Assembly (NCBI RefSeq): GCF_030551255.1
Contig: NZ_CP130630.1
Location: 6,119,501-6,183,500 of the forward strand
DNA: 64,000 bases
Direction of reading: 5' to 3'
Source: Streptomyces sp. NL15-2K
Lineage (GTDB): Bacteria > Actinomycetota > Actinomycetes > Streptomycetales > Streptomycetaceae
A model generated the notes under the pieces. It made no database searches, was not told the DNA's origin, and saw nothing but the letters and a program-made list of their open reading frames with translations. Below are positions 1-64,000 of the stretch, in pieces; position 1 is the first letter of the stretch, and every line of letters starts with the position of its first letter. Made by a program: the position numbers and the translations under genes.

Positions 1-197
1 CATGGTGAGCACCACGTCCTCGCGCACCAGCTCGACCATGGCATCGATGTCGACCCGCGCGACCGCGTCCATGTAGCGCTGGAGCAGGGCCATGTCCTCG
101 TCGCTGGGCCGGCCGGCCGACCAGTCCTCACGCCGCTCCGGCAGCGCCTGCCGCAGGGCCGACCGGCCGCGCTGGACCGCGCTGTTCGCCGAGGCGA
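1..197 (-). pseudogene. 3' part of a split ECF sigma factor gene, cut by the window edge
   Basis: Read on the minus strand, this stretch gives ASANSAVQRGRSALRQALPE, the end of a sigma-70 region 4 helix-turn-helix. It then gives MALLQRYMDAVARVDIDAMV, the start of the SnoaL-like C-terminal domain found in ECF41-type sigma factors. The matching 5' part lies at 681-1726, and joining the two restores the usual SVASANSAVQR sequence of region 4. The two halves are separated by about 480 bp of inserted DNA, so the sigma factor cannot be made intact. The gene runs out of the window on the left. The family assignment is firm; the exact joint is uncertain by a few bases because GCGA occurs on both sides. 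Confidence 0.8.
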
Positions 198-680
198 GGG
201 TCGTGCGCAGTGCTCCTGATGGCCTGTGGCTCCTTGGTGCGACTGGGTATCACGGGGTGGTGTTCACTGTGGTGCGATCAGGCTTATGTAGCACTTTCCG
301 GTGACTGTTCATCGTGAGGTGCGGGAGCATGAACGTGCATTCGGTAGCGTGCGTGTCACTGCGAGGCCGGTGAGAGCAGCAGTCACGATTCCGGTCTCCT
401 TGAGAATCCGCCCCGTGCCCAGGAAAGCGACGCGGGGTCCCCGCCCCGCCCGGGTCCACACCGGGCGGAAAGTGCCCGGCGGGGCGGATACCGCAGCCTC
501 CGAATCGCCGCAGCCGGCGGCGCCACAGGCGGCAGGTACCGCACACGATGAGCACCCGCACCGCACCCGGCGGCGACGGCCCACGGTCCCACGGCAGGCG
601 TCCAAACCCCGCCCAGCACGACGGACCACTTCCCGGCATCCAGGAAAACCCAGGATCACCCAGGGAACCTCAGCTCATCA
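198..680 (+). mobile_element. tnpB-less IS605/IS1341-type element inserted in a sigma factor gene
   Basis: This is about 480 bp of non-coding DNA that interrupts an ECF sigma factor gene. Its last 260 bases resemble the 3' end of the complete tnpB element at 6581-8840, in opposite orientation. For example, 531-557 matches the complement of 6749-6775 at 26 of 27 positions, and both end in a GCTCATC motif preceded by an AAAACC or GGAACC box. No transposase or TnpB can be read in it. I infer a non-autonomous relative that keeps the element ends and the presumed guide-RNA region. In both elements the host DNA just after the right end reads ACGCTGG. Confidence 0.7.
361..680 (+). ncRNA. candidate omega (guide) RNA region of the tnpB-less element
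   Basis: IS605-type tnpB genes overlap or precede an RNA that extends to the element's right end; its last bases act as guide against DNA next to the insertion. This segment is the part conserved between the mini-element and the tnpB-bearing copy, which is what an RNA scaffold under selection or recent common origin would give. No fold was computed. If real, the guide would be the host bases after position 680. Confidence 0.35.
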
Positions 681-1726
681 GCGACGCTGGAGCCCAGCAG
701 GTCGGCGGTCTCCTGGGCCGACCATCCGGCGACGTCGCGCAGGATCACGGCGGCGCGCTGGCGTGGCGGGAGCTGCTGGATGGCGGTGAGGAACACGAGC
801 TCGAGCGTCTCGCTCGCGACGGCCTCGGAATCGGGCTCGGGGTGTGAGTGGGCCGTGGCAGGCTCCGGGAGTTGGTCGTCCGGGAAGGGCTGCAGCCAGG
901 GGAGACGGGGTGGCGGTGGTCCGTCGCCGGAGTCCATGCCCGGCACGGGTTCGTAGCGGGCCGGGCGCCGGTTCTGCTTGCGCAGGAAGTCGAGGCAGGC
1001 GTTGGTGGCGATGCGGTAGAGCCAGGCGCGCGGGTTGTCGACACCGCCCCTCGCCTCAAGGGCCTGCCAGGCCTTGAGGAACGTCTCCTGGGTGAGGTCC
1101 TCGGCCTCGTCGTACGAGCCGAGCAGCCGATAGCAGTGCGCCCGCAGCTCCCGCCTGTGCCCCTCGACGAGAGCGGCGAAGGCGTCCTCACCGGAATGCG
1201 TCACGCCGGAATGCGTCACGCCGGAATGCGTCACGCCGGAATGCGTGACGGTGGAATGCGTGACGGTGGAAAACGTCACAGCGGATTGCGTCACACCGGA
1301 TTGCGTCACACCGGATTGCGTGACGGCGGACTGCGTGACGGCGGAATTCGTCACGTCGGCAGGTGTGACGCTTTCCGCGTCGCCGGCGACGACCGGCGTG
1401 GCGACCACCGGTCGAGCGGGATCCTGACGTGCCTCACCTGCCTGACGTGCCTCACCTGCTTGACGGGCGAGGCGCCGCAACTGCGCGAACCGCGTCGACA
1501 GGGCCTCGACATCGGCGCGGAACACGACTCCGGGTTCCAGCCGCAGCCGCCCCAGTCGATCCCCGATATCGGAGATCAGCTCCCTGACGGGCACGCCGAC
1601 CGGCCGCCGCCGCTCCCGGTAGGCGCGCTGACGGCACGCCTGCGAGCAGTACGACGCGGCCCGCCCCGGCCCGCCACCGGTCACGATCGGGCCCCCGCAC
1701 GCTTGGCACCTTCCTGTCATGCTCAC
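681..1726 (-). pseudogene. 5' part of a split ECF sigma factor gene with an N-terminal zinc ribbon
   Basis: The start is GTG at 1726 or ATG at 1720. The reading frame opens with a small zinc-binding module (CQACGGPI, then YCSQACRQRAYRERRR), followed by about 60 residues of linker and a run of VTxSG pentapeptides. After that come sigma region 2 (FAALVEGHRRELRAHCYRLL, DEAEDLTQETFLKAW) and region 4 (LPPRQRAAVILRDVAGWSAQ). It breaks after LLGSSVA, where 7 foreign residues lead to a stop inside the inserted element. The rest of region 4 and the SnoaL-like domain lie at 1-197. A zinc ribbon plus pentapeptide linker in front of an ECF sigma factor is unusual. The truncated protein keeps region 2 but lacks the recognition helix of region 4. 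Confidence 0.8.
1190..1366 (-). repeat. 15-bp tandem repeat encoding VTHSG/VTQSG pentapeptides
   Basis: Roughly a dozen 15-bp units of the form GAATGCGTCACGCCG lie in frame inside the sigma factor gene and encode degenerate pentapeptides (VTHSG, VTQSG, VTQSA, VTFST). They form the linker between the zinc ribbon and sigma region 2. The near-identical units at the region-2 end point to recent expansion; the distal units are more diverged. Confidence 0.85.
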
Positions 1727-1784
1727 ACGTTAGCCGCCAGGTGCGCAGATGCTCCCAGGTCAGGGTGGGTCACTACCGGCCGGC

Positions 1785-2687
1785 TCATCCCAGCGCCAGC
1801 GACGCCTGCACCGGCAGATGGTCGCTCGGGAACCGGCCGTCCATCGAGAACGTGTTGATCGCCGCCCAGTGCGTGGTCACCCCGGGAGTGGAGAGAATCC
1901 AGTCGATACGCCGGCCGCCGGGCTCCGGCGGCCGGAAGCCGTTGTAGGTCGCGTACAGCGGGCCGCGCGCACCCGCCGCGTCCCAGGTGTCCACGAGGCC
2001 GGCGTCCAGCATCGTGTCGTAGACCGGGTCGTCGTGGGCCGCGGCGTTGAAGTCGCCGGTCACCACTACCGGTACGGAGGGGTCGAACCCGCCGATCGTC
2101 TCGCCGATGAGCTCCGCGGCGCGCTCGCGCGCGTACTGGCTCGTGCCGTCCAGATGGGTGTTGAGGACGTAGAACTCCCGTCCGCCGTCGCTCAGATCGC
2201 TGAAGCGGACCCATGTCACCAGGCGCGGGAAGCGTCCGCCCCAGGTGTTGGAGGCCATGACGTTCGGCGTGTCGGAGAGCCAGAAGTGGTCGAAGTCGAT
2301 CGGGTCCAGGCGTCTGGTGTCGTAGAAGAGCGCCATGAACTCATCGTCGCCGCCGCCCATCCGGCCGATGCCGAGCCATTCATAGTGCGGGCCGATGTCC
2401 TTCTCTATCTTGCGCAGTTGCTGGTAGAGGCCCTCCTGGGTGCCGAGGACGTGAGGCTGCTCCCGGCGCAGCAGTTCCCGCATCACCGGTCGGCGCACGG
2501 GCCAGCGGTTGCTGCCGGTGCTGCTGGCGAAGCGCAGGTTGTACGTCATGACGTTCAGCGCGCCCGGATGCTCGCCGGCCGCGGCCGGCCGTGCGGACCC
2601 GGCGGTGGTGAGCAGCGGTACGGAGATCGCCGCGGCCGCCGCTGCCCTCAGGCCCTGGCGGCGCGTCACTCGTACGTCGTTCGGCAC
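1785..2687 (-). CDS. Tat-exported endonuclease/exonuclease/phosphatase family protein
   Basis: This 300-residue protein begins with a twin-arginine signal (TRRQGLRAAAAAA, with a hydrophobic stretch to about residue 38), so it is probably secreted folded. The mature part carries the metal-dependent hydrolase signature motifs of the EEP superfamily in order: MTYNLRF (Asn50), GTQEG (Glu85), NTHLD, GDFNA near residue 210, and SDHLPV close to the C terminus. Such proteins cleave phosphodiester bonds in nucleic acids, inositol phosphates or sphingomyelin; the substrate cannot be told here. The length is normal for a secreted single-domain member. It is divergent from the PAP2 phosphatase gene that starts 151 bp away. 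Confidence 0.85.
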   Translation of the reverse strand: MPNDVRVTRRQGLRAAAAAAISVPLLTTAGSARPAAAGEHPGALNVMTYNLRFASSTGSNRWPVRRPVMRELLRREQPHVLGTQEGLYQQLRKIEKDIGPHYEWLGIGRMGGGDDEFMALFYDTRRLDPIDFDHFWLSDTPNVMASNTWGGRFPRLVTWVRFSDLSDGGREFYVLNTHLDGTSQYARERAAELIGETIGGFDPSVPVVVTGDFNAAAHDDPVYDTMLDAGLVDTWDAAGARGPLYATYNGFRPPEPGGRRIDWILSTPGVTTHWAAINTFSMDGRFPSDHLPVQASLALG

Positions 2688-2837
2688 GGTCCCTCCCCTT
2701 GGGAGCCGGAATGAAGGTGCGTACTCCTATACGGAAGAAAACCGGCCGGAACGCGAACTGTGATCCTTCCGTCTTCCTCTGCCGGGGGCCCTGTTCCAGG
2801 ACCCAAAACAGATCAAATCGACCAAGAATTGAGATAT

Positions 2838-4235
2838 ATGACATCGCGTGTGTTCTCGCGAATAAACGGCAGAATTACGTTCTCCGTGTGCCGTCAACCA
2901 CGGGCGAGACTCTGGGCCGTAGCGGGTGTGGCGGCCCTGGGATTCCTCATCGTGCTGGAGCTCGCCGCGCGTCGCTACGGCCTGCCAGGGCCGATGGCCA
3001 ACCAAGTGAAAGAGGTGATATTCGCCCCCAAATCGGGGCCTTTGCTCTACGCCAGTATGGCGTTGATGATGGTGGTACTCACCTGGCGGCAACGGTTCAT
3101 CGCGGCTGGTGTCGCGATCGGCATCGACGTCGTCTTCTTGCTGGTGCGGTGGGCGGTCGACGCCAAGACGACCGACGGCCACCCCTTCGGCAACGGCGCG
3201 TTGTGGGTGATTCTGGGCTATGCGGTCATCGCCGTCACGCGCCGCACCGGCCAGGAACGCGTCCTGCTGCTGAAGGGGGTCGGGCTGGGCCTGCTGCTGG
3301 TGGCCGGCCGCAAGACCGGCGACACCTGGCTGCTCATCACGTCGAAGACCCGCTCGACGGTGCTCGACCAGTACGTGGCGACCGCCGATCACGCGCTGGG
3401 TGACCCGTCATGGGTGGTGGGCCGGATTGTCACGGCCACCGGCTCGATCGGCTTCAACTCTCTCGACTTCGTCTACGGTCAACTCGCGGTGGCCGCGGTC
3501 GTCGTCGCGCTGTATCAACTGCGCAATGTGGCGGTCGAGCGCCGCTTCCCGCGCCATCATCTGGTGCGCACCTTTCTGGTGATCGGCCTCCTCGGCCCGG
3601 CCATCTACATGGTCTTCCCGGTGGTCGGACCGATCTTCGCGTACGGCTCTGGCACCGAGCACTGGGCGGCCGTCAGCCTGTGGTCGCCGACGCAGCCCAG
3701 CGAGCACTGGGCGGTGGCCGATCTGTGGCCGGAAACGCCGCCGCCGATCATTACCCCGCACCACATGCCGTTCGACGAAATCACCCCGCGCAACTGCATG
3801 CCCAGCCTGCACACAGCGTGGGCGACCGCGATCTTCATTCATTCCCGCAAGGGTCCGCGGGTGCTGCGCTTCGCCGGCGCGTTCTGGCTGATCGCCACGC
3901 TCGGTGCGACGCTGGGCTTCGGCTACCACTACGGCGTGGATCTCCTTGCCGGTGTGGTGTTCGCGCTCACGATCGAGGCGGCTCTGCGCTCGCTCGAACG
4001 CGGCTGGGACCGATCAGGAATCCAGCTGGTCGCTTACGGCGCGACGGTCTTCGCCGCGCTCCTGGTGTCATATCGCTATCTGTCGACGGAGATGGCCGCA
4101 CATCCGTGGGTGTTCGGACCGCTTCTCATTCTGGCGATGACCTCGGTGATCTACGGCTACGTACGGACCACCAAACTGTGGGAAGGGAAGCCCCCACCAG
4201 CGCGGCAACCGGAACCGCGACTCGAACTGGTTTGA
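2838..4235 (+). CDS. PAP2-superfamily membrane phosphatase / inositolphosphotransferase-like protein
   Basis: The ATG at 2838 gives a 465-residue polytopic membrane protein; an upstream in-frame start at 2760 would add 26 polar residues and looks less natural. The PAP2 motifs appear as CMPSLHTAWATA near residue 322 and FGYHYGVDLLAG near residue 362, the two histidine-containing loops of the active site. The SLH form of motif 2 is that of the AUR1/inositolphosphorylceramide-synthase-like branch rather than classical PSGH phosphatases. It probably acts on a lipid head group at the outer membrane face. Its stop lies 1 bp from the stop of the convergent regulator remnant. Confidence 0.8.
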   Translation: MTSRVFSRINGRITFSVCRQPRARLWAVAGVAALGFLIVLELAARRYGLPGPMANQVKEVIFAPKSGPLLYASMALMMVVLTWRQRFIAAGVAIGIDVVFLLVRWAVDAKTTDGHPFGNGALWVILGYAVIAVTRRTGQERVLLLKGVGLGLLLVAGRKTGDTWLLITSKTRSTVLDQYVATADHALGDPSWVVGRIVTATGSIGFNSLDFVYGQLAVAAVVVALYQLRNVAVERRFPRHHLVRTFLVIGLLGPAIYMVFPVVGPIFAYGSGTEHWAAVSLWSPTQPSEHWAVADLWPETPPPIITPHHMPFDEITPRNCMPSLHTAWATAIFIHSRKGPRVLRFAGAFWLIATLGATLGFGYHYGVDLLAGVVFALTIEAALRSLERGWDRSGIQLVAYGATVFAALLVSYRYLSTEMAAHPWVFGPLLILAMTSVIYGYVRTTKLWEGKPPPARQPEPRLELV

Positions 4236-4236
4236 A

Positions 4237-6576
4237 TCACGTCGCCTCAGGCGGCCGTCGCGGCGGCGGTGGTGCGGCCTGCGCATACGCTGCCTCCGGC
4301 GACAGCGACGCTCCCTTCGTGAAGGTCTCCCCGAACCCCGCCGCTCCCAGCGCGGTCGTCGCCGCGGCGGTGGTGCGGTCGACGTCCGGGCGTTCCGCGG
4401 CGGGGAGCGGCGCGCCCGTGGCGGCGCGGGCGGCGGAGGCGGCGCCGAGGAGGAGCGCCGCGGTCCCGGGGCGGTCCGCGAGGGCGTGGGCGGCGGCGAG
4501 GCCCTCCAGGGCGAGGGCGACTGCCCGGGGGTCGCCGGTGGTGAGGGCCGTTGCGTAGCCCTCCTCGTGGTGCGCCAGCGCACCCCGCGCGTCGCCGCGC
4601 AGCTCCGCGATGAAGCCCAGCTCCGCCAGGATCAGCGCGTTCGCCCCGTCGAGACCGACCTGGCGGTGCCAATCCAGGACCGTACGCATCCGGGCGGCGG
4701 CCTCGTCGAGGAGCCCCTCGCGGCGCGCGCCGAGGCCGAGCCCCAGCTCCGCGTTGATCTCGCCCGCACGGAAGCCGAGTTCGGCGGCGAGGCGCCGGGA
4801 CCGCTCGTGGTACTCGCGCGCCCTGCCGAGGTCGCCGGTGAGCAGCGCCGTCCGTCCGAGCCCGGACAGCAGGTCCGCGGCCTGGGTGGAGAGGCCGAAC
4901 TCCTCGGCGGTGACCAGCCCGCCCTGCCGCAGCCGGGCCGCCCGCTCGTAGTCGCCGTGGATCTCGGCGACCGACGCCAGCGGGTACACCGACCACAACT
5001 GGCCGCAGGCGTCCCCGACTTCGCCGAAGAGCTCCGCGCTGCGCCCCGCGTCCGCCTCCGTACCGGCCAGATCGCCCCGCAGCAGCCGCTGCATGGACCG
5101 GTCCGCCAGCGCGGCCGCCTCTCCCCAGCGCTCACCGAGCGCCCTGAAGCCGTCCAGTGACGCCTCGGTGAGCGCCTCGCCCTCCAGGAGATCCCCCGTC
5201 CCGCACAGGGCGTGAGCCAGGAACCACCGTGCCCACGCCGTCCCCACCGGGTCACCGAGCTGTTCGCACGCCTTGAGCGCCGTCTCGATCCGGGCCGCCC
5301 GGTCGGTGCCGTCGCCGGTCAGGATGGTGATGCCGGTCTGCCACACGCCGGCCTTCGCCCGCAGCGCCGCGTCCCCGCCGGGCAGCGCGAGCGCCCCGGC
5401 GACCGAGCGCCGCGCCTCGCCGAGCCGGCCGCGCAGGATCCAGTACCAGCAGAGCGCGTCGACGAGCCGGAGCGCGTGGTCCGTCTCACGCCGTTCGACC
5501 GCACCGTCCAGGGCCGAGCGCAGATTCGCGCTCTCGGTGTCCAGCCGTGACAGCCACGCGCCCTGCCGGTGTCCCCGCAGTTCGGGCTCCGCTGTCTCGG
5601 CGAGCCCCATGCAGTACGCGAGGTGCCGCCGTCGTACCGGCTCCGTCTCGTCAGCTTCCCTCATTCGCTCGACGCAGTACGCGGAGATGGACTCCAGCAG
5701 CCGGTAACGAGGGCCCTCGACCCCGTCGACGGCGACCACGAGCGACCGGTCCACCAGCCGCACCAGCAGGTTCAGTACGTCCCGGGCGTCGACCCCGTCG
5801 CCCGCGCACACCTCCTCGGCCGCCTCCAGCGTGCACCCCTCGGCATGCACGGCGAGCCGCCGCAGCACGGCCTGTTCGGGTTCGCTCAGCAGCTCCCAGC
5901 TCCAGTCGATCACCGCGCGCAGCGTCCGCTGGCGGGCCGGCGCACCCCGCTGCCCGGCGCTGAGCAGCCGGAACCGGTCGTCCAGCCCCTCCAGCAGCCG
6001 GTGCACACCGAGGGCCCGCACCCGGGTCGCGGCCAGCTCCAGGGCCAGCGGAATCCCGTCCAGCCGACGGCAGATGGCGCCGACCGCGTCCGCGTTGCGC
6101 GGATCGAGCGCGAAGCCGGGCGCGGCGGCCGCCGCCCGTGCCGAGAACAGGTCGACCGCGTCCCGCGGAGCGAGCGGCGGCACGGCCCACAGGGTCTCTC
6201 CGGCCAGCGCCAACGGCTCCTGACTGGTCGTCAGCATCACCAGCCCTGGAGCCGACCGCAGCAGCAGCTCAGCCAGGGCCGCGGCCTCGTCGATCACATG
6301 CTCGCAGTTGTCGAGGACGAGCAGCGTCCGCTTGCCGCGCAGCACCTCGGCGAGCCGGTTCGCCGCGTCGAAAGGTGGCTCCCCTTCGGGCCGTACGCCC
6401 CAGACCCCGTCGTCCCGCAACTCCATCGTGGCCGCGACGACCTCGGCCAGGGCACCGCCGGATCCGGCGAGTTCGACCAGCCATGCCCCGTCCGGGAAGC
6501 CGCCCTTGAGCTGCTCGGCGACGGCGACCGCGAGCCGGGTCTTGCCGACGCCGCCGGGTCCGGTAAGGGTGACCAG
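4237..6576 (-). pseudogene. 3' part of a split AfsR/SARP-type STAND regulator
   Basis: The frame reads LVTLTGPGGVGKTRLAVAVA (Walker A), then LLVLDNCEHVID (Walker B), LTTSQEPLALAGE, and GIPLALELAATRVRAL. This is the NB-ARC ATPase of AfsR-like regulators. About 500 residues of TPR-like helices follow, ending TKGASLSPEAAYAQ. The frame is open upstream only because it continues by chance into the tnpB element at 6581-8840. The sequence that should precede it, ending VGREDEVAAVRKLLGNRR, is at 8841-9086. The gene is therefore split by the element, and also lacks its DNA-binding domain through a separate deletion at about 9086. Confidence 0.85.
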
Positions 6577-6584
6577 CGTCTCAG

Positions 6585-6900
6585 ATGAGCTTAGGTTTTC
6601 CTGGGTGGGGCTGGGTTTTCGGCCCGGTCCCGGTGGAAAAGTGATCTCGGCTGTGCCCCGGGCTGTATCCGTCGTGTGACGGGGGTGGCGTGGGTGTGCA
6701 GGTGGAAGCCTGCGCCGAGTCTGGCCCCGTGTGGCTGGTGCCGGGTGGGGGTGCTCATCGTGTGCGGTGCCTGCCGCCGTCCGCGCCGCTGGGTGCGGTG
6801 GGTGGGTGACTGGGGCGTCCGCCCCGCCGGACGCTTTCCACTCGGGCCCGCAGCAGCGGTCTGCGCTGCGGGTGTTGTGGGTGGGGCGGGGGCCCTGCGT
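6585..6900 (-). ncRNA. candidate omega RNA overlapping the 3' end of tnpB
   Basis: This is the 3' portion of the element, from the distal tnpB codons to the right end. It is the only long part shared with the tnpB-less element at 198-680. Position and conservation fit the omega RNA scaffold of TnpB systems, with the guide formed by the regulator bases after the right end (complement of about 6560-6580). This is family knowledge plus local comparison; no structure was computed. Confidence 0.45.
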
Positions 6901-8672
6901 CGCTGCCTGGGCACAGGGCGGTTTCTCGTGGGGCCCGCTTTGGTCCGGTCCGCGGCAGTGTGCTGCGGACCGGACTCGGGGGCGGGCCTGGGGTGGGTGG
7001 TGTGCCGGACCGGCTGGTCCAGCTCCGGGGCCGTGCGGCGGATCACGTAGGTGCCACTCGCGCGGTCCAGGACGGTTGTGTGCTGGTGTTGCAGGCCGCG
7101 GGCGCCGATCCGCTGCCAGGCGGCGACGTCCCGGTCGGTGCTGTATCCGCAGGCGGTGTTGGGGCAGCTCGCCCATTTCCAGCCCGGTGTGGTGCGGTCG
7201 GGGGCGGCGCGGTGGCGGAAGGCGCTCAGGCATCTGGGGCAGTACCTGGAGGTGCCGCGGGCGGGGACGATGACCACCGTGATGCCGTATTTCGCGGCCT
7301 GGTGGCGGGTGTGGGTGACGATCTGTCCGCGCACACTGGAGGAGAGGCGGGTGTTGAGGGTGCGGCCCTTGCCCCGGGCCTCCATGTCCCGCAGGTCCTC
7401 CAGGTAGATCACCGACGCTCTCGCGGCGCGGGCGTGGCCGACCATGAAATGGGCGGCGGCCCTGGCGAGCTGCTCGTTCAGCCGCGTACGACGCTTGCTC
7501 ACCCGCGCGTGCTCGGTGCGCAGCACCGCCAGTTTCGCCGTCGTGAGCGGATCGGGGCGCAGCCCGGATGCGGTGTGGCCGTCGGTCAGGGACCGCAGGT
7601 GGGCGGCCTTGGCCCAGAGCTGTTCGGCCAGCACACGCAGCCGGTCGGCCTTGGCCAGCACCCCGTCCGGGCGGAAGAACACCGGCTGCCCGTTCGTGTG
7701 CACGGTCGGCTGGGTGCCGCCGGCCAGGGTCAGTGTCCCGCCGGTGAGGAGGGTGTTCAGCCCGTAGTCGAAGGCCACCGCCCGCACATGCCCGTCGCGC
7801 CGGGTCGTGGGCACGGCGGTGGTGTGGGCGACGTCCAGGCGCAGGCGTCCGCCGCGCAGGCGCAGGGTCGGGGCGTGCAGGGCGGCCGTGACGGGGATGG
7901 TGGGCGGCAGCCGGAACCGGATCACCACGGAGTGCCAGTCACCCCGGGTGCGCGGATCGGGCCGCACCGGCAGGCGCACGGTCAGCACCGCGTAGCGGGC
8001 CGGGTCGTCCTCGCAGCGGGCCAGCGTGGCCAGCTGCTTGTCGGCGGCGGCCAGCACCACCTGACGGCCGCCGCCCGGCGCCGCCTCCAGCTCACACAGA
8101 CCGGCGGGCAGCCGCCCATGCGTGGTGTGGAAGGCGGCCACCTGCCGGGTGCGGGCGCGCAGGATCGAGGCCGCCACACCCTGCCCGTCCGGACAGGCGG
8201 CCCGCAGCGCCTCCCACTCGCCCGCGGTGCGCCGCATCGGATCGGCGTCGGGGCCGGTGGGCCAGGTGGCCAGTACCGCGTCGGTGATCTGAGTACGCCA
8301 CCAGGCAGAGCGCAGCGCCCGCCCGGCCTGCTCCTCGGCGACCCGCCGCACCCGGTCAGGAACGTACAGTCCTTCGGGCACGGTGGCCGCCCAGCCCAGC
8401 ATCCGCAGCGCCATCCACGCGTTCGACGGCAGCCGCTGCCCCGACCGGTCCCGCCCGCAGGCGAGTTGGGCCAGGTCCGGACGGTTCCAGCGGGTGCCGG
8501 TCACTGACGTGCACATGCTCTCGACCAGGGCCGTCAGCCAGCCCACCCTCCCGGCCAGCACATCGGCGCCCAGGACCTCACCGGTGACGGTGTCCAGGCC
8601 GCGGAACGCGGACGCCGACGCGCACGCCACCCGCGCCGCCTGCCCCTCACCCAGCTCGACCTTCCGCCGCAC
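6591..8672 (-). CDS. tnpB: TnpB-family RNA-guided nuclease (IS605 OrfB type)
   Basis: The frame encodes 693 residues, longer than the roughly 400 of typical TnpB because of an N-terminal part of about 290 residues and a C-terminal tail. The RuvC-like catalytic residues are all visible: Asp in AVAFDYGLNTLL (about 302), Glu in VIYLEDLRDME (about 424), and Asp in STDRDVAAWQR (about 514). The zinc ribbon CPRC...CPNTAC sits between the last two. TnpB proteins are guided by an omega RNA made from the element's 3' end and cut the empty donor or target site. The low-complexity tail after residue 530 overlaps the presumed RNA region and may not be functional protein. The gene looks intact. Confidence 0.85.
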   Translation of the reverse strand: MRRKVELGEGQAARVACASASAFRGLDTVTGEVLGADVLAGRVGWLTALVESMCTSVTGTRWNRPDLAQLACGRDRSGQRLPSNAWMALRMLGWAATVPEGLYVPDRVRRVAEEQAGRALRSAWWRTQITDAVLATWPTGPDADPMRRTAGEWEALRAACPDGQGVAASILRARTRQVAAFHTTHGRLPAGLCELEAAPGGGRQVVLAAADKQLATLARCEDDPARYAVLTVRLPVRPDPRTRGDWHSVVIRFRLPPTIPVTAALHAPTLRLRGGRLRLDVAHTTAVPTTRRDGHVRAVAFDYGLNTLLTGGTLTLAGGTQPTVHTNGQPVFFRPDGVLAKADRLRVLAEQLWAKAAHLRSLTDGHTASGLRPDPLTTAKLAVLRTEHARVSKRRTRLNEQLARAAAHFMVGHARAARASVIYLEDLRDMEARGKGRTLNTRLSSSVRGQIVTHTRHQAAKYGITVVIVPARGTSRYCPRCLSAFRHRAAPDRTTPGWKWASCPNTACGYSTDRDVAAWQRIGARGLQHQHTTVLDRASGTYVIRRTAPELDQPVRHTTHPRPAPESGPQHTAADRTKAGPTRNRPVPRQRRRAPAPPTTPAAQTAAAGPSGKRPAGRTPQSPTHRTQRRGRRQAPHTMSTPTRHQPHGARLGAGFHLHTHATPVTRRIQPGAQPRSLFHRDRAENPAPPRKT

Positions 8673-8840
8673 CCTGTCACCCCCGCCCGGCCACCCAGAA
8701 CCGCTGTCCGATCATCGAACTCACTTACACAACGCACCCCGCCCGGAAAGGTCACGCAGCAACCGCAAGAGCCCCGAAGAGACCGGAAGAATCACAGCAA
8801 CACCAAGGAAACCCAAGCCAATCGGTCCGCTGTTAGTGAC

Positions 8841-9086
8841 CCTCCGGTTGCCGAGGAGTTTGCGTACGGCGGCGACCTCGTCCTCCCGGCCGACGAGCGT
8901 GCTGAACGGGGCGAGGATGTGCGTCCTGGTGCGGAAAGGAGCAAGGTCCTGACCGGTGGCGCCCAGCTCCGGGTCCTGCCGGAGCATCGCCCGCTGCAGC
9001 CCGGCCAGTTCGGGGCTCGGGTCGAGACCGAGTTCCTCCGCGAGCCGGGTCCGCAGCTCTTCGTATCCGGCGAGCGCCTCGCTCGG
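8841..9086 (-). pseudogene. middle fragment of the split AfsR/SARP-type regulator (BTAD end and linker)
   Basis: The minus-strand frame reads EALAGYEELRTRLAEELGLD, then ELAGLQRAMLRQDPEL and STLVGREDEVAAVRKLLGNRR. This is the end of the bacterial transcriptional activation domain followed by the linker into the NB-ARC domain. It belongs in frame before the part at 4237-6576. The N-terminal OmpR-type DNA-binding half is missing. The next bases on the right already encode an MFS transporter on the opposite strand, so the 5' end was lost by a deletion. Confidence 0.85.
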
Positions 9087-10412
9087 TATCGCCGGCGCGG
9101 CCGTGCTTCCGTCCACGCTCTCCCTGATCAGCCACATGTTCACCGACCCGCGACAGCGCGCCACGGCCATCGCGATGTGGGTGACCGCGCTCTCGGTGGG
9201 CCTCGCCGTCGGACCGGTCGTCGGCGGTGTGATGCTGGCGAGCTGGTGGTGGGGCTCGGTCTTCCTCATGGGCGTGCCCATCATGCTGCTCGCGCTGGGC
9301 ACGGCCCGGGCGCTGCTGCCCGAGTACCGCGACCCGGCCCCTGGACCGATGGATCTGGCGAGCGTCGGGCTGTTCCTGCTGGCCGTCCTGCCGGTGGTAT
9401 ACGCGATCAAGAGCCTGGCGTCGGGAGCCCCCGCCTGGGAGCCCGCTGTCGCCTTCGCGGCCGGGACGGTCTGCACTGTCGCGTTCGTACGCCGGCAGAA
9501 CCGGCTGGCCACGCCGCTGCTGGAGCTGCGGCTCTTTCACGACCGGGCCTTCACCGGGGCGCTACTCACCCTGCTGCTCGGGATGATGGCCCTCAACGGC
9601 GTCGAGTACCTCGTCCCGCAGTACCTCCAGGCCGTGGCGGGGCAGTCGCCTCTGGAAGCCGGACTGTGGCTGTTGCCCGGAGCGGCGGGGCTGATCGTCG
9701 GCTCCCAGCTCACGCCGGTCCTCGCACGCCGGATCCGTCCGGCGTACGTCCTGGTCGGCGGCCTGCTGCTCTCCCTCACCGGCTACGCGGCGATCGCCCT
9801 GTCGGAGGGCGTCCTGACCGCCTCGCTGGGGCTGACCGTGATCATGTTCGGGGTCGCCCCGATCAGCGTCCTCGGCACGGTCCTGGCGGTCGGCGCCGCA
9901 CCCGAGGAGAAGGCGGGGCCGCCGCGGCGACCGGCCAGACGGCCTACGACCTGGGCCTGGCCCTGGGTATCGCGGTCACGGGTACCCTCGCGGTCGCGGT
10001 CTACCGTGGCGAGATCCCCGACGAAGCCCCCGCCGCGGCCAAGGACACCATGGGCGCGGCGATCGCCGCCGCGGAACACCTCCCGGACGGTGCCTCGCTG
10101 CTGGCCACCGCGAAGGACGCCTTCACCACCGGGCTTCAGACGGCGGCCACCATGAGTGGGGCCTTGGCGCTGGCGACGGCGGTCCTGGCGGCGACGCTGC
10201 TGCGGCACATCCCGGCGATCGGCGCGGTTGCCCCCGCCGAGACGGCGACGGGGACGGCGACGGCGACGGGGAAGGGGACTGAGTCGGGGACGGCGACGGC
10301 GACGGGGACTGAGTCGGAGACGGCGGCCGCGGCAGAGATCCTGCTCGCTCCTGGTTCACGGGGCGAGGATCGCAGCGAGGAGCGGACGTACGCGGTCGGC
10401 CAGGACCGGTAG
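9087..10412 (+). pseudogene. MFS drug-exporter remnant, 5'-truncated and frameshifted
   Basis: The frame starts inside GIAGAAVLPSTLSLISHMFT, followed by typical DHA2-type helices (LAVGPVVGGVMLASWWWGSV, YLVPQYLQAVAGQSPLEAGL). At least the first four helices are missing. Near 9917 the frame breaks: GAAPEEKAG runs into nonsense, while the correct continuation AAAATGQTAYDLGLALGIAV is in the next frame, so one base appears lost. The C terminus ends in a Thr/Ala/Glu-rich tandem repeat. The gene was originally divergent to the AfsR-like regulator; the shared promoter region and both 5' ends are deleted. Confidence 0.85.
10240..10326 (+). repeat. low-complexity GACGGC/GACTGAGTCGG repeat at the MFS gene end
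   Basis: Imperfect repeats of GGCGACGGCGACGGGGACTG (two long units plus partial ones) encode a TATGTES-like tail of the MFS remnant. It looks like slippage expansion in a gene no longer under constraint. Confidence 0.75.
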
Positions 10413-10964
10413 TTGCAGTGCGGCCTCCGCCCACGCCGGGAGGTCGTCCGCGACCCACAGCCGGCGTGCTTCGTGGAGGAGGTACACGTAGCGGTCGTCG
10501 ATTTTCGCGAGTTCCCGTTCGTACGGTTTGACGCGCCTGAACAGGACCTCGTCGTGCCCGGCGGCGGACCAGATCCGGCCCATCTGGTGCATCGACTTTC
10601 CCGTGGCCACGATCTCATCGGCGAGGCTGTCGGGGACCGGTATCCCGATGGTGCCGTCGGCGAGCCGGACCTCGTCGCGGGTGCGTCGGGCGGCCCGGCC
10701 CAGCAACCAGATCGCCAGCGCGCACACGGCCGTCACCGCCACCCCCACCCACCAGTAGCCGGTGCCCACGGTGGCGACGATGAGGAGTGGGGACCACCAC
10801 AGGGGACGTGCCACGAGCAGGGCGCGGTCGTGGGCCGACGCCTGTCGGACGGCCCTGGACTGGGCCGCGCGGTCGGTGTCCGGTGCGTTGTGGACGATGC
10901 GGGCGGGGTCCGGGCCGTCTCGGAACGGGAAGTACCGAGCGGCCCTGGGGCTGTCCGTGGTCAT
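10356..10964 (-). CDS. hypothetical protein with two membrane segments
   Basis: This 202-residue protein is not assigned to a known family. It has a polar N terminus (residues 1-50), then two adjacent hydrophobic segments, WWSPLLIVATVGTGYWWVGV and VTAVCALAIWLLG, and a soluble C-terminal half. That half contains DEIVATGKSMHQMGRIWSAA and EVLFRRVKPYERELAKIDDR and is rich in charged helical sequence. It ends by overlapping the tail of the MFS remnant. It is divergent from the TPR/CHAT gene set that starts 132 bp away, which makes a functional link possible but unproven. Confidence 0.65.
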   Translation of the reverse strand: MTTDSPRAARYFPFRDGPDPARIVHNAPDTDRAAQSRAVRQASAHDRALLVARPLWWSPLLIVATVGTGYWWVGVAVTAVCALAIWLLGRAARRTRDEVRLADGTIGIPVPDSLADEIVATGKSMHQMGRIWSAAGHDEVLFRRVKPYERELAKIDDRYVYLLHEARRLWVADDLPAWAEAALQLPVLADRVRPLLAAILAP

Positions 10965-11095
10965 GGTTGGTCTGTACCCAGCGGTGCGGGAGGGGCAACG
11001 GCGCCTTGTGGCATGGGAGTTCGCCCTGGGCGGGCAGGGATCGGTCCGCTAGCCTGAGAACTGGTCTCCTGTCATGGAGCAGGGGGGAGGATCAC

Positions 11096-12019
11096 ATGGG
11101 GCTGTGGTCCCGGGGTGACGGCACCGACGACGATGTCGAGATGATGCGGATCGGCAACCAACTCCTCCATGACCGGGACTGGCCGGGTGCGGCGGTGGCC
11201 TATCGAAGGGCGGCCCGCTCGAAGGATCCCAGGACCGCGGCGCTGTCGTCGATCACACTGGGAGTGGCGTACGCCCGTATGGGGCAGGTCCGCCGGGCGC
11301 GCCGGATGTGGCGGCGTGCCAGGGCCAAGGGCGATCCGGCGGTGGCGCTCATCGCGAGCATGTTCCTGCTGAAAGCGGCGGTCGATCCCTCGCTCGGAGG
11401 CGCGCAGGAAGCGGCTCTGTTCGAACTGCTCGACCTGGACCAGGCCGATCCGTCCCTGTCGAAGGACGCCATGATCCGCGCGAGCAATGTGAAGATCGCG
11501 GTGAGCCGGGCCCGTGCGCAGGGGACGGAGGAGTCACTGGCCGCCGCCGAGTTCATGCGGCGCGCCTTCGAGCACGAGCGGGGCGGTGAGGTGCGCAAGG
11601 CGCGTGAGCTCTACCAGAAGGTGATCGACTCCGGCCATCCCGACCACGCTCCCAACGCGGCGGATGCGCTGGGCCTGCTGCTGGAGGAGCAGGGCGACCT
11701 CGACGGCGCCGAGGTCGCCTACCGCCGGGCGATGGCGTCCGGGCATCCCGAGCACGTCGCCTGGTCGGCGGTCCGGCTGGGGGACCTCCTCGTGCGGCGG
11801 CAGGACCTCCGCCGGGCCGTCGCGGCGTACCAGCAGGCCATGGACACCGGTGATCCGACGTGCGCGCCAGTGGCCGCGGACATGCTGGGCACCGTGCTGA
11901 GTGTTCTCGGCGATGTGCGCGAAGCGCGCCGGGCCTGGGAGTACGCCGTCAGGCACGGCTCTGCGGACATCGCCGCGGCGGCCCGCGAGAAGCTGCGGAA
12001 AGCGGCGGGCGCGTCCTGA
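11096..12019 (+). CDS. TPR-repeat protein, first gene of the CHAT-STAND set
   Basis: The ATG at 11096 follows a strong ribosome binding site (AGGGGGGAGG at 11081-11090). The 307-residue protein is built of helical repeats of TPR/Sel1 type, such as GNQLLHDRDWPGAAVAYRRA, DALGLLLEEQGDLDGAEVAY and LGTVLSVLGDVREARRAWEY. It has no signal peptide, membrane segment or catalytic motif, so it is a probable cytoplasmic scaffold or sensor. The next gene starts 2 bp after its stop, so the two are co-translated. Its likely partner is the CHAT protease-ATPase downstream. Confidence 0.8.
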   Translation: MGLWSRGDGTDDDVEMMRIGNQLLHDRDWPGAAVAYRRAARSKDPRTAALSSITLGVAYARMGQVRRARRMWRRARAKGDPAVALIASMFLLKAAVDPSLGGAQEAALFELLDLDQADPSLSKDAMIRASNVKIAVSRARAQGTEESLAAAEFMRRAFEHERGGEVRKARELYQKVIDSGHPDHAPNAADALGLLLEEQGDLDGAEVAYRRAMASGHPEHVAWSAVRLGDLLVRRQDLRRAVAAYQQAMDTGDPTCAPVAADMLGTVLSVLGDVREARRAWEYAVRHGSADIAAAAREKLRKAAGAS

Positions 12020-12021
12020 TC

Positions 12022-15000
12022 ATGCCCGACCGTGTGATCGCCGACTTCGCAGGCCCCGACGAGGTCAGCCTGACGTGCTGCCGGTCCGGCGTGACCGAGC
12101 GCACCGGGCCGTTCGCCTTCGCCTCCCCCCTCGGCCCGCAGGACCGGCAGCACCTGCGCTGGTATGTGGAGGACCGCCCCGACCGGCCGTCCGGCGGCGA
12201 TGCCGCGCGGGCGGAGCTCGTGGAGGGGCGCCTTGCGGACCTGGGACACCGGTTGTACGAAGCGCTGCTGGGGCACGAGCGCGCGACAGCGGCACGGGCA
12301 CTGGCCGGTACGGCGGGCTGCGAGTTCGTCGTGCGTTCGGACGACGTGACTGTGCTCGACCTGCCGTGGGAACTGCTGCGCGCTCCGGAAGCCGACGCCC
12401 CGCTGGCCACGGCCGCGCGAGGCGTGACGCGGTGTCTGCCCGGTGCCGAGCTGGACGAAGTCGCCCTTCCAGCCGAACGGTTGCGCCTGCTGCTGGTGAT
12501 CGGCCGCCCGGCCGGCACGGCGGACGTGCGCTACCGCTCCATCGCCAAGCCCCTGCAGGAGTGCGTCACAGGGGTGTCCGCATCGGCGGAGCTGACCGTC
12601 CTGCGGCCGCCGACGCTTCGGGCGCTGGAGCAGCGGCTGACGGAGGCGCGTGACCAGGGCAGGCCGTTCAGCGTGCTCCATTTCGACGTGCACGGGGAAC
12701 TGACGGTGGACGGCGGGACGCTGCTGCTGGAGACGGACCGGGGCGGCCCGCACCGGGTGACCGTGTCGCGCCTCGCGCAGGTCGTCGCGGCGGCCGGAGT
12801 GCCGGTCGTGGTGCTCAACGCGTGCGAGTCGGGGGCGGTGGGCGCGCACCTCGAAACGTCGCTTGCCGCGCGGCTGTCCCTGGAGGGCACGCCGTCCGTG
12901 GTGGCCATGGGTTACCGCATGAAGGTGACCGCGGCGGCCGAGTTCACGGCGTCCTTCTACGAACGGCTCCTCGCCGGAGACGACGTGACGCTCGCCGTGC
13001 GCGCCGGGCGCCGACGTCTCTGGGAGGATGCCGCCTCGCACCACGGGGAGTCCCCGCCGCCGGCCGGCAACTGGCTGATTCCCGTGCACTATCTGCGGCG
13101 TGAGGCGCGGTTTCCGAAGCTGTCCGCACGGCGCGAACTGTCCATGCGAGGTGAACTGTCCGCGGGGCGGGAACCACCTGCGCGGCGCGAACCGTCCGCG
13201 CGGCGCGAACCATCCGCACGGCGCGAACCATCCGCACGGCGCGAACCATCCGCACGGCGCGAACCGTCCGCGCGGCACGCCGGAAGCGGTCCGCCGCCTG
13301 GAGAGGATCCGCTGATCGGCCGCGACGACGTGTTCCTGTCCCTGGAACTGGCCGCTCGCCGCCATCGGGTACTGCTGCTCCACGGCATGGGCGGAATCGG
13401 CAAGTCCGCCGCCGCGGCGGCCTTCAGCCGATGGTGGCGCGACACCGGCGGGGTCGACGACCCGCGCTGGGTGGTCGAGACCTCGTTCACCCGGGGCCCA
13501 CAGAGCTTCCGGGACCTGCTGGACCACATAGGCCGCCAGATCGCCCCCGCCCCTTCCACGTCCGGCTTCAGCACGCGCGAGCAATGGCACGCGCATGTGC
13601 GCGGCCTGCTGCTGACCCGCCGGATCCTGTTGGTGTGGGACGGCTTCGAGACCGTCGGGACGATGCCCGGCCCGGACACGGCATGGTCCGAAGCCGACCG
13701 TCGGCACCTGGCCGCGCTCGTCCGTGACATCGCCGACGAAGGCCGGAGCACCGTTCTGCTCACCAGCCGGACGCACGAGACCTGGCTCGGCGACATACGA
13801 CGGGTCCGGGTCCCGCCGCTGCCCGACGACGAGGCCCGGCAGTACACACGGTCCCTGGACGACGGCCGGACGCCCCCGGAGGAGGCGGACGTCGTCGAGC
13901 GGGAACTCGCGGGTCATCCACTCGCACTGCGCGAGATCCGGCCGCTGCTCACGACCGCCGAACCCTGGGCCGTACTGGAGCTGTTGCGCGGAGAGACCCC
14001 GCGCTCGGAACCGCGGCTGCCCCCGGCTCTCACCGCGGACGTCGCCCACTCCTTCCGCCACCTGCCGGCCGATGTCGCCCGGTTCCTCACCGCGGTCTGC
14101 CTGCTGCCCAGGACGGTGACGGCGGAGGTGCTGACCCGGCTGTCCGCCACGCGGTCCGGGCGGTTCGCCGGGGTGACCGCGGCCACCTGGGCGGACGTTC
14201 TCGAACGGGCCGCCGCCGTGGGCCTGTTGGAGGACCTGGGGGGTGGCCGGTACGCGAAGCACCCGGCCCTGTCCGCCTTTCTCGCGGAGCGGTGGCGTGC
14301 CGAGACCGGCGACGACGACCGTTTTCGAGTGGAACGGGAGCAGGCCATACGGGAACTGGCACAGCACGAGCCCAACCCCGCTGTGCGGTTCCTCGGTGAG
14401 TCGGGAGCGATCACCGGGCATGCGCTGATCGACGACCAGGCAGCCATGGTCGGCATGACGCAGTCCTTCTCCGTACTGCGCGAGCTCAGACTGTGGTCGG
14501 GGGCGGAAGCAGAACTGCTCCCTCTGCGGGCGTTCTTCGACCGGATCGGCCTCGCAGGCTCGATCGTCGGCATGACGGCCCGCTTCCGGGCAAGGCTGGA
14601 CGAAACCGAGCTGGACGAAACCGAGCCGGACGCCACCCTCACCTGGCCGTTCCGCCCGGGCGGCCTGGACGGGATGGTGTGGTTCGCCGTACGCCACCAC
14701 TACACACCGGCGCCCGATCAGGCGGGGGCACTGGTGCGCGCCTGCCGCAAGGTGGTCCGGCTCCTCGAGCGCCGGCCTGTGTCCCCCCGGCGGCAGCGGC
14801 GCCTGCTCTCCGTGCACCACGAGCTGGCGCGGATCTCCCGGGAACGGGCGAACCTCACCGACGCCGAGCAGCATGCTCGCCAGGCTCTCGCCCTCGCTGG
14901 CGATCCCGGTACCTGGACCGATCACGACGAGGACGTCCTGCAGATCCCTTTCGAGCCCTTCGTGTTCGCCGAAGAGCAGTCGATCCGCGGCGAGATCCTC

Positions 15001-15636
15001 GGTGAGCTGAGCGTCATCGCCTCCCAGCAGAAGCGGTGGGACGTGGCGGACACATACCTGCGACAGGCGTTGGCCGTAGCCGAGTCCGTAGGAGATCCTC
15101 GGGCCATCGCGACAGCCCTCGCCGATCTGGGCTCGGTGACCCTGAGGAAGGGAGACCTGCGCGGGGCCCGCCGCTGGTACGTCCGGGCCCTGGCCCGCTA
15201 CACCGAGTACGGGGCCCGTGGCCGGATGGCCGAGATCTACGGCAACCTGGGTGACATCGCCTCCGCCGAACTGCGCCTGGCCGACGCCGAGGACTGGTAC
15301 CGCCGCGCCCGGGGCGTCCTGGAGCAGGTCGACGCCCCGCGCGACACTGCCTGGAACAACTTCCGGCTCGGAGGGGTCTGCCGCGACCGTGGACGCCTGG
15401 CGGAGGCCGAGGCATGGTACCGGCAGGCGCTGGAGGGCTTCGAGTCGTTGAACGACGGATACCGTACGGCGATGGTCCACGACGCGCTCGGGCGGACCGC
15501 GTTCGACCTGGGCGACCTGGACGGCGCTCGCGTCCGGCACAAGCAGGCGTACGGACTGTTCCGCAGGCTGGGCAGGCGCGCGGAGGCCGAAGACAGCCGC
15601 GCCGAACTGCGACGGCTCGCGCGGCTGGACCGGTGA
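12022..15636 (+). CDS. CHAT protease - STAND ATPase - TPR signalling protein
   Basis: This is a 1204-residue multidomain protein. Residues 1 to about 370 form a CHAT caspase-like protease domain with the catalytic pair His224 in LHFDVHGEL and Cys268 in VVLNACESG. Next is a low-complexity linker of 6-residue repeats (about 369-418). The NB-ARC/STAND ATPase follows, with Walker A GMGGIGKS at 455-462, ILLVWDGFE as Walker B, and STVLLTSRTHE. The last 350 residues are TPR repeats. In related proteins, ligand binding by the TPRs drives ATP-dependent assembly that activates the protease, often for cell suicide or immunity. Its substrate is unknown. It starts 2 bp after the upstream TPR gene and is followed by a small membrane protein gene. 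Confidence 0.85.
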   Translation: MPDRVIADFAGPDEVSLTCCRSGVTERTGPFAFASPLGPQDRQHLRWYVEDRPDRPSGGDAARAELVEGRLADLGHRLYEALLGHERATAARALAGTAGCEFVVRSDDVTVLDLPWELLRAPEADAPLATAARGVTRCLPGAELDEVALPAERLRLLLVIGRPAGTADVRYRSIAKPLQECVTGVSASAELTVLRPPTLRALEQRLTEARDQGRPFSVLHFDVHGELTVDGGTLLLETDRGGPHRVTVSRLAQVVAAAGVPVVVLNACESGAVGAHLETSLAARLSLEGTPSVVAMGYRMKVTAAAEFTASFYERLLAGDDVTLAVRAGRRRLWEDAASHHGESPPPAGNWLIPVHYLRREARFPKLSARRELSMRGELSAGREPPARREPSARREPSARREPSARREPSARREPSARHAGSGPPPGEDPLIGRDDVFLSLELAARRHRVLLLHGMGGIGKSAAAAAFSRWWRDTGGVDDPRWVVETSFTRGPQSFRDLLDHIGRQIAPAPSTSGFSTREQWHAHVRGLLLTRRILLVWDGFETVGTMPGPDTAWSEADRRHLAALVRDIADEGRSTVLLTSRTHETWLGDIRRVRVPPLPDDEARQYTRSLDDGRTPPEEADVVERELAGHPLALREIRPLLTTAEPWAVLELLRGETPRSEPRLPPALTADVAHSFRHLPADVARFLTAVCLLPRTVTAEVLTRLSATRSGRFAGVTAATWADVLERAAAVGLLEDLGGGRYAKHPALSAFLAERWRAETGDDDRFRVEREQAIRELAQHEPNPAVRFLGESGAITGHALIDDQAAMVGMTQSFSVLRELRLWSGAEAELLPLRAFFDRIGLAGSIVGMTARFRARLDETELDETEPDATLTWPFRPGGLDGMVWFAVRHHYTPAPDQAGALVRACRKVVRLLERRPVSPRRQRRLLSVHHELARISRERANLTDAEQHARQALALAGDPGTWTDHDEDVLQIPFEPFVFAEEQSIRGEILGELSVIASQQKRWDVADTYLRQALAVAESVGDPRAIATALADLGSVTLRKGDLRGARRWYVRALARYTEYGARGRMAEIYGNLGDIASAELRLADAEDWYRRARGVLEQVDAPRDTAWNNFRLGGVCRDRGRLAEAEAWYRQALEGFESLNDGYRTAMVHDALGRTAFDLGDLDGARVRHKQAYGLFRRLGRRAEAEDSRAELRRLARLDR
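13126..13275 (+). repeat. 18-bp tandem repeat encoding ARREPS linker units
   Basis: Five near-identical 18-bp units (GCACGGCGCGAACCATCC type) encode ARREPS, preceded by three degenerate units (ARRELS, MRGELS, AGREPP). They lie in frame between the protease and ATPase domains of the CHAT-STAND protein. The array is a likely length-variable, positively charged hinge. Confidence 0.85.
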
Positions 15637-15724
15637 CCGTGGCCGCGACATCCGGGAAGCACCCAGATCCGCGCTCTATACGATGGCCGGGCTCAGGCAC
15701 CCGTCGGCGAACCACGGAGGAACT

Positions 15725-16075
15725 GTGAACGACCAGGTTGCGCGTACCGCCCGAGCCGCGGCCGAGGTCCTGGCAGCCGAGTTCGACCGGCCCGACATCG
15801 TCGACGAAGTCGAAGCGGGGCTCTACGCCAGCGCCGAAGGACGACGCCCCGGCGACTACCTGGATCCCGTCGCTCTCGGCAGCCTGGTCGTCAGCGTGGC
15901 CGGCCTCGCGTGGACGATCTACACCGACCGCAGGAACGCGCGGAAGGACACGGACCTGACCGAGCTTGTCCGCACCCTGCGCGCGGAGCTGCCCGAGACC
16001 GGGGAAACGACCACCGACCGGGACCGCGTCATCACCATCGTCGTCAGGGAGACGATCCGCGCCGAGGAGGAATGA
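15725..16075 (+). CDS. small single-helix membrane protein, third gene of the CHAT-STAND set
   Basis: The GTG at 15725 is preceded directly by GGAGGAACT, giving a 116-residue protein. The first 45 residues are acidic and helical (RTARAAAEVLAAEFDRPDIV). One membrane segment follows, VALGSLVVSVAGLAWTIYTD (about residues 48-67). The C-terminal tail is charged (TDLTELVRTLRAELPETGET) and ends IVVRETIRAEEE. It lies 88 bp after the CHAT-STAND gene on the same strand. I do not recognise a named family. Its place and build suggest a membrane anchor, target or effector partner of the CHAT protein, possibly cleaved by it; that is inference. Confidence 0.7.
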   Translation: MNDQVARTARAAAEVLAAEFDRPDIVDEVEAGLYASAEGRRPGDYLDPVALGSLVVSVAGLAWTIYTDRRNARKDTDLTELVRTLRAELPETGETTTDRDRVITIVVRETIRAEEE

Positions 16076-16102
16076 CTGTCGTCGGCCTCACGCGAAGGGG
16101 AG

Positions 16103-16324
16103 GTGGTCCTTCAGGAGCTTCGGATCGCCGTCCTTGCGCAGAGGGAAGGCGCTGCCCTGGAGGCTCTGGCCACGTCCCTGCCCCAGGTCTCCCGCCACCT
16201 CGCCCGGCTGCGCGACGCCGGCCTCGTCACGGTGGAACGCGACGGCCGGCGTGCCTACTACCAGCTGAAGCTGGAACGGGTACGCCGCATCGGCGACGAC
16301 CTGCTCACAGCTCTGTTCCACTGA
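16103..16324 (+). pseudogene. ArsR-type winged-helix regulator remnant
   Basis: A 73-residue frame reads QVSRHLARLRDAGLVTVERD and then GRRAYYQLKLERVRRIGDDL, the recognition helix and wing of an ArsR-family repressor. Upstream, LRIAVLAQREGAALEALATS retains the first helices, but with a gap before the recognition helix and no dimerisation N terminus. Members are normally 90-120 residues. It ends 10 bp before a MITE. I take it as a decayed gene, though a very short functional protein cannot be excluded. Confidence 0.55.
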
Positions 16325-16334
16325 CCGCGCGCTA

Positions 16335-16601
16335 GGGCCTGTTGCGAAAGTCCCGCCTGCCCCGCGACGCCATGCACGCTCCCCCACTGCCTTAAAGGCG
16401 TGGGAGGGGCCCCCACTCGCCGCACCGGGCGCAGGCCCACGTACAACCAGTACGAGGGCCTGCGCCCGGCACGCCGAGAGTACGCACCTACGCGGACATC
16501 AGCCTCCCCCACTCTCGGCTTCGCTCGAGCGGGGGGACCCCCATCGCGGCGGGCGCGGGGCCCGCCCTCCGGGCGGACGACGGGACTTTCGCAACAGGCC
16601 C
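16335..16601. mobile_element. 267-bp MITE with perfect 21-bp terminal inverted repeats
   Basis: The left end GGGCCTGTTGCGAAAGTCC (16335 onward) and its exact complement ending at 16601 form 21-bp perfect inverted repeats, and TA flanks both sides as an apparent target duplication. There is no gene inside. An internal 14-bp hairpin (CCGGGCGCAGGCCC at 16425-16438 with 16456-16469) is present. The ends resemble IS5-group elements of Streptomyces, which could move it in trans. It separates the ArsR remnant from the IclR gene. Confidence 0.85.
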
Positions 16602-16692
16602 TACCGGCCCCGAAGCGGGCGGCCCGGAGCGGCCGGAGCGTGACCGCTGCTTCTCGGCTCTCGCCGACGAGGCCCCGGGCGTACCCGCGGCC

Positions 16693-17481
16693 TCAGCGCC
16701 AGTCGGGTATGCCCGGGACTGGCGGCAGATGGGCTTCGATCTTCGCTCGTACCTCCCGCATCACGGAGACGATGCGGACCTCGTGTTCCCGGGTCAGCCG
16801 GGCCACCGGGACCGAGCAGCTCATGGCGTCGGTGGCCGGTGCGTCGTACCGCAGGGCGAAGCCGAAGCCGGCGATGCCGGTCACCGTCTCCTCGCGGTCG
16901 ATGGAGTAGCCGCGCTCGCGCACCTGGGCCAGGTCGGCGAGCAGTGCGGCACGGTCGGTGCGCGTGTTCTCCGTGAGGGCCGTCAACGGCCCGTCCCCGA
17001 TCGGCAGTTCGTCGTCGGGGCGCTCGGCGAGCAGCGCCTTGCCGAGGGCGCCGGCATGGGCGGGGACGCGGCGGCCGACACGGCTGATGGTGCGCAGGTA
17101 CTCGTGGGACTCGCGGGTGGCGAGGTAGACGACGTCCGGGCCGTCGAGCCGTGCCATGTGGATCGTCTCGCCGAGCGCGTCCGACGCCTCGTCGAGGTAC
17201 GGCCGGACCGCACGGATGCGCCGGTCGCCGTCGAGATAGCTGGTGCCGGTGAGCAGGGCGCGGATCCCGATGCCGTAGAGGGAGCCGGTGGCGTCGGTGC
17301 GGACCCATCCGCAGTCGACGAGGGTCTGGAGCAGCTGGTACATGCTGCTGCGCGGCACGCCCAGGTCCTCCGCGAGCTGGTCCAGTCGCGAGGGCTGCTC
17401 GCCCCGCGCGGCGAGCAGTTCCAGCAGCGCGACGGTCCGGGCCGCCGACTTCACACCGCGGACACCTCTCCCCTCCGACAT
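16693..17481 (-). CDS. IclR-family regulator of the glucarate genes
   Basis: The ATG at 17481 gives 262 residues, the normal IclR length; the open frame extends upstream to 17562 but that part is not IclR-like. The N-terminal winged helix is clear (VKSAARTVALLELLAARGEQ, DQLAEDLGVPRSSMYQLLQT). The C-terminal GAF-like effector domain contains LGETIHMARLDGPDVVYLAT, VPAHAGALGKALLAE and GYSIDREETVTGIAGFGFAL. It is divergent from the kdgD-permease-gudD operon and most likely controls it in response to glucarate or a breakdown product. Binding sites are probably the direct repeats at 17553-17583. Confidence 0.9.
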   Translation of the reverse strand: MSEGRGVRGVKSAARTVALLELLAARGEQPSRLDQLAEDLGVPRSSMYQLLQTLVDCGWVRTDATGSLYGIGIRALLTGTSYLDGDRRIRAVRPYLDEASDALGETIHMARLDGPDVVYLATRESHEYLRTISRVGRRVPAHAGALGKALLAERPDDELPIGDGPLTALTENTRTDRAALLADLAQVRERGYSIDREETVTGIAGFGFALRYDAPATDAMSCSVPVARLTREHEVRIVSVMREVRAKIEAHLPPVPGIPDWR

Positions 17482-17552
17482 GGGCCCATCGTAAATCCGC
17501 GTCAATCCGAGGCTGCCCACCCGTTGACCCACCCCGTTCACCAATCTAACCT

Positions 17553-17583
17553 CCATCTGCATACGTAGACGCCATCTGCATAC
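17553..17583. promoter_or_regulatory. candidate IclR operator: CCATCTGCATAC direct repeat
   Basis: CCATCTGCATAC occurs at 17553-17564 and again at 17572-17583, 19 bp apart, just upstream of the kdgD start at 17595 and in the divergent region with the IclR gene. Two turns of helix between copies would suit a dimer or tetramer of an IclR protein. The second copy abuts the kdgD ribosome binding site, so binding there would block expression. Confidence 0.5.
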
Positions 17584-17594
17584 AGGGATGCGAC

Positions 17595-18563
17595 ATGACA
17601 GGTATCAGCGCGGAGGCCGCAGGGGTCGCGGGGGTCGCTCAGCGACTCCGTGACGGAATGGCGAGCGGGGTGCTGTCCTTCCCCCTCACGAACTTCCGGG
17701 ACGACGGCGGCCTCGACCTGGACGCCTACCGGGCCTACCTGGCCGTCCGGTTGGCCACCGCACCCGGCGCGGTGTTCCCGGCCTGCGGGACCGGAGAGTT
17801 CTTCTCGCTGGACGAGGACGAGTACCGGGCGGTCGTGCGGACCACGGTCGAGGTCGCCGACGGACGGTTGCCGGTGGTCGCGGGCATCGGCTACGGCTGG
17901 GCGCAGGCGCTGCGCTTCGCCCGTATCGCGGAGGAAGCCGGCGCCGACGCCGCGCTGGTACTGCCCCACTACCTGGTCGGGGCCCCGCAGGACGGTCTGG
18001 TGGAACAGCTGCGCCGGATCGCCGAAGGCACCCGGCTGCCACTCATCGCGTACCAGCGCGGCCAGGTCGCCTTCACCGCCGACGGCCTGCGCCGGATCGC
18101 GCGGATCCCCACCGTCATCGGCCTGAAGGACGGCCACAGCGACCTCGACCGGCTCCAGCGCCTCACGCTCGCCGCGCCCGACGGCTTCCTCTTCTTCAAC
18201 GGCGCCGCCACCGCCGAGATCCAGGCCCGCGCCTACGCCACGGTCGGCGTCCCCGCCTACTCCTCCGCCGTCCACGCCTTCGCACCCGAGATAGCGAACG
18301 CCTTCTTCACCGCGCTGCGGGACGGGGACGACGCGGGCGTGACCACGCTCCTGCGCGAGTTCTACGTCCCGCTGGTCGAACTACGTGACCGGGTGCCGGG
18401 CTACGCCGTCTCCCTGGTCAAGGCCGCCGCCCGGCTGCGCGGCTTCCCGGTCGGCCCGGTGCGCGCCCCGCTCACCGACCCCGGCCCGGTCGACCTCGCC
18501 GACCTGGAGAAGGTGCTGGACCACGGCCTGAGCCTGGTCGGCACCGTACGACGCCCCGCTTGA
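17595..18563 (+). CDS. kdgD: 5-dehydro-4-deoxyglucarate dehydratase
   Basis: This 322-residue member of the DHDPS/NAL aldolase family converts 5-keto-4-deoxy-D-glucarate to 2-oxoglutarate semialdehyde, water and CO2. Family marks are FPLTNFRDDGGLD near the N terminus, PACGTGEFFSLDEDEY (the substrate carboxylate loop), the active-site Tyr in LIAYQRG (about 152), and the Schiff-base Lys in IGLKDGHSD (about 178). The length is normal. It is the first gene of an operon with a GntP-type permease and glucarate dehydratase, so it catalyses the second step of D-glucarate breakdown. A downstream semialdehyde dehydrogenase is not in the window. Confidence 0.92.
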   Translation: MTGISAEAAGVAGVAQRLRDGMASGVLSFPLTNFRDDGGLDLDAYRAYLAVRLATAPGAVFPACGTGEFFSLDEDEYRAVVRTTVEVADGRLPVVAGIGYGWAQALRFARIAEEAGADAALVLPHYLVGAPQDGLVEQLRRIAEGTRLPLIAYQRGQVAFTADGLRRIARIPTVIGLKDGHSDLDRLQRLTLAAPDGFLFFNGAATAEIQARAYATVGVPAYSSAVHAFAPEIANAFFTALRDGDDAGVTTLLREFYVPLVELRDRVPGYAVSLVKAAARLRGFPVGPVRAPLTDPGPVDLADLEKVLDHGLSLVGTVRRPA

Positions 18564-18579
18564 CGAACCGGGGCGCCTC

Positions 18580-18666
18580 TCGTGCCCGCCCGATGAACCT
18601 CGCGGGTGCGCGTCGTGCCCGCCCGACGAACCCGCGGGTGCGGCGCGTCGTGCCCGCAGGATGACC
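18580..18666 (+). repeat. 33-bp direct repeat between kdgD and the permease gene
   Basis: TCGTGCCCGCCCGAYGAACC followed by CGCGGGTGCG occurs twice in full, at 18580 and 18613, and once in part near 18649. It fills the kdgD-permease gap. It has no obvious hairpin. It may be slippage DNA. Confidence 0.7.
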
Positions 18667-18698
18667 GATGCCCCGGACCGGACCAAAGGGGAACTGCC

Positions 18699-20036
18699 AT
18701 GCCTCTCCTCGTAGTCGGGATCAGCGTTCTGATCCTGCTTCTCCTCATGACCAGGCTGAGGCTCAACGGCTTCGCGGCCCTCCTGCTCGTGGCGGTCGGC
18801 GTCGCACTGGTCCGGGGAATCCCGGTGGCCACCATCCCCGACGTCCTCTCCGAAGGCATCGGGGACCAGATCGGTGACACCATGCTCACCATCGGACTCG
18901 GCGCCATGGTCGGCCGTGTCATGGGCGACTCCGGCGCCGCACAGCGGATAGCCGGCAAGCTCCTCGACGCCTTCGGCCCGCGGTGGGTCCAGGTGGCCAT
19001 GGTGGTCACGGCCATGCTGATCGGCGTGACCATGTTCTACGAGGTCGCTTTCATCATCATCGTGCCGATCGCGTTCACGCTGGTCAGGGTCACCGGAGCG
19101 AAGCTGCTGTGGGTCGGCCTGCCGATGTCCATCGCCCTGTCCACCATGCACAGTTTCCTGCCGCCGCACCCCGGCCCCACCGCCGTCGCCGCGACCTTCC
19201 ACGCCTCCGTCGGGCTGACGCTCTTCTACTGTCTGTTCATCGCCGTGCCCGCCGGCGCGCTCATCGCCCTGACGTGGCCGCGCCTTCCGTTCATCAAGGC
19301 GATGAACCCCTCCATCCCCAAGGGCCTGGTCAGCGACCGCGAGTTCACCGACGAGGAGATGCCGGGACTGGGCTGGTCGCTGTTCGTGGCGCTCTTCCCC
19401 GTGGTGCTGATCGTGGCCGCCGCCGTGACCGACATGGCCACCTCCACCGAGAGCCCGTTCCTGCACTTCGTCGCCTTCATCGGCTCGGCACCGATCGCGC
19501 TGCTGCTGACGCTGTGCCTGGCGGTCTGGGCGTTCGGGCCGCGGATCGGCCGGAGCCTGGAGGACGTCGGCGCCTCCTGCACCTCGGCGGCCCAGGCGAT
19601 GGCGATGATCCTTCTGGTGATCGGCGCCGGCGGGGCCTTCAAGAACGTCCTCGTGGAAGGCGGGATCTCCGACTACATCAAGGACGCCACGGACGGCTGG
19701 TCCATCTCGCCGATCGTCCTTGCCTGGCTCGTCGCCGTCATCCTCCGTATAGCGCTCGGCTCGGCGACGGTCGCCGTCGTCACGGCCTCCGGCGTGGTGC
19801 TGCCGCTCCTGGCGGGCAGCGGGGTCCACCCGGAGATGATGGTGCTGGCCGTCGCCTGCGGTTCCATCGCGTGCTCCCACGTCAACGACCCGGGATTCTG
19901 GCTGTTCAAGGAGTACTTCAACCTCTCCGTCATCGAAGCGATCAAGGTCCGTACCACCTATACGACGGTGCTGGCCGTGCTCGGCCTGGGGGGCGTCCTG
20001 GTGGCCGAGTGGACCCTCGACGTCCTCAGCCTGTAA
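18699..20036 (+). CDS. GntP-family sugar acid:H+ symporter, probable glucarate permease
   Basis: The ATG at 18699 is preceded by AAAGGGGAACT. The 445-residue protein has about 12-13 hydrophobic segments and the GntP-family motif STMHSFLPPHPGPTAVAATF (about residues 147-166). Further family marks are IALGSATVAVVTASGVVLPL and VACGSIACSHVNDPGFWLFK. GntP members import gluconate and related sugar acids. The position between kdgD and gudD argues for glucarate or galactarate as substrate here. Length and topology are normal. It is co-transcribed with kdgD, 135 bp apart with a repeat in the gap. Confidence 0.88.
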   Translation: MPLLVVGISVLILLLLMTRLRLNGFAALLLVAVGVALVRGIPVATIPDVLSEGIGDQIGDTMLTIGLGAMVGRVMGDSGAAQRIAGKLLDAFGPRWVQVAMVVTAMLIGVTMFYEVAFIIIVPIAFTLVRVTGAKLLWVGLPMSIALSTMHSFLPPHPGPTAVAATFHASVGLTLFYCLFIAVPAGALIALTWPRLPFIKAMNPSIPKGLVSDREFTDEEMPGLGWSLFVALFPVVLIVAAAVTDMATSTESPFLHFVAFIGSAPIALLLTLCLAVWAFGPRIGRSLEDVGASCTSAAQAMAMILLVIGAGGAFKNVLVEGGISDYIKDATDGWSISPIVLAWLVAVILRIALGSATVAVVTASGVVLPLLAGSGVHPEMMVLAVACGSIACSHVNDPGFWLFKEYFNLSVIEAIKVRTTYTTVLAVLGLGGVLVAEWTLDVLSL

Positions 20037-20072
20037 CTCGACTCATCCATGACACAAAGGACTTGGACCATC

Positions 20073-21404
20073 ATGAGCAGTCAGCCGACCGTCACCGCGT
20101 TCGCCGTCTATCCCGTCGCCGGCCGGGACAGCATGGAACTGAACCTCTCCGGCGCGCACGGCCCCTACTTCACCCGCAACGTCGTCGTCCTCACCGACTC
20201 CGAGGGACGTACCGGGCTGGGGGAGGTGCCCGGCGGGGAGAAGATCACGCAGACGCTCCGCGACGCCGAACCCCTCGTCCTCGGTGCGAAGGTGGGTGAC
20301 TACAAGCGAGTCCTGCGCGAGATCGGCGACCGGTTCGCCGACCGCGACGCAGGCGGACGGGGCGCCCAGACCTTCGACCTGCGGACCACCGTCCACACGG
20401 TCACCGCCGTCGAGTCGGCGCTGCTCGACCTCCTCGGGCAGCACCTCGACGTGCCCGTCGCCGCGCTCCTGGGCGACGGCCAACAGCGGGACTCCGTACG
20501 GGTACTGGGCTACCTGTTCTACGTCGGCGACCCGGACCGGACCGACCTGGAGTACGTCCGCGAACCCGACTCGCCTGTGGAGTGGTACCGGCTCCGGCAC
20601 GAGGAGGCACTGTCGCCGGAGGCGATCGTCCGTCAGGCCGAGGCGGCCTACGACCTCTACGGGTTCCGGGACTTCAAGCTCAAGGGGGGCGTACTGGAGG
20701 GTGCCGAGGAGGTGGCGGCCGTACGCGCCCTCAAGGACCGCTTCCCCGAGGCCCGGATCACCCTCGACCCGAACGGCGCGTGGTCACTGCGCGAGGCGGT
20801 CGAGCTGTGCCGGCCCCTGGTCGGCACGCTCGCCTACGCCGAGGACCCCTGCGGAGCCGAAGGCGGCTACTCCGGACGGGAGATCCTCGCCGAGTTCCGC
20901 CGCGCCACCGGCCTCCCCACCGCGACCAACATGATCGCCACCGACTGGCGCCAGATGACCCACGCCCTGGCCCTCCAGTCGGTCTCCATCCCGCTGGCCG
21001 ACCCCCACTTCTGGACCATGCAGGGCTCTGTGCGCGTGGCGCAGCTGTGCAACGCGATGGGCCTGACCTGGGGCTGCCACTCCAACAACCACTTCGACAT
21101 CTCCCTGGCCATGGTGACCCACTGCGGCGCCGCGGCCCCGGGCGAGTACAACGCCCTGGACACCCACTGGATCTGGCAGGAAGGGCTGGAACGGCTCACC
21201 ACCGCCCCACCGCGCATCGTCGGGGGCGAGATCGCCGTCCCGGACGGCCCGGGGCTGGGCGTCCGCCTCGACATGGACCGGCTCCTCGCGGCCCACGACC
21301 TCTATCGGGAGAAGGCGCTGGGGGCACGCGACGATGCCGTCACCATGCAACACCTCATCCCCGGCTGGGAGTTCGACAGCAAGCGGCCCTGCCTGGTGCG
21401 CTAG
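20073..21404 (+). CDS. gudD: glucarate dehydratase
   Basis: The ATG at 20073 sits 11 bp after AAAGGA and gives 443 residues; an in-frame ATG at 20049 is a less likely start. It is an enolase-superfamily enzyme. The N-terminal cap contains [20 protein letters not shown]. The barrel has the catalytic KxK region [10 protein letters not shown], metal ligands in [11 protein letters not shown] and [16 protein letters not shown], and the catalytic His in [14 protein letters not shown]. It removes water from D-glucarate (and often L-idarate) to give 5-keto-4-deoxyglucarate, the substrate of kdgD. It is the last gene of the operon. Confidence 0.93.
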
Positions 21405-21432
21405 CCGACTGATCGGGCTCCCTGGGGGTCTG

Positions 21433-22017
21433 TCACGTGTTCGGCAGCCAGGGGGCGAGTGCGGTGTCGACCTCGCCTGTGACGGTGTCCTTGTCGAGCC
21501 GTTCGCCGAGCATGGAGCGCCGGAAGAACAAGGGCCCGATGATGCGGGAGATGAGTTCCCTGGCGTGTGCCTGGACGCCGGTGCGCAGTTCGCCGCGTTG
21601 CACGGCGGCCGTGAGCGCCTCCGTGAAGTGCTGGTCCTCCCGGCCGAACATGTCCTCGCGGATGCGCCGTGCGTCCTCGTCGCGCTCGGCCCGTTCGATG
21701 ACGGTGGCGATGACCGATGCGGAGACGGGTCGGTTGAGCCAGTCGGTCTGCCGTTGGAGCTGGGTGACCAGTTGGTCGCGGACGGGGCTGTTGTCGAAGG
21801 TGAGCAGGGGGCGGACGTCGTTGGCGAGTGCGTCGATGAGGAGGGTCTGCTGGTCGGGCCAGTGTCGGTAGACGGTGGCGCGGCCGATTCCGGCCCGTTG
21901 GGCGACGGTGGCGTGGGTGACGTTTTCGGGGCCGCCTTCGACGAGGAGTTCGGTGGCGGCGGCCAGGGCGGCGGCGCGGCTGCGCAGGGCGCGGGGGTCC
22001 TGGTGGGTTCGGGGCAT
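21433..22017 (-). CDS. TetR-family regulator, copy 1 of a tandem duplicate
   Basis: The 194-residue protein starts at MPRTHQDPRALR. Its helix-turn-helix reads HATVAQRAGIGRATVYRHWP. Its DNA-binding half is virtually identical, at both DNA and protein level, to copy 2 at 22844-23428, while the ligand-binding halves differ moderately (SMLGERLDKDTVTGEVDTAL versus FLIGVHLDKDLVVSLVDAAL). It is divergent from the glycine-rich protein gene at 22168, over a shared operator region. It probably represses itself and that gene. The whole regulator-plus-target unit is duplicated in tandem. Confidence 0.88.
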   Translation of the reverse strand: MPRTHQDPRALRSRAAALAAATELLVEGGPENVTHATVAQRAGIGRATVYRHWPDQQTLLIDALANDVRPLLTFDNSPVRDQLVTQLQRQTDWLNRPVSASVIATVIERAERDEDARRIREDMFGREDQHFTEALTAAVQRGELRTGVQAHARELISRIIGPLFFRRSMLGERLDKDTVTGEVDTALAPWLPNT

Positions 22018-22044
22018 CTGGTGCACCTCTTCCGGGGAAGCTTC

Positions 22045-22091
22045 TGAGACTGTTTGACTCACACTTCTCTGCGATACATACTGTCTCACAG
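22045..22091. promoter_or_regulatory. candidate TetR operator region, copy 1
   Basis: TGAGACTGTTTGACTCA (22045-22061) is an imperfect palindrome, followed by ATACATACTGTCTCACAG ending at 22091, which repeats the TGAGACxGT half-site in reverse. The same arrangement occurs at 23457-23508 upstream of the second TetR gene. Conservation in both copies while flanking DNA differs supports binding by the TetR proteins. Confidence 0.55.
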
Positions 22092-22167
22092 GTGGTGGGA
22101 AACCCGCCTTCCGATGCGTCAGGCGCAGGTCCGTCGTGGGTCTGCCACAGGCCCGAGGAGACGACTC

Positions 22168-22656
22168 ATGCCCATGAACGAGAACGTCATCACGCTCCGC
22201 TTCACCGACCGCGCCGCCGCCTACCAGGCGCTGGGCGGCCTGAGGAACCTCAGTTCCGCGAACGCCGAGGTTCGCGACGCCGCCCTGATCGACCGTTTTG
22301 AGGACGGCGCGGTGCGCGTCACCGACGGCATCGACGGTGGGGTGGAGTGGAACGCGGCGGCCGACACCCGCAGCCCGCGCTACGGACGGACCACGGCGAC
22401 CCTGGGCACCGGAACGCCGATCGGGGGACGCCACGGCTACCGGCGGGCCACCCGGGCCGACGGCGCCGCCGACGCCTTCCCCGCACAGCCCCCGCCCGAC
22501 GGCGCGGTCATCCTCGCCGAGGTCGGCGAAGTCGATACCGAGACCCTGGACCTGCTGGCGCTGTGGTACGGCGCCGTCCTGGAGCGCCGCCCGGCCGACC
22601 CCGCACGCGGGGCGCCGGAGGCCATGGAGGAGGCGGTCGGCGAGATCGCCGCGTAG
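22168..22656 (+). CDS. DUF1269-like protein, shortened copy
   Basis: The ATG at 22168 follows GAGGAG and gives 162 residues. It resembles the product of 23597-24196 at both ends: ITLRFTDRAAAYQALGGLRN at the start, and AVILAEVGEVDTETLDLLAL with VLERRPADPARGAPEAMEEA at the end. In the middle, the hydrophobic Gly-rich segment of the longer copy is replaced by a polar stretch (DTRSPRYGRTTATLGTGTPI), and the basic tail is absent. The loss of the presumed membrane-inserting hairpin suggests decay or a changed role. The reading frame is open, so it may still be expressed under control of the adjacent TetR gene. Confidence 0.6.
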   Translation: MPMNENVITLRFTDRAAAYQALGGLRNLSSANAEVRDAALIDRFEDGAVRVTDGIDGGVEWNAAADTRSPRYGRTTATLGTGTPIGGRHGYRRATRADGAADAFPAQPPPDGAVILAEVGEVDTETLDLLALWYGAVLERRPADPARGAPEAMEEAVGEIAA

Positions 22657-22705
22657 CAGGGGCGGGCGCCGCAGACCCGGGACGGACACCCCCCCTGTCC
22701 CGGAT

Positions 22706-22738
22706 GGTGAGGGTGGGCCGACCAGGTCCACCCTCACC
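22706..22738 (+). terminator. hairpin terminator after the shortened DUF1269-like gene
   Basis: GGTGAGGGTGG at 22706-22716 pairs with CCACCCTCACC at 22728-22738 across an 11-base loop. It lies 50 bp after the stop. No U-run follows, as usual in Streptomyces. Confidence 0.65.
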
Positions 22739-22769
22739 GCTTTGAGCCGTGAGGGCGAAGGTGCGCCGT

Positions 22770-22842
22770 CCGGCACCGGATCGCGTCGGACGGCACCGGA
22801 CAGCACCGGACAGCATCGGACGGCACCGGACCCCGTCGGACG
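22770..22842. repeat. short GC-rich tandem repeats (GGCACCGGA / CGTCGGAC)
   Basis: Several 10-11 bp units of GGCACCGGAC or GCATCGGACG type fill the space between the terminator and the end of the second TetR gene. No function is seen. Confidence 0.6.
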
Positions 22843-22843
22843 G

Positions 22844-23428
22844 TCACGCGTTCGGGAGCCAGGGTGCGAGCGCGGCGTCGACCAGGCTGACCACCAGGTC
22901 TTTGTCGAGGTGTACGCCGATCAGGAAGCGTTGGAAGAGCAGGGGGCCGACGATGTGGGCGATGAGATCTCTGGCGTGCTCCTGAACCCCGGGGCGCAGT
23001 TCACCGCGTTCGACGGCGGTGGCGAGCGCGCGGGTGAAGCCCTCGTCGGCCTGGCCGAAGATCTCCTCGCGGATGCGCCGTGCGCCCTCGTCCCGCTCCG
23101 CCCGCTGAATGATCGTGATGAGGACCGACACGGCGGCCGGTTGGTTGAATCGATGGATCATCTGTTCCAGCTGGGTCATCAGTTGGTCGCGGACAGGGCT
23201 GTCGTCGAAGGTGAGCAGGGGGCGGACGTCGTTGGCGAGTGCGTCGATGAGGAGGGTCTGCTGGTCGGGCCAGTGTCGGTAGACGGTGGCGCGGCCGATT
23301 CCGGCCCGTTGGGCGACGGTGGCGTGGGTGACGTTTTCGGGGCCGCCTTCGACGAGGAGTTCGGTGGCGGCGGCCAGGGCGGCGGCGCGGCTGCGCAGGG
23401 CGCGGGGGTCGTCGTTGGGCCGGGGCAT
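22844..23428 (-). CDS. TetR-family regulator, copy 2 of a tandem duplicate
   Basis: This 194-residue protein starts at MPRPNDDPRALR, the same length as copy 1. The helix-turn-helix half (AAATELLVEGGPENVTHATV and on through VYRHWPDQQTLLIDALANDV) is essentially identical to copy 1, including at the nucleotide level (for example 23286-23400 versus 21872-21986). That implies recent duplication or gene conversion. The ligand-binding half carries ERDEGARRIREEIFGQADEG and LLFQRFLIGVHLDKDLVV. It is divergent from the gene at 23597. With identical recognition helices, the two regulators should see the same operators, so cross-regulation of both units is likely. Confidence 0.88.
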   Translation of the reverse strand: MPRPNDDPRALRSRAAALAAATELLVEGGPENVTHATVAQRAGIGRATVYRHWPDQQTLLIDALANDVRPLLTFDDSPVRDQLMTQLEQMIHRFNQPAAVSVLITIIQRAERDEGARRIREEIFGQADEGFTRALATAVERGELRPGVQEHARDLIAHIVGPLLFQRFLIGVHLDKDLVVSLVDAALAPWLPNA

Positions 23429-23456
23429 CTGGGCACCTTTTTCTCTCGTGGCAATC

Positions 23457-23508
23457 TGTGAGACGTATTGACTCACAACCCTTCTTCGATACATACTGTC
23501 TCACAGAT
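23457..23508. promoter_or_regulatory. candidate TetR operator region, copy 2
   Basis: TGTGAGACGTATTGACTCACA (core TGAGAC...CTCA, 23459-23475) and GATACATACTGTCTCACAG (23489-23507) repeat the layout seen at 22045-22091. The sites lie between the divergent TetR and DUF1269-like genes. Confidence 0.55.
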
Positions 23509-23596
23509 GAGGGTGGAAGTCCCGCCGAAGCCGGCACCGCGGCTTCCACTGTCAGACACATTGCCCGTTGCGGGTCTGTCGACCGAGGGAGAGATC

Positions 23597-24196
23597 ATGT
23601 CTACTAACGAGAACGCCGTCGCCCTGCGTTTCGCCGATCGTGCCGCCGCCTACCAGGCGCTCAGTGACCTGAAGCACCTCAGCCCGGCCACGACCGAGGT
23701 CCGTGCCGCCGTCCTGATCGAGCGCCTGGAGGACGGCACGGTGCGTTTCCCCGAGGGATTGGACACCGAGGAGGGGAGGAGCACCGCGGTCGGCGGGCTG
23801 GTCGGCTCGATGGTCGGCATCCTCGGCGGCCCTCTCGGCATCCTGATGGGCTGGGGCGTCGGCGCGCTGATCGGTGGAGGCCGCGACTACAAGCGGGCCG
23901 AACAGGCCACCACCGCCGTCGGCGCCTTCGTCCAGCACGTCCCGCCGAGCGGCACGGCCATCCTGACCGAGGTCGTGGAGAGTGACACCCAGGCCCTGGA
24001 CCTGCTGGCCCTGCGCTACGACGCCGTCCTGGAGCGCCGTCCTGCCGACTCCGTCCGCGCCGAGCTGAAGGCCATGGAAGAGGCCGCCGAGCGGGCCAGG
24101 AAGGACCGGGTGAAGCAGGAGCGGGAACTCAAGCGTGCCGAGCGGAAGGCGAAGCACGACGCCGCCGCGACGCCCAAGCAGGAGGTCACCGGGTAA
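23597..24196 (+). CDS. DUF1269-like glycine-rich membrane-associated protein
   Basis: The ATG at 23597 follows GAGGGAGAG and gives 199 residues. It has an alpha/beta N-terminal part (VALRFADRAAAYQALSDLKH, TVRFPEGLDTEEGRS). A hydrophobic Gly-rich stretch of about 30 residues follows (VGGLVGSMVGILGGPLGILM, GWGVGALIGGG), typical of DUF1269-like proteins. Then come a second alpha/beta part (GTAILTEVVESDTQALDLLA) and a strongly basic and acidic helical tail (ERARKDRVKQERELKRAERK). The function is not known; such proteins are often linked to stress and membrane association. It is probably controlled by the divergent TetR gene. Confidence 0.65.
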   Translation: MSTNENAVALRFADRAAAYQALSDLKHLSPATTEVRAAVLIERLEDGTVRFPEGLDTEEGRSTAVGGLVGSMVGILGGPLGILMGWGVGALIGGGRDYKRAEQATTAVGAFVQHVPPSGTAILTEVVESDTQALDLLALRYDAVLERRPADSVRAELKAMEEAAERARKDRVKQERELKRAERKAKHDAAATPKQEVTG

Positions 24197-24243
24197 CCGG
24201 GACCGGCCCATGGACGCGGGGCAACTCCCCCTCTGCCCCGCCT

Positions 24244-24278
24244 GGTGAGGGCGGGCCGCCCCCCGGCCCGCCCTCACC
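24244..24278 (+). terminator. strong hairpin terminator
   Basis: GGTGAGGGCGGGCCG (24244-24258) and its exact complement (24264-24278) form a 15-bp stem with a 5-base loop, 48 bp after the stop at 24196. It closes the duplicated TetR/DUF1269 region. Confidence 0.8.
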
Positions 24279-24485
24279 ACCTTCACAGCTACATGGCTCC
24301 CGCTTGATCGGTGTGCTCCTTTTTCAGCCAGCCCTGATCCGCATACTCCGGCTGCCAGTGCCCGGAACGGGGATCCAGAGTGCCGCACCGCAACCGAAGT
24401 GGCCGAAAATGTGTCTCTGGACGCGTGGTCCGAAGCTCCGGGGGGTCGTGGGCTTCCGGCAGCACTGCGGCCTTGGGGGGCTGGA

Positions 24486-26156
24486 ATGAACACATGGGCT
24501 GTGCCCGGATACACGGAGTCACTGGAGCTCGGATCAGGGGCAAGCGGGCGGGTCGTCCTCGCCGTGCACGAGGAGACCGGCGTTCCGGTCGCGGTGAAGT
24601 ACCTCAGCGAGTCACTGCGCACCAGGCCGGGCTTCGTACGCGATTTCAGGGCGGAGGCGCGGCTGCTCGGCGGACTGGAGAGCCCGTACGTCACCGGGTT
24701 GTACGAGTACGTCGAGAGCCCGGACGGCGCGGCCATCGTGATGGAGCTGGTGGACGGTGTCTCCCTGCGGACCCTGCTGACCAGGCAGGGCCCACTCGAT
24801 CCCGAGGCCGCACTCGTAATCCTCAAGGGGTCGCTGCTCGGCCTGGCCGACGCGCACCGCATCGGCGTCGTCCACCGTGACTACAAGCCGGCGAACGTCC
24901 TGGTCCTGCCGGACGGATCGTCCAAGCTCGTCGACTTCGGTATAGCGGTCGACGTCGGCACCAGCGTCGGCGTGGCGGGAACTCCCGCCTACATGGCCCC
25001 GGAGCAGTGGACCGGCGCGCCCGCCTCTCCGGCCGCCGACGTGTACGCCGCCACGGCCACGTTCTTCGAGTGCCTGACGGGCCACAAGCCGTACTCGGGC
25101 GGCAATATCGCCGAACTCGCGCTGCAGCACGTCGATGCGCCCGTCCCTGCCGAGGAGGCCCCCGAGGCGGTGCGGGAGCTGGTGCGGCGCGGTCTGGCCA
25201 AGGACCCGCGGGAACGGCCCACACACGCCGAGGCGTTCGTCGCGGAACTGGAGACGGCCGCCGGCGCCGCCTACGGGCCCCACTGGGAGGAACGCGGCCG
25301 CGGCAGGCTCGCCGCGCTGGTGGCCCTGCTGCCGCTGCTGCTGCCCTCGGCCCGTAGCGCCCCGCGGACCACCACGGACACCGCGCGCACGGTGCTGAGC
25401 GGGGGACCGGGCCACGGCTGGGCGCAGTCGTGGCGGCCCGGACGGCCAGGGATGCTGGTGTCCGGTGCGGCCGTGCTGCTGGGCGTCTTCCTGACCTACG
25501 GCATCCAGCACACGCCGGGAGCGGCTCCGCGGCAGACGGCGCAGGCCCTGGCCACCACCAGTGCCCAGCCCGGTGTGGAGCCGGGAGGGCCCGCCGATCC
25601 GACCGCGACGGCCCACTCCTCCCCGCCGCCCCCGACGTCCACCGTGTCACCCGGCCCGTCGACCTCGGCCCCGTCCACCACGGACCCGGCGACCGCCGGC
25701 ATCGGCGAACCCGGCACCGGCGAACCCTCGGCGTCCGCCACCACGGCTCCGGCCCCGGAGACGACGACGCCCGGCGGGGTGACCACCGAGCCGACGCCGA
25801 CGACCGCTTCCCCCAGCTCGCCGACCGCTCCCGCCGTCAAGGACGTCGCGGTGTCGGGCTTCCGGCAGACGGGTGCGACGACCGCCACGGCAACGATCGA
25901 CATCACCACGGACGGCACCGGGCCGCTCTCCCTCACCGTCTCGTGGTTCACGGGCGACACCGGAGGACAGCTCGGCACCCCGGACGGTACGGCCCAGACG
26001 TTCGAGCGCAGCGGCGCCACCCAGTACACGCTCACCGTCGACCACACCTTCCAGGGCAACGGCTGTTACTGGGGGGTGCAGGCCACGACCACACCGGCCT
26101 CCGCCGACGGCGGCGCCTCGCAGCAGCTTCTGACCAGGCGGTGCAACATCCGATGA
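24486..26156 (+). CDS. receptor-type Ser/Thr protein kinase with extracellular C-terminal domain
   Basis: The ATG at 24486 (after GGGGGGCTGGA) gives 556 residues. The kinase domain spans about 10-275, with ELGSGASGRVVLAVH, the ATP-binding Lys in VAVKYL, catalytic VHRDYKPANVLVL (near 130), LVDFGIA and YMAPEQWTG. After a linker comes one membrane helix, GMLVSGAAVLLGVFLTYGI (about 322-341). A Pro/Thr/Ser-rich stretch of about 110 residues follows, then a beta-rich domain of about 100 residues ending GNGCYWGVQATTTP and RRCNIR with two Cys. The outside domain is a probable ligand sensor. The next gene overlaps by 4 bp and carries a related extracellular domain. Confidence 0.85.
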   Translation: MNTWAVPGYTESLELGSGASGRVVLAVHEETGVPVAVKYLSESLRTRPGFVRDFRAEARLLGGLESPYVTGLYEYVESPDGAAIVMELVDGVSLRTLLTRQGPLDPEAALVILKGSLLGLADAHRIGVVHRDYKPANVLVLPDGSSKLVDFGIAVDVGTSVGVAGTPAYMAPEQWTGAPASPAADVYAATATFFECLTGHKPYSGGNIAELALQHVDAPVPAEEAPEAVRELVRRGLAKDPRERPTHAEAFVAELETAAGAAYGPHWEERGRGRLAALVALLPLLLPSARSAPRTTTDTARTVLSGGPGHGWAQSWRPGRPGMLVSGAAVLLGVFLTYGIQHTPGAAPRQTAQALATTSAQPGVEPGGPADPTATAHSSPPPPTSTVSPGPSTSAPSTTDPATAGIGEPGTGEPSASATTAPAPETTTPGGVTTEPTPTTASPSSPTAPAVKDVAVSGFRQTGATTATATIDITTDGTGPLSLTVSWFTGDTGGQLGTPDGTAQTFERSGATQYTLTVDHTFQGNGCYWGVQATTTPASADGGASQQLLTRRCNIR

Positions 26157-26914
26157 CCGCTCAGGACGACCGCACTCCCGCGTCTGCCGAGGACTCGGAG
26201 CCCACCCAGGTACTCGGCCCCACCGACGAGCACACCTCCACGCTCCACCTCGGCCCCACCGACGAACACGCCCCCACCGACAAACCCGGATCCACCGACG
26301 CCGAGTACAGCGCCACCGTGCTGGCCAGCCACTGGATCCAGCGGCCCGAGCCGGACACCACCCTCGTCGGACCGCCCTCCACGGAGATCCCGTCGCCGTC
26401 GCCGCCGACACGGCCGGATCGTGCCGAAGGCACGGTGCTGCGTTTCGGCCCGGGGGTGACAGCCGCCGTCGCGCACCGTACCCACAGGATGCTGCCCGCA
26501 GTGCCGCCGCCCCTCGCGCCCCCACGCCGGCGTCTGCGCAGACACACTCTGCCCGCGCTGGTGCTGATCTGCGTCATCGCCTTCCTCGCCTGGCAGCGCC
26601 TCGGGCCGTCCGTCGCGGTGCACACGGTGGCGGTCACGGCCCGGCCGACGGTTCTGGGATGCGACGGCACGGCGGACATAGTCGCCCTCGTCGCCACGAA
26701 CGGCCGACCGGGCACGCTCTCCTACCGCTGGACCCGAAGTGACGGCACCGCCTCGGGCGTCCTGCGCGAAGTGGTGGTCCAGGGCCAGGGACAGGCACGC
26801 CTGCACCTGTTGTGGACCTTCCAGGGCAAGGGCCACTACACGGCACGTGCCGAACTACGCATACTTTCCCCCACCGAGCGCACGGTCACCACCCACCTCA
26901 CGTACGAATGCTGA
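26153..26914 (+). CDS. membrane protein coupled to the kinase and sharing its extracellular domain
   Basis: The start ATG overlaps the kinase stop (ATGA), so the two are translationally coupled. The 253-residue protein has a Thr/Pro/Asp-rich cytoplasmic N terminus of about 120 residues, a basic stop-transfer (RRRLRRH) and one membrane helix (TLPALVLICVIAFLAWQRL, about 131-149). The outer domain of about 100 residues contains GTLSYRWTRSDGTASGVLRE and LHLLWTFQGKGHYTARAELR. That domain parallels the kinase C terminus (SLTVSWFTGD, VDHTFQGNGCYWGVQA). The Thr-rich N terminus is a plausible kinase substrate and the two outer domains could pair. No named family is recognised. Confidence 0.7.
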   Translation: MTAQDDRTPASAEDSEPTQVLGPTDEHTSTLHLGPTDEHAPTDKPGSTDAEYSATVLASHWIQRPEPDTTLVGPPSTEIPSPSPPTRPDRAEGTVLRFGPGVTAAVAHRTHRMLPAVPPPLAPPRRRLRRHTLPALVLICVIAFLAWQRLGPSVAVHTVAVTARPTVLGCDGTADIVALVATNGRPGTLSYRWTRSDGTASGVLREVVVQGQGQARLHLLWTFQGKGHYTARAELRILSPTERTVTTHLTYEC

Positions 26915-26917
26915 CTC

Positions 26918-28435
26918 CTATGCCTGTGTCGCCTCCGGAGCTTCCGCCGCCGTCCTCGCTGCGAGGGGGCTCCTGCCCCCGCTGAACGCGAAGTAGAGCA
27001 CCCCGGCCACGACGACTCCGATGAACCAGGAGTACGGACCCAGCGTCGCCCCGTATCCGGACGGTCCGTAGACGGGGAGGATGCTGGAGAAGACGGCGCC
27101 CACCACTCCGGCGGCGAACGCCCGTACGTTCCAGCCGCCCTGGAAGCGGAACTCCCCGCCCTCCTCGTACAGAGCGGGCACGTTCAGCTGTGTCTTCCGG
27201 ATGAGGTAGTAGTCGACGACGATCACACCGAAGATGGGGCCCATCGTCGAGCCGATGGCGTTGACGAAGCTGGGGGCGTTGTCCCAGGGGTGGAGCGGGT
27301 AGAGCAGGAGCGCGATGACGGCGGCGATGAGGCCGCCCCTGCGGAAGCTCACGTACTTCGGGGCCACGTTGGCGAAGTCGAAGGCGGGACTGACGAAGTT
27401 GGCGACGACGTTGATGCCGAGGGTCGCCACGGCGAAGGTCAGGGCGGCGAGCAGGACGAGGAACGCGCTGTCGAACTTGGCGGAGATCTCGGCCGGTTCG
27501 AGGATGACCTCGCCGTACACCTTGCTGGCGGCGGCCGTGGTGGTCGCGGCGACGAGGGAGAAGAGGATCAGGTTGACGGGCAGGCCCCAGATGTTGCCCT
27601 TCTTCAGGGCCTTCTCGTCGGGGGTGAAGCGCGCGAAGTCACCGAAGTTGAGGAACAGGGCGGCGAAGTAGGTTACCCAGGTGGCGGCTATCGCCGCGAT
27701 CGCGGCGAACGAGCCCGGGGAGACATCGAGTCCGGTGGCGCTCTTGGCGAGCGCGGCCAGGTCCTTGCCCGGCATGTCGACGGAGAAGGACAGCGCCCCT
27801 GCCTTCACGGACAGCGCGATCGCGAGGACCAGCATCATCAGCCAGACCGCCGGGCCGGCGAAGTCCTGGAAACGGCGGACCGTTTCCATCCCCTTGCTGA
27901 TGATGAGCAGCTGGGCGGCCCACACACCGAGGTAGCACAGCACTTCGAGGCCGCTGTGGTCGAAGAGCCGGCTGGTCTCGTGCAGATGCTTGGGTCCGTC
28001 GTAGCGGACGAGGAAGGCCACGATGGCGCCGGCGGCGGCACTGGTCTGGGCGCCGTACCAGAAGGTGGCGACCACGGCCCGTACGAGAGCCGGGACGTTG
28101 GCGCCGAAGGTGCCGAACGAGGCGCGGGCGAGGACTGGGTAGGGGACACCGGTCTTGACGCCCGCCTTGCCGATGAGGGTCATCAGCCAGTAGATGATCA
28201 GCGAGCCCACACCGATGCCGATGAGGAACTTGAAGGTGTTGCCCGCGACGAGGAACAGGCTGGCGGCCAGGAAGTAGCCGTACAGACTGTGCACGTCCGA
28301 GGTCCAGACGTTGAAGATGCTGAAGGCGCCCCACTTGCGCTCGGTGGCGGGAGCGAGGTCCGCGTTGTAGAGGCGGGGGGAGTACCCGGGCGGGGTGGCG
28401 GTTCTGTCCGCGTCCGCGCTGTCCGTGGCCGTCAT
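26918..28435 (-). CDS. NCS1-family nucleobase/allantoin-type permease
   Basis: The ATG at 28435 is preceded on its strand by AAGGAGCAGGAC and gives 505 residues. NCS1 marks are clear: an N terminus YNADLAPATERKWGAFSIFN followed by VWTSDVHSLYGYFLA, then YPVLARASFGTFGANVPALV and FGDFARFTPDEKALKKGN, with about 12 hydrophobic segments. The family imports cytosine, uracil, purines, allantoin, hydantoin or thiamine with Na+ or H+. Which one is not decided here, as no catabolic gene is adjacent. It ends 3 bp from the convergent end of the kinase partner gene. Confidence 0.88.
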   Translation of the reverse strand: MTATDSADADRTATPPGYSPRLYNADLAPATERKWGAFSIFNVWTSDVHSLYGYFLAASLFLVAGNTFKFLIGIGVGSLIIYWLMTLIGKAGVKTGVPYPVLARASFGTFGANVPALVRAVVATFWYGAQTSAAAGAIVAFLVRYDGPKHLHETSRLFDHSGLEVLCYLGVWAAQLLIISKGMETVRRFQDFAGPAVWLMMLVLAIALSVKAGALSFSVDMPGKDLAALAKSATGLDVSPGSFAAIAAIAATWVTYFAALFLNFGDFARFTPDEKALKKGNIWGLPVNLILFSLVAATTTAAASKVYGEVILEPAEISAKFDSAFLVLLAALTFAVATLGINVVANFVSPAFDFANVAPKYVSFRRGGLIAAVIALLLYPLHPWDNAPSFVNAIGSTMGPIFGVIVVDYYLIRKTQLNVPALYEEGGEFRFQGGWNVRAFAAGVVGAVFSSILPVYGPSGYGATLGPYSWFIGVVVAGVLYFAFSGGRSPLAARTAAEAPEATQA

Positions 28436-28622
28436 GTCCTGCTCCTTCTTGCTGTGCCCCATCCCCTACCGGCGTGGTGCCGGACGGTTGATGCGTCAGC
28501 TAAGGGGCCGGAGGTTGCGCCGGCATGTCGGGCATGTAGCAGACCCGTCAACGGAAAATCTCTTCCACTTCCGGATCGAGTCGCCGGTCGATCGGTACCT
28601 GTGCTCGTGCCGCTCACCGTTC

Positions 28623-30308
28623 CTAAAGACTGAGCGGGAGTGAGTCCTGGTGCCAGAACTCATGCTCAGCCGAACGCCCCGAACGGTGTTGGGCGTTCTG
28701 GTCCACCGCGTTCTCGCCGCGTCCGGCGCGCACGGATCGTGTCCGTGGTCCGGGGATGCGGGGGCGGTTTCCCTCACGCCCCGGGGCCACTGATTCGGCC
28801 TGGACGGTCCGATGCCCGCACCCATCGCTCCGGTGGGTGCGGGGCGGTGCCGTCCGTCGCCGGATCGGGTGCCCCAGGGCGCGCCTGCCGATCGCCACGG
28901 CGGCCGCGTCGTGGCGAGTGGTCTTCCTGGTGTTGGTGGTGAGGGGCTTCTGCCAGTGCTGGGCGCCCCACTTGGAGGTGTAGGCCGGGTCGACGGCGAC
29001 GATGGTGATGCCGAGTTCGGCCGCCATGGACACCAGCCGGGCCCGCAGCCGGGAGGTGGGCATGCCGGAGATGAGCTTGCGGAACCTTTTGCGGCGGCCG
29101 TGCTTCTCCCGGGTCTTCTCCGCTTGGAAGTCGAGGTCTTCGACCGCGACCGCGAGGCTGTGGCGTTTGGCCCAGTGCAGCAGGCGGATGAGGGCGTGCC
29201 TCACCTGCGCGTCGCGGTGGCCGGCGGTGCCGGACAGGTCGTAGCCGAACCGGAGCGGTGCGCCGACGGGGTTGCCGTGCTGGTCGAGGCGCCAGGCGGC
29301 GAGATGGTCGGCGTTGGTGTCCACGCCGACCAGCCCGCCCGCGCGGGCCGCCTCCAGCGGCACCATCTGGACCGGCGGGAGCGTCCATGACGCGGTCAGG
29401 TACCAGCGGCTCCGGCCTACGTCTTCGTGGATGCGGTAGGCCACGGCCCGGTTGGCGGTGACCCGGTCACGCCACTGCTCGCCCCGGTGCGCGAACGCCA
29501 CGCGGCCGGTGAGCACGTACCGGCCGTGCGGAGCGTTCGCCAGCGGCGCCAGCGGCGCCGGGAGCTTGATCGAGACCTCGCCGTCGCCGGTGACGCGGAT
29601 CGTCTCGTTGCCGTAGCTTTTGCCGGACTCGCCGTCGGCCTGCAGGAACCGGCGCCCGGCCTCCCACCGGGCGCGCCACTGCTCTTCGGTGAGCCCGGCG
29701 GCATCCAGGTTGTGCCGGGTGTTCAGCAGCCGTTTCCCGCCGCGCACCACGCGCACGACCCCGGCCTCCCGCTCCGCCCGGGCCGTCTGAAGCCGGTCTT
29801 CGAGCACGCGCAGGCGGCGGGACTTGGCAAACCACTCCTGCCGGCTGCGGTAGCCGCCAGGCGCCTGCTTGGTGCCCTTGTCACCGATGGGCCGGGACAG
29901 CCGGTGCTCGATCGTCTCGATCCCGGCCTGAAGGCTCTGGATGTGCGCGAGCCGGCCACGCCGGGCGAGCGCCCACTGATCGTGGGCGGCCTTCGTGACC
30001 GACCCGGCCCAGCGGGAGGAGGACTCCTGTGTGAGAGTGCGCTTGCGCTCGGCCCACCGCTCACTGTCGTGCTCCAGACCAGCCGCGCACCGCGCCTTCA
30101 GATCACGGGAAGCAAGCGAACCGAGCAGGTCGCCGACCAGGCGAAGCACCTTCTCGTCCCCAGCGGTCAGGCCCTTGAGCCGGGTACAGATCGCAACCCC
30201 CGAGAGACCGGGCACCACGAACGGCGCCACCACCTCCCGCAGCTCACCCACCCCGTCACCCCCCGGCCCGGTATCGAAGAAATCCCTCACCACACCAACG
30301 ACCACCAC
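28623..30308 (-). CDS. TnpB-related RuvC-type protein lacking the zinc ribbon
   Basis: The GTG-rich start at 30308 gives 561 residues. Residues 60-250 form a basic helical region (SLQAGIETIEHRLSRPIGDK, GGYRSRQEWFAKSRRLRVLE). The RuvC-like core has Asp in GGLVGVDTNADHLAAW (about 329), Glu in AVAVEDLDFQAEK (about 390) and Asp in TTRHDAAAVAIGRR (about 466). The CxxC...CxxC zinc ribbon that normally lies between the last two is replaced by AVDPAYTSKWGAQHWQKPLT. The last 90 residues are low-complexity and overlap the presumed RNA region. Such TnpB-related proteins are known from Streptomyces, but their activity is not established. Confidence 0.8.
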   Translation of the reverse strand: MVVVGVVRDFFDTGPGGDGVGELREVVAPFVVPGLSGVAICTRLKGLTAGDEKVLRLVGDLLGSLASRDLKARCAAGLEHDSERWAERKRTLTQESSSRWAGSVTKAAHDQWALARRGRLAHIQSLQAGIETIEHRLSRPIGDKGTKQAPGGYRSRQEWFAKSRRLRVLEDRLQTARAEREAGVVRVVRGGKRLLNTRHNLDAAGLTEEQWRARWEAGRRFLQADGESGKSYGNETIRVTGDGEVSIKLPAPLAPLANAPHGRYVLTGRVAFAHRGEQWRDRVTANRAVAYRIHEDVGRSRWYLTASWTLPPVQMVPLEAARAGGLVGVDTNADHLAAWRLDQHGNPVGAPLRFGYDLSGTAGHRDAQVRHALIRLLHWAKRHSLAVAVEDLDFQAEKTREKHGRRKRFRKLISGMPTSRLRARLVSMAAELGITIVAVDPAYTSKWGAQHWQKPLTTNTRKTTRHDAAAVAIGRRALGHPIRRRTAPPRTHRSDGCGHRTVQAESVAPGREGNRPRIPGPRTRSVRAGRGENAVDQNAQHRSGRSAEHEFWHQDSLPLSL

Positions 30309-30420
30309 CAGCGAAGGTCACGCATTCGACACAAGAACTCCCGTTCCCCGCCGGAGAACATGCCTGACGCTGCCAGGAGGCTCACTCATACACGCCAGAA
30401 CACGCTCAAGCACCGTCGAC
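28628..30420 (-). mobile_element. IS1341-type element with a zinc-ribbon-less TnpB relative
   Basis: The element lies between the NCS1 permease gene and a lipoprotein gene, so no gene is visibly broken. The right end (minus strand) carries a near-palindrome GAGTTCTGGCACCAGGACTC just before CACTCCCGCTCAGTC, as expected for the hairpin recognised by a Y1 transposase. The left end is not sharply defined and is placed roughly at 30420. No tnpA is present. The 240 bp between the last RuvC motif and the right end may hold an RNA. Confidence 0.65.
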
Positions 30421-30533
30421 CCCCACCTGCTCACCACCCCTGGTGACGACTTCGATCGCATGCAATGGCGGCGATGCCAAGTTCCTTTTGTCGACAACGG
30501 AGTTGCTGTTCTGGTGACCGCTGCACCGGGCCG

Positions 30534-31079
30534 TCAGCAGATCGGGGCCTGGGGGACGTCCTTGCCGTACTTCGTCAGGGAGCACACGGTCTTCGCCGAG
30601 ACCTTCCACGTGTCGTCCTGGCGTACGGACGCCCCCGGGCCGTCCGGTCCGACCTTCCGGTCGCCGGAGAAGAGGGTGTAGCCGATCCGCGCGTGCAGAT
30701 CGGAGGTGAAGGTCACCGAGTCGACGCGGACCCGCAGCACGTGGGTCTTCGGGTCGTTGGCGAGTGCGTCGATCATCAGCTGGTACTCGTCACCGCTCTC
30801 CATGACGTCCGCCTTGTCCTCGACCGAGGTCTCGGGACCGAAGAAACGCGCCCAGGCGTCGCGGACCTGCTTCTCGGCCTCGGCCGGGTCCTCCGGGGCG
30901 CTCGCAGTCGGGGTGGGGGTCGGGGAGGTGGTGGGCGGGAGACTCCGACTCGGGGTGTTGGACGACGGGGAATCCGTGGTGGGCGGGGACTGGGGTTCGT
31001 CGTCCGTGCAGGAGACGGTGAGCGAGAAGAGTGCAGCCGCCGTGATGGCGGCGCGAAGTGATCGCCGTAGTGGCCCCAT
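30534..31079 (-). CDS. secreted lipoprotein, MTB12-like
   Basis: This 181-residue protein begins with a signal peptide ending in a lipobox, ALFSLTVSC (Cys24), followed by a Thr/Ser/Pro linker of about 45 residues. The folded part contains AEKQVRDAWARFFGPETSVE and YQLMIDALANDPKTHVLRVR. This resembles low-molecular-weight antigen MTB12-type NTF2-like lipoproteins of actinobacteria, and ends with a Cys pair (KTVCSLT, QAPIC). It is anchored outside the membrane; function unknown. It is divergent neither to nor in an operon with its neighbours. Confidence 0.7.
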   Translation of the reverse strand: MGPLRRSLRAAITAAALFSLTVSCTDDEPQSPPTTDSPSSNTPSRSLPPTTSPTPTPTASAPEDPAEAEKQVRDAWARFFGPETSVEDKADVMESGDEYQLMIDALANDPKTHVLRVRVDSVTFTSDLHARIGYTLFSGDRKVGPDGPGASVRQDDTWKVSAKTVCSLTKYGKDVPQAPIC

Positions 31080-31213
31080 GGTCTCTTCCTCCTCGGGAGC
31101 GCCTACGGGACCGCGTTCCCGTCATCGCTGTCTCCCATCCTCCGCCCGGCATGGGAGACGGCCTCTGCGGGAACCGACGGAGTGTGATGGTCGGGCTGTT
31201 CGGAGGGAAGGGG

Positions 31214-31588
31214 TCACTCTGCCCACGGAAGCGGGATCTTGTCCTCGCTGCCCGGCATCATCGCCTTGCCGCCCACGGCCATGGCGACCACAGCCTCTGC
31301 CGGGCCACCCAGGGCCCTCAGTTGCCGCACCGCACCAGCGGGCACGATGACGGCCTGACCGGCCGTGGCGCGCCCGGTCTTGCCCTCCACCTCGATCTCG
31401 AACTCGCCCGACAGGGGCATCCACACCTGCTCGCGGTCGATGATGTGCACCGGCGTGGCGGAGTCCGCGCCGACTTCCACCCGCCAGGTGCTGACCTCGG
31501 TACTGCCCTGGCTGGGGGCAGCCAGGCCGAACATCGAGCCAGCCGGCGTCTTGGTCGTCCGTTGCTCGCTTTCGCTGACCACGTACAT
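31214..31588 (-). CDS. cupin-domain protein regulated by the divergent MarR gene
   Basis: The ATG at 31588 is chosen because GGAGGGTG precedes it; the upstream ATG at 31603 abuts the operator. The 124-residue protein is one small cupin barrel: VSTWRVEVGADSATPVHIID, EQVWMPLSGEFEIEVEG and AGQAVIVPAGAVRQLRALGG. The metal-binding His pattern is reduced to PVHIIDREQVW, so the metal site may be partial. It could bind or oxidise a small aromatic or act as a sensor. It shares two operators with the divergent MarR regulator, which probably represses it until a ligand appears. Confidence 0.8.
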   Translation of the reverse strand: MYVVSESEQRTTKTPAGSMFGLAAPSQGSTEVSTWRVEVGADSATPVHIIDREQVWMPLSGEFEIEVEGKTGRATAGQAVIVPAGAVRQLRALGGPAEAVVAMAVGGKAMMPGSEDKIPLPWAE

Positions 31589-31603
31589 GTGCACACCCTC
31601 CAT

Positions 31604-31642
31604 GTAAAGCGCCTTTACTCGCAGCGAGTAAAGCGACTTTAT
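31604..31642. promoter_or_regulatory. two MarR-type operators, GTAAAG-N3-CTTTAC
   Basis: GTAAAGCGCCTTTAC (31604-31618) is a 6-3-6 palindrome, and GTAAAGCGACTTTAT (31628-31642) is a near-perfect second copy, centres 24 bp apart. Both lie between the divergent cupin and MarR genes and next to both start codons. This is a textbook autoregulatory MarR arrangement. Confidence 0.8.
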
Positions 31643-31646
31643 TCAG

Positions 31647-32144
31647 GTGTGTCAAGATGAGCTGGTGGAGACCCATGACCATGATCCCCTCGAGCGCGCC
31701 GAGCTCACCTTCCTGCTCGGAATGGCCTTCCAGTTGGTCCTCTCCGAGTTCGTGAGCCGTCTTGACGCCGCCGGCTATGCCGATCTCCGCCCCATGCACG
31801 GCTTGGTCTTCCAGGCGCTACGCGGTTCCGGTGCGACGAGCAGCGAACTGGCCGAGCAGCTCGGGGTCACCAAGCAGGCCGCCGGCCAGATCGTCGACGA
31901 TCTGGAGAAGCGGGGCTACGTCGAGCGGCAACCGCACCCCACCGGCGGCCGTCGCAAACTCGTCGTCCTGACCGAGAAGGCGCTGGAGCACCTCGCTGTG
32001 GCCGGACGGATCCTGCATGAACTGGAGGCACAGTTGACCAAGCAGCTCCACGAAGCCGGCCAACAGGTTCCGCGATCCGAACTCGCGGCAGTCATCCGCA
32101 CTTTGGCAGGAGACTCGATCCCACCATGGCGCCCCGTCTGGTGA
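31647..32144 (+). CDS. MarR-family regulator
   Basis: The open frame from GTG 31647 gives 165 residues; GTG at 31665 (starting VETHDHDPLE) is an equally good or better start because 31647 lies only 4 bp after an operator. The winged helix is clear: GATSSELAEQLGVTKQAAGQ, then IVDDLEKRGYVERQPHPTGG and RRKLVVLTEKALEHL. The dimerisation helices at both ends are present. The length is normal. It probably binds the two GTAAAG palindromes and represses the divergent cupin gene and itself. Confidence 0.88.
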   Translation: MCQDELVETHDHDPLERAELTFLLGMAFQLVLSEFVSRLDAAGYADLRPMHGLVFQALRGSGATSSELAEQLGVTKQAAGQIVDDLEKRGYVERQPHPTGGRRKLVVLTEKALEHLAVAGRILHELEAQLTKQLHEAGQQVPRSELAAVIRTLAGDSIPPWRPVW

Positions 32145-32597
32145 AACGGTACGGCGTCGTGGCGAATGGGCGCGGTGGCAACGACGGCCGGGCAGGTGCA
32201 CACAGGACCGCCTTCGGATTCCTCTCCAACTCCCGGACACCGAGGTGGTTTGTGACGTGTGTCACGTCATCCCGTTGGTTACGTTGAGGTGACTGGTTAC
32301 CGATGGTGAGTATGGCGGTGCAGCAGGACGAACTCACCGAAGGAGAGAGTCCGGCCATGGGGTCGGCCATGGGGTCCACCACCGCCCTCGGGATCGCCCG
32401 GCAGTACGCCGACGGGGGCTCCGCCACGGCGGGCAGGGCGAGGACGAGTTCTGGGGCGATGCCTGAGGGCGGGTCCGCCGAAACCTGACCGGGCGTCATC
32501 GATCCATCCCGAGTCGCATCGCATGCGTCGCGCCTCGCATCCAACCTGTATCAGCAAGTCGTGCTGCCCCTATGTCAGGGGCGTCAGGAGTGTTGTC
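32145..32597. other. 453-bp intergenic stretch with two palindromes
   Basis: No convincing gene is seen; a 61-codon frame at 32303-32488 has no family marks. The stretch holds GTGACGTGTGTCAC (32252-32265) and TTACCGATGGTGA (32298-32310). The second is a copy of the motif found beside the HxlR gene, in a context (GGTTACGTTGAGGT...) resembling 33613-33650. It is the probable control region of the SnoaL-like gene at 32598. Confidence 0.5.
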
Positions 32598-32993
32598 ATG
32601 ACCAGCAAGAACGTCGACATCGCGCGTGAGTACTTCCAGGCCGTGCAGAAGGGTGACCTGGCCAAGGTCGGGGAGCTTCTGGACGAGGAGATCGTCTGGC
32701 ATCAGCCGGGCGCCAACCAGTTCTCCGGTGAGTACAAGGGGCGCGACGCCGTCTTCGCGATGCTCGGCGGGATGATGGAGGCCAGCCGGGGCTCCTTCGC
32801 CATCGACACGATCCACGCCCTCATGGGCAACGGCGACATGGTGGCCGCCTCGATCCACTTCGCCGGGCGGCGTGAGGACGCGTCCATGGGCATGGAGGGC
32901 GTGGATGTCCTGCGCTTCCAGGACGGCAAGATCGTCGAGATGTGGCTGTTCTCCGGCGACCAGGTGGCCGAGGACGCCTTCTGGGGACAGTAG
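32598..32993 (+). CDS. SnoaL-like (NTF2-fold) protein
   Basis: The ATG at 32598 follows AGGAG at 32586-32590 and gives 131 residues. The cone-shaped NTF2/SnoaL fold is recognisable: NVDIAREYFQAVQKGDLAKV, DEEIVWHQPGANQFSGEYKG, and DVLRFQDGKIVEMWLFSGDQ. These proteins act as isomerases, dehydratases or ligand binders, and in soil actinobacteria are often induced by HxlR or other one-component regulators. The catalytic residues cannot be assigned. A broken second copy (FADDIVWHQPRG) lies at 33671-33716, directly beside the HxlR operator. Confidence 0.82.
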   Translation: MTSKNVDIAREYFQAVQKGDLAKVGELLDEEIVWHQPGANQFSGEYKGRDAVFAMLGGMMEASRGSFAIDTIHALMGNGDMVAASIHFAGRREDASMGMEGVDVLRFQDGKIVEMWLFSGDQVAEDAFWGQ

Positions 32994-33066
32994 GCCGCCC
33001 GCGTCCTTCCCGATTGGAAGCCGTCCGGCACTGCGGCACCGTGCCGGACGGCTTGTGGCGTGGATT

Positions 33067-33120
33067 ACCGGGCGACCGGGCGACCGGTCGACCGGTCGAC
33101 CGGTCGCCCGGTCGCCCGGT
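33067..33120. repeat. perfect 54-bp palindrome built of 8-bp units
   Basis: From ACCGGGCG repeated twice, through ACCGGTCG three times, to CCCGGTCG and CCCGGT, the 54 bases equal their own reverse complement, centred on GTCGAC. It lies between the convergent SnoaL-like and HxlR genes. It can act as a two-way terminator hairpin or cruciform. A perfect uninterrupted palindrome of this size is normally unstable, so it is likely recent or selected. Confidence 0.85.
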
Positions 33121-33204
33121 CGACCGACGGCAGGATCCCTCGACTCCGGGCGCGCGGGCCGTGGCGGCCGCCTCGGCGCCACCTCCACGACGTTCGCCCA
33201 CTGC

Positions 33205-33217
33205 TTACCTCTGGTAA
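33205..33217. promoter_or_regulatory. candidate HxlR site TTACCTCTGGTAA
   Basis: A perfect 5-3-5 palindrome of the same form as TTACCGGCGGTAA in the HxlR promoter. It lies just past the HxlR stop codon, so it is either a leftover of a rearranged promoter or an extra binding site. Confidence 0.45.
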
Positions 33218-33227
33218 CCAGCCACGG

Positions 33228-33596
33228 TCACTGGCGGGCGTCGTAGCTCTCGCGTGCCGCGAGCACTTCGGTGAAGTGTTCCTCGGCCCAGAGGCCCAGT
33301 GCCTGAAGCGGGGCATGCAGAGTGCGCCCCAGTGCGGTCAACTCGTACTCGACCCTGGGCGGGACCTCGGCGTACACGTGCCGGGTGACGATTCCGTCGC
33401 GTTCCAGGTCCCGGAGCGTCTCGGTGAGGACCTTCGCGCTGATGCCGTCGACGGTGGCGCGCAGGTCGCGGAAGCGCATTCGGTCGGCGCTGAGCGCGAT
33501 GACCACCATGGCCGTCCACTTGTTGGCGATGCGGGCGAGCGAGGTACGGGACGGGCAGGTCGCCGTCATGACATCAAAGGCCGGAAGCTGCGGCAT
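33228..33596 (-). CDS. HxlR-family regulator
   Basis: This 122-residue protein has the HxlR hallmark of a Cys near the N terminus (ATCPSRTSLARIANKWTAMV), then a winged helix RMRFRDLRATVDGISAKVLT, ETLRDLERDGIVTRHVYAEV, and PPRVEYELTALGRTLHAPLQ. The single Cys can be a redox or electrophile sensor in this family. It is probably autoregulated through TTACCGGCGGTAA at 33635-33647. It is convergent with the SnoaL-like gene and originally divergent from a second SnoaL-like gene that is now a fragment. Confidence 0.88.
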   Translation of the reverse strand: MPQLPAFDVMTATCPSRTSLARIANKWTAMVVIALSADRMRFRDLRATVDGISAKVLTETLRDLERDGIVTRHVYAEVPPRVEYELTALGRTLHAPLQALGLWAEEHFTEVLAARESYDARQ

Positions 33597-33634
33597 GCGT
33601 CACACGCCCTCATTGGTTGCGTCGAGGTGGTTTG

Positions 33635-33647
33635 TTACCGGCGGTAA
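33635..33647. promoter_or_regulatory. candidate HxlR operator TTACCGGCGGTAA
   Basis: A perfect TTACC-N3-GGTAA palindrome lies 39 bp upstream of the HxlR start and just before the SnoaL-like remnant. The surroundings (TTGGTTGCGTCGAGGTGG) match the region upstream of the intact SnoaL-like gene near 32275. The motif recurs at 32298 and 33205. Confidence 0.6.
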
Positions 33648-33670
33648 GTGTAAGGACCCGTCAGGCAGCA

Positions 33671-33716
33671 TGTTCGCCGACGACATCGTCTGGCACCAGC
33701 CCCGGGGAAGTATCCG
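33671..33716 (+). pseudogene. fragment of a second SnoaL-like gene
   Basis: The plus frame reads MFADDIVWHQPRGSI, matching LDEEIVWHQPGANQ of the intact protein at 32598. Both the start and the remaining 80 codons are gone; the VapBC-type pair follows immediately. The original layout was HxlR divergent from this gene, and insertion of the toxin-antitoxin module probably removed it. Confidence 0.6.
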
Positions 33717-33752
33717 CATACATCAAACCGGTACATGGACTACTCCTGGTAC

Positions 33753-34019
33753 ATGTCCATGAAACGCACCAACGTCTACGCCGACCCCGAGGACCTGGCC
33801 ATCATCAAGGAGGCCGCCAAGCGTCGAGGTGTGAGCGAGGCCGAGATCATCCGCCAGGGCATCCACCTTGCAGCCATGGCGAACCGGGTGTGGGACGAGC
33901 CGCTGTTCTCACGCACCTTTGAGGGGCCGGGGCGCACGCTGTCCAAGTCGGAGGTCCGCGACACGGTCGCCGAGGCCGTCCGGAGTGAGACCGGCTCGGG
34001 TTCCGGATCCGCCGCGTGA
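33753..34019 (+). CDS. ribbon-helix-helix antitoxin of a VapBC-type pair
   Basis: The likely start is ATG 33753 (MSMKRTN) or 33759, giving 86-88 residues; no clear ribosome binding site is seen for any. The N terminus MKRTNVYADPEDLAIIKEAA followed by KRRGVSEAEIIRQGIHLAA is a ribbon-helix-helix DNA-binding fold. The C-terminal part (WDEPLFSRTFEGPGRTLSKS) would wrap the toxin. The toxin gene overlaps by 4 bp. GGTACATG is repeated at 33730 and 33748, a possible autoregulatory site overlapping the start. Confidence 0.82.
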   Translation: MSMKRTNVYADPEDLAIIKEAAKRRGVSEAEIIRQGIHLAAMANRVWDEPLFSRTFEGPGRTLSKSEVRDTVAEAVRSETGSGSGSAA

Positions 34020-34459
34020 TCATTGTCATCGCCGATACGTCCGGCTTTCTGGCAGCCCTGGACTCGGCCCATCCGGAACACCGTGCGGCGAACGAGGCCA
34101 TCATGGCGGCGGGCCTGCTGATCATGTCCCCGCTCCTGCTGGCCGAACTGGATCACGTGGCGACGCGTGAGCTCGGCACGGAGGCTGCCCTCAGCGCGGT
34201 CGACGACCTGCGGCGCTGGATGGGACGGGGTCGTGTCGTCATGCCTGAGATCACGGAGGACCACCTGGGCGCCGCCCAGTCTGTCCGCGTCCGCCACCGC
34301 GCGCTGGACCTCGACCTCGCCGACGCGGTGAACGTGGCGCTTGCCGCCGACTACGACACGGATGCGGTTCTCACCCTCGACCGACGAGACTTCCGGGCCG
34401 TACGCCCGTTGGGCCGCCACAAGGCGTTCCGGGTACTCCCCGGCGACCTCCCGCTCTGA
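34016..34459 (+). CDS. PIN-domain toxin of a VapBC-type pair
   Basis: The GTG at 34016 overlaps the antitoxin stop (GTGA), giving 147 residues. The PIN acidic residues are all present: Asp in VIADTSGFLAAL, Glu in LLLAELDHVATRE, Asp in LDLDLADAVNVALA, and the last acidic position in AVLTLDRRDFRAV. PIN toxins are metal-dependent RNases that cut tRNA or rRNA when the antitoxin is lost. The gene is intact. It is tail-to-tail with a second PIN gene on the other strand, 104 bp away. Confidence 0.88.
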   Translation: MIIVIADTSGFLAALDSAHPEHRAANEAIMAAGLLIMSPLLLAELDHVATRELGTEAALSAVDDLRRWMGRGRVVMPEITEDHLGAAQSVRVRHRALDLDLADAVNVALAADYDTDAVLTLDRRDFRAVRPLGRHKAFRVLPGDLPL

Positions 34460-34563
34460 CGCAGGCCCCTCGGCGGTCAAGTGCCCGGTCCCACAAGGGG
34501 CTTGTGCACCGCCCCAAGACCGATGGTCGCGGCTTCCTCGGAACGGCCGACGCTCGCCCTTGG

Positions 34564-34986
34564 TCATTTGCCGGCTTCGGGGCCGTACCACTGGAGTGCC
34601 TGGCCGGTGACGGCGGCGATGCACTCGAAGTCCCGGTCGCGGTGGAGCAGTGTCAGTCCCTGCAACTCGGCCGTGGCGGCCACTACGAGGTCGACGGCTC
34701 CGGCGCTGTGGTGCTGTCCGCGCTGGGTGAGGACCTCCTGGACCTGCCATGCGCGGTCGTAGGCACGGTCGTCGACCGACACCCAGCCGAAGAGCATGCG
34801 CATGTCTTCGATGCCTTGTGCGCGGTCGGCGGCGGAACGCGCGCTGTAGAAGAACTCCAGCTCGGTGATGGGGCAGGTGGCGATGAGCCCGGCGGCTGCC
34901 GCTTGGTCCCATCCGTACTGCTCGGCGTCGCTGCGCAGCATGCGGGCGAGCGCACTGGTGTCGATCAGGTATTGCGCAGCGTTCAC
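34564..34986 (-). CDS. PIN-domain toxin of a second VapBC pair
   Basis: The GTG at 34986 overlaps the antitoxin stop, giving 140 residues. The motifs are YLIDTSALARML, CPITELEFFYSARS, SAGAVDLVVAATAELQ and LLHRDRDFECIA, the four conserved acidic positions of VapC RNases. It differs clearly from the toxin at 34016, so the two modules are not a duplication. The length is normal and the gene intact. Confidence 0.88.
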   Translation of the reverse strand: MNAAQYLIDTSALARMLRSDAEQYGWDQAAAAGLIATCPITELEFFYSARSAADRAQGIEDMRMLFGWVSVDDRAYDRAWQVQEVLTQRGQHHSAGAVDLVVAATAELQGLTLLHRDRDFECIAAVTGQALQWYGPEAGK

Positions 34987-35198
34987 CGGCGGTAGTTCCC
35001 CTTGTCCTCGAAAAGATCGAGGTCGAAGGCACCCTCTCCTGCCGACGCCCGCAGGCGGGTGAGCGCCAGGGCTCGCCGCCGGTTCTCCAGCACCTCGCGC
35101 AGCGCGGTGTTCACCGTCTCCTTCTTGGTGCTGGTCCCAAGGGCCTTGGCCACGTCCGCGACCAGCTGATCGTCGAGGTCGATCACGGTTCGGCTCAT
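34983..35198 (-). CDS. VapB-type antitoxin
   Basis: The ATG at 35198 is chosen because GGAGGTG lies 7 bp upstream; 71 residues result. The N terminus MSRTVIDLDDQLVADVAKAL and TSTKKETVNTALREVLENRR are the typical VapB ribbon-helix-helix. The end FDLDLFEDKGNYRR is the toxin-binding tail. It overlaps the toxin start by 4 bp. Expression is probably controlled from the AT-rich site at 35216-35243. Confidence 0.85.
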   Translation of the reverse strand: MSRTVIDLDDQLVADVAKALGTSTKKETVNTALREVLENRRRALALTRLRASAGEGAFDLDLFEDKGNYRR

Positions 35199-35215
35199 CG
35201 ACTGCACCTCCATGG

Positions 35216-35243
35216 ATATCAACACTGCCATCAATTATATCTG
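35216..35243 (-). promoter_or_regulatory. VapB promoter with TATAAT box and imperfect palindrome
   Basis: On the minus strand the -10-like hexamer TATAAT is visible in a short AT-rich island. GATATCAA and TTATATC flank a spacer, forming an imperfect palindrome suited to VapB/VapBC binding. Its AT content stands out from the surroundings. Confidence 0.55.
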
Positions 35244-35486
35244 CACCCATGCATGAGGGGAGTCGCCATGCGGCCCGCGGGTGCTCCGCACGCGGCGGTC
35301 AAGGGCATGGGCAGCAGCCGCGGCAACGTCGAGTCCGGCTTCATCCGCAGTGTCGACGACGCCGCGCGCCGGTTCTACGCCACGGTGGTGGCTCAGAGCA
35401 GTGCGGCGACCGAACGCGACGCCTTCACCGCCGTGTTGTGCGTGGTGTCGCTCGCCGTGGGGGCGCGGCCGGGACCGCAGGAAGCC
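35244..35486 (+). other. 243-bp stretch with an unrecognised open frame
   Basis: A frame at 35253 encodes GFIRSVDDAARRFYATVVAQ and similar sequence of natural composition, but no family, start signal or full length. It is followed by a tnpB 3' remnant. I take it as a fragment of a lost gene. Confidence 0.35.
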
Positions 35487-35690
35487 AGCTCGTAAGGCTG
35501 CCTGGTTCGCGTGCCGGAACGGCTCCCGCAACATCCAGGCCCGTGCCTGGGAGTTGTGGCGAAGCGGGGCCGAGTCAACGGCCCCTGCCCCACCCCCGCG
35601 TCAGCGGAGTGGGGCTGGACGCAAACGCAGCATCACCGCCAGTGATGCCCGTTGTGCAAGCCCGGGACTTCAGTCCCGGGTCGTTGACTA
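35487..35690 (+). mobile_element. 3' remnant of a tnpB element with right end and omega-RNA-like hairpin
   Basis: The plus frame reads KAAWFACRNGSRNIQARAWE, LWRSGAESTAPAP and GRKRSITASDARCASPGLQS. This is the familiar C terminus of Streptomyces IS1341-type TnpB with only one of the zinc-ribbon Cys left. The DNA ends in a strong hairpin (GCCCGGGACTTCAGTCCCGGG) and GTTGAC, the usual right end of this element type. The rest of the tnpB gene is absent. The last base of the element overlaps the stop codon of the LacI-type gene at 35688. Confidence 0.7.
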
Positions 35691-36596
35691 CCAGGCGTCC
35701 GGTGTCGAGAGGCAGGGGCCGGTGCTGGAGCGGATGGTGATCAGCGGTCTCAGCAGAACGTTCCGGGGAGGTGCGCCGGGGGATTTCAGCCGCTCCATCA
35801 ACAGCTCGACGGCGATCCGGCTGATCTCGTCGACCGGTTCCTCGGCCGCCGTGAGCGGCGGGATCACGGTATCCGTAAGGGCGGGACCGGCCGTCAGGCC
35901 GACGACCGAGAAGTCGCGCGGTACGACCCGCCCGGCGCGCGTCAGGCCGCGGTACAGACCGGCTACGGATGCCTCGCTCAGGGTGGCCACCGCTGTGGTG
36001 TCCGGGTCGTCCCGCAGAATCTTCGCCAGGCACGCCTCGCCGGCGGCCGTGTCGTCGCCGCAGAAGTACGCGCGCCCGGTAAGCCCCAGCTCCTCGATGC
36101 CCTGGTTGAACCCCTCGAGTCCGCGGTGCGCCGATTCGTATCCGGACCGGAAGAACTGCTCCGACCGGTTGACGAACGAGATGGTGGTGTGACCGAGGTC
36201 GGCCAGGTGCCGCACGCAGTTGCGTCCGAGCGCCACGAAGTCCAGGTCCACCCACCAGGCGTCCTCGATGCCCGGCCGTCCGATCGTGACGAAGGGGTAA
36301 CCCAGCTCGGTGAGGTGGTCGACCCGCGAGTCCTCCAGCTTGATCTCCATCAGGATGACGCCGTCCACCCGGCCTCCCGCCAGCAGCCGCTGGAACGGCG
36401 GGTCGTCCACCTCCCTGCCGGTGGTGAGCAGCACGTCGTAGTCGTATGTCTGGGCCGCCTCGGCCACCCGGCCGACGAAGTCCAGCTGCATCCCCGTGTA
36501 GCGGTGGTCGGCGGGCGGGAAGACCATCCCGAGCGCGCGTGTCTGGTCGACGGTCGGCACGGGGGTCGTACCGGCGCCGGCGTCCTCCGTGTTCAC
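35688..36596 (-). CDS. LacI-type ligand-binding protein without a DNA-binding domain
   Basis: The GTG at 36596 overlaps the stop of the SpoIIE phosphatase gene (GTGA), so the two are translationally coupled. The 302-residue protein is a periplasmic-binding-protein-fold sensor as in LacI/GalR regulators: LGMVFPPADHRYTGMQLDFV, GGRVDGVILMEIKLEDSRVD, LADLGHTTISFVNRSEQFFR, and VVPRDFSVVGLTAGPAL. The LacI helix-turn-helix and hinge (about 55 residues) are absent and cannot lie upstream, where the phosphatase is encoded. No signal peptide is present, so it is cytoplasmic. A sugar-responsive partner of the phosphatase is the likely role. It is distinct from a secreted ABC binding protein. Confidence 0.8.
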   Translation of the reverse strand: MNTEDAGAGTTPVPTVDQTRALGMVFPPADHRYTGMQLDFVGRVAEAAQTYDYDVLLTTGREVDDPPFQRLLAGGRVDGVILMEIKLEDSRVDHLTELGYPFVTIGRPGIEDAWWVDLDFVALGRNCVRHLADLGHTTISFVNRSEQFFRSGYESAHRGLEGFNQGIEELGLTGRAYFCGDDTAAGEACLAKILRDDPDTTAVATLSEASVAGLYRGLTRAGRVVPRDFSVVGLTAGPALTDTVIPPLTAAEEPVDEISRIAVELLMERLKSPGAPPRNVLLRPLITIRSSTGPCLSTPDAW

Positions 36597-39022
36597 AGGT
36601 CCGCCCACCATGAGTCGTCGGGCAGGGGCTGCTCGGCCCAGATGGTCTTGCCGGTGCCGGTGTGGCGGGTGCCCCAGCCATGGGCGACCTGGGCGACCAG
36701 GAGGAGTCCGCGGCCTCCCTCGTCGAAGGTGCGGGCACGGCGCAGATGGGGAGAGGTACTGCTGCCGTCGGAGACCTCGCAGATCAGGGTGCGGTCGCGG
36801 ATCAGCCGTAGCTGGATGGGAGGCCCGCCGTACCGGATGGCGTTGGTGACGAGTTCACTGACCACCAGCTCGGTGACGAACGAGGCCGTCTCCAGCCCCC
36901 AGGCGGCCAACTGGCGGGTGGCCTGCGCCCGGGCGTCCGCGACGACCTCGGGGTCGACGGGCAGGCCCCAGGTGGCGACCTGGTCGGCGTGGAGGGCGCG
37001 GGTGCGTGCGACCAGCAGGGCGACATCGTCGGAGGGACGCTCGGGCAGCAGGGTGCCGATCAGACGGTCGCAGGTGTCCTCCAAGGAGGGGGAGACAGTG
37101 GCCAGGGAGTCGCGCAACCGGGCGAAGCCCGTGTCGAGATCCCGGCCTGGGGCGTGGATCAGCCCATCGGTGTGCAGCACGATCACACTGCTCTCGGGCA
37201 GCTCCAGCTCCGTGGCCTCGAAGGGCACGCCACCCACGCCCAGCGGGGGCCCGGGGCTCAGACCGATGGTGGCGACCGTGCCGTTGGGGTAGAGGACGCT
37301 GGGCGGGGGATGGCCGGCGCTGGCGAGGACGCAGTGCCGGGACACCGGGTCGTAGACGGCGTACAGGCAGGTGGCGCCGAACTCGCCCGGCAGTCCGGCG
37401 GGGTCCAGCCCGTCGGCGCCGCTGAGATGGGTGACCAGGTCGTCGACGTGGGTGAGGAGCTCGTCGGGCGGCAGGTCGACATCGGCGAGGGTCCGCACGG
37501 CGGTACGCAGCCGCCCCATGGCGGCGGAGGCGTGGACACCGTGTCCGACCACATCGCCGACGACCAGAGCGACCCGGGTCCCGGACAGCGGGATCACGTC
37601 GAACCAGTCGCCGCCCGCTCCGGTCTCGGAACTGGCCGGCAGATAGCGGAAGGCGGCCTCGACCGCGGCCTGCTGGGGCAGCTCCTGCGGAAGCAGGCTG
37701 CGTTGCAGGGTGAGGGCGGTGGCGCGCTCGCGGGTGTAGCGCCGCGCGTTGTCCATGCTGACGGCGGCCCGGCCGGCCAGTTCCTCGACGAGCAGCAGGT
37801 CGTCCTGCTGGAAGGCCCCCGGGAGGGTCCAGCGCCAGAGTACGGCCACGCCGAGCACGATGCCGCGGGCTCGCAGCGGCACCGCCATGCCCGTGTGGAT
37901 GCCGTCGCGATGGACGCCGACGCTCCTGATCTCGTCGCCCTCGATCCACCTGACGAAATCGGGGTCGTCCAATCCGCTCAGCAGGGGGCGTCCGGCGGCG
38001 AGGCAGCGGGCCGGGGGAGAGAACGGCGGGTAGGCGACGACCGCGCCCAGCTCGACGGCGAGCTGGGGGACGCCCTCGACGGCGGACCGGTACGCGGCCC
38101 TGCGCAGCAGCACGGGTTCACCCGTCTCCCGCACCTTCGGCTCCTCTCCCGCCAGGACCGAGCCGAAGAGGTCCACGGTGACGAAGTCGGCGAGCCGTGG
38201 CACCAGCAGCTCGGCCAGCTCCCCGGCCGTGCGCCCCACATCCAGGGTGGCGCCGATCCGTGCGCCGGCCTCGTTCAGCAGGGCCAGCCGCTGGTGGGCC
38301 CCGTGCTGCGCGCTGTTGTCGAACGCGGCGGTGCCGACTCCGCGGACCCGGCCGAAGGGATCCTTGACCGGCCACATCTCGATGCTCCAGGCACGGTCAC
38401 CGACGTAGTCCTCGTAGTGCGCCGGTGACCCGGTCTCGGCGACCCGCCGCAGCTGCTTCTGCCAGGCCCCGTCGGCGCCGTCCGGAAGGACGTCCGCGTA
38501 CGACCGTCCGCGCAGTTGCGCCGCCGCGGTGCCCACCATGTCGCCGACGAGGCTGTTGGCCTGTTGGCACCGCAGCTCCGCGTCGAACATGGCGAGGGCG
38601 ACCGACGCCTGGGCGAAGGGCTGCTCCCACATCGCCCGGTCGGACCCGCTCTCGGTCCCGCTCCCGGACGGGTGCGGGGAGACGGTCACGACGGACCACT
38701 CGTGGCCCTTGCCCTGGCCGTCCAGTGACGGACAGACGCGCATGCCGACATCGAGCCGGTGACCGTCCCGATGGCGTACGGTCACGGACCCGCTCCATGC
38801 CTCACCCGTGGCCAGGGCGTTCCAGGCCGCATGGGAGGCGTCCACGGCGAGCAGCTCGGCAGCTGCGCGGCCCACCACCTCCGGGGAGTGGCCGAGCAGG
38901 CGTTGGGCGTCATCGCTCCAGCGCAGCACCGTGCCCCGCGCGCCGACGACGAGGGTGGCCAGGTCGGCTGCAGACCATGGGGCAGCAGGGCTCTCGCCTG
39001 CAGCGCTGCCACGCTGTGCCAT
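36593..39022 (-). CDS. PAS-PAS-GAF-SpoIIE phosphatase-HATPase signalling protein
   Basis: This is an 809-residue cytoplasmic protein. Two PAS domains (about 15-110 and 130-235; AQRLLGHSPEVVGRAAAEL, YEDYVGDRAWSIEMWPVKD) are followed by a GAF domain (about 250-420). The PP2C/SpoIIE phosphatase domain comes next (about 440-655; GAGGDWFDVIPL near 471, VGDVVGHGVHASAAMGRLRT, VIVLHTDGLI, PSDDVALLVART). The last part is an RsbW-like HATPase (ELVVSELVTNAIRYGG near 725, GGRGLLLVAQVAHGWG). Such proteins set the state of anti-anti-sigma factors. Its stop overlaps the start of the LacI-type sensor gene, and it is divergent from the GH127/ABC sugar operon. Confidence 0.9.
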   Translation of the reverse strand: MAQRGSAAGESPAAPWSAADLATLVVGARGTVLRWSDDAQRLLGHSPEVVGRAAAELLAVDASHAAWNALATGEAWSGSVTVRHRDGHRLDVGMRVCPSLDGQGKGHEWSVVTVSPHPSGSGTESGSDRAMWEQPFAQASVALAMFDAELRCQQANSLVGDMVGTAAAQLRGRSYADVLPDGADGAWQKQLRRVAETGSPAHYEDYVGDRAWSIEMWPVKDPFGRVRGVGTAAFDNSAQHGAHQRLALLNEAGARIGATLDVGRTAGELAELLVPRLADFVTVDLFGSVLAGEEPKVRETGEPVLLRRAAYRSAVEGVPQLAVELGAVVAYPPFSPPARCLAAGRPLLSGLDDPDFVRWIEGDEIRSVGVHRDGIHTGMAVPLRARGIVLGVAVLWRWTLPGAFQQDDLLLVEELAGRAAVSMDNARRYTRERATALTLQRSLLPQELPQQAAVEAAFRYLPASSETGAGGDWFDVIPLSGTRVALVVGDVVGHGVHASAAMGRLRTAVRTLADVDLPPDELLTHVDDLVTHLSGADGLDPAGLPGEFGATCLYAVYDPVSRHCVLASAGHPPPSVLYPNGTVATIGLSPGPPLGVGGVPFEATELELPESSVIVLHTDGLIHAPGRDLDTGFARLRDSLATVSPSLEDTCDRLIGTLLPERPSDDVALLVARTRALHADQVATWGLPVDPEVVADARAQATRQLAAWGLETASFVTELVVSELVTNAIRYGGPPIQLRLIRDRTLICEVSDGSSTSPHLRRARTFDEGGRGLLLVAQVAHGWGTRHTGTGKTIWAEQPLPDDSWWADL

Positions 39023-39365
39023 GGTCGCTCACCCCGCAGCCGTCACTCACCTTGGCGCTTACCATTCTGGTACATATCAGACATACCAATGAAACATTAT
39101 TCGCGGCACCTGTGCTGTCGGGCCCCGGGTCCGGGGCCGCTGCCTTGCGGACCATGCCCGGTCGCGGGCTGCCGGGCGGGGCTCCGGCGCGGATGACGGC
39201 CGCGGCCCGGGCGCCGAGGGTTCGGCCGACGCGGTCCCGCGTCCGCCGAGGGTTCGGCCGACGCGGTCCCGCGTTCGGACGCGGCGCGGCGGCGCGATGC
39301 GCGCCTCGGGTCCTGGGTCCTTATAGTTCGCATATGGGATATACCCCCCAAAGGGAAGTGCACCC
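39023..39365. other. 343-bp divergent control region of the GH127 locus
   Basis: No gene is seen. An AT-rich patch at 39060-39110 (GGTACATATCAGACATACC) lies close to the phosphatase start, and a second one at 39322-39345 (TTATAGTTCGCATATGGG) lies upstream of the GH127 gene. Both are probable promoters. A 29-bp direct repeat occupies 39214-39274. Confidence 0.5.
39214..39274. repeat. 29-bp direct repeat upstream of the GH127 gene
   Basis: CCGAGGGTTCGGCCGACGCG followed by GTCCCGCGT occurs at 39214 and again at 39246, 32 bp apart and identical over about 29 bases. It could be slippage or regulatory. Confidence 0.75.
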
Positions 39366-41402
39366 ATGGCCCCTTCTCACTCCGCCCCACCGACCGTACG
39401 GACCCGGCCGCCGGGCCCTGTCCGACCCAGCGACCGGGCCCGGGTCGCGCTCCGGCCGGCCGAGGCCGCCCGGATCACCGGAGGTTTCTGGCACGAGCGT
39501 CGACGTGTCAACGCCGAGGTGAGCATCCCCCAGGGGCCCGCCCTGCTGGAATCGGCCGGCAATCTGCACAATCTGAGGCTGGCCGCCGGGACCGCGGACG
39601 GCGTGTACCGGGGCGGGCTGCCCTTTCTGGACAGCGATGTGACCAAATGGCTGGAGGCGGCCTCCTGGCAGCTCGCGGACCCCGACACACCGGATCGGTC
39701 CACGCTGGCCGGGGCCGTGGACATGATGATCCGTCTGCTCGCCGAGGCCCAGCAGGACAACGGCTATCTGCAGACCTGGTACCAGGTGGCCGAGTCCGGT
39801 CCGCGTTTCGCCGAGTTGCTCTGGGGCCACGAGCTGTACTGCGCCGGCCATCTCATCCAGGCCGCCGTCGCCCATCACCGCAGCACCGGACAGCAGGCCC
39901 TGCTCACCGTCGCCCGCCGATTCGCCGACCACATCGACGACACCTTCGGCCCCGGCAAGCCGGTCGACGGCATCTGCGGGCATCCCGAGATCGAGACCGC
40001 CCTCGCGGAGCTCTACCGCGAGACCGGTGAGCGCCGCTACCTGGACCTCGCCGGATACTTCATCGACCGGCGTGGCCACGGCCTGCTGGCCGAGGACGAC
40101 CCCCGCGGCCTCGCCCCCGGCCCCGACTACTGCCAGGACCACGTCCCCGTGCGGGAAGCCCGGACAGTGACCGGCCACGCCGTACGCCAGCTGTATCTGC
40201 TGGCCGGGGCCACCGATGTGGCGGCCGAGACCGGCGAGCCGGAACTGCGCGCGGCGGTGGAGCGGGTGTGGGAGGCGATGACCACCACCAAGACGTATCT
40301 CACCGGGGGTGTGGGAGCCCACCACAGGTGGGAGGAGTTCGGCGACCCCTATGAACTGCCCAACGAGCACGCGTACTGCGAGACCTGCGCGGCCATCGGC
40401 TCGATCCAGTGGAGCTGGCGGATGGCGCTGCTCACCGGTCAGGCTCGTTACTCGGACCTGATCGAGCGCACCCTCTACAACGGTTTTCTCGCCGGAGTCT
40501 CCCTGGACGGCCGAAGCTGGCTCTACGTCAACCCACTCCAGGTGCGCGACGGCCACGAGTACCACGGCGGGGACCAGGGAGCCCGCCGAGCACCCTGGTT
40601 CACCTGCGCCTGCTGTCCGCCGAACGTCATGCGGCTGCTCGCCGGCCTGCCCCACTATGTGGCCAGCACCGATGCGGGCGGCCTGCAGCTGCACCAGTAC
40701 GCCGACGGAGCGTACGGCGGGTCCGTCGCCGGCGGGCGCGTCGCGGTCCGGGTGGACACCGAGTATCCCTGGCAGGGCCGGACCACGGTGACCGTCGACG
40801 AGGCGGGGCCCAGGGAGTGGACCCTCTCGCTGCGCGTGCCGCAGTGGTGCCGGGACTACACGGTCACGCCCACCCCCGGGGACACCGGGCGCGCCGAGGG
40901 GGGCGGACAGCCGGAGTGGCAGGACGGCTGGCTGCGGATCCACCGTGCCTGGCGGCCCGGCGACACGGTCGTCCTGGAACTCGGCATACGGCCGCGGCTC
41001 ACAGCGGCCCACAGCAGAGTCGACGCGGTCCGCGGCTGTGTGGCCCTCGAACGCGGACCGCTCGTCTACTGCCTGGAGCAAACCGATCAGCCGGGCACCC
41101 CGCGTCTCGACGACATCCTGCTCGACACCACCGCCGCGCTGACCGTCAGACACCGCCCCGATCTGCTGGGCGGCGTCACCACCCTGGTCGGCTCCGGCCT
41201 GCTGCGCCGGCCCAGGCCCGCGAGGGGCGACTGGTGGCCGTACCGCACGGTCCATGGCAATGCGCGAGATGCCGACCGAACCCCGCGCGACATGGGGGAC
41301 CGCGAGGAGGAAGCCGTCCCCGTCGAACTGACCGCCATCCCTTACTACGCCTGGGCCAACCGCGAGCAGGGCAGCATGCGCGTCTGGCTGCCCAGCTGCT
41401 GA
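39366..41402 (+). CDS. GH127-family beta-L-arabinofuranosidase
   Basis: The ATG at 39366 follows AAAGGGAAG and gives 678 residues. The barrel carries LWGHELYCAGHLIQAAVAHH and the catalytic pair of the family: Glu339 in HAYCETCAAIGSIQWSWRM, and a Cys cluster in FTCACCPPNVMRLLAG (Cys414, 416 and 417), where a Zn-bound Cys is the nucleophile. The C-terminal beta domains have LSLRVPQWCRDYTVTP and CVALERGPLVYCLEQTDQP. No signal peptide, so it acts in the cytoplasm on imported beta-L-arabinofuranosyl oligosaccharides. It is the first gene of an operon with a CUT1 sugar transporter. Confidence 0.9.
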   Translation: MAPSHSAPPTVRTRPPGPVRPSDRARVALRPAEAARITGGFWHERRRVNAEVSIPQGPALLESAGNLHNLRLAAGTADGVYRGGLPFLDSDVTKWLEAASWQLADPDTPDRSTLAGAVDMMIRLLAEAQQDNGYLQTWYQVAESGPRFAELLWGHELYCAGHLIQAAVAHHRSTGQQALLTVARRFADHIDDTFGPGKPVDGICGHPEIETALAELYRETGERRYLDLAGYFIDRRGHGLLAEDDPRGLAPGPDYCQDHVPVREARTVTGHAVRQLYLLAGATDVAAETGEPELRAAVERVWEAMTTTKTYLTGGVGAHHRWEEFGDPYELPNEHAYCETCAAIGSIQWSWRMALLTGQARYSDLIERTLYNGFLAGVSLDGRSWLYVNPLQVRDGHEYHGGDQGARRAPWFTCACCPPNVMRLLAGLPHYVASTDAGGLQLHQYADGAYGGSVAGGRVAVRVDTEYPWQGRTTVTVDEAGPREWTLSLRVPQWCRDYTVTPTPGDTGRAEGGGQPEWQDGWLRIHRAWRPGDTVVLELGIRPRLTAAHSRVDAVRGCVALERGPLVYCLEQTDQPGTPRLDDILLDTTAALTVRHRPDLLGGVTTLVGSGLLRRPRPARGDWWPYRTVHGNARDADRTPRDMGDREEEAVPVELTAIPYYAWANREQGSMRVWLPSC

Positions 41403-41438
41403 ATCCCCGCCGCCACGTCGTCTCCTTGGACGGAAGTC

Positions 41439-42734
41439 ATGAGAAACAGAGCAACGACAGCGAGTGCGCTCCTGATGTCCGCGGCCCTACTGGTCGCAGG
41501 GTGCGGCGTCTCGGGTTCGTCCGCCTCGGCCTCGGACGGCACCATCAGCCTGTGGACCCGTGACACCCAGAAGGAATTCATCAACCTGGTCGCGGACGCC
41601 TGGAACGACAGCCATGACACCAAGGTGGAGGTGACCGTCGTCCCGGCCGCCAACTTCGTCCAGAAGCTCGCCACCACGGCCGCGACCGGCAACGCACCCG
41701 ATGTCGCCTCCATCGACCTGGTGTATCTGCCGTACTTCGCCTCCACCGGAACGCTGGAGGACATCACGAAGCTGGCGGACGACCTGCCGTACAAGGACGA
41801 CCTGAGCCCGTCCCACCGCGCACTCGCCACTTACAACGAACGCACCTACGCACTGCCCTTCAGCGGTGAGGCGTCGGTGCTCTTCTACAACAAGGACCTG
41901 TTCAAAGCCGCCGGCCTCGACCCGGAGCGGCCCCCGAAGAACTACGCGGAGATCATTTCCGCCGCCAACAAGATCAGCGACCTGGGTCCGGACATCCATG
42001 GATTCGCCATCGCCGGGCAGTGCGGCGGCTGCAATGTCTTCGAGTTCACCCCGCACGTCTGGGCGAGTGGCGGCGAGGTTCTCTCCGACGACGGCTCCGA
42101 GGCCCGGTTCGACTCCCAGGAGGTCACCGATGCCCTGACCTTCTACCGCCGACTGCAGGCCGACGGCACGATGCCACAGCAGTCCCGGACGGACAACGGC
42201 ACCCACCAGCCCGCCGCGTTCCAGAGCGGCACGGTGGGCATGGTGCCGCTCGGCGCCTTCTACGCGCAGGTCCTCAAGAACAACTCGGACCTCGACTTCG
42301 GTGTCGCCCCCCTGCCCGGCAAGGACGGCGGCTGGTCCTCCTTCGCGGGCGGTGACGAGATGGCCGTCATGAAGAACGGCGACAACAAGGAGGGGGCGCG
42401 GGAGTTCGTCACCTGGGCCACCGGTGAACAGGCCCAGACGGTGCTCGCCGAGAACAACATCACCCCGGTGCGCACTGATCTGATCGACGAGATCTACGCC
42501 CCTCGTGACCCCCGCAACAAGCTGTTCAGCCAGGCCCTGGACAAGGGCCGCACGCCGTACAGCACCGTCGAGCACGAACTGTTCAACGACAACAACGGAC
42601 CCTGGGTCCAGATGATCAACAGGGCCGTCTTCGACGGCGACATCGCCGAGGCCCAGAAACAGGGACAGGAGGCAGCCCAGGAGATCATCGACAGAGCGGC
42701 GCGGGGTACGGACTCCCGGGGCCGGAACGGATGA
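41439..42734 (+). CDS. sugar ABC transporter substrate-binding lipoprotein
   Basis: The ATG at 41439 gives 431 residues. The signal peptide ends in the lipobox LLVAGC (Cys near residue 22). The mature part is a CUT1-type binding protein: GTISLWTRDTQKEFINLVAD, PDVASIDLVYLPYFASTGTL, YALPFSGEASVLFYNKDLFK, and GTVGMVPLGAFYAQVLKNNS. It captures a sugar outside the membrane and hands it to the two permeases that follow. GH127 next door suggests arabinose-containing oligosaccharides. The first permease gene overlaps its end by 4 bp. Confidence 0.9.
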   Translation: MRNRATTASALLMSAALLVAGCGVSGSSASASDGTISLWTRDTQKEFINLVADAWNDSHDTKVEVTVVPAANFVQKLATTAATGNAPDVASIDLVYLPYFASTGTLEDITKLADDLPYKDDLSPSHRALATYNERTYALPFSGEASVLFYNKDLFKAAGLDPERPPKNYAEIISAANKISDLGPDIHGFAIAGQCGGCNVFEFTPHVWASGGEVLSDDGSEARFDSQEVTDALTFYRRLQADGTMPQQSRTDNGTHQPAAFQSGTVGMVPLGAFYAQVLKNNSDLDFGVAPLPGKDGGWSSFAGGDEMAVMKNGDNKEGAREFVTWATGEQAQTVLAENNITPVRTDLIDEIYAPRDPRNKLFSQALDKGRTPYSTVEHELFNDNNGPWVQMINRAVFDGDIAEAQKQGQEAAQEIIDRAARGTDSRGRNG

Positions 42735-43666
42735 CCTCCCCCTTCGGGCTCGAGGGTGACGCCGCACCGAGACGGAGGCCGGCCCGGGCCGGACGACACC
42801 GATGGGCGGGGGCCGCCCTGACGGCCCCCGCCCTGGCGCTGATCGCCGTCTTCTTCCACGTCCCACTGGTGATGACGCTGTGGATGTCGCTGCACGACTG
42901 GCCGCTGCTGGGAGCGCGCCGCTTCATCGGGCTGGAGAACTACCGGAACGCTCTGGGCGACGTCGCGTTCCGCGAAGCCGTGCTCTTCACCTTGGAGTAC
43001 ACGCTGATCACGACGCCGGTACTGCTTCTGTCGGCGTTCGCACTCGCCCTGCTGGTCCGGCCCGGGCATCGCGGTGCCCGCGTCTTCCAGGGCGTGTACT
43101 TCATGCCGGTGGTGATCGGTCTCGCCTCGGGATCCTTTCTCTGGCTGTTCATGTTCCAGTCCGGCATCGGACCCACCAGCGACCTTGCCGACCGCCTCGG
43201 CCTCGCGAGCCGCGACACCGACTGGTTCGCCGGAACGACATCCGCGCTGCTCGTGGTCATCGCCATGGTGACCTGGAAGATCGTCGGCCTGCAGATGCTT
43301 CTGCTGCTGGCAGGACTGCGGGCGATCCCGGTCGAGTTGGAGGAGGCGGCCAGGGTCGACGGGGCGGACCGGTGGCAGACCCTCCGCCACATCACCCTGC
43401 CGCTGCTGAGCCCCACACTGGCCCTGGTCCTGGTCTTCTCCGTGGCCGGCTCGCTGCTCGCCTTCGACCAGTTCTACATCATGACCGGAGGCGGACCCGC
43501 CAACTCGACCATCACGGCCGTGTACGAGATCTACCGCACGTCCTTCATCCAGTTCAGGCTCGGACTCGGCGCCGCCTTCTCCGCCCTGCTCATGATCGCT
43601 CTCGTGATGGTCAGCGCGATCCAGATGTATCTGCTCCGCTCATCCAGAGCCGGATCCGAGACCTGA
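42731..43666 (+). CDS. sugar ABC transporter permease, MalF type
   Basis: The ATG at 42731 overlaps the previous stop, giving 311 residues with six membrane helices. The EAA loop that contacts the ATPase is EEAARVDGADRWQTLRHITL. FMPVVIGLASGSFLWLFMFQ and FYIMTGGGPANSTITAVYEI are typical of CUT1 MalF-like subunits. No ATPase is encoded nearby, as usual in Streptomyces, where the shared MsiK ATPase serves many sugar transporters. Confidence 0.9.
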   Translation: MTSPFGLEGDAAPRRRPARAGRHRWAGAALTAPALALIAVFFHVPLVMTLWMSLHDWPLLGARRFIGLENYRNALGDVAFREAVLFTLEYTLITTPVLLLSAFALALLVRPGHRGARVFQGVYFMPVVIGLASGSFLWLFMFQSGIGPTSDLADRLGLASRDTDWFAGTTSALLVVIAMVTWKIVGLQMLLLLAGLRAIPVELEEAARVDGADRWQTLRHITLPLLSPTLALVLVFSVAGSLLAFDQFYIMTGGGPANSTITAVYEIYRTSFIQFRLGLGAAFSALLMIALVMVSAIQMYLLRSSRAGSET

Positions 43667-43712
43667 GGCCTGAGACCTGAAACCTGAGACCTGAGACCTG
43701 AGACCTGAGACT
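43658..43712 (+). repeat. 10-bp tandem repeat (CCTGAGACCTGAGA type) between the permease genes
   Basis: Seven imperfect copies of about 8-10 bp (GAGACCT) fill the gap between the two permease genes, starting inside the last codons of the first. The array separates the stop of the first permease from the start of the second by 68 bp and could tune coupling. Confidence 0.8.
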
Positions 43713-43734
43713 CCCAAGACGGCATGAGGAACGT

Positions 43735-44649
43735 GTGAGTCACCAGCACAGTCCGTCGGAGACGGAAAGACGGGCGCATCCCAAGGCGGCCCCCGAGCGG
43801 CTGCCCACGACCTTCCACGGGTCGCTGCCACGGGCCGCCTGGTGGACGGTCTGCACCAGCCTGGCCGTCCTGTTCCTGTATCCGCTGTACGTCATGATCG
43901 CGCACAGTCTCAAGACGCCGAGCGAGGCAGCCGCCGCACCCCCCACCCGCTACCCGCACGATCTGTCCCTGGAGCACTACCGAACACTGGCCGGCGACGG
44001 AGGGATCGACGTCCTGGCCAACGTCGGCAACAGCCTGGTGGTATCCCTGGGCACCGCACTGGCGACGGTGGTCCTCAGCACCCTCGCGGGCTACGGCTTC
44101 GCACGGCTGCGCTTCCCCGGCAGCAACCTCCTGTTCTTCGCCGCACTCGTCACCTTCATGGTCCCCTTCCAGGCGCTCATCACCCCGCTCTACCTGCTCC
44201 TCGACCATCTGGGTCTGTTGAACTCGCTCCTCGGACTGACCCTCGTCTACACCACTTTCCAGCTCCCTTTCGGGCTGTTCCTGATGCGCAATTCCTTCGC
44301 GGCGGTCCCCCGCAGCCTTGAGGAAGCCGCACGGATCGACGGCTGCGGAACCCTTCAGACACTGGTCCGGGTGATGCTGCCGGTCACCGCACCGGGAGTC
44401 GTCGCCACCGCCTTGCTCGCCTTCTTCAGCGCCTGGAACGAGTTCTTCGCCGCGCTGATCCTCATCACCGACCAGGAGAGATTCACCTTGCCGGTCAGCC
44501 TGAGCGTGCTCGCCAGCGGTGCGCTCGGGCGCGTCGACTGGGGAGTCCTCCAGGCCGGCACCACGGTGACGATCATCCCTTGCGTGATCATCTATCTGCT
44601 TCTGCAGAAGTACTACGTCGGCGGTCTGCTCAGCACGCTGGAGAAGTGA
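43735..44649 (+). CDS. sugar ABC transporter permease, MalG type
   Basis: The GTG at 43735 follows GAGGAAC and gives 304 residues with six helices. The EAA loop is EEAARIDGCGTLQTLVRVML. Family marks are VSLGTALATVVLSTLAGYGF, VPFQALITPLYLLLDHLGLL and FFSAWNEFFAALILITDQER. It pairs with the MalF-type permease upstream to form the sugar channel. It is the last gene of the operon. Confidence 0.9.
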   Translation: MSHQHSPSETERRAHPKAAPERLPTTFHGSLPRAAWWTVCTSLAVLFLYPLYVMIAHSLKTPSEAAAAPPTRYPHDLSLEHYRTLAGDGGIDVLANVGNSLVVSLGTALATVVLSTLAGYGFARLRFPGSNLLFFAALVTFMVPFQALITPLYLLLDHLGLLNSLLGLTLVYTTFQLPFGLFLMRNSFAAVPRSLEEAARIDGCGTLQTLVRVMLPVTAPGVVATALLAFFSAWNEFFAALILITDQERFTLPVSLSVLASGALGRVDWGVLQAGTTVTIIPCVIIYLLLQKYYVGGLLSTLEK

Positions 44650-44711
44650 GATCGCCCGCGCCGCGGGGCTCGTGATGCCGGGTGCCCGTTGCACGTGCCG
44701 GTTCGCCAGTG

Positions 44712-44725
44712 CTTGACTTCTCAAG
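44712..44725. promoter_or_regulatory. palindrome CTTGACTTCTCAAG upstream of the YeeE operon
   Basis: CTTGA and TCAAG flank four bases about 90 bp upstream of the Cys-rich gene, overlapping a possible -35 (TTGACT). It is a candidate repressor site; no matching regulator gene is next to it. Confidence 0.4.
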
Positions 44726-44813
44726 CTCAGCGACTGTGCGACAGGCACGAACAGCTAGAACCGACGGCAACTACCCCGCGCGTACGGGCGGTTCACGTCG
44801 GAAAGGAGAAAGC

Positions 44814-45155
44814 GTGAGCTGCTTGCACGCGACCAGGTGTCCCCTTTTTCCCTACCTCAGGACGAGTCTGCAGGGCTGGCGCGACTACTACTGCGACAGC
44901 GAACACGAGTGGCACGACTGTGCCCGCTACCGGATGTCGCTCGCCGGTGAGCGCGTGCCGATCGCCCTGCTGCCCAACGGAAAAACGGCGCGTTACATGG
45001 AATTCACGGGTACCGCCGCGTCCCCCTCCGATCCGTCCACCCCCACCACCGCCGTTCCGCAGTCACCCGCCCCCACCGGCCGGCCCGGCTCACGAGAGCC
45101 CGGCTCCGAAGGCGTCTGGAGCCGGTTCGGCAAGTGGATGAGAGGCTCCGCATGA
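44814..45155 (+). CDS. small Cys-rich protein at the head of a YeeE/YedE operon
   Basis: The GTG at 44814 follows GGAAAGGAGAAA and gives 113 residues. The first 40 residues hold four Cys (SCLHATRCPLF, DYYCDSEHEWHDCARYRMS) in a pattern that could bind metal or an Fe-S cluster, or carry persulfide. The middle is an unremarkable globular stretch (GERVPIALLPNGKTARYMEF) and the last 45 residues are Pro/Ser-rich. It has no signal peptide. It overlaps the next gene by 4 bp, so it probably works with the two membrane proteins, perhaps as a cytoplasmic acceptor of imported sulfur. The family is not recognised. Confidence 0.65.
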   Translation: MSCLHATRCPLFPYLRTSLQGWRDYYCDSEHEWHDCARYRMSLAGERVPIALLPNGKTARYMEFTGTAASPSDPSTPTTAVPQSPAPTGRPGSREPGSEGVWSRFGKWMRGSA

Positions 45156-45805
45156 GTACCTACTGGCCCTGGTGGGCGGGGGCCCTCGGGCTGGCCGTGC
45201 TGACCGTCGGCTACACCCTCGCCACCGATCGGTCCTTCGGCGTCTCGGGCGCGTGGGACCGCGTGCTGCACTGGCGCCGCGAACGCGAACTCGAGCGGAC
45301 GGAGGAGGAGTTCGCCGATGAACGCGCTCTCACCGCCGCGCTCGTCAAGGCCAGCGCTGACCATTTCGCCACCCTCCCGGCCGAGCCGGCTCTACCGCGT
45401 CAATCGCATGGGGAACCGTCGTCGGGCTCGCCCGTCGAACAGTCGGCGGCTGAGGACCCGGCGGTCACGCGTCAGCGCCCGGCCCCGTTGGTCACCCAGG
45501 CTGCCCTGCTGATATCGATCTTCCTCGGCGGGCTGATCGCCTCCCTCGCCTCCGGGCGGTTCCACCTCCGCCTCGACATGGGACCGGGTTTCCGGAACCT
45601 GGTCACGGCCAACCCGGTCGGCATGGTCGTCCTGCTGTTCACCGGAGGCGTGCTGGTCGGTTTCGGTACCCGACTGGCCGGTGGTTGCAGCTCCGGCCAC
45701 GGGCTCAACGGCTGTGGTCGGCGCGACCCGGTCAGCATCGTTGCGACGGCGACGTTCTTCGGTACCGCCGTCGCCGTGTCGTTCCTCCTGTGGAAGGTGA
45801 TCTGA
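45152..45805 (+). CDS. YeeE/YedE-family membrane protein, larger half
   Basis: The ATG at 45152 overlaps the previous stop, giving 217 residues. One N-terminal helix (PWWAGALGLAVLTVGYTLAT) is followed by a charged cytoplasmic region of about 80 residues. Three or four more helices carry the family signature GTRLAGGCSSGHGLNGCGRR, with Cys residues lining the transport path. YeeE/YedE proteins move thiosulfate or related sulfur or selenium compounds. The protein is a half-size unit completed by the next gene. The long charged insert is unusual. Confidence 0.82.
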   Translation: MSTYWPWWAGALGLAVLTVGYTLATDRSFGVSGAWDRVLHWRRERELERTEEEFADERALTAALVKASADHFATLPAEPALPRQSHGEPSSGSPVEQSAAEDPAVTRQRPAPLVTQAALLISIFLGGLIASLASGRFHLRLDMGPGFRNLVTANPVGMVVLLFTGGVLVGFGTRLAGGCSSGHGLNGCGRRDPVSIVATATFFGTAVAVSFLLWKVI

Positions 45806-46221
45806 TGCGTACCCGGGGCGGAATCCTGCTGGCCAACATCCTCACCGGGTTGGCGCTCGGCTTCACCGTCAGCAGCATCGGCTTCGGTGACTACGCAGAA
45901 CTGAACCGCATGTTCACTTTCCAGGACCCGCGGATGCTCCTGTCGTTCGGCGGAGCAGTCGTGATCATCGTGTGCGTGTTCGCTCTGCTGCGGGTCCGTC
46001 GCACCCCGGGCCGCATACACGCCGGAGTGATCCCCGGCGCAGTACTGTTCGGCACGGGCTGGGCGATCTCCGGTGGCTGCCCGGCGATCCCGATCATCCA
46101 GGTAGCCGGCGGTTACCTGCCCGCACTGGTCACGATCGTCGGCATCGTCGTCGGCATCCGGCTCTGCCGCTGGACCAGGGGCCGGTACATCCACATCGAC
46201 AGCGGCTCGTGCGACCTATGA
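45805..46221 (+). CDS. YeeE/YedE-family membrane protein, smaller half
   Basis: The ATG at 45805 overlaps the preceding stop by one base, giving 138 residues and four helices. The signature GTGWAISGGCPAIPIIQVAG, with one Cys, matches the second half of YeeE-type transporters. ILTGLALGFTVSSIGFGDY at the N terminus is also typical. It probably pairs with the larger half to form a full thiosulfate-type transporter. A 76-bp palindromic repeat follows 27 bp after its stop and may end transcription. Confidence 0.82.
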   Translation: MRTRGGILLANILTGLALGFTVSSIGFGDYAELNRMFTFQDPRMLLSFGGAVVIIVCVFALLRVRRTPGRIHAGVIPGAVLFGTGWAISGGCPAIPIIQVAGGYLPALVTIVGIVVGIRLCRWTRGRYIHIDSGSCDL

Positions 46222-46238
46222 GCCCCGGCCGGAGCCGA

Positions 46239-47324
46239 TCAAGGGGGAATTGGCAGATCTGTTCCACCCTCGCGAAGGAAAACCCCAGGTGAGGTGGCTG
46301 TGCCGGTGGAACAGATCTGCCAATCACTGAGGTCAGGAACGTGAGCAGCGGGAACCTGGAGGTATGCGCCGGGAAAGGGCAACGGTGGCGGGACCGGTGC
46401 CGGCGCGGGGACGGTGCGGGTCGGCGTGCGGCGACGCGCCGGCCAGAGGACGGCCGCCGTGTACAGGGCGATGCCGGCCAGGTCGAGGACCACGAGCTGC
46501 CAGGGAGCGTCCGCGGCGGTGTCGTCGCTCTTGAGGCCGTCGACGACGGCGGCCGAGACGCCGAAGGCCAGGAGGTTGTTCACGGCGTGCAGTCCGATGG
46601 CCGCCTCCAGCCCGCCGGTGCGTACGGTGAGCCAGCCCGCGACCACTGCCAACACGGCCAGGTCGGCGAAGCCCCACGGGGTGCCCCAGCCGTGGGCGGT
46701 GGCGAACAGGACGGCCTGGGGCACGAGCGCCCACCAAGGAGAGCGCAGGAAGGCGCCGACCGCCTGCGTGAGCCAGCCGCGGAAGACGTACTCCTCGGCG
46801 GCCGCCTGCAGCGGTACCAGGACGACCAGCATGGCGAGGGCCGGGCCGAAGACCTCCCAGCCCGCCCACCGCGACGGCGGGCCGTCGTCCGTGGGCAGCA
46901 GGAGCATGGCCCCGGTGGTCACGGCGAGGACCGGGAGGGCCGCCAGCACGCACAACCCCAGCCAGCGCCACCGCAGTCCGCCCGTCACGGACGAGACCGT
47001 GCCCGCCGGGCGGCGGCCGATCCAGCGCGCCGCGAGCAGGACGACGGGTACGGCGGAGGCGATCGCCAGCAGGTCGAGGGCGGTACCCGGGACGGGACCG
47101 AACTCGACGGTTCCGTCGGCGGCTTCGGGGTAGCCCATGGCCGTTCCCAGGGCGAAGCAGACGCCGTAGAACAGCACGCCCACGAGCACGCTCGCCACGG
47201 CCACGAACAAGGTGCCGAGCACGGGCCGCCACCATCGGTGACGTGCCGAGACGCGGGCCAGGCGGTGGTAGGGGAGCAGTTCGGGCAGGGGCGCGGGCAT
47301 CGGGGCGGCGAGCGGATGCGTCAT
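46239..47324 (-). CDS. CPBP-family intramembrane protease
   Basis: The ATG at 47324 (MTHPLAAP) gives 361 residues and about eight helices. The catalytic motifs of the family are present in order: EE and R in AAAEEYVFRGWLTQA, His in FATAHGWGTPWGFA, and HAVNN in AIGLHAVNNLLAFG. Members are glutamic-type membrane proteases (Abi/Rce1 relatives) involved in processing, immunity or transport. The last 28 residues (QICSTGTATSPGVFLREG) are encoded by the 76-bp palindromic repeat, so the native C terminus was probably altered when the repeat arrived. Divergent from the histidine kinase gene. Confidence 0.85.
   Translation of the reverse strand: MTHPLAAPMPAPLPELLPYHRLARVSARHRWWRPVLGTLFVAVASVLVGVLFYGVCFALGTAMGYPEAADGTVEFGPVPGTALDLLAIASAVPVVLLAARWIGRRPAGTVSSVTGGLRWRWLGLCVLAALPVLAVTTGAMLLLPTDDGPPSRWAGWEVFGPALAMLVVLVPLQAAAEEYVFRGWLTQAVGAFLRSPWWALVPQAVLFATAHGWGTPWGFADLAVLAVVAGWLTVRTGGLEAAIGLHAVNNLLAFGVSAAVVDGLKSDDTAADAPWQLVVLDLAGIALYTAAVLWPARRRTPTRTVPAPAPVPPPLPFPGAYLQVPAAHVPDLSDWQICSTGTATSPGVFLREGGTDLPIPP
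46249..46324. repeat. 76-bp palindromic repeat, copy 1
   Basis: ATTGGCAGATCTGTTCCACC (46249-46268) and its perfect complement (46305-46324) flank a 36-bp core. A second copy in opposite orientation is at 51043-51118, with the same length, identical arms and a core differing at 4 positions. No TnpB or transposase is linked. It lies inside the last codons of the CPBP gene as now read. Confidence 0.9.
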
Positions 47325-47462
47325 GGCGACAAGACTCCCCGCGGCGCCCGTGTCCCCACATCGGCCGCGGGCACGAACGGCGCCTCTGCCGGAGGTTAGA
47401 GAGCGACCTCCTCCCCGGGGCCGGTGCCACGCCGCCGCACCCCGCCCTACGCTCGTGCCGAG

Positions 47463-49112
47463 ATGGAGACTGGACGCAACTGGCTGCTCCCCGCGCTGCT
47501 CGCGGCCGGACAGCTCGCCTGGCTGTGGCCCGGCGCCGGCATGGCCGGCGCGGAGGTGCCCGGGGCGGTGGCACTCGTCGCGGTCCTGGGCGCGGTGGTC
47601 GTGGAGGCGGCCGCGCTGGGCCGCCGACGGCAGGCGCCGGTCCGGGCCCTGTCCTGGTCCTTGGGCACCCTCCTGCTGGGCCAAGTGGCTTGGGAGGACG
47701 GCTACTTCGGGGTGGGTGCGCCGATCGCGCTGTATTCGGTCGCGGTCCGGTGCCCGGTGCCCGGTGCCCGTGACCGTACGCGTGGTCGCCGCGGCCGTAG
47801 GCGTCGAGTGGCTCCTGTCCATCGTCCACGTCGGGGTTCGGCCCGCGCTCGCCTCGGAGAGGCCCGACGGCAGTGGCTCAAGGGGCGGTCGCTCGCGACC
47901 CGCCGGCTGGCCCTCGCGGAGGAGGCCCGGCGGCGGGCGGGTGACACGGAACGGCGGCGGCTGGCCCGCGAACTGCACGACGTGAGCGCCCATCACCTGA
48001 CGTCCGTCGTCATCACGGCCGACGCCGCGCGAAGACTCGGCGACAGCAGGCCCGAGTTGACGGCCGAGGCGCTGTCGTTCGCCGAGCGCACCGGCACCGA
48101 GACCCTGACGGCGCTGCAGCGGCTCGTCGGTCTGCTGCGCGACGTCGACCGTCCGGATCCACGTCCGATGACCGCGCGCATCGAGGAACTCATCGCCGCG
48201 TTCGGCCGGTTGGGGCGTCCGATCGATGCCGTACTCCCCGATGACCTGGCCGGTCCGGCGGCCGAGGCGGTCCACGGGATCGTCCGCGAGGCCCTGACGA
48301 ACGCCCTGCGGCACGCCCCGGGCTCGGCCGCGCACGTCAGCGTCCTGCGCGGGGAGGGCGTCCTGGAACTGCGCGTCGACAACGCCGCCCCGCGCGGCTC
48401 GGCGCCGGACGGAGTCGGCGGCCTCGGATCCGGACGCGGCGTCGCGGGGATGAAGGAGCGGGCCGCGGCCGTCGGCGGGGAACTGACGGCCGGCCCCGCA
48501 TCCGGCGGTGGCTGGCGGGTCCGGGCCACGCTGCCCGACGTCACCGGGCCGTGGGGTCCGCCCGAGCCCGCGGGCCGACGCGACGTCCTGCGGGAACAGC
48601 GGCTGGCCGACCCCGCGATGGTGTTCACGGCGACGCTCTTGCCCCTGGTGTTCGCCCTGGTCACCGTGGAGAAGTGGACAGGCGCGAGCCTGCGCGCCGC
48701 GGTGCCCGGCCTGCTCGTCGTGGCCGTGCTGCTGACCGCTCACGCGGTGCCGCTGCTGTGGCGGCGGCGTGCCCCGTGGCCGGCGCTCCTCGGCGTGCTG
48801 GCCACGTCGTGGCTGTGGCCGGCCGCGGTCGTCGTGGCCGAGCTGCCGTCGCGGGTGTCCCAGTTCTTCGCCGGCGGAGCGCCTGCGGAGCTGCTGGCGG
48901 TGTACGCGGTGGAGGTCTACGGCCGGGGAGCCGCCCGTACCTGGCCCGCATGGTGCGCGGCGACGCTCTCGCTCTGCGGGGTCCTCGTCGCGACGGCGGG
49001 CGCGGACGGTGAGTTGTCGTACGAGGGTCCGATGTGGCTCATCGCCGTGTTGATGTTCGTGCCGCTGGCCGTGGTGCCGAGCGGGCTGGTCAGACCGCGC
49101 GGAACGGCCTGA
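47463..49112 (+). CDS. sensor histidine kinase (HisKA_3 type) with altered membrane region and truncated C-terminal sensor
   Basis: The ATG at 47463 gives 549 residues. Helices at 5-75 are followed by an Arg-rich stretch (about residues 100-128) where a shift of frame would give VTVRVVAAAVGVEWLLSIVH, a natural membrane helix. Two compensating frameshifts, at about 47760 and 47850, explain this. The phosphoacceptor is RRRLARELHDVSAHHLTSVV and the ATPase has REALTNALRHAPGSAAHVSV and GVAGMKERAAAVGGELTAGP. After the kinase come about four helices that look like the input part of a second kinase, ending abruptly before a transposase remnant. No response regulator is adjacent. Activity is doubtful. 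Confidence 0.75.
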   Translation: METGRNWLLPALLAAGQLAWLWPGAGMAGAEVPGAVALVAVLGAVVVEAAALGRRRQAPVRALSWSLGTLLLGQVAWEDGYFGVGAPIALYSVAVRCPVPGARDRTRGRRGRRRRVAPVHRPRRGSARARLGEARRQWLKGRSLATRRLALAEEARRRAGDTERRRLARELHDVSAHHLTSVVITADAARRLGDSRPELTAEALSFAERTGTETLTALQRLVGLLRDVDRPDPRPMTARIEELIAAFGRLGRPIDAVLPDDLAGPAAEAVHGIVREALTNALRHAPGSAAHVSVLRGEGVLELRVDNAAPRGSAPDGVGGLGSGRGVAGMKERAAAVGGELTAGPASGGGWRVRATLPDVTGPWGPPEPAGRRDVLREQRLADPAMVFTATLLPLVFALVTVEKWTGASLRAAVPGLLVVAVLLTAHAVPLLWRRRAPWPALLGVLATSWLWPAAVVVAELPSRVSQFFAGGAPAELLAVYAVEVYGRGAARTWPAWCAATLSLCGVLVATAGADGELSYEGPMWLIAVLMFVPLAVVPSGLVRPRGTA

Positions 49113-49163
49113 GCGCGGGAGCCACGGCAGCCCCTGCCCTGACCCCGCGATCTTCCCCCGCTC

Positions 49164-49441
49164 CCGCGCATCAAGTCGGTGCGGTCGCACCTGTCGGTGG
49201 CGGACCTGGCCCAGCCGGCCGCCCGGGGCGGGCGTGCGGCGGGGGCGTCGTCGCTGCCGGCCGGGCACGCAGCCGTGTTGGAGGTGGACCGGACGGTGAA
49301 CAACCACGGGCTGGTGGGCCTGGGTGGGCGCCAGGTGCTGCCGGCGGCGGAGATCCTCGGCGGCGCCGGGTGAGCGTCCGCACCGTGGCAGCGAAGCGGG
49401 CCCGGCTCACCGGGGACGCTGCCGGAGCGGGAACAGCGTGA
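49164..49441 (+). pseudogene. C-terminal remnant of a DDE transposase
   Basis: The frame reads LEVDRTVNNHGLVGLGGRQV and LPAAEILGG, then after a frameshift RRVSVRT. This is the beta-barrel C-terminal domain of IS481/Mu-type transposases (the usual form is VDRTV...GLVxLGGRQVLAAEILGGRRV). The catalytic DDE part is missing. It abuts the truncated end of the histidine kinase and the PIN toxin remnant, and probably marks the event that removed the kinase's second half. Confidence 0.6.
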
Positions 49442-49860
49442 GCGGTGCACTGGTCCTGGACAGGGAGGGACTGGCGAAGGCCGTGCAGCGGGATCGGGGG
49501 GCACGAGTGGCTGACGGCAGCACGTGACGCGGACCTCCCGGTGGTCACCTCCGCCGCGGTGCTGGTGGAGGTGATCCATCCGAGGATCAACGATGCCGCG
49601 TTGCGGTGGACGCTCTCCCGTCTGCGCGTGGAGCCGGTGACCTAGGCTCTCGCCCAGTCCGCCGCCGCTCTGCTGCGTGCAGCCGGGCTGCATGGCCACA
49701 AGTACGCCATCGACGCCATGCTGTGCGCGACCGCGATGCAGCATTCGGGCCGGGTGACGACCCTGACCTCCGACGTCGAGGACATCCGCCTGCAGTTGGG
49801 GAGCGCCGAGCCTGCTCCGCCGAGTGCCCGGTACAGCGAGGCGACCGAGAAGGATTGGCC
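49439..49860 (+). pseudogene. PIN-domain toxin gene, broken
   Basis: The start is GTG 49439 (SGALVLDREGLAKAVQRDRG). The frame shifts near 49490 into DADLPVVTSAAVLVEVIHPR and INDAALRWTLSRLRVEPVT, meets a stop at 49643-49645, and continues readably as ALAQSAAALLRAAGLHGHKY, AIDAMLCATAMQHSG and TTLTSDVEDI. The PIN acidic positions (LVLDREG, LVEVIH, AIDAML, LTSDVED) can all be traced. With one frameshift and one stop the toxin is dead. No complete antitoxin is left. Confidence 0.75.
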
Positions 49861-49939
49861 CGCGTTCTTGCCTACGCCGCCCCCAGTGATGCAGCCGCGC
49901 GCACCGCCTGCCAAACGGTGCGCGCGGCGGGGCAGTCGG

Positions 49940-50734
49940 TCAGCCCGCGTGATCGATGACGTCGTGGAGGTACTGCACGGCGAGCTTTTCGGCGTGGCGG
50001 CGGCGTTCGATCGCCGCTTCGGCGCTGTCGAGCCACCGCCGGTAGAGCTCGATGCCGGCCAGGAGAGCCTGACCGGCGTCGTGTCGGTCGTAACCGCAGA
50101 GGGTTGACTGAAGTTCGCGCGCTTCATCGGGTGCGATGGATTCGAGGTGGCGGACGCCGCGGGGTGATGCGGCCACCCGTCGAGCGGCCAGCGGACCCAG
50201 TACGGCCTCGCGCAGGTAGTTGAGGCAGCTGATGACCTCGAACAGCTCACCGCGGCCGAGTTTCGTCGCACCGTAGTGCACCCAGATCCAGAATCGGTCC
50301 TCGATCCATTGGAGGTCGAGCGACTGGGCTGCCAGCGGATGCTCCGCGAGGGAGCCGGCCAGGCTGCCGTCTCGGTCCCACAGGATGTCCGGGTCCTCAA
50401 CGCGCTCGACGAAGTCGGAGGCCCGCACGAACTTGAAGTCGACATGGAGGAGGGGCGGCCCGACGAGCGTGATGATCAGGCGGGGTTCGCCGACGTGCTC
50501 TCCGGTGAACCCTGCCACAAGGGCGGCCCACGAGCCGATCAGCGCGAGACGCTCCTTCATGACCGAGTCGAACGCCTCGTCGTCGATGACCACGATCAGG
50601 TCGACATCGGAGTAGATATCGGGGTGCCCTCTCGCGATCGACCCTGCGACGGCAACACCAGCCACTCTCGGATCCTGCTGAATCCGAGGAAGCGTGTCGC
50701 CGAGGAACCGGCTGTGCAGAGAGGGGGCGTCCAC
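49940..50734 (-). CDS. nucleotidyltransferase-fold protein
   Basis: The GTG at 50734 is preceded by GGAAGGAGT, giving 264 residues; the open frame upstream runs into the palindromic repeat and is not used. The NTase signature is VAGSIARGHPDIYSDVDLIV (GS...G plus DxD), the metal and nucleotide site of the minimal nucleotidyltransferase fold shared by aminoglycoside adenylyltransferases and MNT-type antitoxins. LLHVDFKFVRASDFVERVED supplies the third acidic residue, followed by a helical C-terminal domain. The target is unknown. No HEPN partner is adjacent. Confidence 0.8.
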   Translation of the reverse strand: MDAPSLHSRFLGDTLPRIQQDPRVAGVAVAGSIARGHPDIYSDVDLIVVIDDEAFDSVMKERLALIGSWAALVAGFTGEHVGEPRLIITLVGPPLLHVDFKFVRASDFVERVEDPDILWDRDGSLAGSLAEHPLAAQSLDLQWIEDRFWIWVHYGATKLGRGELFEVISCLNYLREAVLGPLAARRVAASPRGVRHLESIAPDEARELQSTLCGYDRHDAGQALLAGIELYRRWLDSAEAAIERRRHAEKLAVQYLHDVIDHAG

Positions 50735-51042
50735 GGCACTCCTTCCGGTACGAACAAAGTTTTCCAACGTACCATCACGTCCGGCCGGAGTCGCAAGAAG
50801 AGCGCGGAGCGTAAGCCCGCGGCGAAGAAGGCGCGATGACATCCGCACGATGCGGCACGGCGGTGGCACGAAGACTGCCTCGTCCCGAAGCAACGTGGGA
50901 TGGTCGCCGTCCTTGGGCTGCTGCCCACGGTCAATGGAACCACCTTGGCCGTCCAACGAGGGCTTCGGTCCGATCCTGTTGTGGCGGCGGCTGCACGAGC
51001 CCCAGCCCCGTGGCGCGAGGGGGCCTGGACGCTCCTCCAGTG
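50735..51042. other. 308-bp intergenic stretch, no gene recognised
   Basis: It holds the promoter side of the nucleotidyltransferase gene and unassigned GC-rich sequence. A short Lys/Arg-rich plus frame (RSRKKSAERKPAAKKAR, ending at 50839) has no start signal. Confidence 0.4.
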
Positions 51043-51118
51043 ATTGGCAGATCTGTTCCACCGGCACGTCCACCTCACCTGTGGTTTTCCTTCGCGGGGG
51101 TGGAACAGATCTGCCAAT
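51043..51118. repeat. 76-bp palindromic repeat, copy 2 (inverted relative to copy 1)
   Basis: The arms ATTGGCAGATCTGTTCCACC (51043-51062) and the complement (51099-51118) are identical to copy 1 at 46249. The 36-bp core is the reverse complement of that of copy 1 with 4 differences. The two copies bracket 4.7 kb with the CPBP, kinase, remnant and nucleotidyltransferase genes. Confidence 0.9.
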
Positions 51119-51187
51119 CACCCCCGATTCCGGTCGTCGGGCTTGGGGGCACCTAGGCGCCCGGCACGATCGTTCGGTCGTCCGGAA

Positions 51188-51231
51188 GTTGACCGTGGTT
51201 GCCCGCCCTTACGGGCACGGATTGGGCACGG
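51188..51231. repeat. 44-bp sequence shared with 60079-60122
   Basis: GTTGACCGTGGTTGCCCGCC and the following TTACGGGCACGG...GGGCACGG match 60079-60122 at 39 of 44 bases. There the sequence lies beside a tRNA-Gly 3' fragment. It may be an attachment-site arm or recombinase binding site left by an integrative element. Confidence 0.6.
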
Positions 51232-51399
51232 CTTCGGCCCAGGCGGTTCGGCGGCGCCGTGACGCCTCGGACCAGGAGGGTTCGGGCGGCTCGCCCCCGA
51301 CGAGGCGGCAGCGGTGCGGGATGTCGCCGCGGTGGTGGGAGTCACAGGACCTGCGCCTGTCGCGTAACGCGGCACCACACCGCCTAATGGGAGCTGTCG

Positions 51400-51620
51400 G
51401 GTCGTAGAGACTCGGTGCCGTAGCCGCCAGCAGGTGAGCACTCACGCCGCCGGAAGTATCCGACTTCTGAGGTCAGACCGTGCCCCTGCTGGTCGGCCGG
51501 GAGGCCAGACCGTTGATGGGGTGGCGTGCCCGCCGGGCAGTGGGGCGTGAGCACTGGATCCATTAGGCCGCGTGCCGCGCCTTCCGCAGGCTGCACGAGC
51601 GAAGTACCAGACCGGGAGGG
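51400..51620 (+). ncRNA. candidate bridge RNA region of the IS110 element
   Basis: In IS110-group elements the long non-coding end upstream of the transposase encodes a bridge RNA whose two loops pair with donor and target DNA. Here the corresponding segment contains several possible stems, for example GCCCCTGCTGGTCGGCCGGG followed by AGGCCAGACC near 51482-51515. Fold and loop pairing were not computed. Confidence 0.35.
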
Positions 51621-51624
51621 CGAG

Positions 51625-52851
51625 TTGCTGCTGATCGGCGATGACTGGGCCGAAGACCACCACGACGTCGAGGTCCAGGACGAGGCGGGCCGGAAACTCG
51701 CTGCGGCGAGGCTGCCCGAGGGTGTGGAGGGGATCACGAAGCTGCACGAGCTCATCGCGAGGCACGGCGGCGAGGACCTGGATTCGGCCGGGGTGGTGGT
51801 CGGGATCGAGACCGACCGCGGCTCGTGGGTGCAAGCCCTGATCGCCTGCGGCTACCAGGTCTACGCCATCAACCCCCGGCAGGCTGCCCGGTTCAAGGAG
51901 CGGTACGCCTCCTCCGGTGCCAAGAGTGACAAGGGCGACGCGCACGCGCTGGCCGACATGGTCCGCATCGACCGGGACCAGCTGCGTCCGGTGGCGGGAG
52001 ACAGCGAGCAAGCTCAGGCCGTCAAGGTCGTCGCCCGCGCCCACCAGACCTTGATCTGGGAACGCACCCGCACCTTCCAGCGGCTGCGCAGCACGCTGCG
52101 CGAGTACTTCCCCGCCGCCCTGAACGCCTACGCGGATCTCACGCTGACCAGCACGGACGCGCTGGAACTGCTGATCAAGGCCCCCACCCCGCAGGCCGGG
52201 GCAAAGCTGACCCGCACCCAGATCACCGCCGTCCTGGCCCGTGCCCGCCGGCACAACCGTGACGCGAAGGCAGCCACGATCGTCACCGCGCTGCGCGAAC
52301 GGCAGCTGGGCCTGCCCGAGCCGGTCACCGCCGCCTACGCGGCCACCGCCACCGCCCACGCGAAGCTGCTGATCGCCCTCAACGAGCAGATAACCGACCT
52401 GGAAAAGCAGGTGAAGGCCCATTTTCTGAAGCACCCGGACGCTGAGATCTACCTCTCGATGCCCGGCATCGCGGAGATCACCGGCGCCCGGGTGCTCGCC
52501 GAGTTCGGAGACGACCCCACCCGCTACGCGTCCGCGAAGGCCCGCAAGAACTACGCCGGCACCAGCCCGATCACCCGGGCCTCCGGCAAGAGCCACACCG
52601 TCCAGGCCCGCTACGTCCGCAACAACCGCCTCGCCGACGCGCTGCAGACCCAGGCGTTCTCCGCCCTGCGGGCATCACCCGGCGCCCGTCGCTACTACGA
52701 TAAACAACGCGCCCGCGAAGCCGGCTACAACCCCGCCCTGCGGCAGCTCGGCAACCGCCTCGTCGGCATCCTCCACGGATGCCTCAAGACCCGAACCCTC
52801 TACGACGAAGCGACCGCCTGGTCACACCACGCCCACACCCCTGCCACTTGA
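51625..52851 (+). CDS. IS110-family transposase (recombinase)
   Basis: The TTG at 51625 follows GGGAGGG and gives 408 residues starting LLIGDDWAEDHHDVEV, as usual for the family. The DEDD RuvC-like site is visible: Asp in IGDDWAEDHH, Glu in VVGIETDRG, and Asp residues in SDKGDAHALADMVRIDRDQL. The C-terminal Transposase_20 domain has YLSMPGIAEITGARVLAEFG, KARKNYAGTSPITRASGKS and the conserved Ser. The gene is intact, so the element may be active. It moves by RNA-guided recombination in characterised relatives. Confidence 0.92.
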   Translation: MLLIGDDWAEDHHDVEVQDEAGRKLAAARLPEGVEGITKLHELIARHGGEDLDSAGVVVGIETDRGSWVQALIACGYQVYAINPRQAARFKERYASSGAKSDKGDAHALADMVRIDRDQLRPVAGDSEQAQAVKVVARAHQTLIWERTRTFQRLRSTLREYFPAALNAYADLTLTSTDALELLIKAPTPQAGAKLTRTQITAVLARARRHNRDAKAATIVTALRERQLGLPEPVTAAYAATATAHAKLLIALNEQITDLEKQVKAHFLKHPDAEIYLSMPGIAEITGARVLAEFGDDPTRYASAKARKNYAGTSPITRASGKSHTVQARYVRNNRLADALQTQAFSALRASPGARRYYDKQRAREAGYNPALRQLGNRLVGILHGCLKTRTLYDEATAWSHHAHTPAT

Positions 52852-52900
52852 CCCCCAACGACATGGGGTGTCTGACCGGATGGGCAGAAGGCGTATGCAT

Positions 52901-52966
52901 CATCTGTGGATGGTGTTGGCCGCCGACTACGACACCGACGCGATGCGGACCGTGAACCCGGGGCGC
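52901..52966 (+). pseudogene. 3' fragment of a PIN toxin gene
   Basis: The frame reads WMVLAADYDTDAMRTVNPGR, close to VNVALAADYDTDAVLTLDRR of the PIN toxin at 34016. Only this C-terminal motif survives, between the IS110 element and the kinase gene. It is out of context and not expressed as a toxin. Confidence 0.5.
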
Positions 52967-53083
52967 TGTGGGGGTTCTGGGGGAGTCCCCACGAAGTCCG
53001 GTGAAACAGATCGCTGCCAAGTGCGGGCTGAGTACACTCCGTCACCTGGCAGGGCCGTCGGCGACGGGGCGAGGGGTGGGGCG

Positions 53084-55063
53084 GTGCTGGTGACGCCAGA
53101 GGCCGGGGACAGGATCGCCGACCGGTATCTCTTGCAGGAGCCCGTCGGAACAGGCGGGATGGGCGTCGTCTGGCTGGCCTGGGACGAGCGGCTCGAACGA
53201 CGGGTCGCGGTCAAGTGCGCGCGCCTGGACGACGATCGGGCCATGCGACGGCTCATGGGCGAGGCGCGCAACGCCGGGCGGCTGCACCACCCGAACATCG
53301 TGGGCGTCTTCGACTTCGTCGACGAGGGCGCCACCTGCTGGATCATCATGGAATACGTCCCCTCGCGCAGCCTCGCGCAGATCGTGACGGAGAGGGGCTC
53401 GCTCACGCCCGAGGAGGCCGGGTCGATCGGCTGCCAGATCGCGGCCGCGTTGGCGAAGTCCCACGACGAGGGTGTGGTGCACGGCGATGTGACGCCGGAG
53501 AACATCCTCGTCACCGAGGAAGGCGTCGCGAGACTGACCGACTTCGGGATCTCGCGAGCCCTGTGGAGTGACGTCACACAGAGCGCGACCCGCAGTGTGC
53601 GCGGCAAACCCCGCTATCTGGCCCCGGAGTTGGCCAAGGGGCAGCCCGCGGGCGAGAAGTCCGACGTGTTCTCCCTGGGCGCCTCCCTGTTCTCGGCGGT
53701 CGAGGCCCAGTCGCCGTACGGGGAGGCCGAACACCTCATGGCATATCTGGCCCGGGCCGTCGAGGGACACATCGAGCCGATGCGCCGCGCCGGCCCGTTG
53801 GAGGAGCCGCTCACCGCTCTGCTGGAGGCGGAGCCCCGGCGCCGGCCCGACGCTGCCGGGGCGCAGAAGCTGCTGACGCGCGCCGCACCCCCGCCCCCGC
53901 ACATACAGGGGCAGTTGCGCGACAGCCGTATGCGGGACCTCAGCTCCCGCCCGCTCCGGCTGCCCCGACTCGTCCGCCGCCCGCAGGACTCCACGCCCTT
54001 CATGCTTCAGCCGTCACGGCCGATACGCCGACGCCGCCACCCTTGGGCGACCATGGCAGTGGCGCTGGTCGCGGCGGGCGCGATCACAGCCGGGCTCGTT
54101 CTCTTCAGCCCGTGGGCCTCGAAGGACGAGGGGGGCAAGGGTGACAAAGGTGGTCGCACCGGCGCGACCGACGCGAAACTCCGTACCCCCTCGGCCACGG
54201 CGCAGGCCGGTGCCATGGGCGACGAGCGTACGGCGGACCCCTGCGGGCTGCTCGACGCCGCCTCGCTGAGCCGCTTCGGAGGCACCGCACTGGACCCTGA
54301 CTACGGGGAGATCGACCGGTGTGACGTCCTGGTGCGCAACAACAGCGGTGACGACAACGCGGACGTCCAGGTCAACCTCGACTCGGACCGGGACGACTTC
54401 GATGACATCGTGTCCACCCGCCTGGTCGGCGGCCTCACGGTCGTGACACTCGAACGTGACGGGAGAACCTGCGAACGGGCCGTACTGACCACCGACGGCA
54501 AGCAGATCCGCGTCATCGGCAAGCAGCTCGCCGAACTGTCGCCCGCCCCGTGCCCAATGGCCGACGCCGCGACCGATCACGTGGTCGGCGTGCTGGCCGA
54601 GGGCCCGGTACCCCGGCGTTCCTCGTCGCCGGCCGCGAACTCCCTTGCCCTGCTCGACACCTGCACGCTGCTCGACTCCACCGAGCTCAAGCTGCTTCCC
54701 GGCGTCAAGGCGGACAACCGGGACCGCGGCTTCGGTTCCTGGGACTGCGACTGGTCGAGCGACGACGGCAACCGCGAGGTGGAGATCCAGTTCAGCCGGG
54801 ACAACTCGCTGGACGCCGACGACGGAACGCCGGTGAACGTCGCCGGCACGAAGAGCTACTTCATCGCGGACGAGGCCGAGGCCGACAGCTGCACCGTACG
54901 GACCCCGCACCGCACCTACACGGACTCGGTCGGTGACCGCACCACCGAACTTTTCCAACTGACCGTGTACGGCCCACAGCCGACCAGGCAACTGTGCGAC
55001 TCCGCAACGGAGTTCGCAGCCGTCGTCGTACGGAACATCGCGAAGCGACTGCCGGAGAGGTGA
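53084..55063 (+). CDS. receptor-type Ser/Thr kinase with a two-repeat extracellular domain
   Basis: The GTG at 53084 (VLVTPEAGDRIADRYLLQE) follows GAGGGGTGGGG and gives 659 residues. The kinase has VGTGGMGVVWLAWD, Lys in VAVKCARL, VVHGDVTPENILV (HGD instead of HRD, with catalytic Asp kept, about 135), LTDFGISRAL and YLAPELAKGQ. The membrane helix is AVALVAAGAITAGLVLFSPW (about 325-344). Outside, two similar DUF3558-like modules start DPCGLLDAASLSRFGG (about 385) and LLDTCTLLDSTELKLLPG (about 523), each with paired Cys. The HGD change is common in low-activity kinases. An FHA protein gene follows 1 bp after the stop. Confidence 0.87.
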   Translation: MLVTPEAGDRIADRYLLQEPVGTGGMGVVWLAWDERLERRVAVKCARLDDDRAMRRLMGEARNAGRLHHPNIVGVFDFVDEGATCWIIMEYVPSRSLAQIVTERGSLTPEEAGSIGCQIAAALAKSHDEGVVHGDVTPENILVTEEGVARLTDFGISRALWSDVTQSATRSVRGKPRYLAPELAKGQPAGEKSDVFSLGASLFSAVEAQSPYGEAEHLMAYLARAVEGHIEPMRRAGPLEEPLTALLEAEPRRRPDAAGAQKLLTRAAPPPPHIQGQLRDSRMRDLSSRPLRLPRLVRRPQDSTPFMLQPSRPIRRRRHPWATMAVALVAAGAITAGLVLFSPWASKDEGGKGDKGGRTGATDAKLRTPSATAQAGAMGDERTADPCGLLDAASLSRFGGTALDPDYGEIDRCDVLVRNNSGDDNADVQVNLDSDRDDFDDIVSTRLVGGLTVVTLERDGRTCERAVLTTDGKQIRVIGKQLAELSPAPCPMADAATDHVVGVLAEGPVPRRSSSPAANSLALLDTCTLLDSTELKLLPGVKADNRDRGFGSWDCDWSSDDGNREVEIQFSRDNSLDADDGTPVNVAGTKSYFIADEAEADSCTVRTPHRTYTDSVGDRTTELFQLTVYGPQPTRQLCDSATEFAAVVVRNIAKRLPER

Positions 55064-55064
55064 C

Positions 55065-55895
55065 ATGACCGAGCGGGGAATGGCACGGAGACGGCCGGGG
55101 GAACGGGGAATGCCCGCTCCGGCTGGCCGTTTGCTGCCTGCCACCCACGGGAGCCTCGCCCGGGGCGCGTCAGCGCCGCTGCCCGGCACCCTCTTCGCGC
55201 TCGCACTGACCGGCGGCATCACGCTGGGACCCGGGGACGGGCGCGAGGTCCTGTTCGGCCGCAACCGGCCCGAGGTACACGTATGCCTCGGCGAGGACGA
55301 CCCCCAGGTCAGCCGCCACCAGGGCACGCTCACCCACCGGGACGGCCGCTGGTGGGTGAGCAACGCCGGGCGCCTGCCGATCCGGTGCGCCGGTGGCCGC
55401 CTGCTGTACCGGGGCGAGCAGCCACTGCCGCTCGACACCGGCTACACGCCGCTGTTCGCCGGCGGCTCACGTGGCCGCGAGCACTTGCTGGAGGTCTTCG
55501 TCACCGGCCCCGAGGGCGAGCGGCGGCCAGTACCGCGGCACGGGGACGTCACCCGCCCGCCCCGGGTGTGGGCGCTGACCGAACAGGAGAAGCTCGCCCT
55601 CGTCGTACTCGGCCGGCGGTACCTGCTGCACGAGCCCCGGCCGCAGCCGCTGACCTGGCGGCAGACCGCCGCCGAGCTCGCGGAGTCGCAGCCGTACGCG
55701 GGCTGGACGGACAAGCGCGTCGAGCACCTGGTCAACGGTGTGCGCACACGGCTGTCCCGCGACGGGGTGCCCTGGCTGACCCGCGAGGAGCTCGGTGAGC
55801 CGGTGGGCAACGCGCTCAACGACAACCTGATCCGCGCACTGCTGGCGTCGACCACGCTCGTACCGATGGACCTGGCACTGATCGACGCCGCCTGA
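55065..55895 (+). CDS. FHA-domain protein paired with the kinase
   Basis: The ATG at 55065 lies directly after the kinase stop, with GGAGAGG overlapping that stop as ribosome binding site. The 276-residue protein has an FHA domain for phosphothreonine binding (EVLFGRNRPEVHVCLGEDDP near 63-82, then QVSRHQGTLTHRDGRWWVSN, with the Arg, Ser and His contacts). The C-terminal region, EQEKLALVVLGRRYLLHEPR and KRVEHLVNGVRTRLSRDGVP, looks like a winged-helix module. It probably reads the kinase's output, perhaps as a DNA-binding effector. It ends in an apparent complete C terminus. Confidence 0.85.
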   Translation: MTERGMARRRPGERGMPAPAGRLLPATHGSLARGASAPLPGTLFALALTGGITLGPGDGREVLFGRNRPEVHVCLGEDDPQVSRHQGTLTHRDGRWWVSNAGRLPIRCAGGRLLYRGEQPLPLDTGYTPLFAGGSRGREHLLEVFVTGPEGERRPVPRHGDVTRPPRVWALTEQEKLALVVLGRRYLLHEPRPQPLTWRQTAAELAESQPYAGWTDKRVEHLVNGVRTRLSRDGVPWLTREELGEPVGNALNDNLIRALLASTTLVPMDLALIDAA

Positions 55896-55918
55896 CGCCG
55901 ACAGCGTGGCCGTCGGCG
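55896..55918 (+). terminator. short hairpin after the FHA gene
   Basis: CGCCGAC (55896-55902) and GTCGGCG (55912-55918) form a 7-bp stem with a 9-base loop directly after the stop. It is a weak candidate terminator. Confidence 0.45.
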
Positions 55919-56419
55919 GAATACGCGGTGCCGCGGTGGACATGGAACAGGGCCGCGGCGGTGGCGGCCAGGAGCACCGATTACGTGGCTGACAGAGCCG
56001 CAGTTCAGGCCCGTGTCGACCTCCATGTAGATAGCGATGGCGACGCGGCGCACTCGCTCGGGCAGGGTAGCCAGGTGAATGGTGGCGCGTTCGGCGGAGT
56101 ACAGACGCTCCTGCTGCTTGCCCAGAAGACGTGCAGCACCGTAGGCAGGGAAGGGTTGGTTGCAGAAGACGAAGTCCTCGTCAGCCGCCCAACATGTCCA
56201 TGGGCAGCGACGACTTCAGCTCGGTCGCTACAACGACCCCGACCCGGCGGCGTACGCCAAGAAGCTGTTCAAGGAGTTCCCCCAGTGGCCGGTGCCCGAA
56301 CAGGGACGGTACGCCATCACCTCCGTCGTCGGACCGGCGCGCGGACTCCTCACATTGGTTCCCGCGACTGTCAAACACTAAATCGAAGGAGTGGATAGGT
56401 CGCCCTGTCCTGTCCGACG
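55919..56419. other. 500-bp stretch with gene fragments only
   Basis: A plus frame at 56220-56381 reads DPDPAAYAKKLFKEFPQWPV and RYAITSVVGPARGLLTLV, which has natural composition, but neither family nor start is recognised. On the minus strand LPERVRRVAIAIYMEVDTGL (56000-56070) is likewise a fragment. I see no intact gene. Confidence 0.4.
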
Positions 56420-56444
56420 GGCGGACCCGGCCAGCGGGTCCGCC
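56420..56444 (-). terminator. hairpin terminator after the GPP34 gene
   Basis: GGCGGACCCG (56420-56429) and CGGGTCCGCC (56435-56444) form a perfect 10-bp stem with a 5-base loop, 23 bp past the stop of the minus-strand gene. Confidence 0.7.
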
Positions 56445-56466
56445 GGCGCTTCGGGCGGCGCCTTTC

Positions 56467-57114
56467 CTACAGAGCGGACGAGGCGATGACCGCGGTGAGA
56501 GCGGCGACCGTGGTGCGGATCGCGTCTCCGAGTGCCGCGGCCGTGTCTTGCCCCTCGGTGATCGCGGTCAGACGGTACTCGGGTGCCTCTTCCCCAGGGC
56601 CCTGCAGCATGACGGCCTGAAGGCCCGCGTGGTGCAGCACGGTGATCAGCGCCGCCGAGCGCTCACCGGGATCCTGGCCCTGCGCGAGGACGGCTGCCAG
56701 CCGTCCTCGCAGCGCCACGAGTTCCGACAGGCCCGTGACCGGGTACTTCACCGATCCGAAGGCGCTCAAGACCCGTCGTCCCTGCTCCCGCACCAGTCCC
56801 TTCTCCGACAGTCCCCGGTACGCCATGTCGAGTGCCTGCTCGCGTACGGCCAGCAGCCACTCGCGGAGCGTCTCCTCGGGATGGTTCTGCATGTGCTCGG
56901 CCATGGCCGCGGCCGCCGGATCCACTGGTGTCGACGCTCCATCGACGACGAGTGCGCCGTCACGCTCCGCCAGGTACCCGGAGAAGCTCAGCTCCAGCAA
57001 GGCGGCCGCCGAAACCGCCAGGGCCACCCGCAGCGGCGCTTCGCGTAGGGTGCCGGTTTCCTCGTCCAGTGCGAGCAGCACGATCTGCTCGCCGATCGTC
57101 AGGTCCTCAGTCAT
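56467..57114 (-). CDS. GPP34 (GOLPH3-like) family protein
   Basis: This 215-residue protein starts at MTEDLTIGEQIVLLALDEET and belongs to the GPP34/GOLPH3 family, which binds phosphoinositide-like lipids in eukaryotes. Visible family marks are LRVALAVSAAALLELSFSGY, TPVDPAAAAMAEHMQNHPEE, and WLLAVREQALDMAYRGLSEK with LVREQGRRVLSAFG. In Streptomyces these proteins are numerous and of unknown function, often in conservon-like or terpene loci. The gene stands alone, with a terminator behind it. Confidence 0.82.
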   Translation of the reverse strand: MTEDLTIGEQIVLLALDEETGTLREAPLRVALAVSAAALLELSFSGYLAERDGALVVDGASTPVDPAAAAMAEHMQNHPEETLREWLLAVREQALDMAYRGLSEKGLVREQGRRVLSAFGSVKYPVTGLSELVALRGRLAAVLAQGQDPGERSAALITVLHHAGLQAVMLQGPGEEAPEYRLTAITEGQDTAAALGDAIRTTVAALTAVIASSAL

Positions 57115-57574
57115 GGATCCCCCTCTCGAGAGAGACGGGCAACAGGAAGCTGAGGTTCCAGGCACGCGTCGGCGACGTCGGGTGATCGGGCCGGACCGGT
57201 GGCCAATTGTGCGGCCGTATTTGTAATTCACTTTCCGGTCAGAGGGCGGTTCGTGGGCTGATGACCCTTTCCGGGTAAGTGTGGGGCGCAAGCGCCGGTC
57301 GCTTGCGTGTCGGCCACTGCTTCCTGGCGAAGCTGCCGGTGTCGACCTCGATGTTCTTGGGCAGCTGGTCGTGGCCGAGCCCTTGCAGACGTCGCGGACT
57401 GGATCGATTCGGTCGACTCGTTGCAGAGGGCGGGGATGCAACGAACTGACCGACAACCGGGTCTGGGCCCGGGTTCACGGTGACGAGCTGATCGTCACCG
57501 CGGTCGGTGAGGCCGCGGGTCGGTGAAGTCGAGCGCGGGGGAGGGCGTCGGCTCGGACTCCGTAGCGGCGGCAG
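57115..57574. other. 460-bp stretch with a possible transposase fragment
   Basis: The 5' part is the promoter side of the GPP34 gene, with a local AT-rich patch at 57204-57232. A plus frame ending at 57526 reads TDNRVWARVHGDELIVTAVG, which resembles the C-terminal barrel of IS21/Mu-type transposases. The call rests on this short match only. Nothing else is recognised. Confidence 0.35.
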
Positions 57575-58030
57575 TCATGCCGGGTGTCGGCGTTCGTGCC
57601 GCCAGGAAGCCGCCCAGGCGAGCAGCGCGCCGCCCACCGCGTAGGCACCGAGCACCCAGAGCGCCGGCGTGGTGGCATGGCCCGAGAAGTACGCCGTGAT
57701 GCGGACCAGGGTGGTACCGGCACCCGGCGGTAGAGACTGTCCGATCGCGCTCCAGAACGACGGGAGCAGCGGCGCCGGGTACACACCGCCGGAGCTCGGG
57801 TTGCCCAGCACCACGAAGAGCAGGATGACCACGCCGGTACCCAGGAGACCCAGCAGGGTCTGCAAGGCGAGCGCGGTCGCCGCCGAGGCGAGGACGATCA
57901 GGGCGCCGATACCGCTCAGCGTCCAGAAATGAGCGCCGAGTGCGTCGAACACCGGTCCTACGATGACCGCTCCGGCGATTCCCGACACGGCTGCGTACAG
58001 CACGAGGGCGGCGGGCCAGAGCGGCACGGT
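57575..58030 (-). pseudogene. C-terminal part of a DUF3533/SNG1-type membrane protein
   Basis: The frame PLWPAALVLYAAVSGIAGAV, ALQTLLGLLGTGVVILLFVV, LGNPSSGGVYPAPLLPSFWS and RITAYFSGHATTPALWVLGA is the C-terminal half of DUF3533 (YhgE/Pip-like) membrane proteins, with four or five helices. The N-terminal 200 or more residues are missing. Upstream, on the same strand but in another frame, the sequence is the start of a ROK regulator, so a deletion joined the two genes at about 58030. No start of its own is evident. Confidence 0.75.
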
Positions 58031-58121
58031 GCAGCGGCCCGCGGGCCAGCAGGAGGGCGAGCAACTGCTCCTCGTTGGTGCGGCGCAGACCGCGCAGTGA
58101 TCCTCCGACTTCTTGACTCAT
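58031..58121 (-). pseudogene. 5' end of a ROK-family regulator, truncated by deletion
   Basis: From ATG 58121 the frame reads MSQEVGGSLRGLRRTNEEQL and LALLLARGPLHRAALAR, the start of the winged helix of ROK-type regulators. It then runs into out-of-frame DUF3533 sequence. Only about 30 of 400 residues remain, so recognition helix, sensor and kinase-like domain are gone. Its divergent target was probably the GH28-like gene at 58323. Confidence 0.8.
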
Positions 58122-58133
58122 AGGCTGCAAGAT

Positions 58134-58164
58134 TACCTAATTGTTTCGAAAGTTCGTCAACACT
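58134..58164. promoter_or_regulatory. candidate ROK operator around TTTCGAAA
   Basis: The palindrome TTTCGAAA (58144-58151) sits in an AT-richer stretch, ACCTAATTGTTTCGAAAGTT, between the truncated ROK gene and the GH28-like gene. With the regulator deleted, the downstream gene may have lost repression or now depend on another regulator. Confidence 0.5.
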
Positions 58165-58322
58165 CTTGACGCACATTTCCCCATGGCCGCAAGCTCTGGC
58201 CACCCACTCGCAGCTTCCGCAACAAGGGCGAGGGCTGTGCCCGCACACTCCGGCGGTCGGCCCCGCACGCACCACCTCCGGCTTCGGCCGACCTCCCCCT
58301 CGCCGTTCGTGAAGGAGTCCCC

Positions 58323-59852
58323 ATGAGCTCGCCCCTGTCCCGCCGCTCCACCCTGCAGGCCGCCGGCGCCCTTGCCATGGCCGGCCTGGCCACCGGCATG
58401 GCGGGCACCACGCAGGCCGCCGCCGCTACGTCCGGAGACAGCACCGCCGTCGGCGACACGGTGGTCATCCACCCGACACTTCCGCAGGTGCCTCTCAACA
58501 CTTCCTTCACCGTCAAAGTCCGTTCCGTGGGCGGCACCTGGAGAAGGCTCGACGTCTACCTGGCCAAGCTCGCGCTGATCGACCCCGTCACCGGAAGCAA
58601 CAAGGCGCAGAGCTCCTCCTGGGCCGCCTTCGACTTCTCCGGCACCGTGGAGGTCGAGGTCACCTACAACCCGGGCGGCGCCGGAAAGTTCCGCGTCCGT
58701 CCGGACTCGTACGGCATCAAGCCCGAGGTGCTCGGTGACACCGCGCGTTTCACCCTGGACCGGCCTCGCAACGTCGTCGTCCAGGTCGACGACAAGATCT
58801 TCGACTGCCTGCACCTGCTCGCGAACCCGCTCGAGCAGGACGTGCCCGCCGAGGGCGACAAGAACGTCATGTACTTCGGGCCCGGCTACCACACCACCGC
58901 CAACGGCGAGCTGAAGGTGCCCAGCAACACCACCGTCTACCTGGCTCCGGGCGCGGTCGTCACCGCTTGGCTGGACATCCAGGGGGTGGAGAACTCCCGG
59001 ATCATCGGCCGTGGCGTGCTCTACAACTCCAAGTGGGGCGCGATGCTCATCCGCAAGTGCGAGAACATCACGATCGACGGCGTCACGATCCTCAACCCCC
59101 GGTACGAGAACATCAGGGTCGCCGAGTCCCAGAACATCAAGATCAAGAACCTGCGGGCCTTCAGCCAGCAGGGCTGGGGCGACGGCATCCAGCTCTACTG
59201 CTCCGAGAACATCACGGTCGACGGCTGCTTCCTGCGCACCTCCGACGACTGCATCGCCCTGTACACCCACCGCTGGGACTTCTACGGCGACACCCGCAAC
59301 ATCACGGTCAAGAACTGCTCCCTGTGGGCCGACGTCGCGCACCCGATCAACATTGGCGTGCACGGCAACTCCGACACCCCGGAGATGCTGGAGAACCTGA
59401 ATTTCGAGAACATCGACATCCTCGACCACCGCGAGCCGCAGGTGACCTACCAGGGTGCCATCGCGTTCATGGTCGGCGACGACAACCTCGTCCGGGACGT
59501 GAAGTTCGACAACGTCCGCGTGGAGGACTTCCGCTGGGGCCAGCTCATCCACATGCGGATCGAGTACAACACGAAGTACAACACCTCGCCCGGCCGCGGC
59601 ATCGAGAACGTCTACATCAAGGACCTCAGCTACAACGGCAAGAACGCCGACCTCTCCATTGCGATGGGCCTCAGCGAGGAGCGTGCCGTCAAGGACGTCA
59701 CCTTCGAAAACCTTCGCGTCAACGGCAGGGTGATCGCCGACAGCACGGGCAAGCCGCGCTGGTACCTTGCCTCCGACGGCGTCCCCATGCTCGTCAACGA
59801 GTACGTGCAGAACCTCCGCTTCCTCACCACCGAGGAGGCCGCGGCCCTGTAA
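58323..59852 (+). CDS. secreted GH28-like glycoside hydrolase (polygalacturonase-type beta-helix)
   Basis: The ATG at 58323 follows GAAGGAG and gives 509 residues. A twin-arginine-like signal (SRRSTLQAAGALAMAGLATG, ending near AAAA) sends it out. Residues 45-180 form a beta-sandwich cap, and the rest is a right-handed parallel beta-helix with repeats such as CENITIDGVTILNPRYENIR and SENITVDGCFLRTSDDCIAL. The GH28 acid cluster appears as GWGDGIQLY and TSDDCIALY, with HPINIGVHGNSD holding the His. The substrate may be pectic or another uronic polysaccharide; GH49-like activity is an alternative because of the N-terminal domain. Full length, with a terminator behind. Confidence 0.82.
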   Translation: MSSPLSRRSTLQAAGALAMAGLATGMAGTTQAAAATSGDSTAVGDTVVIHPTLPQVPLNTSFTVKVRSVGGTWRRLDVYLAKLALIDPVTGSNKAQSSSWAAFDFSGTVEVEVTYNPGGAGKFRVRPDSYGIKPEVLGDTARFTLDRPRNVVVQVDDKIFDCLHLLANPLEQDVPAEGDKNVMYFGPGYHTTANGELKVPSNTTVYLAPGAVVTAWLDIQGVENSRIIGRGVLYNSKWGAMLIRKCENITIDGVTILNPRYENIRVAESQNIKIKNLRAFSQQGWGDGIQLYCSENITVDGCFLRTSDDCIALYTHRWDFYGDTRNITVKNCSLWADVAHPINIGVHGNSDTPEMLENLNFENIDILDHREPQVTYQGAIAFMVGDDNLVRDVKFDNVRVEDFRWGQLIHMRIEYNTKYNTSPGRGIENVYIKDLSYNGKNADLSIAMGLSEERAVKDVTFENLRVNGRVIADSTGKPRWYLASDGVPMLVNEYVQNLRFLTTEEAAAL

Positions 59853-59920
59853 CCGCCGTCGGCCGGCCCCCGGTCGGCCTCTGGCACGAATCCGAAGCCA
59901 GGCGACACCGGAAAGCAACA

Positions 59921-59943
59921 GGCCCAGGTCTCAGACCTGGGCC
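59921..59943 (+). terminator. strong terminator after the GH28-like gene
   Basis: GGCCCAGGTC (59921-59930), loop TCA, and the exact complement (59934-59943) form a 10-bp hairpin, preceded by AACA and followed by TTAG. It lies 68 bp after the stop. Confidence 0.8.
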
Positions 59944-59951
59944 TTAGCGGT

Positions 59952-59993
59952 GGAGCGGGTGACGAGAATCGAACTCGCGCTCTCAGCTTGGGA
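59952..59993 (-). other. 3' part of a tRNA-Gly (CCC) gene, att-site remnant
   Basis: The minus strand reads TCCCAAGCTGAGAGCGCGAG and TTCGATTCTCGTCACCCGCTCC: anticodon loop half, variable loop, T arm and acceptor 3' strand of a tRNA-Gly. The 5' half is absent, so this is not a functional tRNA. Such fragments are left when integrative elements use tRNA 3' ends as attachment sites. A second, shorter copy is at 62539-62568 in the same orientation. Confidence 0.75.
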
Positions 59994-60390
59994 GCGACGG
60001 CGCTTGGGCGGCTGCATGGCTGCTGACCTGCGTTGATTCGTTGCGCCGGCGCCGTGGCGTGGGCCTGGTCGCACCGCTGTTGACCGTGGTTGTCCGCTCT
60101 TACGGGCACGCTGTGGGCACGGGTGCACCAACGACCGGATCAGAGATGTGCGCGGCTTTGCACTGACCGGCCCGCATCGTCTCGCGGCCCGATCCGGAGT
60201 GTCCGTCGCGACTGCACACACCCGTCCATACAGCGCCCCGCGTAGGTGACCTTGCCGTTCCCCTGGCTCGGCGGCGGCCCGTGCCCCATCGATTCCGAAG
60301 TGGCGGAAGGGGGAACGCCGCAGAGGCGGTAGCCATGTCGTACGGGGCGCGGGATATCCGTCGAGGCCGGCAACCTCGGCGGGCTTGGTG
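59994..60390. other. 397-bp stretch with an integration-associated repeat
   Basis: No gene is seen. It contains the 44-bp sequence (60079-60122) shared with 51188-51231, next to the tRNA-Gly fragment. This fits the outer edge of a former integrative element. Confidence 0.45.
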
Positions 60391-62163
60391 TCAGCAGGTC
60401 TCGCGGAGGTAGCCGCTCGTGCCGTCGGGCACGACGCTCTGGTCGCGGCGGACAACGCTGAGCGCGCTGCCCCAGCCGGAGCACGCGTTCGACAGACCCT
60501 TCGCCGTGTATTCGACAACGAACACATTGTTGTCGAATGCTTTGGCGAACTTGCTGCATTCGTTCCACTCGCCGCAGTCCTCCACCACGGCGAAGTCCAT
60601 GCCTACGGACGCACGGTCGGGGACGAGCTCCAGGGTGTTCTTCTGGGCGACGGCCAGGCCCTTCGCGTGGGCGTGCGCCGACAGCAGTTTCATGAACGCC
60701 TTGGCCTGATCGGCCGTGAGGTAGTCCGGGAAGCGGGTGAAGGTGTCGTAGTTGTCGGGTTCGACAGCCTGGTATCCCTTGGCCGCGCACTCGTCGATCC
60801 AGGTGTTCACCTCGGAAGCGAGGCGCTGCCGCTTGGCGTCCGTGCGAATGTCCAGGACCGCCTCGTTCCAGTCCTCGTCGTAGACGACATCCCCGTTGGC
60901 GTCGCGCAGCAGCAGGTCGGAGTCCCAGTCGTACTCCGCGTTCTCCTGCGCCTGGAGGGCGTTGAAATTGCAGATGTTGTACGCACCCGGCGCGGGCGGG
61001 TCTTCATGGCTGCGGCTGACCACCTGCACACCGGTCGGCAGGGTGTACGCGCCGCCGATCTGGTAGTCCCACCGCACGTGCTTCGGCGGTGGCGTCACTG
61101 CTGCGGCGGATGCGGGCGCGGATGCGGATGCGGACGTGGTGGGCGACTGAGAACTGTCGTTCTGGTGTGTCCCGGTCTTCTCCGCTGTTTTCCCTGCCGT
61201 TTTCACTACCGTGATGCTCAGCCCAGTGACGACCAGGGTTGCGGCAAGGCCGATGAGGATGCGCCGTCTTCGACGTCCGTCACGGGCAGGGCGTGCATCG
61301 GAAGTCTGGTGGCCGGGTTCCGCCGAGTCGGCCGTTCCCGGCGCGACCGGGGCGGTGGAATCCGGCAGCGTCAGGATCATGCGGTGCAAGTCGGCAAGTT
61401 CGGGGCGGGCGGCCGGATCCTTGGCGAGGCAGAGTTCGACGATACTCCGGAGCGGTTCGTTGACTCCGTCCAGGACCGGAGCCTCGTACATCACCTGATA
61501 GCCCGTCAGGTACGGGCTGCTTCCGTCGAACGGACGGGTACCGGTGGCCGCGTACACCAGCACCGATCCCAGCGAGAACACGTCCGAGGCGGCGGTGACT
61601 TCCCGTGGTGAGGTGAACTGCTCCGGCGACATGAAGGGCGGGGTGCCGACCAATCGCCCGGTCACGGTGAGGGTTTCGTTGTCGGCGGCGCGCGAGACGC
61701 CGAAGTCGATGACGCGAGGTCCGTCCTCGGCCATCAGGACGTTGCTCGGCTTCAGATCACGGTGCACCACACCTGCCCGGTGAATGTCCCGCAGTGCCTC
61801 GACAAGGCCCAGCGCGAGCCCGCGCAACTCACGTCCGCTCAACGGGCCGTCCTTCGCCACGACATCCGACAGGGTGCGGCCCCGCACATACAGTGTCGCC
61901 ATCCACGGCTGCTCGGCGTCCGGATCGGCGTCCACCACCGGGGCCGTGAATGCCCCGCTCACCTGGCGTGCCGCCGCGATCTCCTGCCTGAAGCGCGTCC
62001 GGAACTCCTCGTCCTGCGCGTACGGCGGGTGCACGACCTTGACTGCGACCTGCCGTCCCGAGGCCGAGCGGCCCAGATAGACGATGCCCATGCCGCCACT
62101 TCCGAGTCGGTCGGTCAGCGCGTAGCCGCCTATGGACTCCACATCGCCGGGTCTCAGCGGCAT
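60391..62163 (-). CDS. Ser/Thr kinase fused to an extracellular GH114 glycosidase domain
   Basis: The ATG at 62163 (GTG 62166 is possible) gives 590 residues. The kinase spans about 10-270: GSGGMGIVYLGRSASG, Lys in VAVKVVHPP, VVHRDLKPSNVLMA, VIDFGVSRA, FMSPEQFTS. A basic stretch and one membrane helix follow (RRRILIGLAATLVVTGLSIT, about 300-322), then a Ser/Ala linker. Residues 363-590 match GH114 endo-alpha-1,4-polygalactosaminidases: HVRWDYQIGGAYTLP, YNICNFNALQAQENAEYDWD, AAKGYQAVEPDNYDTFTRFP, GLAVAQKNTLELV and DFAVVEDCGEWNEC. The acidic residues of the TIM-barrel site (VEPDN, VEDCGE) are kept. The outside domain could bind or cut galactosamine polymers and signal inward. The combination is unusual. 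Confidence 0.87.
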   Translation of the reverse strand: MPLRPGDVESIGGYALTDRLGSGGMGIVYLGRSASGRQVAVKVVHPPYAQDEEFRTRFRQEIAAARQVSGAFTAPVVDADPDAEQPWMATLYVRGRTLSDVVAKDGPLSGRELRGLALGLVEALRDIHRAGVVHRDLKPSNVLMAEDGPRVIDFGVSRAADNETLTVTGRLVGTPPFMSPEQFTSPREVTAASDVFSLGSVLVYAATGTRPFDGSSPYLTGYQVMYEAPVLDGVNEPLRSIVELCLAKDPAARPELADLHRMILTLPDSTAPVAPGTADSAEPGHQTSDARPARDGRRRRRILIGLAATLVVTGLSITVVKTAGKTAEKTGTHQNDSSQSPTTSASASAPASAAAVTPPPKHVRWDYQIGGAYTLPTGVQVVSRSHEDPPAPGAYNICNFNALQAQENAEYDWDSDLLLRDANGDVVYDEDWNEAVLDIRTDAKRQRLASEVNTWIDECAAKGYQAVEPDNYDTFTRFPDYLTADQAKAFMKLLSAHAHAKGLAVAQKNTLELVPDRASVGMDFAVVEDCGEWNECSKFAKAFDNNVFVVEYTAKGLSNACSGWGSALSVVRRDQSVVPDGTSGYLRETC

Positions 62164-62538
62164 CACCCGTCACCTTTTCCACGTGCCGTGCCTTCGAAAG
62201 GCTGCTCAGTGGGATCAGACTAGTCCGGGGCTTTCCCAGCGAGACAGGCTTCGCGAGTCGCGCTGATCTCCTCTTTGCCAAAAGGTCTCGACATCGTGCG
62301 CCGAGGGACGAGAACCTCGATCGTCCCTCCCCAACGTCCGCTTCCCTACGTCGTTGGGGACCGCCGAGTTGACGATCCGCCACGAGCGGGACCCGACGCC
62401 GTGACCTGCCGGTGTGGCAAGCGGACGGTGCCGGCGGACTGGCCGGCCCTCGACGTCGGGGCGTTGTCGGAAGCCGGCGGGCGGCACTGGCCCTCGGCGC
62501 GACCGAAGGTGCGCTGCACTGCTACCTGGGGTTCTCAT
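62164..62538. other. 375-bp intergenic stretch, no gene recognised
   Basis: It holds the promoter side of the kinase-GH114 gene. Plus frames such as CRCGKRTVPADWPALDVGAL have natural composition but no family or start. It ends at the second tRNA-Gly fragment. Confidence 0.4.
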
Positions 62539-62568
62539 GGAGCGGGTGACGAGAATCGAACTCGCGCT
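62539..62568 (-). other. second tRNA-Gly 3'-end fragment (30 bp)
   Basis: Thirty bases identical to the T arm and acceptor end in the fragment at 59952-59981, in the same orientation. Together the two bracket the kinase-GH114 gene at 2.6 kb. This is the pattern of attachment-site duplication, but no integrase gene lies between them. Confidence 0.7.
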
Positions 62569-62601
62569 TGGTGAGTCGGCCCGCCTCGGGCGCCTGCCTG
62601 C

Positions 62602-62730
62602 TCAGGTTTGATCGTCGGGGTGGGCCAACTGGGAGGCTGCGAGAGCCATGTGTACCCGCAGCACATCCCGCGCGCCGGCTTCGTCGCCGCGTTCGATGCG
62701 TTGACATCGTTTCGTGCCGAGCGGCGGACA
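62602..62730 (-). pseudogene. C-terminal fragment of a GntR/FCD-type regulator
   Basis: The minus frame reads RIERGDEAGARDVLRVHMAL and AASQLAHPDDQT, then a stop at 62602-62604. This is the last helix of the FCD ligand-binding domain of FadR-type GntR regulators (usual form: DAIRRGDEAGARDVLRxHM). Everything upstream is lost. It sits 34 bp from the tRNA-Gly fragment, so the truncation may go with the integration event. Confidence 0.6.
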
Positions 62731-63334
62731 TGGGCAGGCGGCGTTGCTCGTTGCCCGCGCTCATCACGGTCACCGGGATCGGTCCTTCCAGGTGTCGCCA
62801 CGTCCTGACCGGCATGGAGTTGCCGGAAGTTGCCGATACAGGAGAGTTTGACCTCCGGCGAACGCCGCAGCCGCCGTGCCTGGCGCACCATTCCAGAAGC
62901 CTGGAGGGCGCTGGGGGCTCAGGCATTGCCTGAGCGTCGGCGTAGAGTTGCTCAGGGCGGGCGGCCGGTTCGTCGGTCCGATCTCGTCATTGTCCGCAAC
63001 GCCGATACCGATGGGGGATACCCGCTCACTCGATCGGAGTGGGCACCGAGGTGGTACTGCACGACCTCGGGCTCTGCGACCGGATTGACCAGTTGGTCGC
63101 GGTGGGGCTGTACGACGTGCGATGGACACCCGTCGCCGTAGGTCACGAACCACGGAATCAACATGCATCACGCACCTGTCGACGACTGCGTCCGGTTGCC
63201 CTACCGGCAGGCAGACTCCGGTCCCGATCTGCTGCCCGTGCGCGGAACTCGCCGAAGAGCCCACTCGGCTCACGCCGGTCGGATACTGCATGGGCGACGC
63301 CGTCAGCCGCACGGCGGTGGGAAGCGTGGCGTTC
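62731..63334. other. 604-bp stretch, no gene recognised
   Basis: Several short frames exist on both strands, none with a family motif, start signal and consistent codon use together. The last 100 bp should contain the promoter of the kinase gene at 63335. Confidence 0.4.
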
Positions 63335-64000
63335 ATGTCTGAGCAAGGACGTCTTGTGGCCGGCAGATACCGGCTGGTGGAGCGCATCGGCCGGGGCGGC
63401 ATGGGTACCGTGTGGCGTGCCCGGGACGAGTTGCTCAACCGCGAGGTAGCGGTCAAGAGGCTCCACTACTCCTCTCTGGACGACGACGTCGACAGGCTCT
63501 TCGAGCGCACAGGCCGCGAGGCGCGCATCGCCGCCCGGCTCAGCCACCCCAACGTCGTCGTGGTGCATGACGTCGTGGACGATGGGGGGTCGCCCGCCAT
63601 CGTCATGGAATACGTGCCGTCCGTCACCCTCGCCGAGGTGATCAGGAAGCTCGGGCCGGTCCCGCCGGAGGAGGCCGCCCGCATCGCAAGCGGGGTGATC
63701 GCCGCGCTGCGCGCCGCTCATGACGCCGGGGTGGTGCACCGCGACATCAAGCCCGGCAACGTCCTGCTCGGCCGTGACGACCGCGTGGTGCTGACGGATT
63801 TCGGCATCGCCGTGGCCCCGGACACCTCCCCGCTCACCATGGCCGGCCAGCTCATGGGTTCCATCGACTACTGCTCGCCGGAACGGCTCGACCGCGGCAC
63901 GCCGGGCCCGGAGTCCGACCTGTGGGCGCTCGGCGTGCTGCTCTACGAGGCGGTGGAGGGCGAGCCACCGTTCCGCCGGGAGACCGGGGTCGAGACGGCA
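63335..64000 (+). CDS. Ser/Thr protein kinase, 5' part only (window edge)
   Basis: The ATG at 63335 (MSEQGRLVAGRYRLVERIGR) has only a weak GGGAAG upstream. The 222 residues in the window contain GRGGMGTVWRARDELL, Lys in VAVKRLHYS, Glu in REARIAARLSHPNVVVVHDV, VVHRDIKPGNVLLG, LTDFGIAVAP, the activation loop, SIDYCSPERLDRGTP in place of the usual APE, and SDLWALGVLLYEAVEGEPPF. The Asp and Lys residues for catalysis are all present. The C-terminal part, including any membrane helix and sensor, lies outside the window. Confidence 0.88.
   Translation, partial: MSEQGRLVAGRYRLVERIGRGGMGTVWRARDELLNREVAVKRLHYSSLDDDVDRLFERTGREARIAARLSHPNVVVVHDVVDDGGSPAIVMEYVPSVTLAEVIRKLGPVPPEEAARIASGVIAALRAAHDAGVVHRDIKPGNVLLGRDDRVVLTDFGIAVAPDTSPLTMAGQLMGSIDYCSPERLDRGTPGPESDLWALGVLLYEAVEGEPPFRRETGVETA

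Follow-up and report, generated by a model that had tools for sequence, protein, structure and literature searches.

Small proteins that work with caspase-clan proteases have been described in the EACC1-caspase pairs, where a conserved hydrophobic helix with small residues is combined with a caspase-clan partner, and the caspases of these systems carry up to 50 alternative C-terminal domains (Kaur et al. 2020, PMC7159879). The STAND-peptidase architecture has been described for conflict systems (PMC7159879 and PMC8195603), and the latter source also names the CATRA/CATASP caspase ternary systems. A protease and its substrate belong to the same system in the type III-E Craspase (Csx29-Csx30), which differs from the pair studied here in the RNA-guided activation of the TPR-CHAT protein Csx29 and in Csx30 being a sigma-factor inhibitor (PMC10028731); gated nuclease-protease pairs provide a further precedent for a protease with its own substrate in the system (PMC12799240).

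Here, we analyzed a stretch of 64,000 nucleotides from Streptomyces sp. NL15-2K (hereafter the window) that encodes a CHAT-STAND-TPR protein and a 116-residue partner. Csx29 is not known to have a STAND domain and carries its TPRs on the N-terminal side, unlike the CHAT-STAND-TPR protein of this locus, SAVED-CHAT (8tl0) is activated via SAVED filaments instead of STAND-TPR and is not known to have such a partner, and the CATRA/CATASP systems combine a small-protein gene with a caspase-clan protease, as does the pair presented here. In the open-licence literature, we found neither a description of the pair, which may be described elsewhere, nor a report on the target of a CHAT-STAND-TPR protease.

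Organization of the locus

The following features of the window were considered:

10356-10964, minus strand: divergent gene of a 202-aa protein without Pfam match, described in the original prediction as having two hydrophobic helices
11096-12019, plus strand: gene of a 307-aa TPR protein (TPR matches), a local neighbour or local addition
12022-15636, plus strand: gene of the CHAT-STAND-TPR protein, 1204 aa, first core gene of the conserved unit
12022-13116, plus strand: predicted CHAT protease domain with N-terminal subdomain, residues 1-365
12691-12693, plus strand: codon of His224 (HFDVHG), putative catalytic; D222, H224 and G225 invariant in 45 chosen CHATs
12823-12825, plus strand: codon of Cys268 (LNACES), putative catalytic; N266, A267 and C268 invariant in the same 45 rows
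13122-13276, plus strand: 18-bp tandem repeat, 8.6 copies (Tandem Repeats Finder)
13366-13851, plus strand: STAND (NACHT-type) NTPase core, PF05729 at cut-off, Walker A GMGGIGKS at residue 455
14983-15609, plus strand: C-terminal TPR array (TPR_12 and MalT-type TPR matches)
15716-15720, plus strand: GGAGG ribosome-binding site of the partner gene, read from the sequence
15725-16075, plus strand: gene of the partner protein, 116 aa, GTG start, second core gene; family without a Pfam model
15836-15874, plus strand: partner loop, residues 38-50, motif P-x-[QRD]-Y-x-D-P; low model confidence (pLDDT ~56 at residues 41-50)
15875-15937, plus strand: hydrophobic helix H3 of the partner, residues 51-71, the membrane helix of the original prediction

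The original prediction grouped the TPR gene, the CHAT-STAND-TPR gene and the small gene into one set, with the divergent gene as a possible fourth member. All three genes are real, the first two lie 2 bp apart in the same direction as proposed, and His224, Cys268 and the Walker A motif at 455 were all found at the predicted residues. The set itself turned out smaller, as only the CHAT-STAND-TPR gene and the gene of the 116-residue partner recur across loci, and the conserved unit is these two genes. The 307-aa TPR protein had no relative at E ≤ 1e−10 among the ORFs of other CHAT loci and was found in 1 of 101 genomes, its own, with none at E ≤ 1e−20 in the 100 others, which removes it from the set. 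The divergent 202-aa protein fared no better as a fourth member: no relative was detected beside other CHAT loci, and beyond its own genome it gave two weak partial matches (E ~9e−4, 101 genomes).

In the 1204-aa protein, Pfam searches matched CHAT (PF12770) at residues 74-340 with 75.4 bits (cut-off 24), NACHT (PF05729) at residues 449-610 with 26.7 bits, exactly the cut-off of 26.7, and TPR models at residues ~988-1188. By the presence of NACHT, Walker A and C-terminal repeats it is assigned to the STAND/NLR-like class, with the repeats as a putative sensor. The predicted model of the CHAT domain has the caspase/separase/Csx29 fold and matches caspase-clan proteases; His224 follows strand 218-222 and Cys268 strand 262-265, and in the model each of the two thus sits where one of a pair of neighbouring core strands ends, as anticipated for a catalytic dyad. 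By Pfam match, dyad and fold the domain is assigned to the CHAT proteases, with a predicted peptidase function. The alignment of 45 rows in which the dyad motifs are invariant was hand-chosen and left out, among others, the four Herbidospora copies and L083, all without the dyad motifs, as well as L034 and L086, which have these motifs in a second frame piece. The 18-bp tandem repeat encodes a hexapeptide-repeat linker that joins CHAT to STAND; P0011 has a shorter array, and none was seen in the remaining rows of the alignment examined for it.

Conservation of the protease-partner pair

At least 188 CHAT-STAND-TPR relatives were present in the actinobacterial data. Among the best 80 of 126 CHAT relatives in named genomes, the partner adjoins the CHAT gene on the same strand, or is fused to it, in 38/80 loci, as counted in a search of genome contigs. 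Five of the 13 rows of the CHAT query had been found via the partner, and this frequency thus rests on a partly partner-derived query; removal of six genomes also reached via the partner (pair loci L051, L055, L063, L085, L086, and L105) left 32/74. Genus-wide, the partner was detected in 11/392 genomes, each time (11/11) with a CHAT gene beside it, and the co-occurrence of the small protein with CHAT-STAND genes asked for in the original prediction was found. Searching 14,633 ORFs, taken from 91 loci and from the window itself, with the partner profile gave 50 matches at E < 0.1; 49 of them sat in loci with a neighbouring CHAT gene, the exception (L033) being at a contig end.

The partner lies 3' in 27 of the 38 pair loci, 5' in ten, and is fused in one, and in 22/27 of the 3' loci its domain starts 0-64 nt past the end of the CHAT frame. 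In the fusion (L041) the partner domain continues the C-terminus of the protease, and P0213 and P0218 likewise read through into the partner. All 49 partner-positive CHAT rows have Walker A, and the two proteins co-diverge (Mantel test on 38 pairs, r = 0.77, 0/2000 permutations as high). We consider it very probable that protease and partner form a conserved module. The neighbourhood could also be a chance arrangement of unrelated genes, a description that holds for the TPR gene as well as the divergent one; for the pair it is refuted and keeps hardly any probability, given that the pair recurs, closely spaced, not only in Actinomycetota but also in three alphaproteobacterial-type loci and a single Phycisphaerae MAG.

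Sequence and predicted structure of the partner

The AlphaFold2 model of the partner is a compact five-helix bundle (pLDDT 87.8, pTM 0.81; the program is not membrane-aware). Conservation was assessed in 123 proteins, i.e., 118 of at least 214 family members found plus five from another search. H3 is the most conserved segment, with a mean entropy of 0.80 bit vs. 1.39-1.99 in the other helices, and its residues V56, A59, and W63 are invariant (123/123). In the preceding loop, P42 is kept in 119/121 rows with a letter there, Y45 in 116/123, D47 in 123/123, and P48 in 122/123. Pfam gave no match for the family (34 members) and Foldseek none that was significant for the model.

The partner had originally been called a single-helix membrane protein. 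As five helices are predicted and hydrophobicity is marginal, with columns 49-67 reaching 1.6 in 44/123 members, the single-helix description was not confirmed and the partner stays a candidate membrane protein. An EACC1-like sensor or anchor, whose single transmembrane helix would hold the protease at the membrane and report membrane or phage-entry damage while the protease cuts other targets or itself, is an unlikely but credible alternative. It would share the design of the EACC1-caspase pairs (PMC7159879), and the median best-window Kyte-Doolittle value of the partner (1.66, 34 members) is near that of EACC1 (1.79, 21 segments); basic residues come after H3, and two database names label one family member 'uncharacterized membrane protein'. 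The compact model, the few members that reach 1.6, and a residue-by-residue conservation of the helix exceeding what a lipid anchor needs all argue against it, as does the partner not being EACC1 by Pfam or hhalign.

The likeness to the EACC1-caspase system consists of two genes, a small protein with one hydrophobic helix that is strongly conserved and includes small residues, and prevalence in actinobacteria. By comparison, the partner lies 3' in the window and usually elsewhere, whereas EACC1 is 5' of the caspase gene; its model is all-helical, unlike the alpha+beta extensions of EACC1; and the paired CHAT proteases all have Walker A (49/49), where up to 50 alternative C-terminal domains are described for the EACC1-linked caspases. 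None of 34 members matched EACC1 (PF19953) at E ≤ 1 in Pfam searches, and hhalign against 21 EACC1 segments gave a probability of 1.2 (controls: EACC1 halves 99.8, partner halves 100). One weak HMM score points the other way (L089 vs. EACC1, E 0.006 in a 44-sequence set). CATASP (PF20271) and CATRA were without match at E ≤ 1 in P0002, P0003, and 34 partner proteins; a search of the window's own genome for both gave 0 matches, and the positive control was likewise silent.

Phylogeny of CHAT and loss of the partner

The CHAT tree was built from 80/81 rows (L092 was too short and dropped). All 39 pairs, the window included, fall into one group of 50 (SH-aLRT 100), within which the place of the window is unsure because of its long branch (2.01). 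Eleven members of this group have no partner: five end at contig ends and four are Herbidospora. L070 keeps the dyad and has transposase-like genes close by (by eye), and L068 is on a contig of only 4.1 kb; the partner is absent from both. In Herbidospora, His is lost in 4/4 copies together with the partner while Walker A is kept, making this the sole dead-protease lineage inside the pair group and a natural loss-of-catalysis lineage for the protease-partner question. Besides L070 and L068, it counts against reading the partner as a substrate that Cys is retained in three of the four copies, that the loss of His and partner is a single evolutionary event, and that outside the pair group most CHATs have the dyad motifs without this partner. 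By eye, the same downstream transporter-like genes follow the Herbidospora copies in 4/4 species.

Possible mechanism and role

The best explanation overall, which we put forward tentatively, is a two-gene NLR-like module in which a STAND-driven protease acts on the partner; the partner itself is a possible, still doubtful, substrate of the CHAT protease. The TPRs would sense a cue, ATP-driven STAND assembly would gather the CHAT domains, and the protease, once active, would act on the partner, probably by cutting the exposed loop 38-50 or 72-77. Cleavage would then free or refold H3, which may perturb the membrane or nucleate a death complex, and release of H3 by proteolysis would make the partner a proteolysis-gated effector or a membrane-proximal protease switch, not a plain anchor. 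Adjacency and fusion, Walker A, co-divergence, the co-loss in Herbidospora, H3 conservation, and the precedents of Csx29-Csx30 and the gated nuclease-protease pairs count for this explanation; the missing Foldseek match counts against it, and so does the L041 fusion to the protease's own C-terminus, which also fits an inhibitor or anchor. That the partner is a soluble inhibitor or chaperone holding the protease inactive, as securin does with separase, is quite improbable, since the hydrophobicity and conservation of H3 exceed what an inhibitory tail would need and both gene orders, 5' and 3', occur.

The partner is a dedicated, co-inherited candidate target of the protease with an extreme sequence signature. 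A more far-reaching reading, a death module, appears rather unlikely: an 'inflammasome and caspase in one chain' would gate a latent five-helix protein of 116 residues, and proteolysis would free the near-invariant hydrophobic helix for membrane attack, as in a miniature all-helical gasdermin analogue of Actinomycetota, Alphaproteobacteria and a planctomycete. Were the partner such an effector, gated by proteolysis and directed at the membrane, it would add a new and very small example to the protease-controlled death logic common to gasdermins and, in part, Craspase. An NLR-like switch, a protease, and a membrane effector after proteolysis, as proposed here, are also combined in bacterial gasdermin/CARD-NLR systems, from which the pair differs by its 116-aa, all-helical partner model without Pfam match and by CHAT in place of their trypsin-like protease (PMC13236601). 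The partner is not a gasdermin itself, judging from the lack of Pfam gasdermin matches in 34 members and an all-helical model unlike the gasdermin fold.

The two genes occur together in many soil bacteria and would seem to form a device for cell death or defence that has so far gone undescribed, with a putative action that may be directed against phages. A developmental or stress regulator (programmed lysis, allorecognition) of multicellular actinobacteria is an unlikely alternative: presence is patchy (11/392 genomes), the module was absent beside the shared right flank in 7/7 relatives examined, and the STAND-peptidase architecture is the one known from conflict systems. In its favour, PADLOC on 119 neighbour proteins of 22 loci returned isolated matches only, with no sign of defence islands among the families listed (25 of 38, one neighbour each), and the downstream genes are shared in all four Herbidospora species.

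Genes at the locus

The window is positioned at 6.12 Mb in a 12.4-Mb genome of three contigs, and genes at the locus were called using codon-position statistics and start sites.

10356-10964, - strand: divergent gene, 202 aa (codon-position statistics, start site)
11096-12019, + strand: TPR gene, 307 aa (codon-position statistics, start site)
12022-15636, + strand: CHAT-STAND-TPR gene, 1204 aa (codon-position statistics, start site)
15725-16075, + strand: partner gene, 116 aa, GTG start, GGAGG at 15716-15720

In the 1204-aa protein, Pfam recognized a CHAT domain (75.4 bits), a NACHT domain whose 26.7 bits equal the cut-off, and TPR repeats. Neither the 116-aa partner nor the 202-aa divergent protein had a match in Pfam, PADLOC or NCBIfam (E ≤ 1). 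An 18-bp repeat (13122-13276, 8.6 copies) encodes a hexapeptide-repeat linker joining CHAT and STAND, which has another length in the close relative P0011.

Recurrence of the CHAT-partner pair

The original prediction grouped the TPR, CHAT and small genes into one set, with the divergent gene as a possible fourth member. Co-occurrence of the small protein with CHAT genes, which it named as a check, was borne out from both directions. The partner was present in 7/199 genomes of the genus using a single-sequence query, 11/392 using a profile query and 2/394 genomes of the class (own genome always counted); a CHAT gene stood beside it in 11/11 partner-positive genus genomes, and in G214, the class match outside the genus, it lay at a contig end. 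In the CHAT-first search (best 80 of 126 relatives kept), 14,633 stop-to-stop ORFs of the window plus 91 loci were scanned with the partner profile, and the partner turned up at 38/80 CHAT loci, or 32/74 without six genomes previously reached through the partner. It was always on the same strand, placed 3' (27 loci), 5' (10) or fused (1, L041), and in 22 of the 27 3' loci its domain started 0-64 nt past the CHAT frame end. The protease C-terminus also continues into the partner in two database proteins, P0213 (which has TPR domains) and P0218 (by eye), and Walker A was present in 49/49 partner-positive rows. Partner-bearing loci belonged to many families of Actinomycetota, together with three labelled Alphaproteobacteria, Rhodospirillales or Azospirillum (L054, L065, L089) and, as the weakest match (E 3.5e-6), a Phycisphaerae MAG (L079). 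The conserved unit is the CHAT-partner pair.

The two other proposed members fell away. The 307-aa TPR gene had no relative near other loci (E ≤ 1e-10) and matched 1/101 genomes, its own; the divergent gene gave only two weak partial matches beyond its own genome among 101. By these comparisons both are local neighbours.

Descent and loss

A phylogeny of 80 CHATs had a branch (SH-aLRT 100) that set 50 rows, including all 39 partner-positive ones, apart from 30 without any. Of the remaining 11 of the 50, five are truncated at contig ends, four belong to Herbidospora, and two are L070, which by eye has transposase-like genes close by, and L068 (contig of only 4.1 kb). CHAT and partner distances were correlated (r 0.77, 38 pairs), with 0/2000 permutations as high.

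In Herbidospora, the catalytic His was replaced in 4/4 CHATs (HFDGGG, HFDGP) and the Cys in 1/4, Walker A was kept, and the partner-profile scan found no partner at the four loci. The Herbidospora CHAT-STAND-TPR protein is predicted to be a protease dead by nature and kept in place. This co-loss counts as a single evolutionary event, but it links the partner to proteolysis and not to the STAND or TPR part. The same transporter-like genes lie downstream of the CHAT-STAND-TPR gene in all four species (L088, L091, L096, L100).

The partner family

At least 214 partner relatives were obtained by profile search (7994 candidates scored). Among the 120 matches listed, most were named 'hypothetical protein', two 'uncharacterized membrane protein' and one carried a TPR name; Pfam domains occurred in P0213 only, from its TPR part. 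D47, V56, A59 and W63 were invariant in 123 aligned members, and helix H3 (residues 51-71, originally read as a membrane helix) had a mean entropy of 0.80 bit vs 1.39 to 1.99 for the other helices. Its hydrophobicity was marginal (columns 49-67: Kyte-Doolittle median 1.56, ≥ 1.6 in 44/123 members), and nine have a charged or strongly polar residue within the segment. Taken with the AlphaFold2 model of five helices (34 rows, pLDDT 87.8, pTM 0.81), this suggests that H3 may form the core of a soluble bundle, span the membrane, or do each in turn. Loop 38-50 carries the motif P-x-[QRD]-Y-x-D-P, includes the lowest-confidence part of the model (residues 41-50), and might be a docking or cleavage site.

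Proposed function and comparison with EACC1-caspase

The results show a conserved pair in which dyad and Walker A are intact, the two genes diverge together, fusions occur, and the partner is lost along with catalysis. The pair is a variant of the STAND-protease conflict kind with a putative function, its partner family being strongly conserved and undescribed in the open-licence literature. The TPRs would sense a cue, STAND would assemble, and the protease would act proteolytically on the partner, with membrane effects or death as the presumed output. PMC10028731 (Csx29-Csx30) and PMC12799240 (gated nuclease-protease pairs) show that such a protease can have its substrate within its own system.

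Among described designs, the two-gene EACC1-caspase system comes closest; there, as proposed in PMC7159879, the caspase would be activated by a sensor, the conserved small-residue TM helix. By Pfam and profile comparison the partner is not EACC1 (controls: random EACC1 halves matched at 99.8, partner halves at 100). Since some members of both families have an ALGSL-like helix, a remote link or convergence is possible. The host also has this described small-protein type, as one of three EACC1 genes in its genome sits roughly 12.5 kb to the left of the window (C1:6106702-6107001).

Genomic setting

Seven relatives were picked from 20 loci with a common IclR/DHDPS flank (78-90% identity). Using blastn, their match to window 8000-18600 began only at about 16.69 kb; the cassette was absent at this flank, and because everything to its left was absent too, the comparison shows an accessory region, not a clean insertion. 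Among the matches listed, neighbours of 22 loci gave no sign of a defence island. Further left (4237-7233 and 6591-9512, both - strand), a TnpB-like protein (Cas12f1-like TNB domain) sits between two regulator-like pieces (BTAD-like 8721-9512, NB-ARC-like 4237-6426, labels by eye), an arrangement that looks like an insertion within one large regulator gene.

Other CHAT loci

At L013 (8050-13692), the CHAT gene is split into 8050-11163 and 11809-13692 (- strand), with a reverse-transcriptase-like ORF (by eye, group II intron type) overlapping the gap on the opposite strand (10938-11957). Cyanobacterial CHAT-STAND loci encode, some 0.3-2.6 kb downstream, a protein other than the partner, whose copies are homologous to one another, measure ~150 aa and contain long hydrophobic segments; those of L073 and L074 had no Pfam match.

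L073 9430-9882: ~150-aa protein
L074 12754-13203: ~150-aa protein
L076 14299-14745: ~150-aa protein
L077 11878-12314: ~150-aa protein, two frame pieces
L078 5751-6200: ~150-aa protein
L082 13189-13611: ~150-aa protein
L084 11386-11826: ~150-aa protein

In the own genome (C1:7145000-7162000; L018 6208-9487), a 923-aa CHAT-WD40 protein overlaps a 171-aa gene without a Pfam match, which is another CHAT/small-gene pair.
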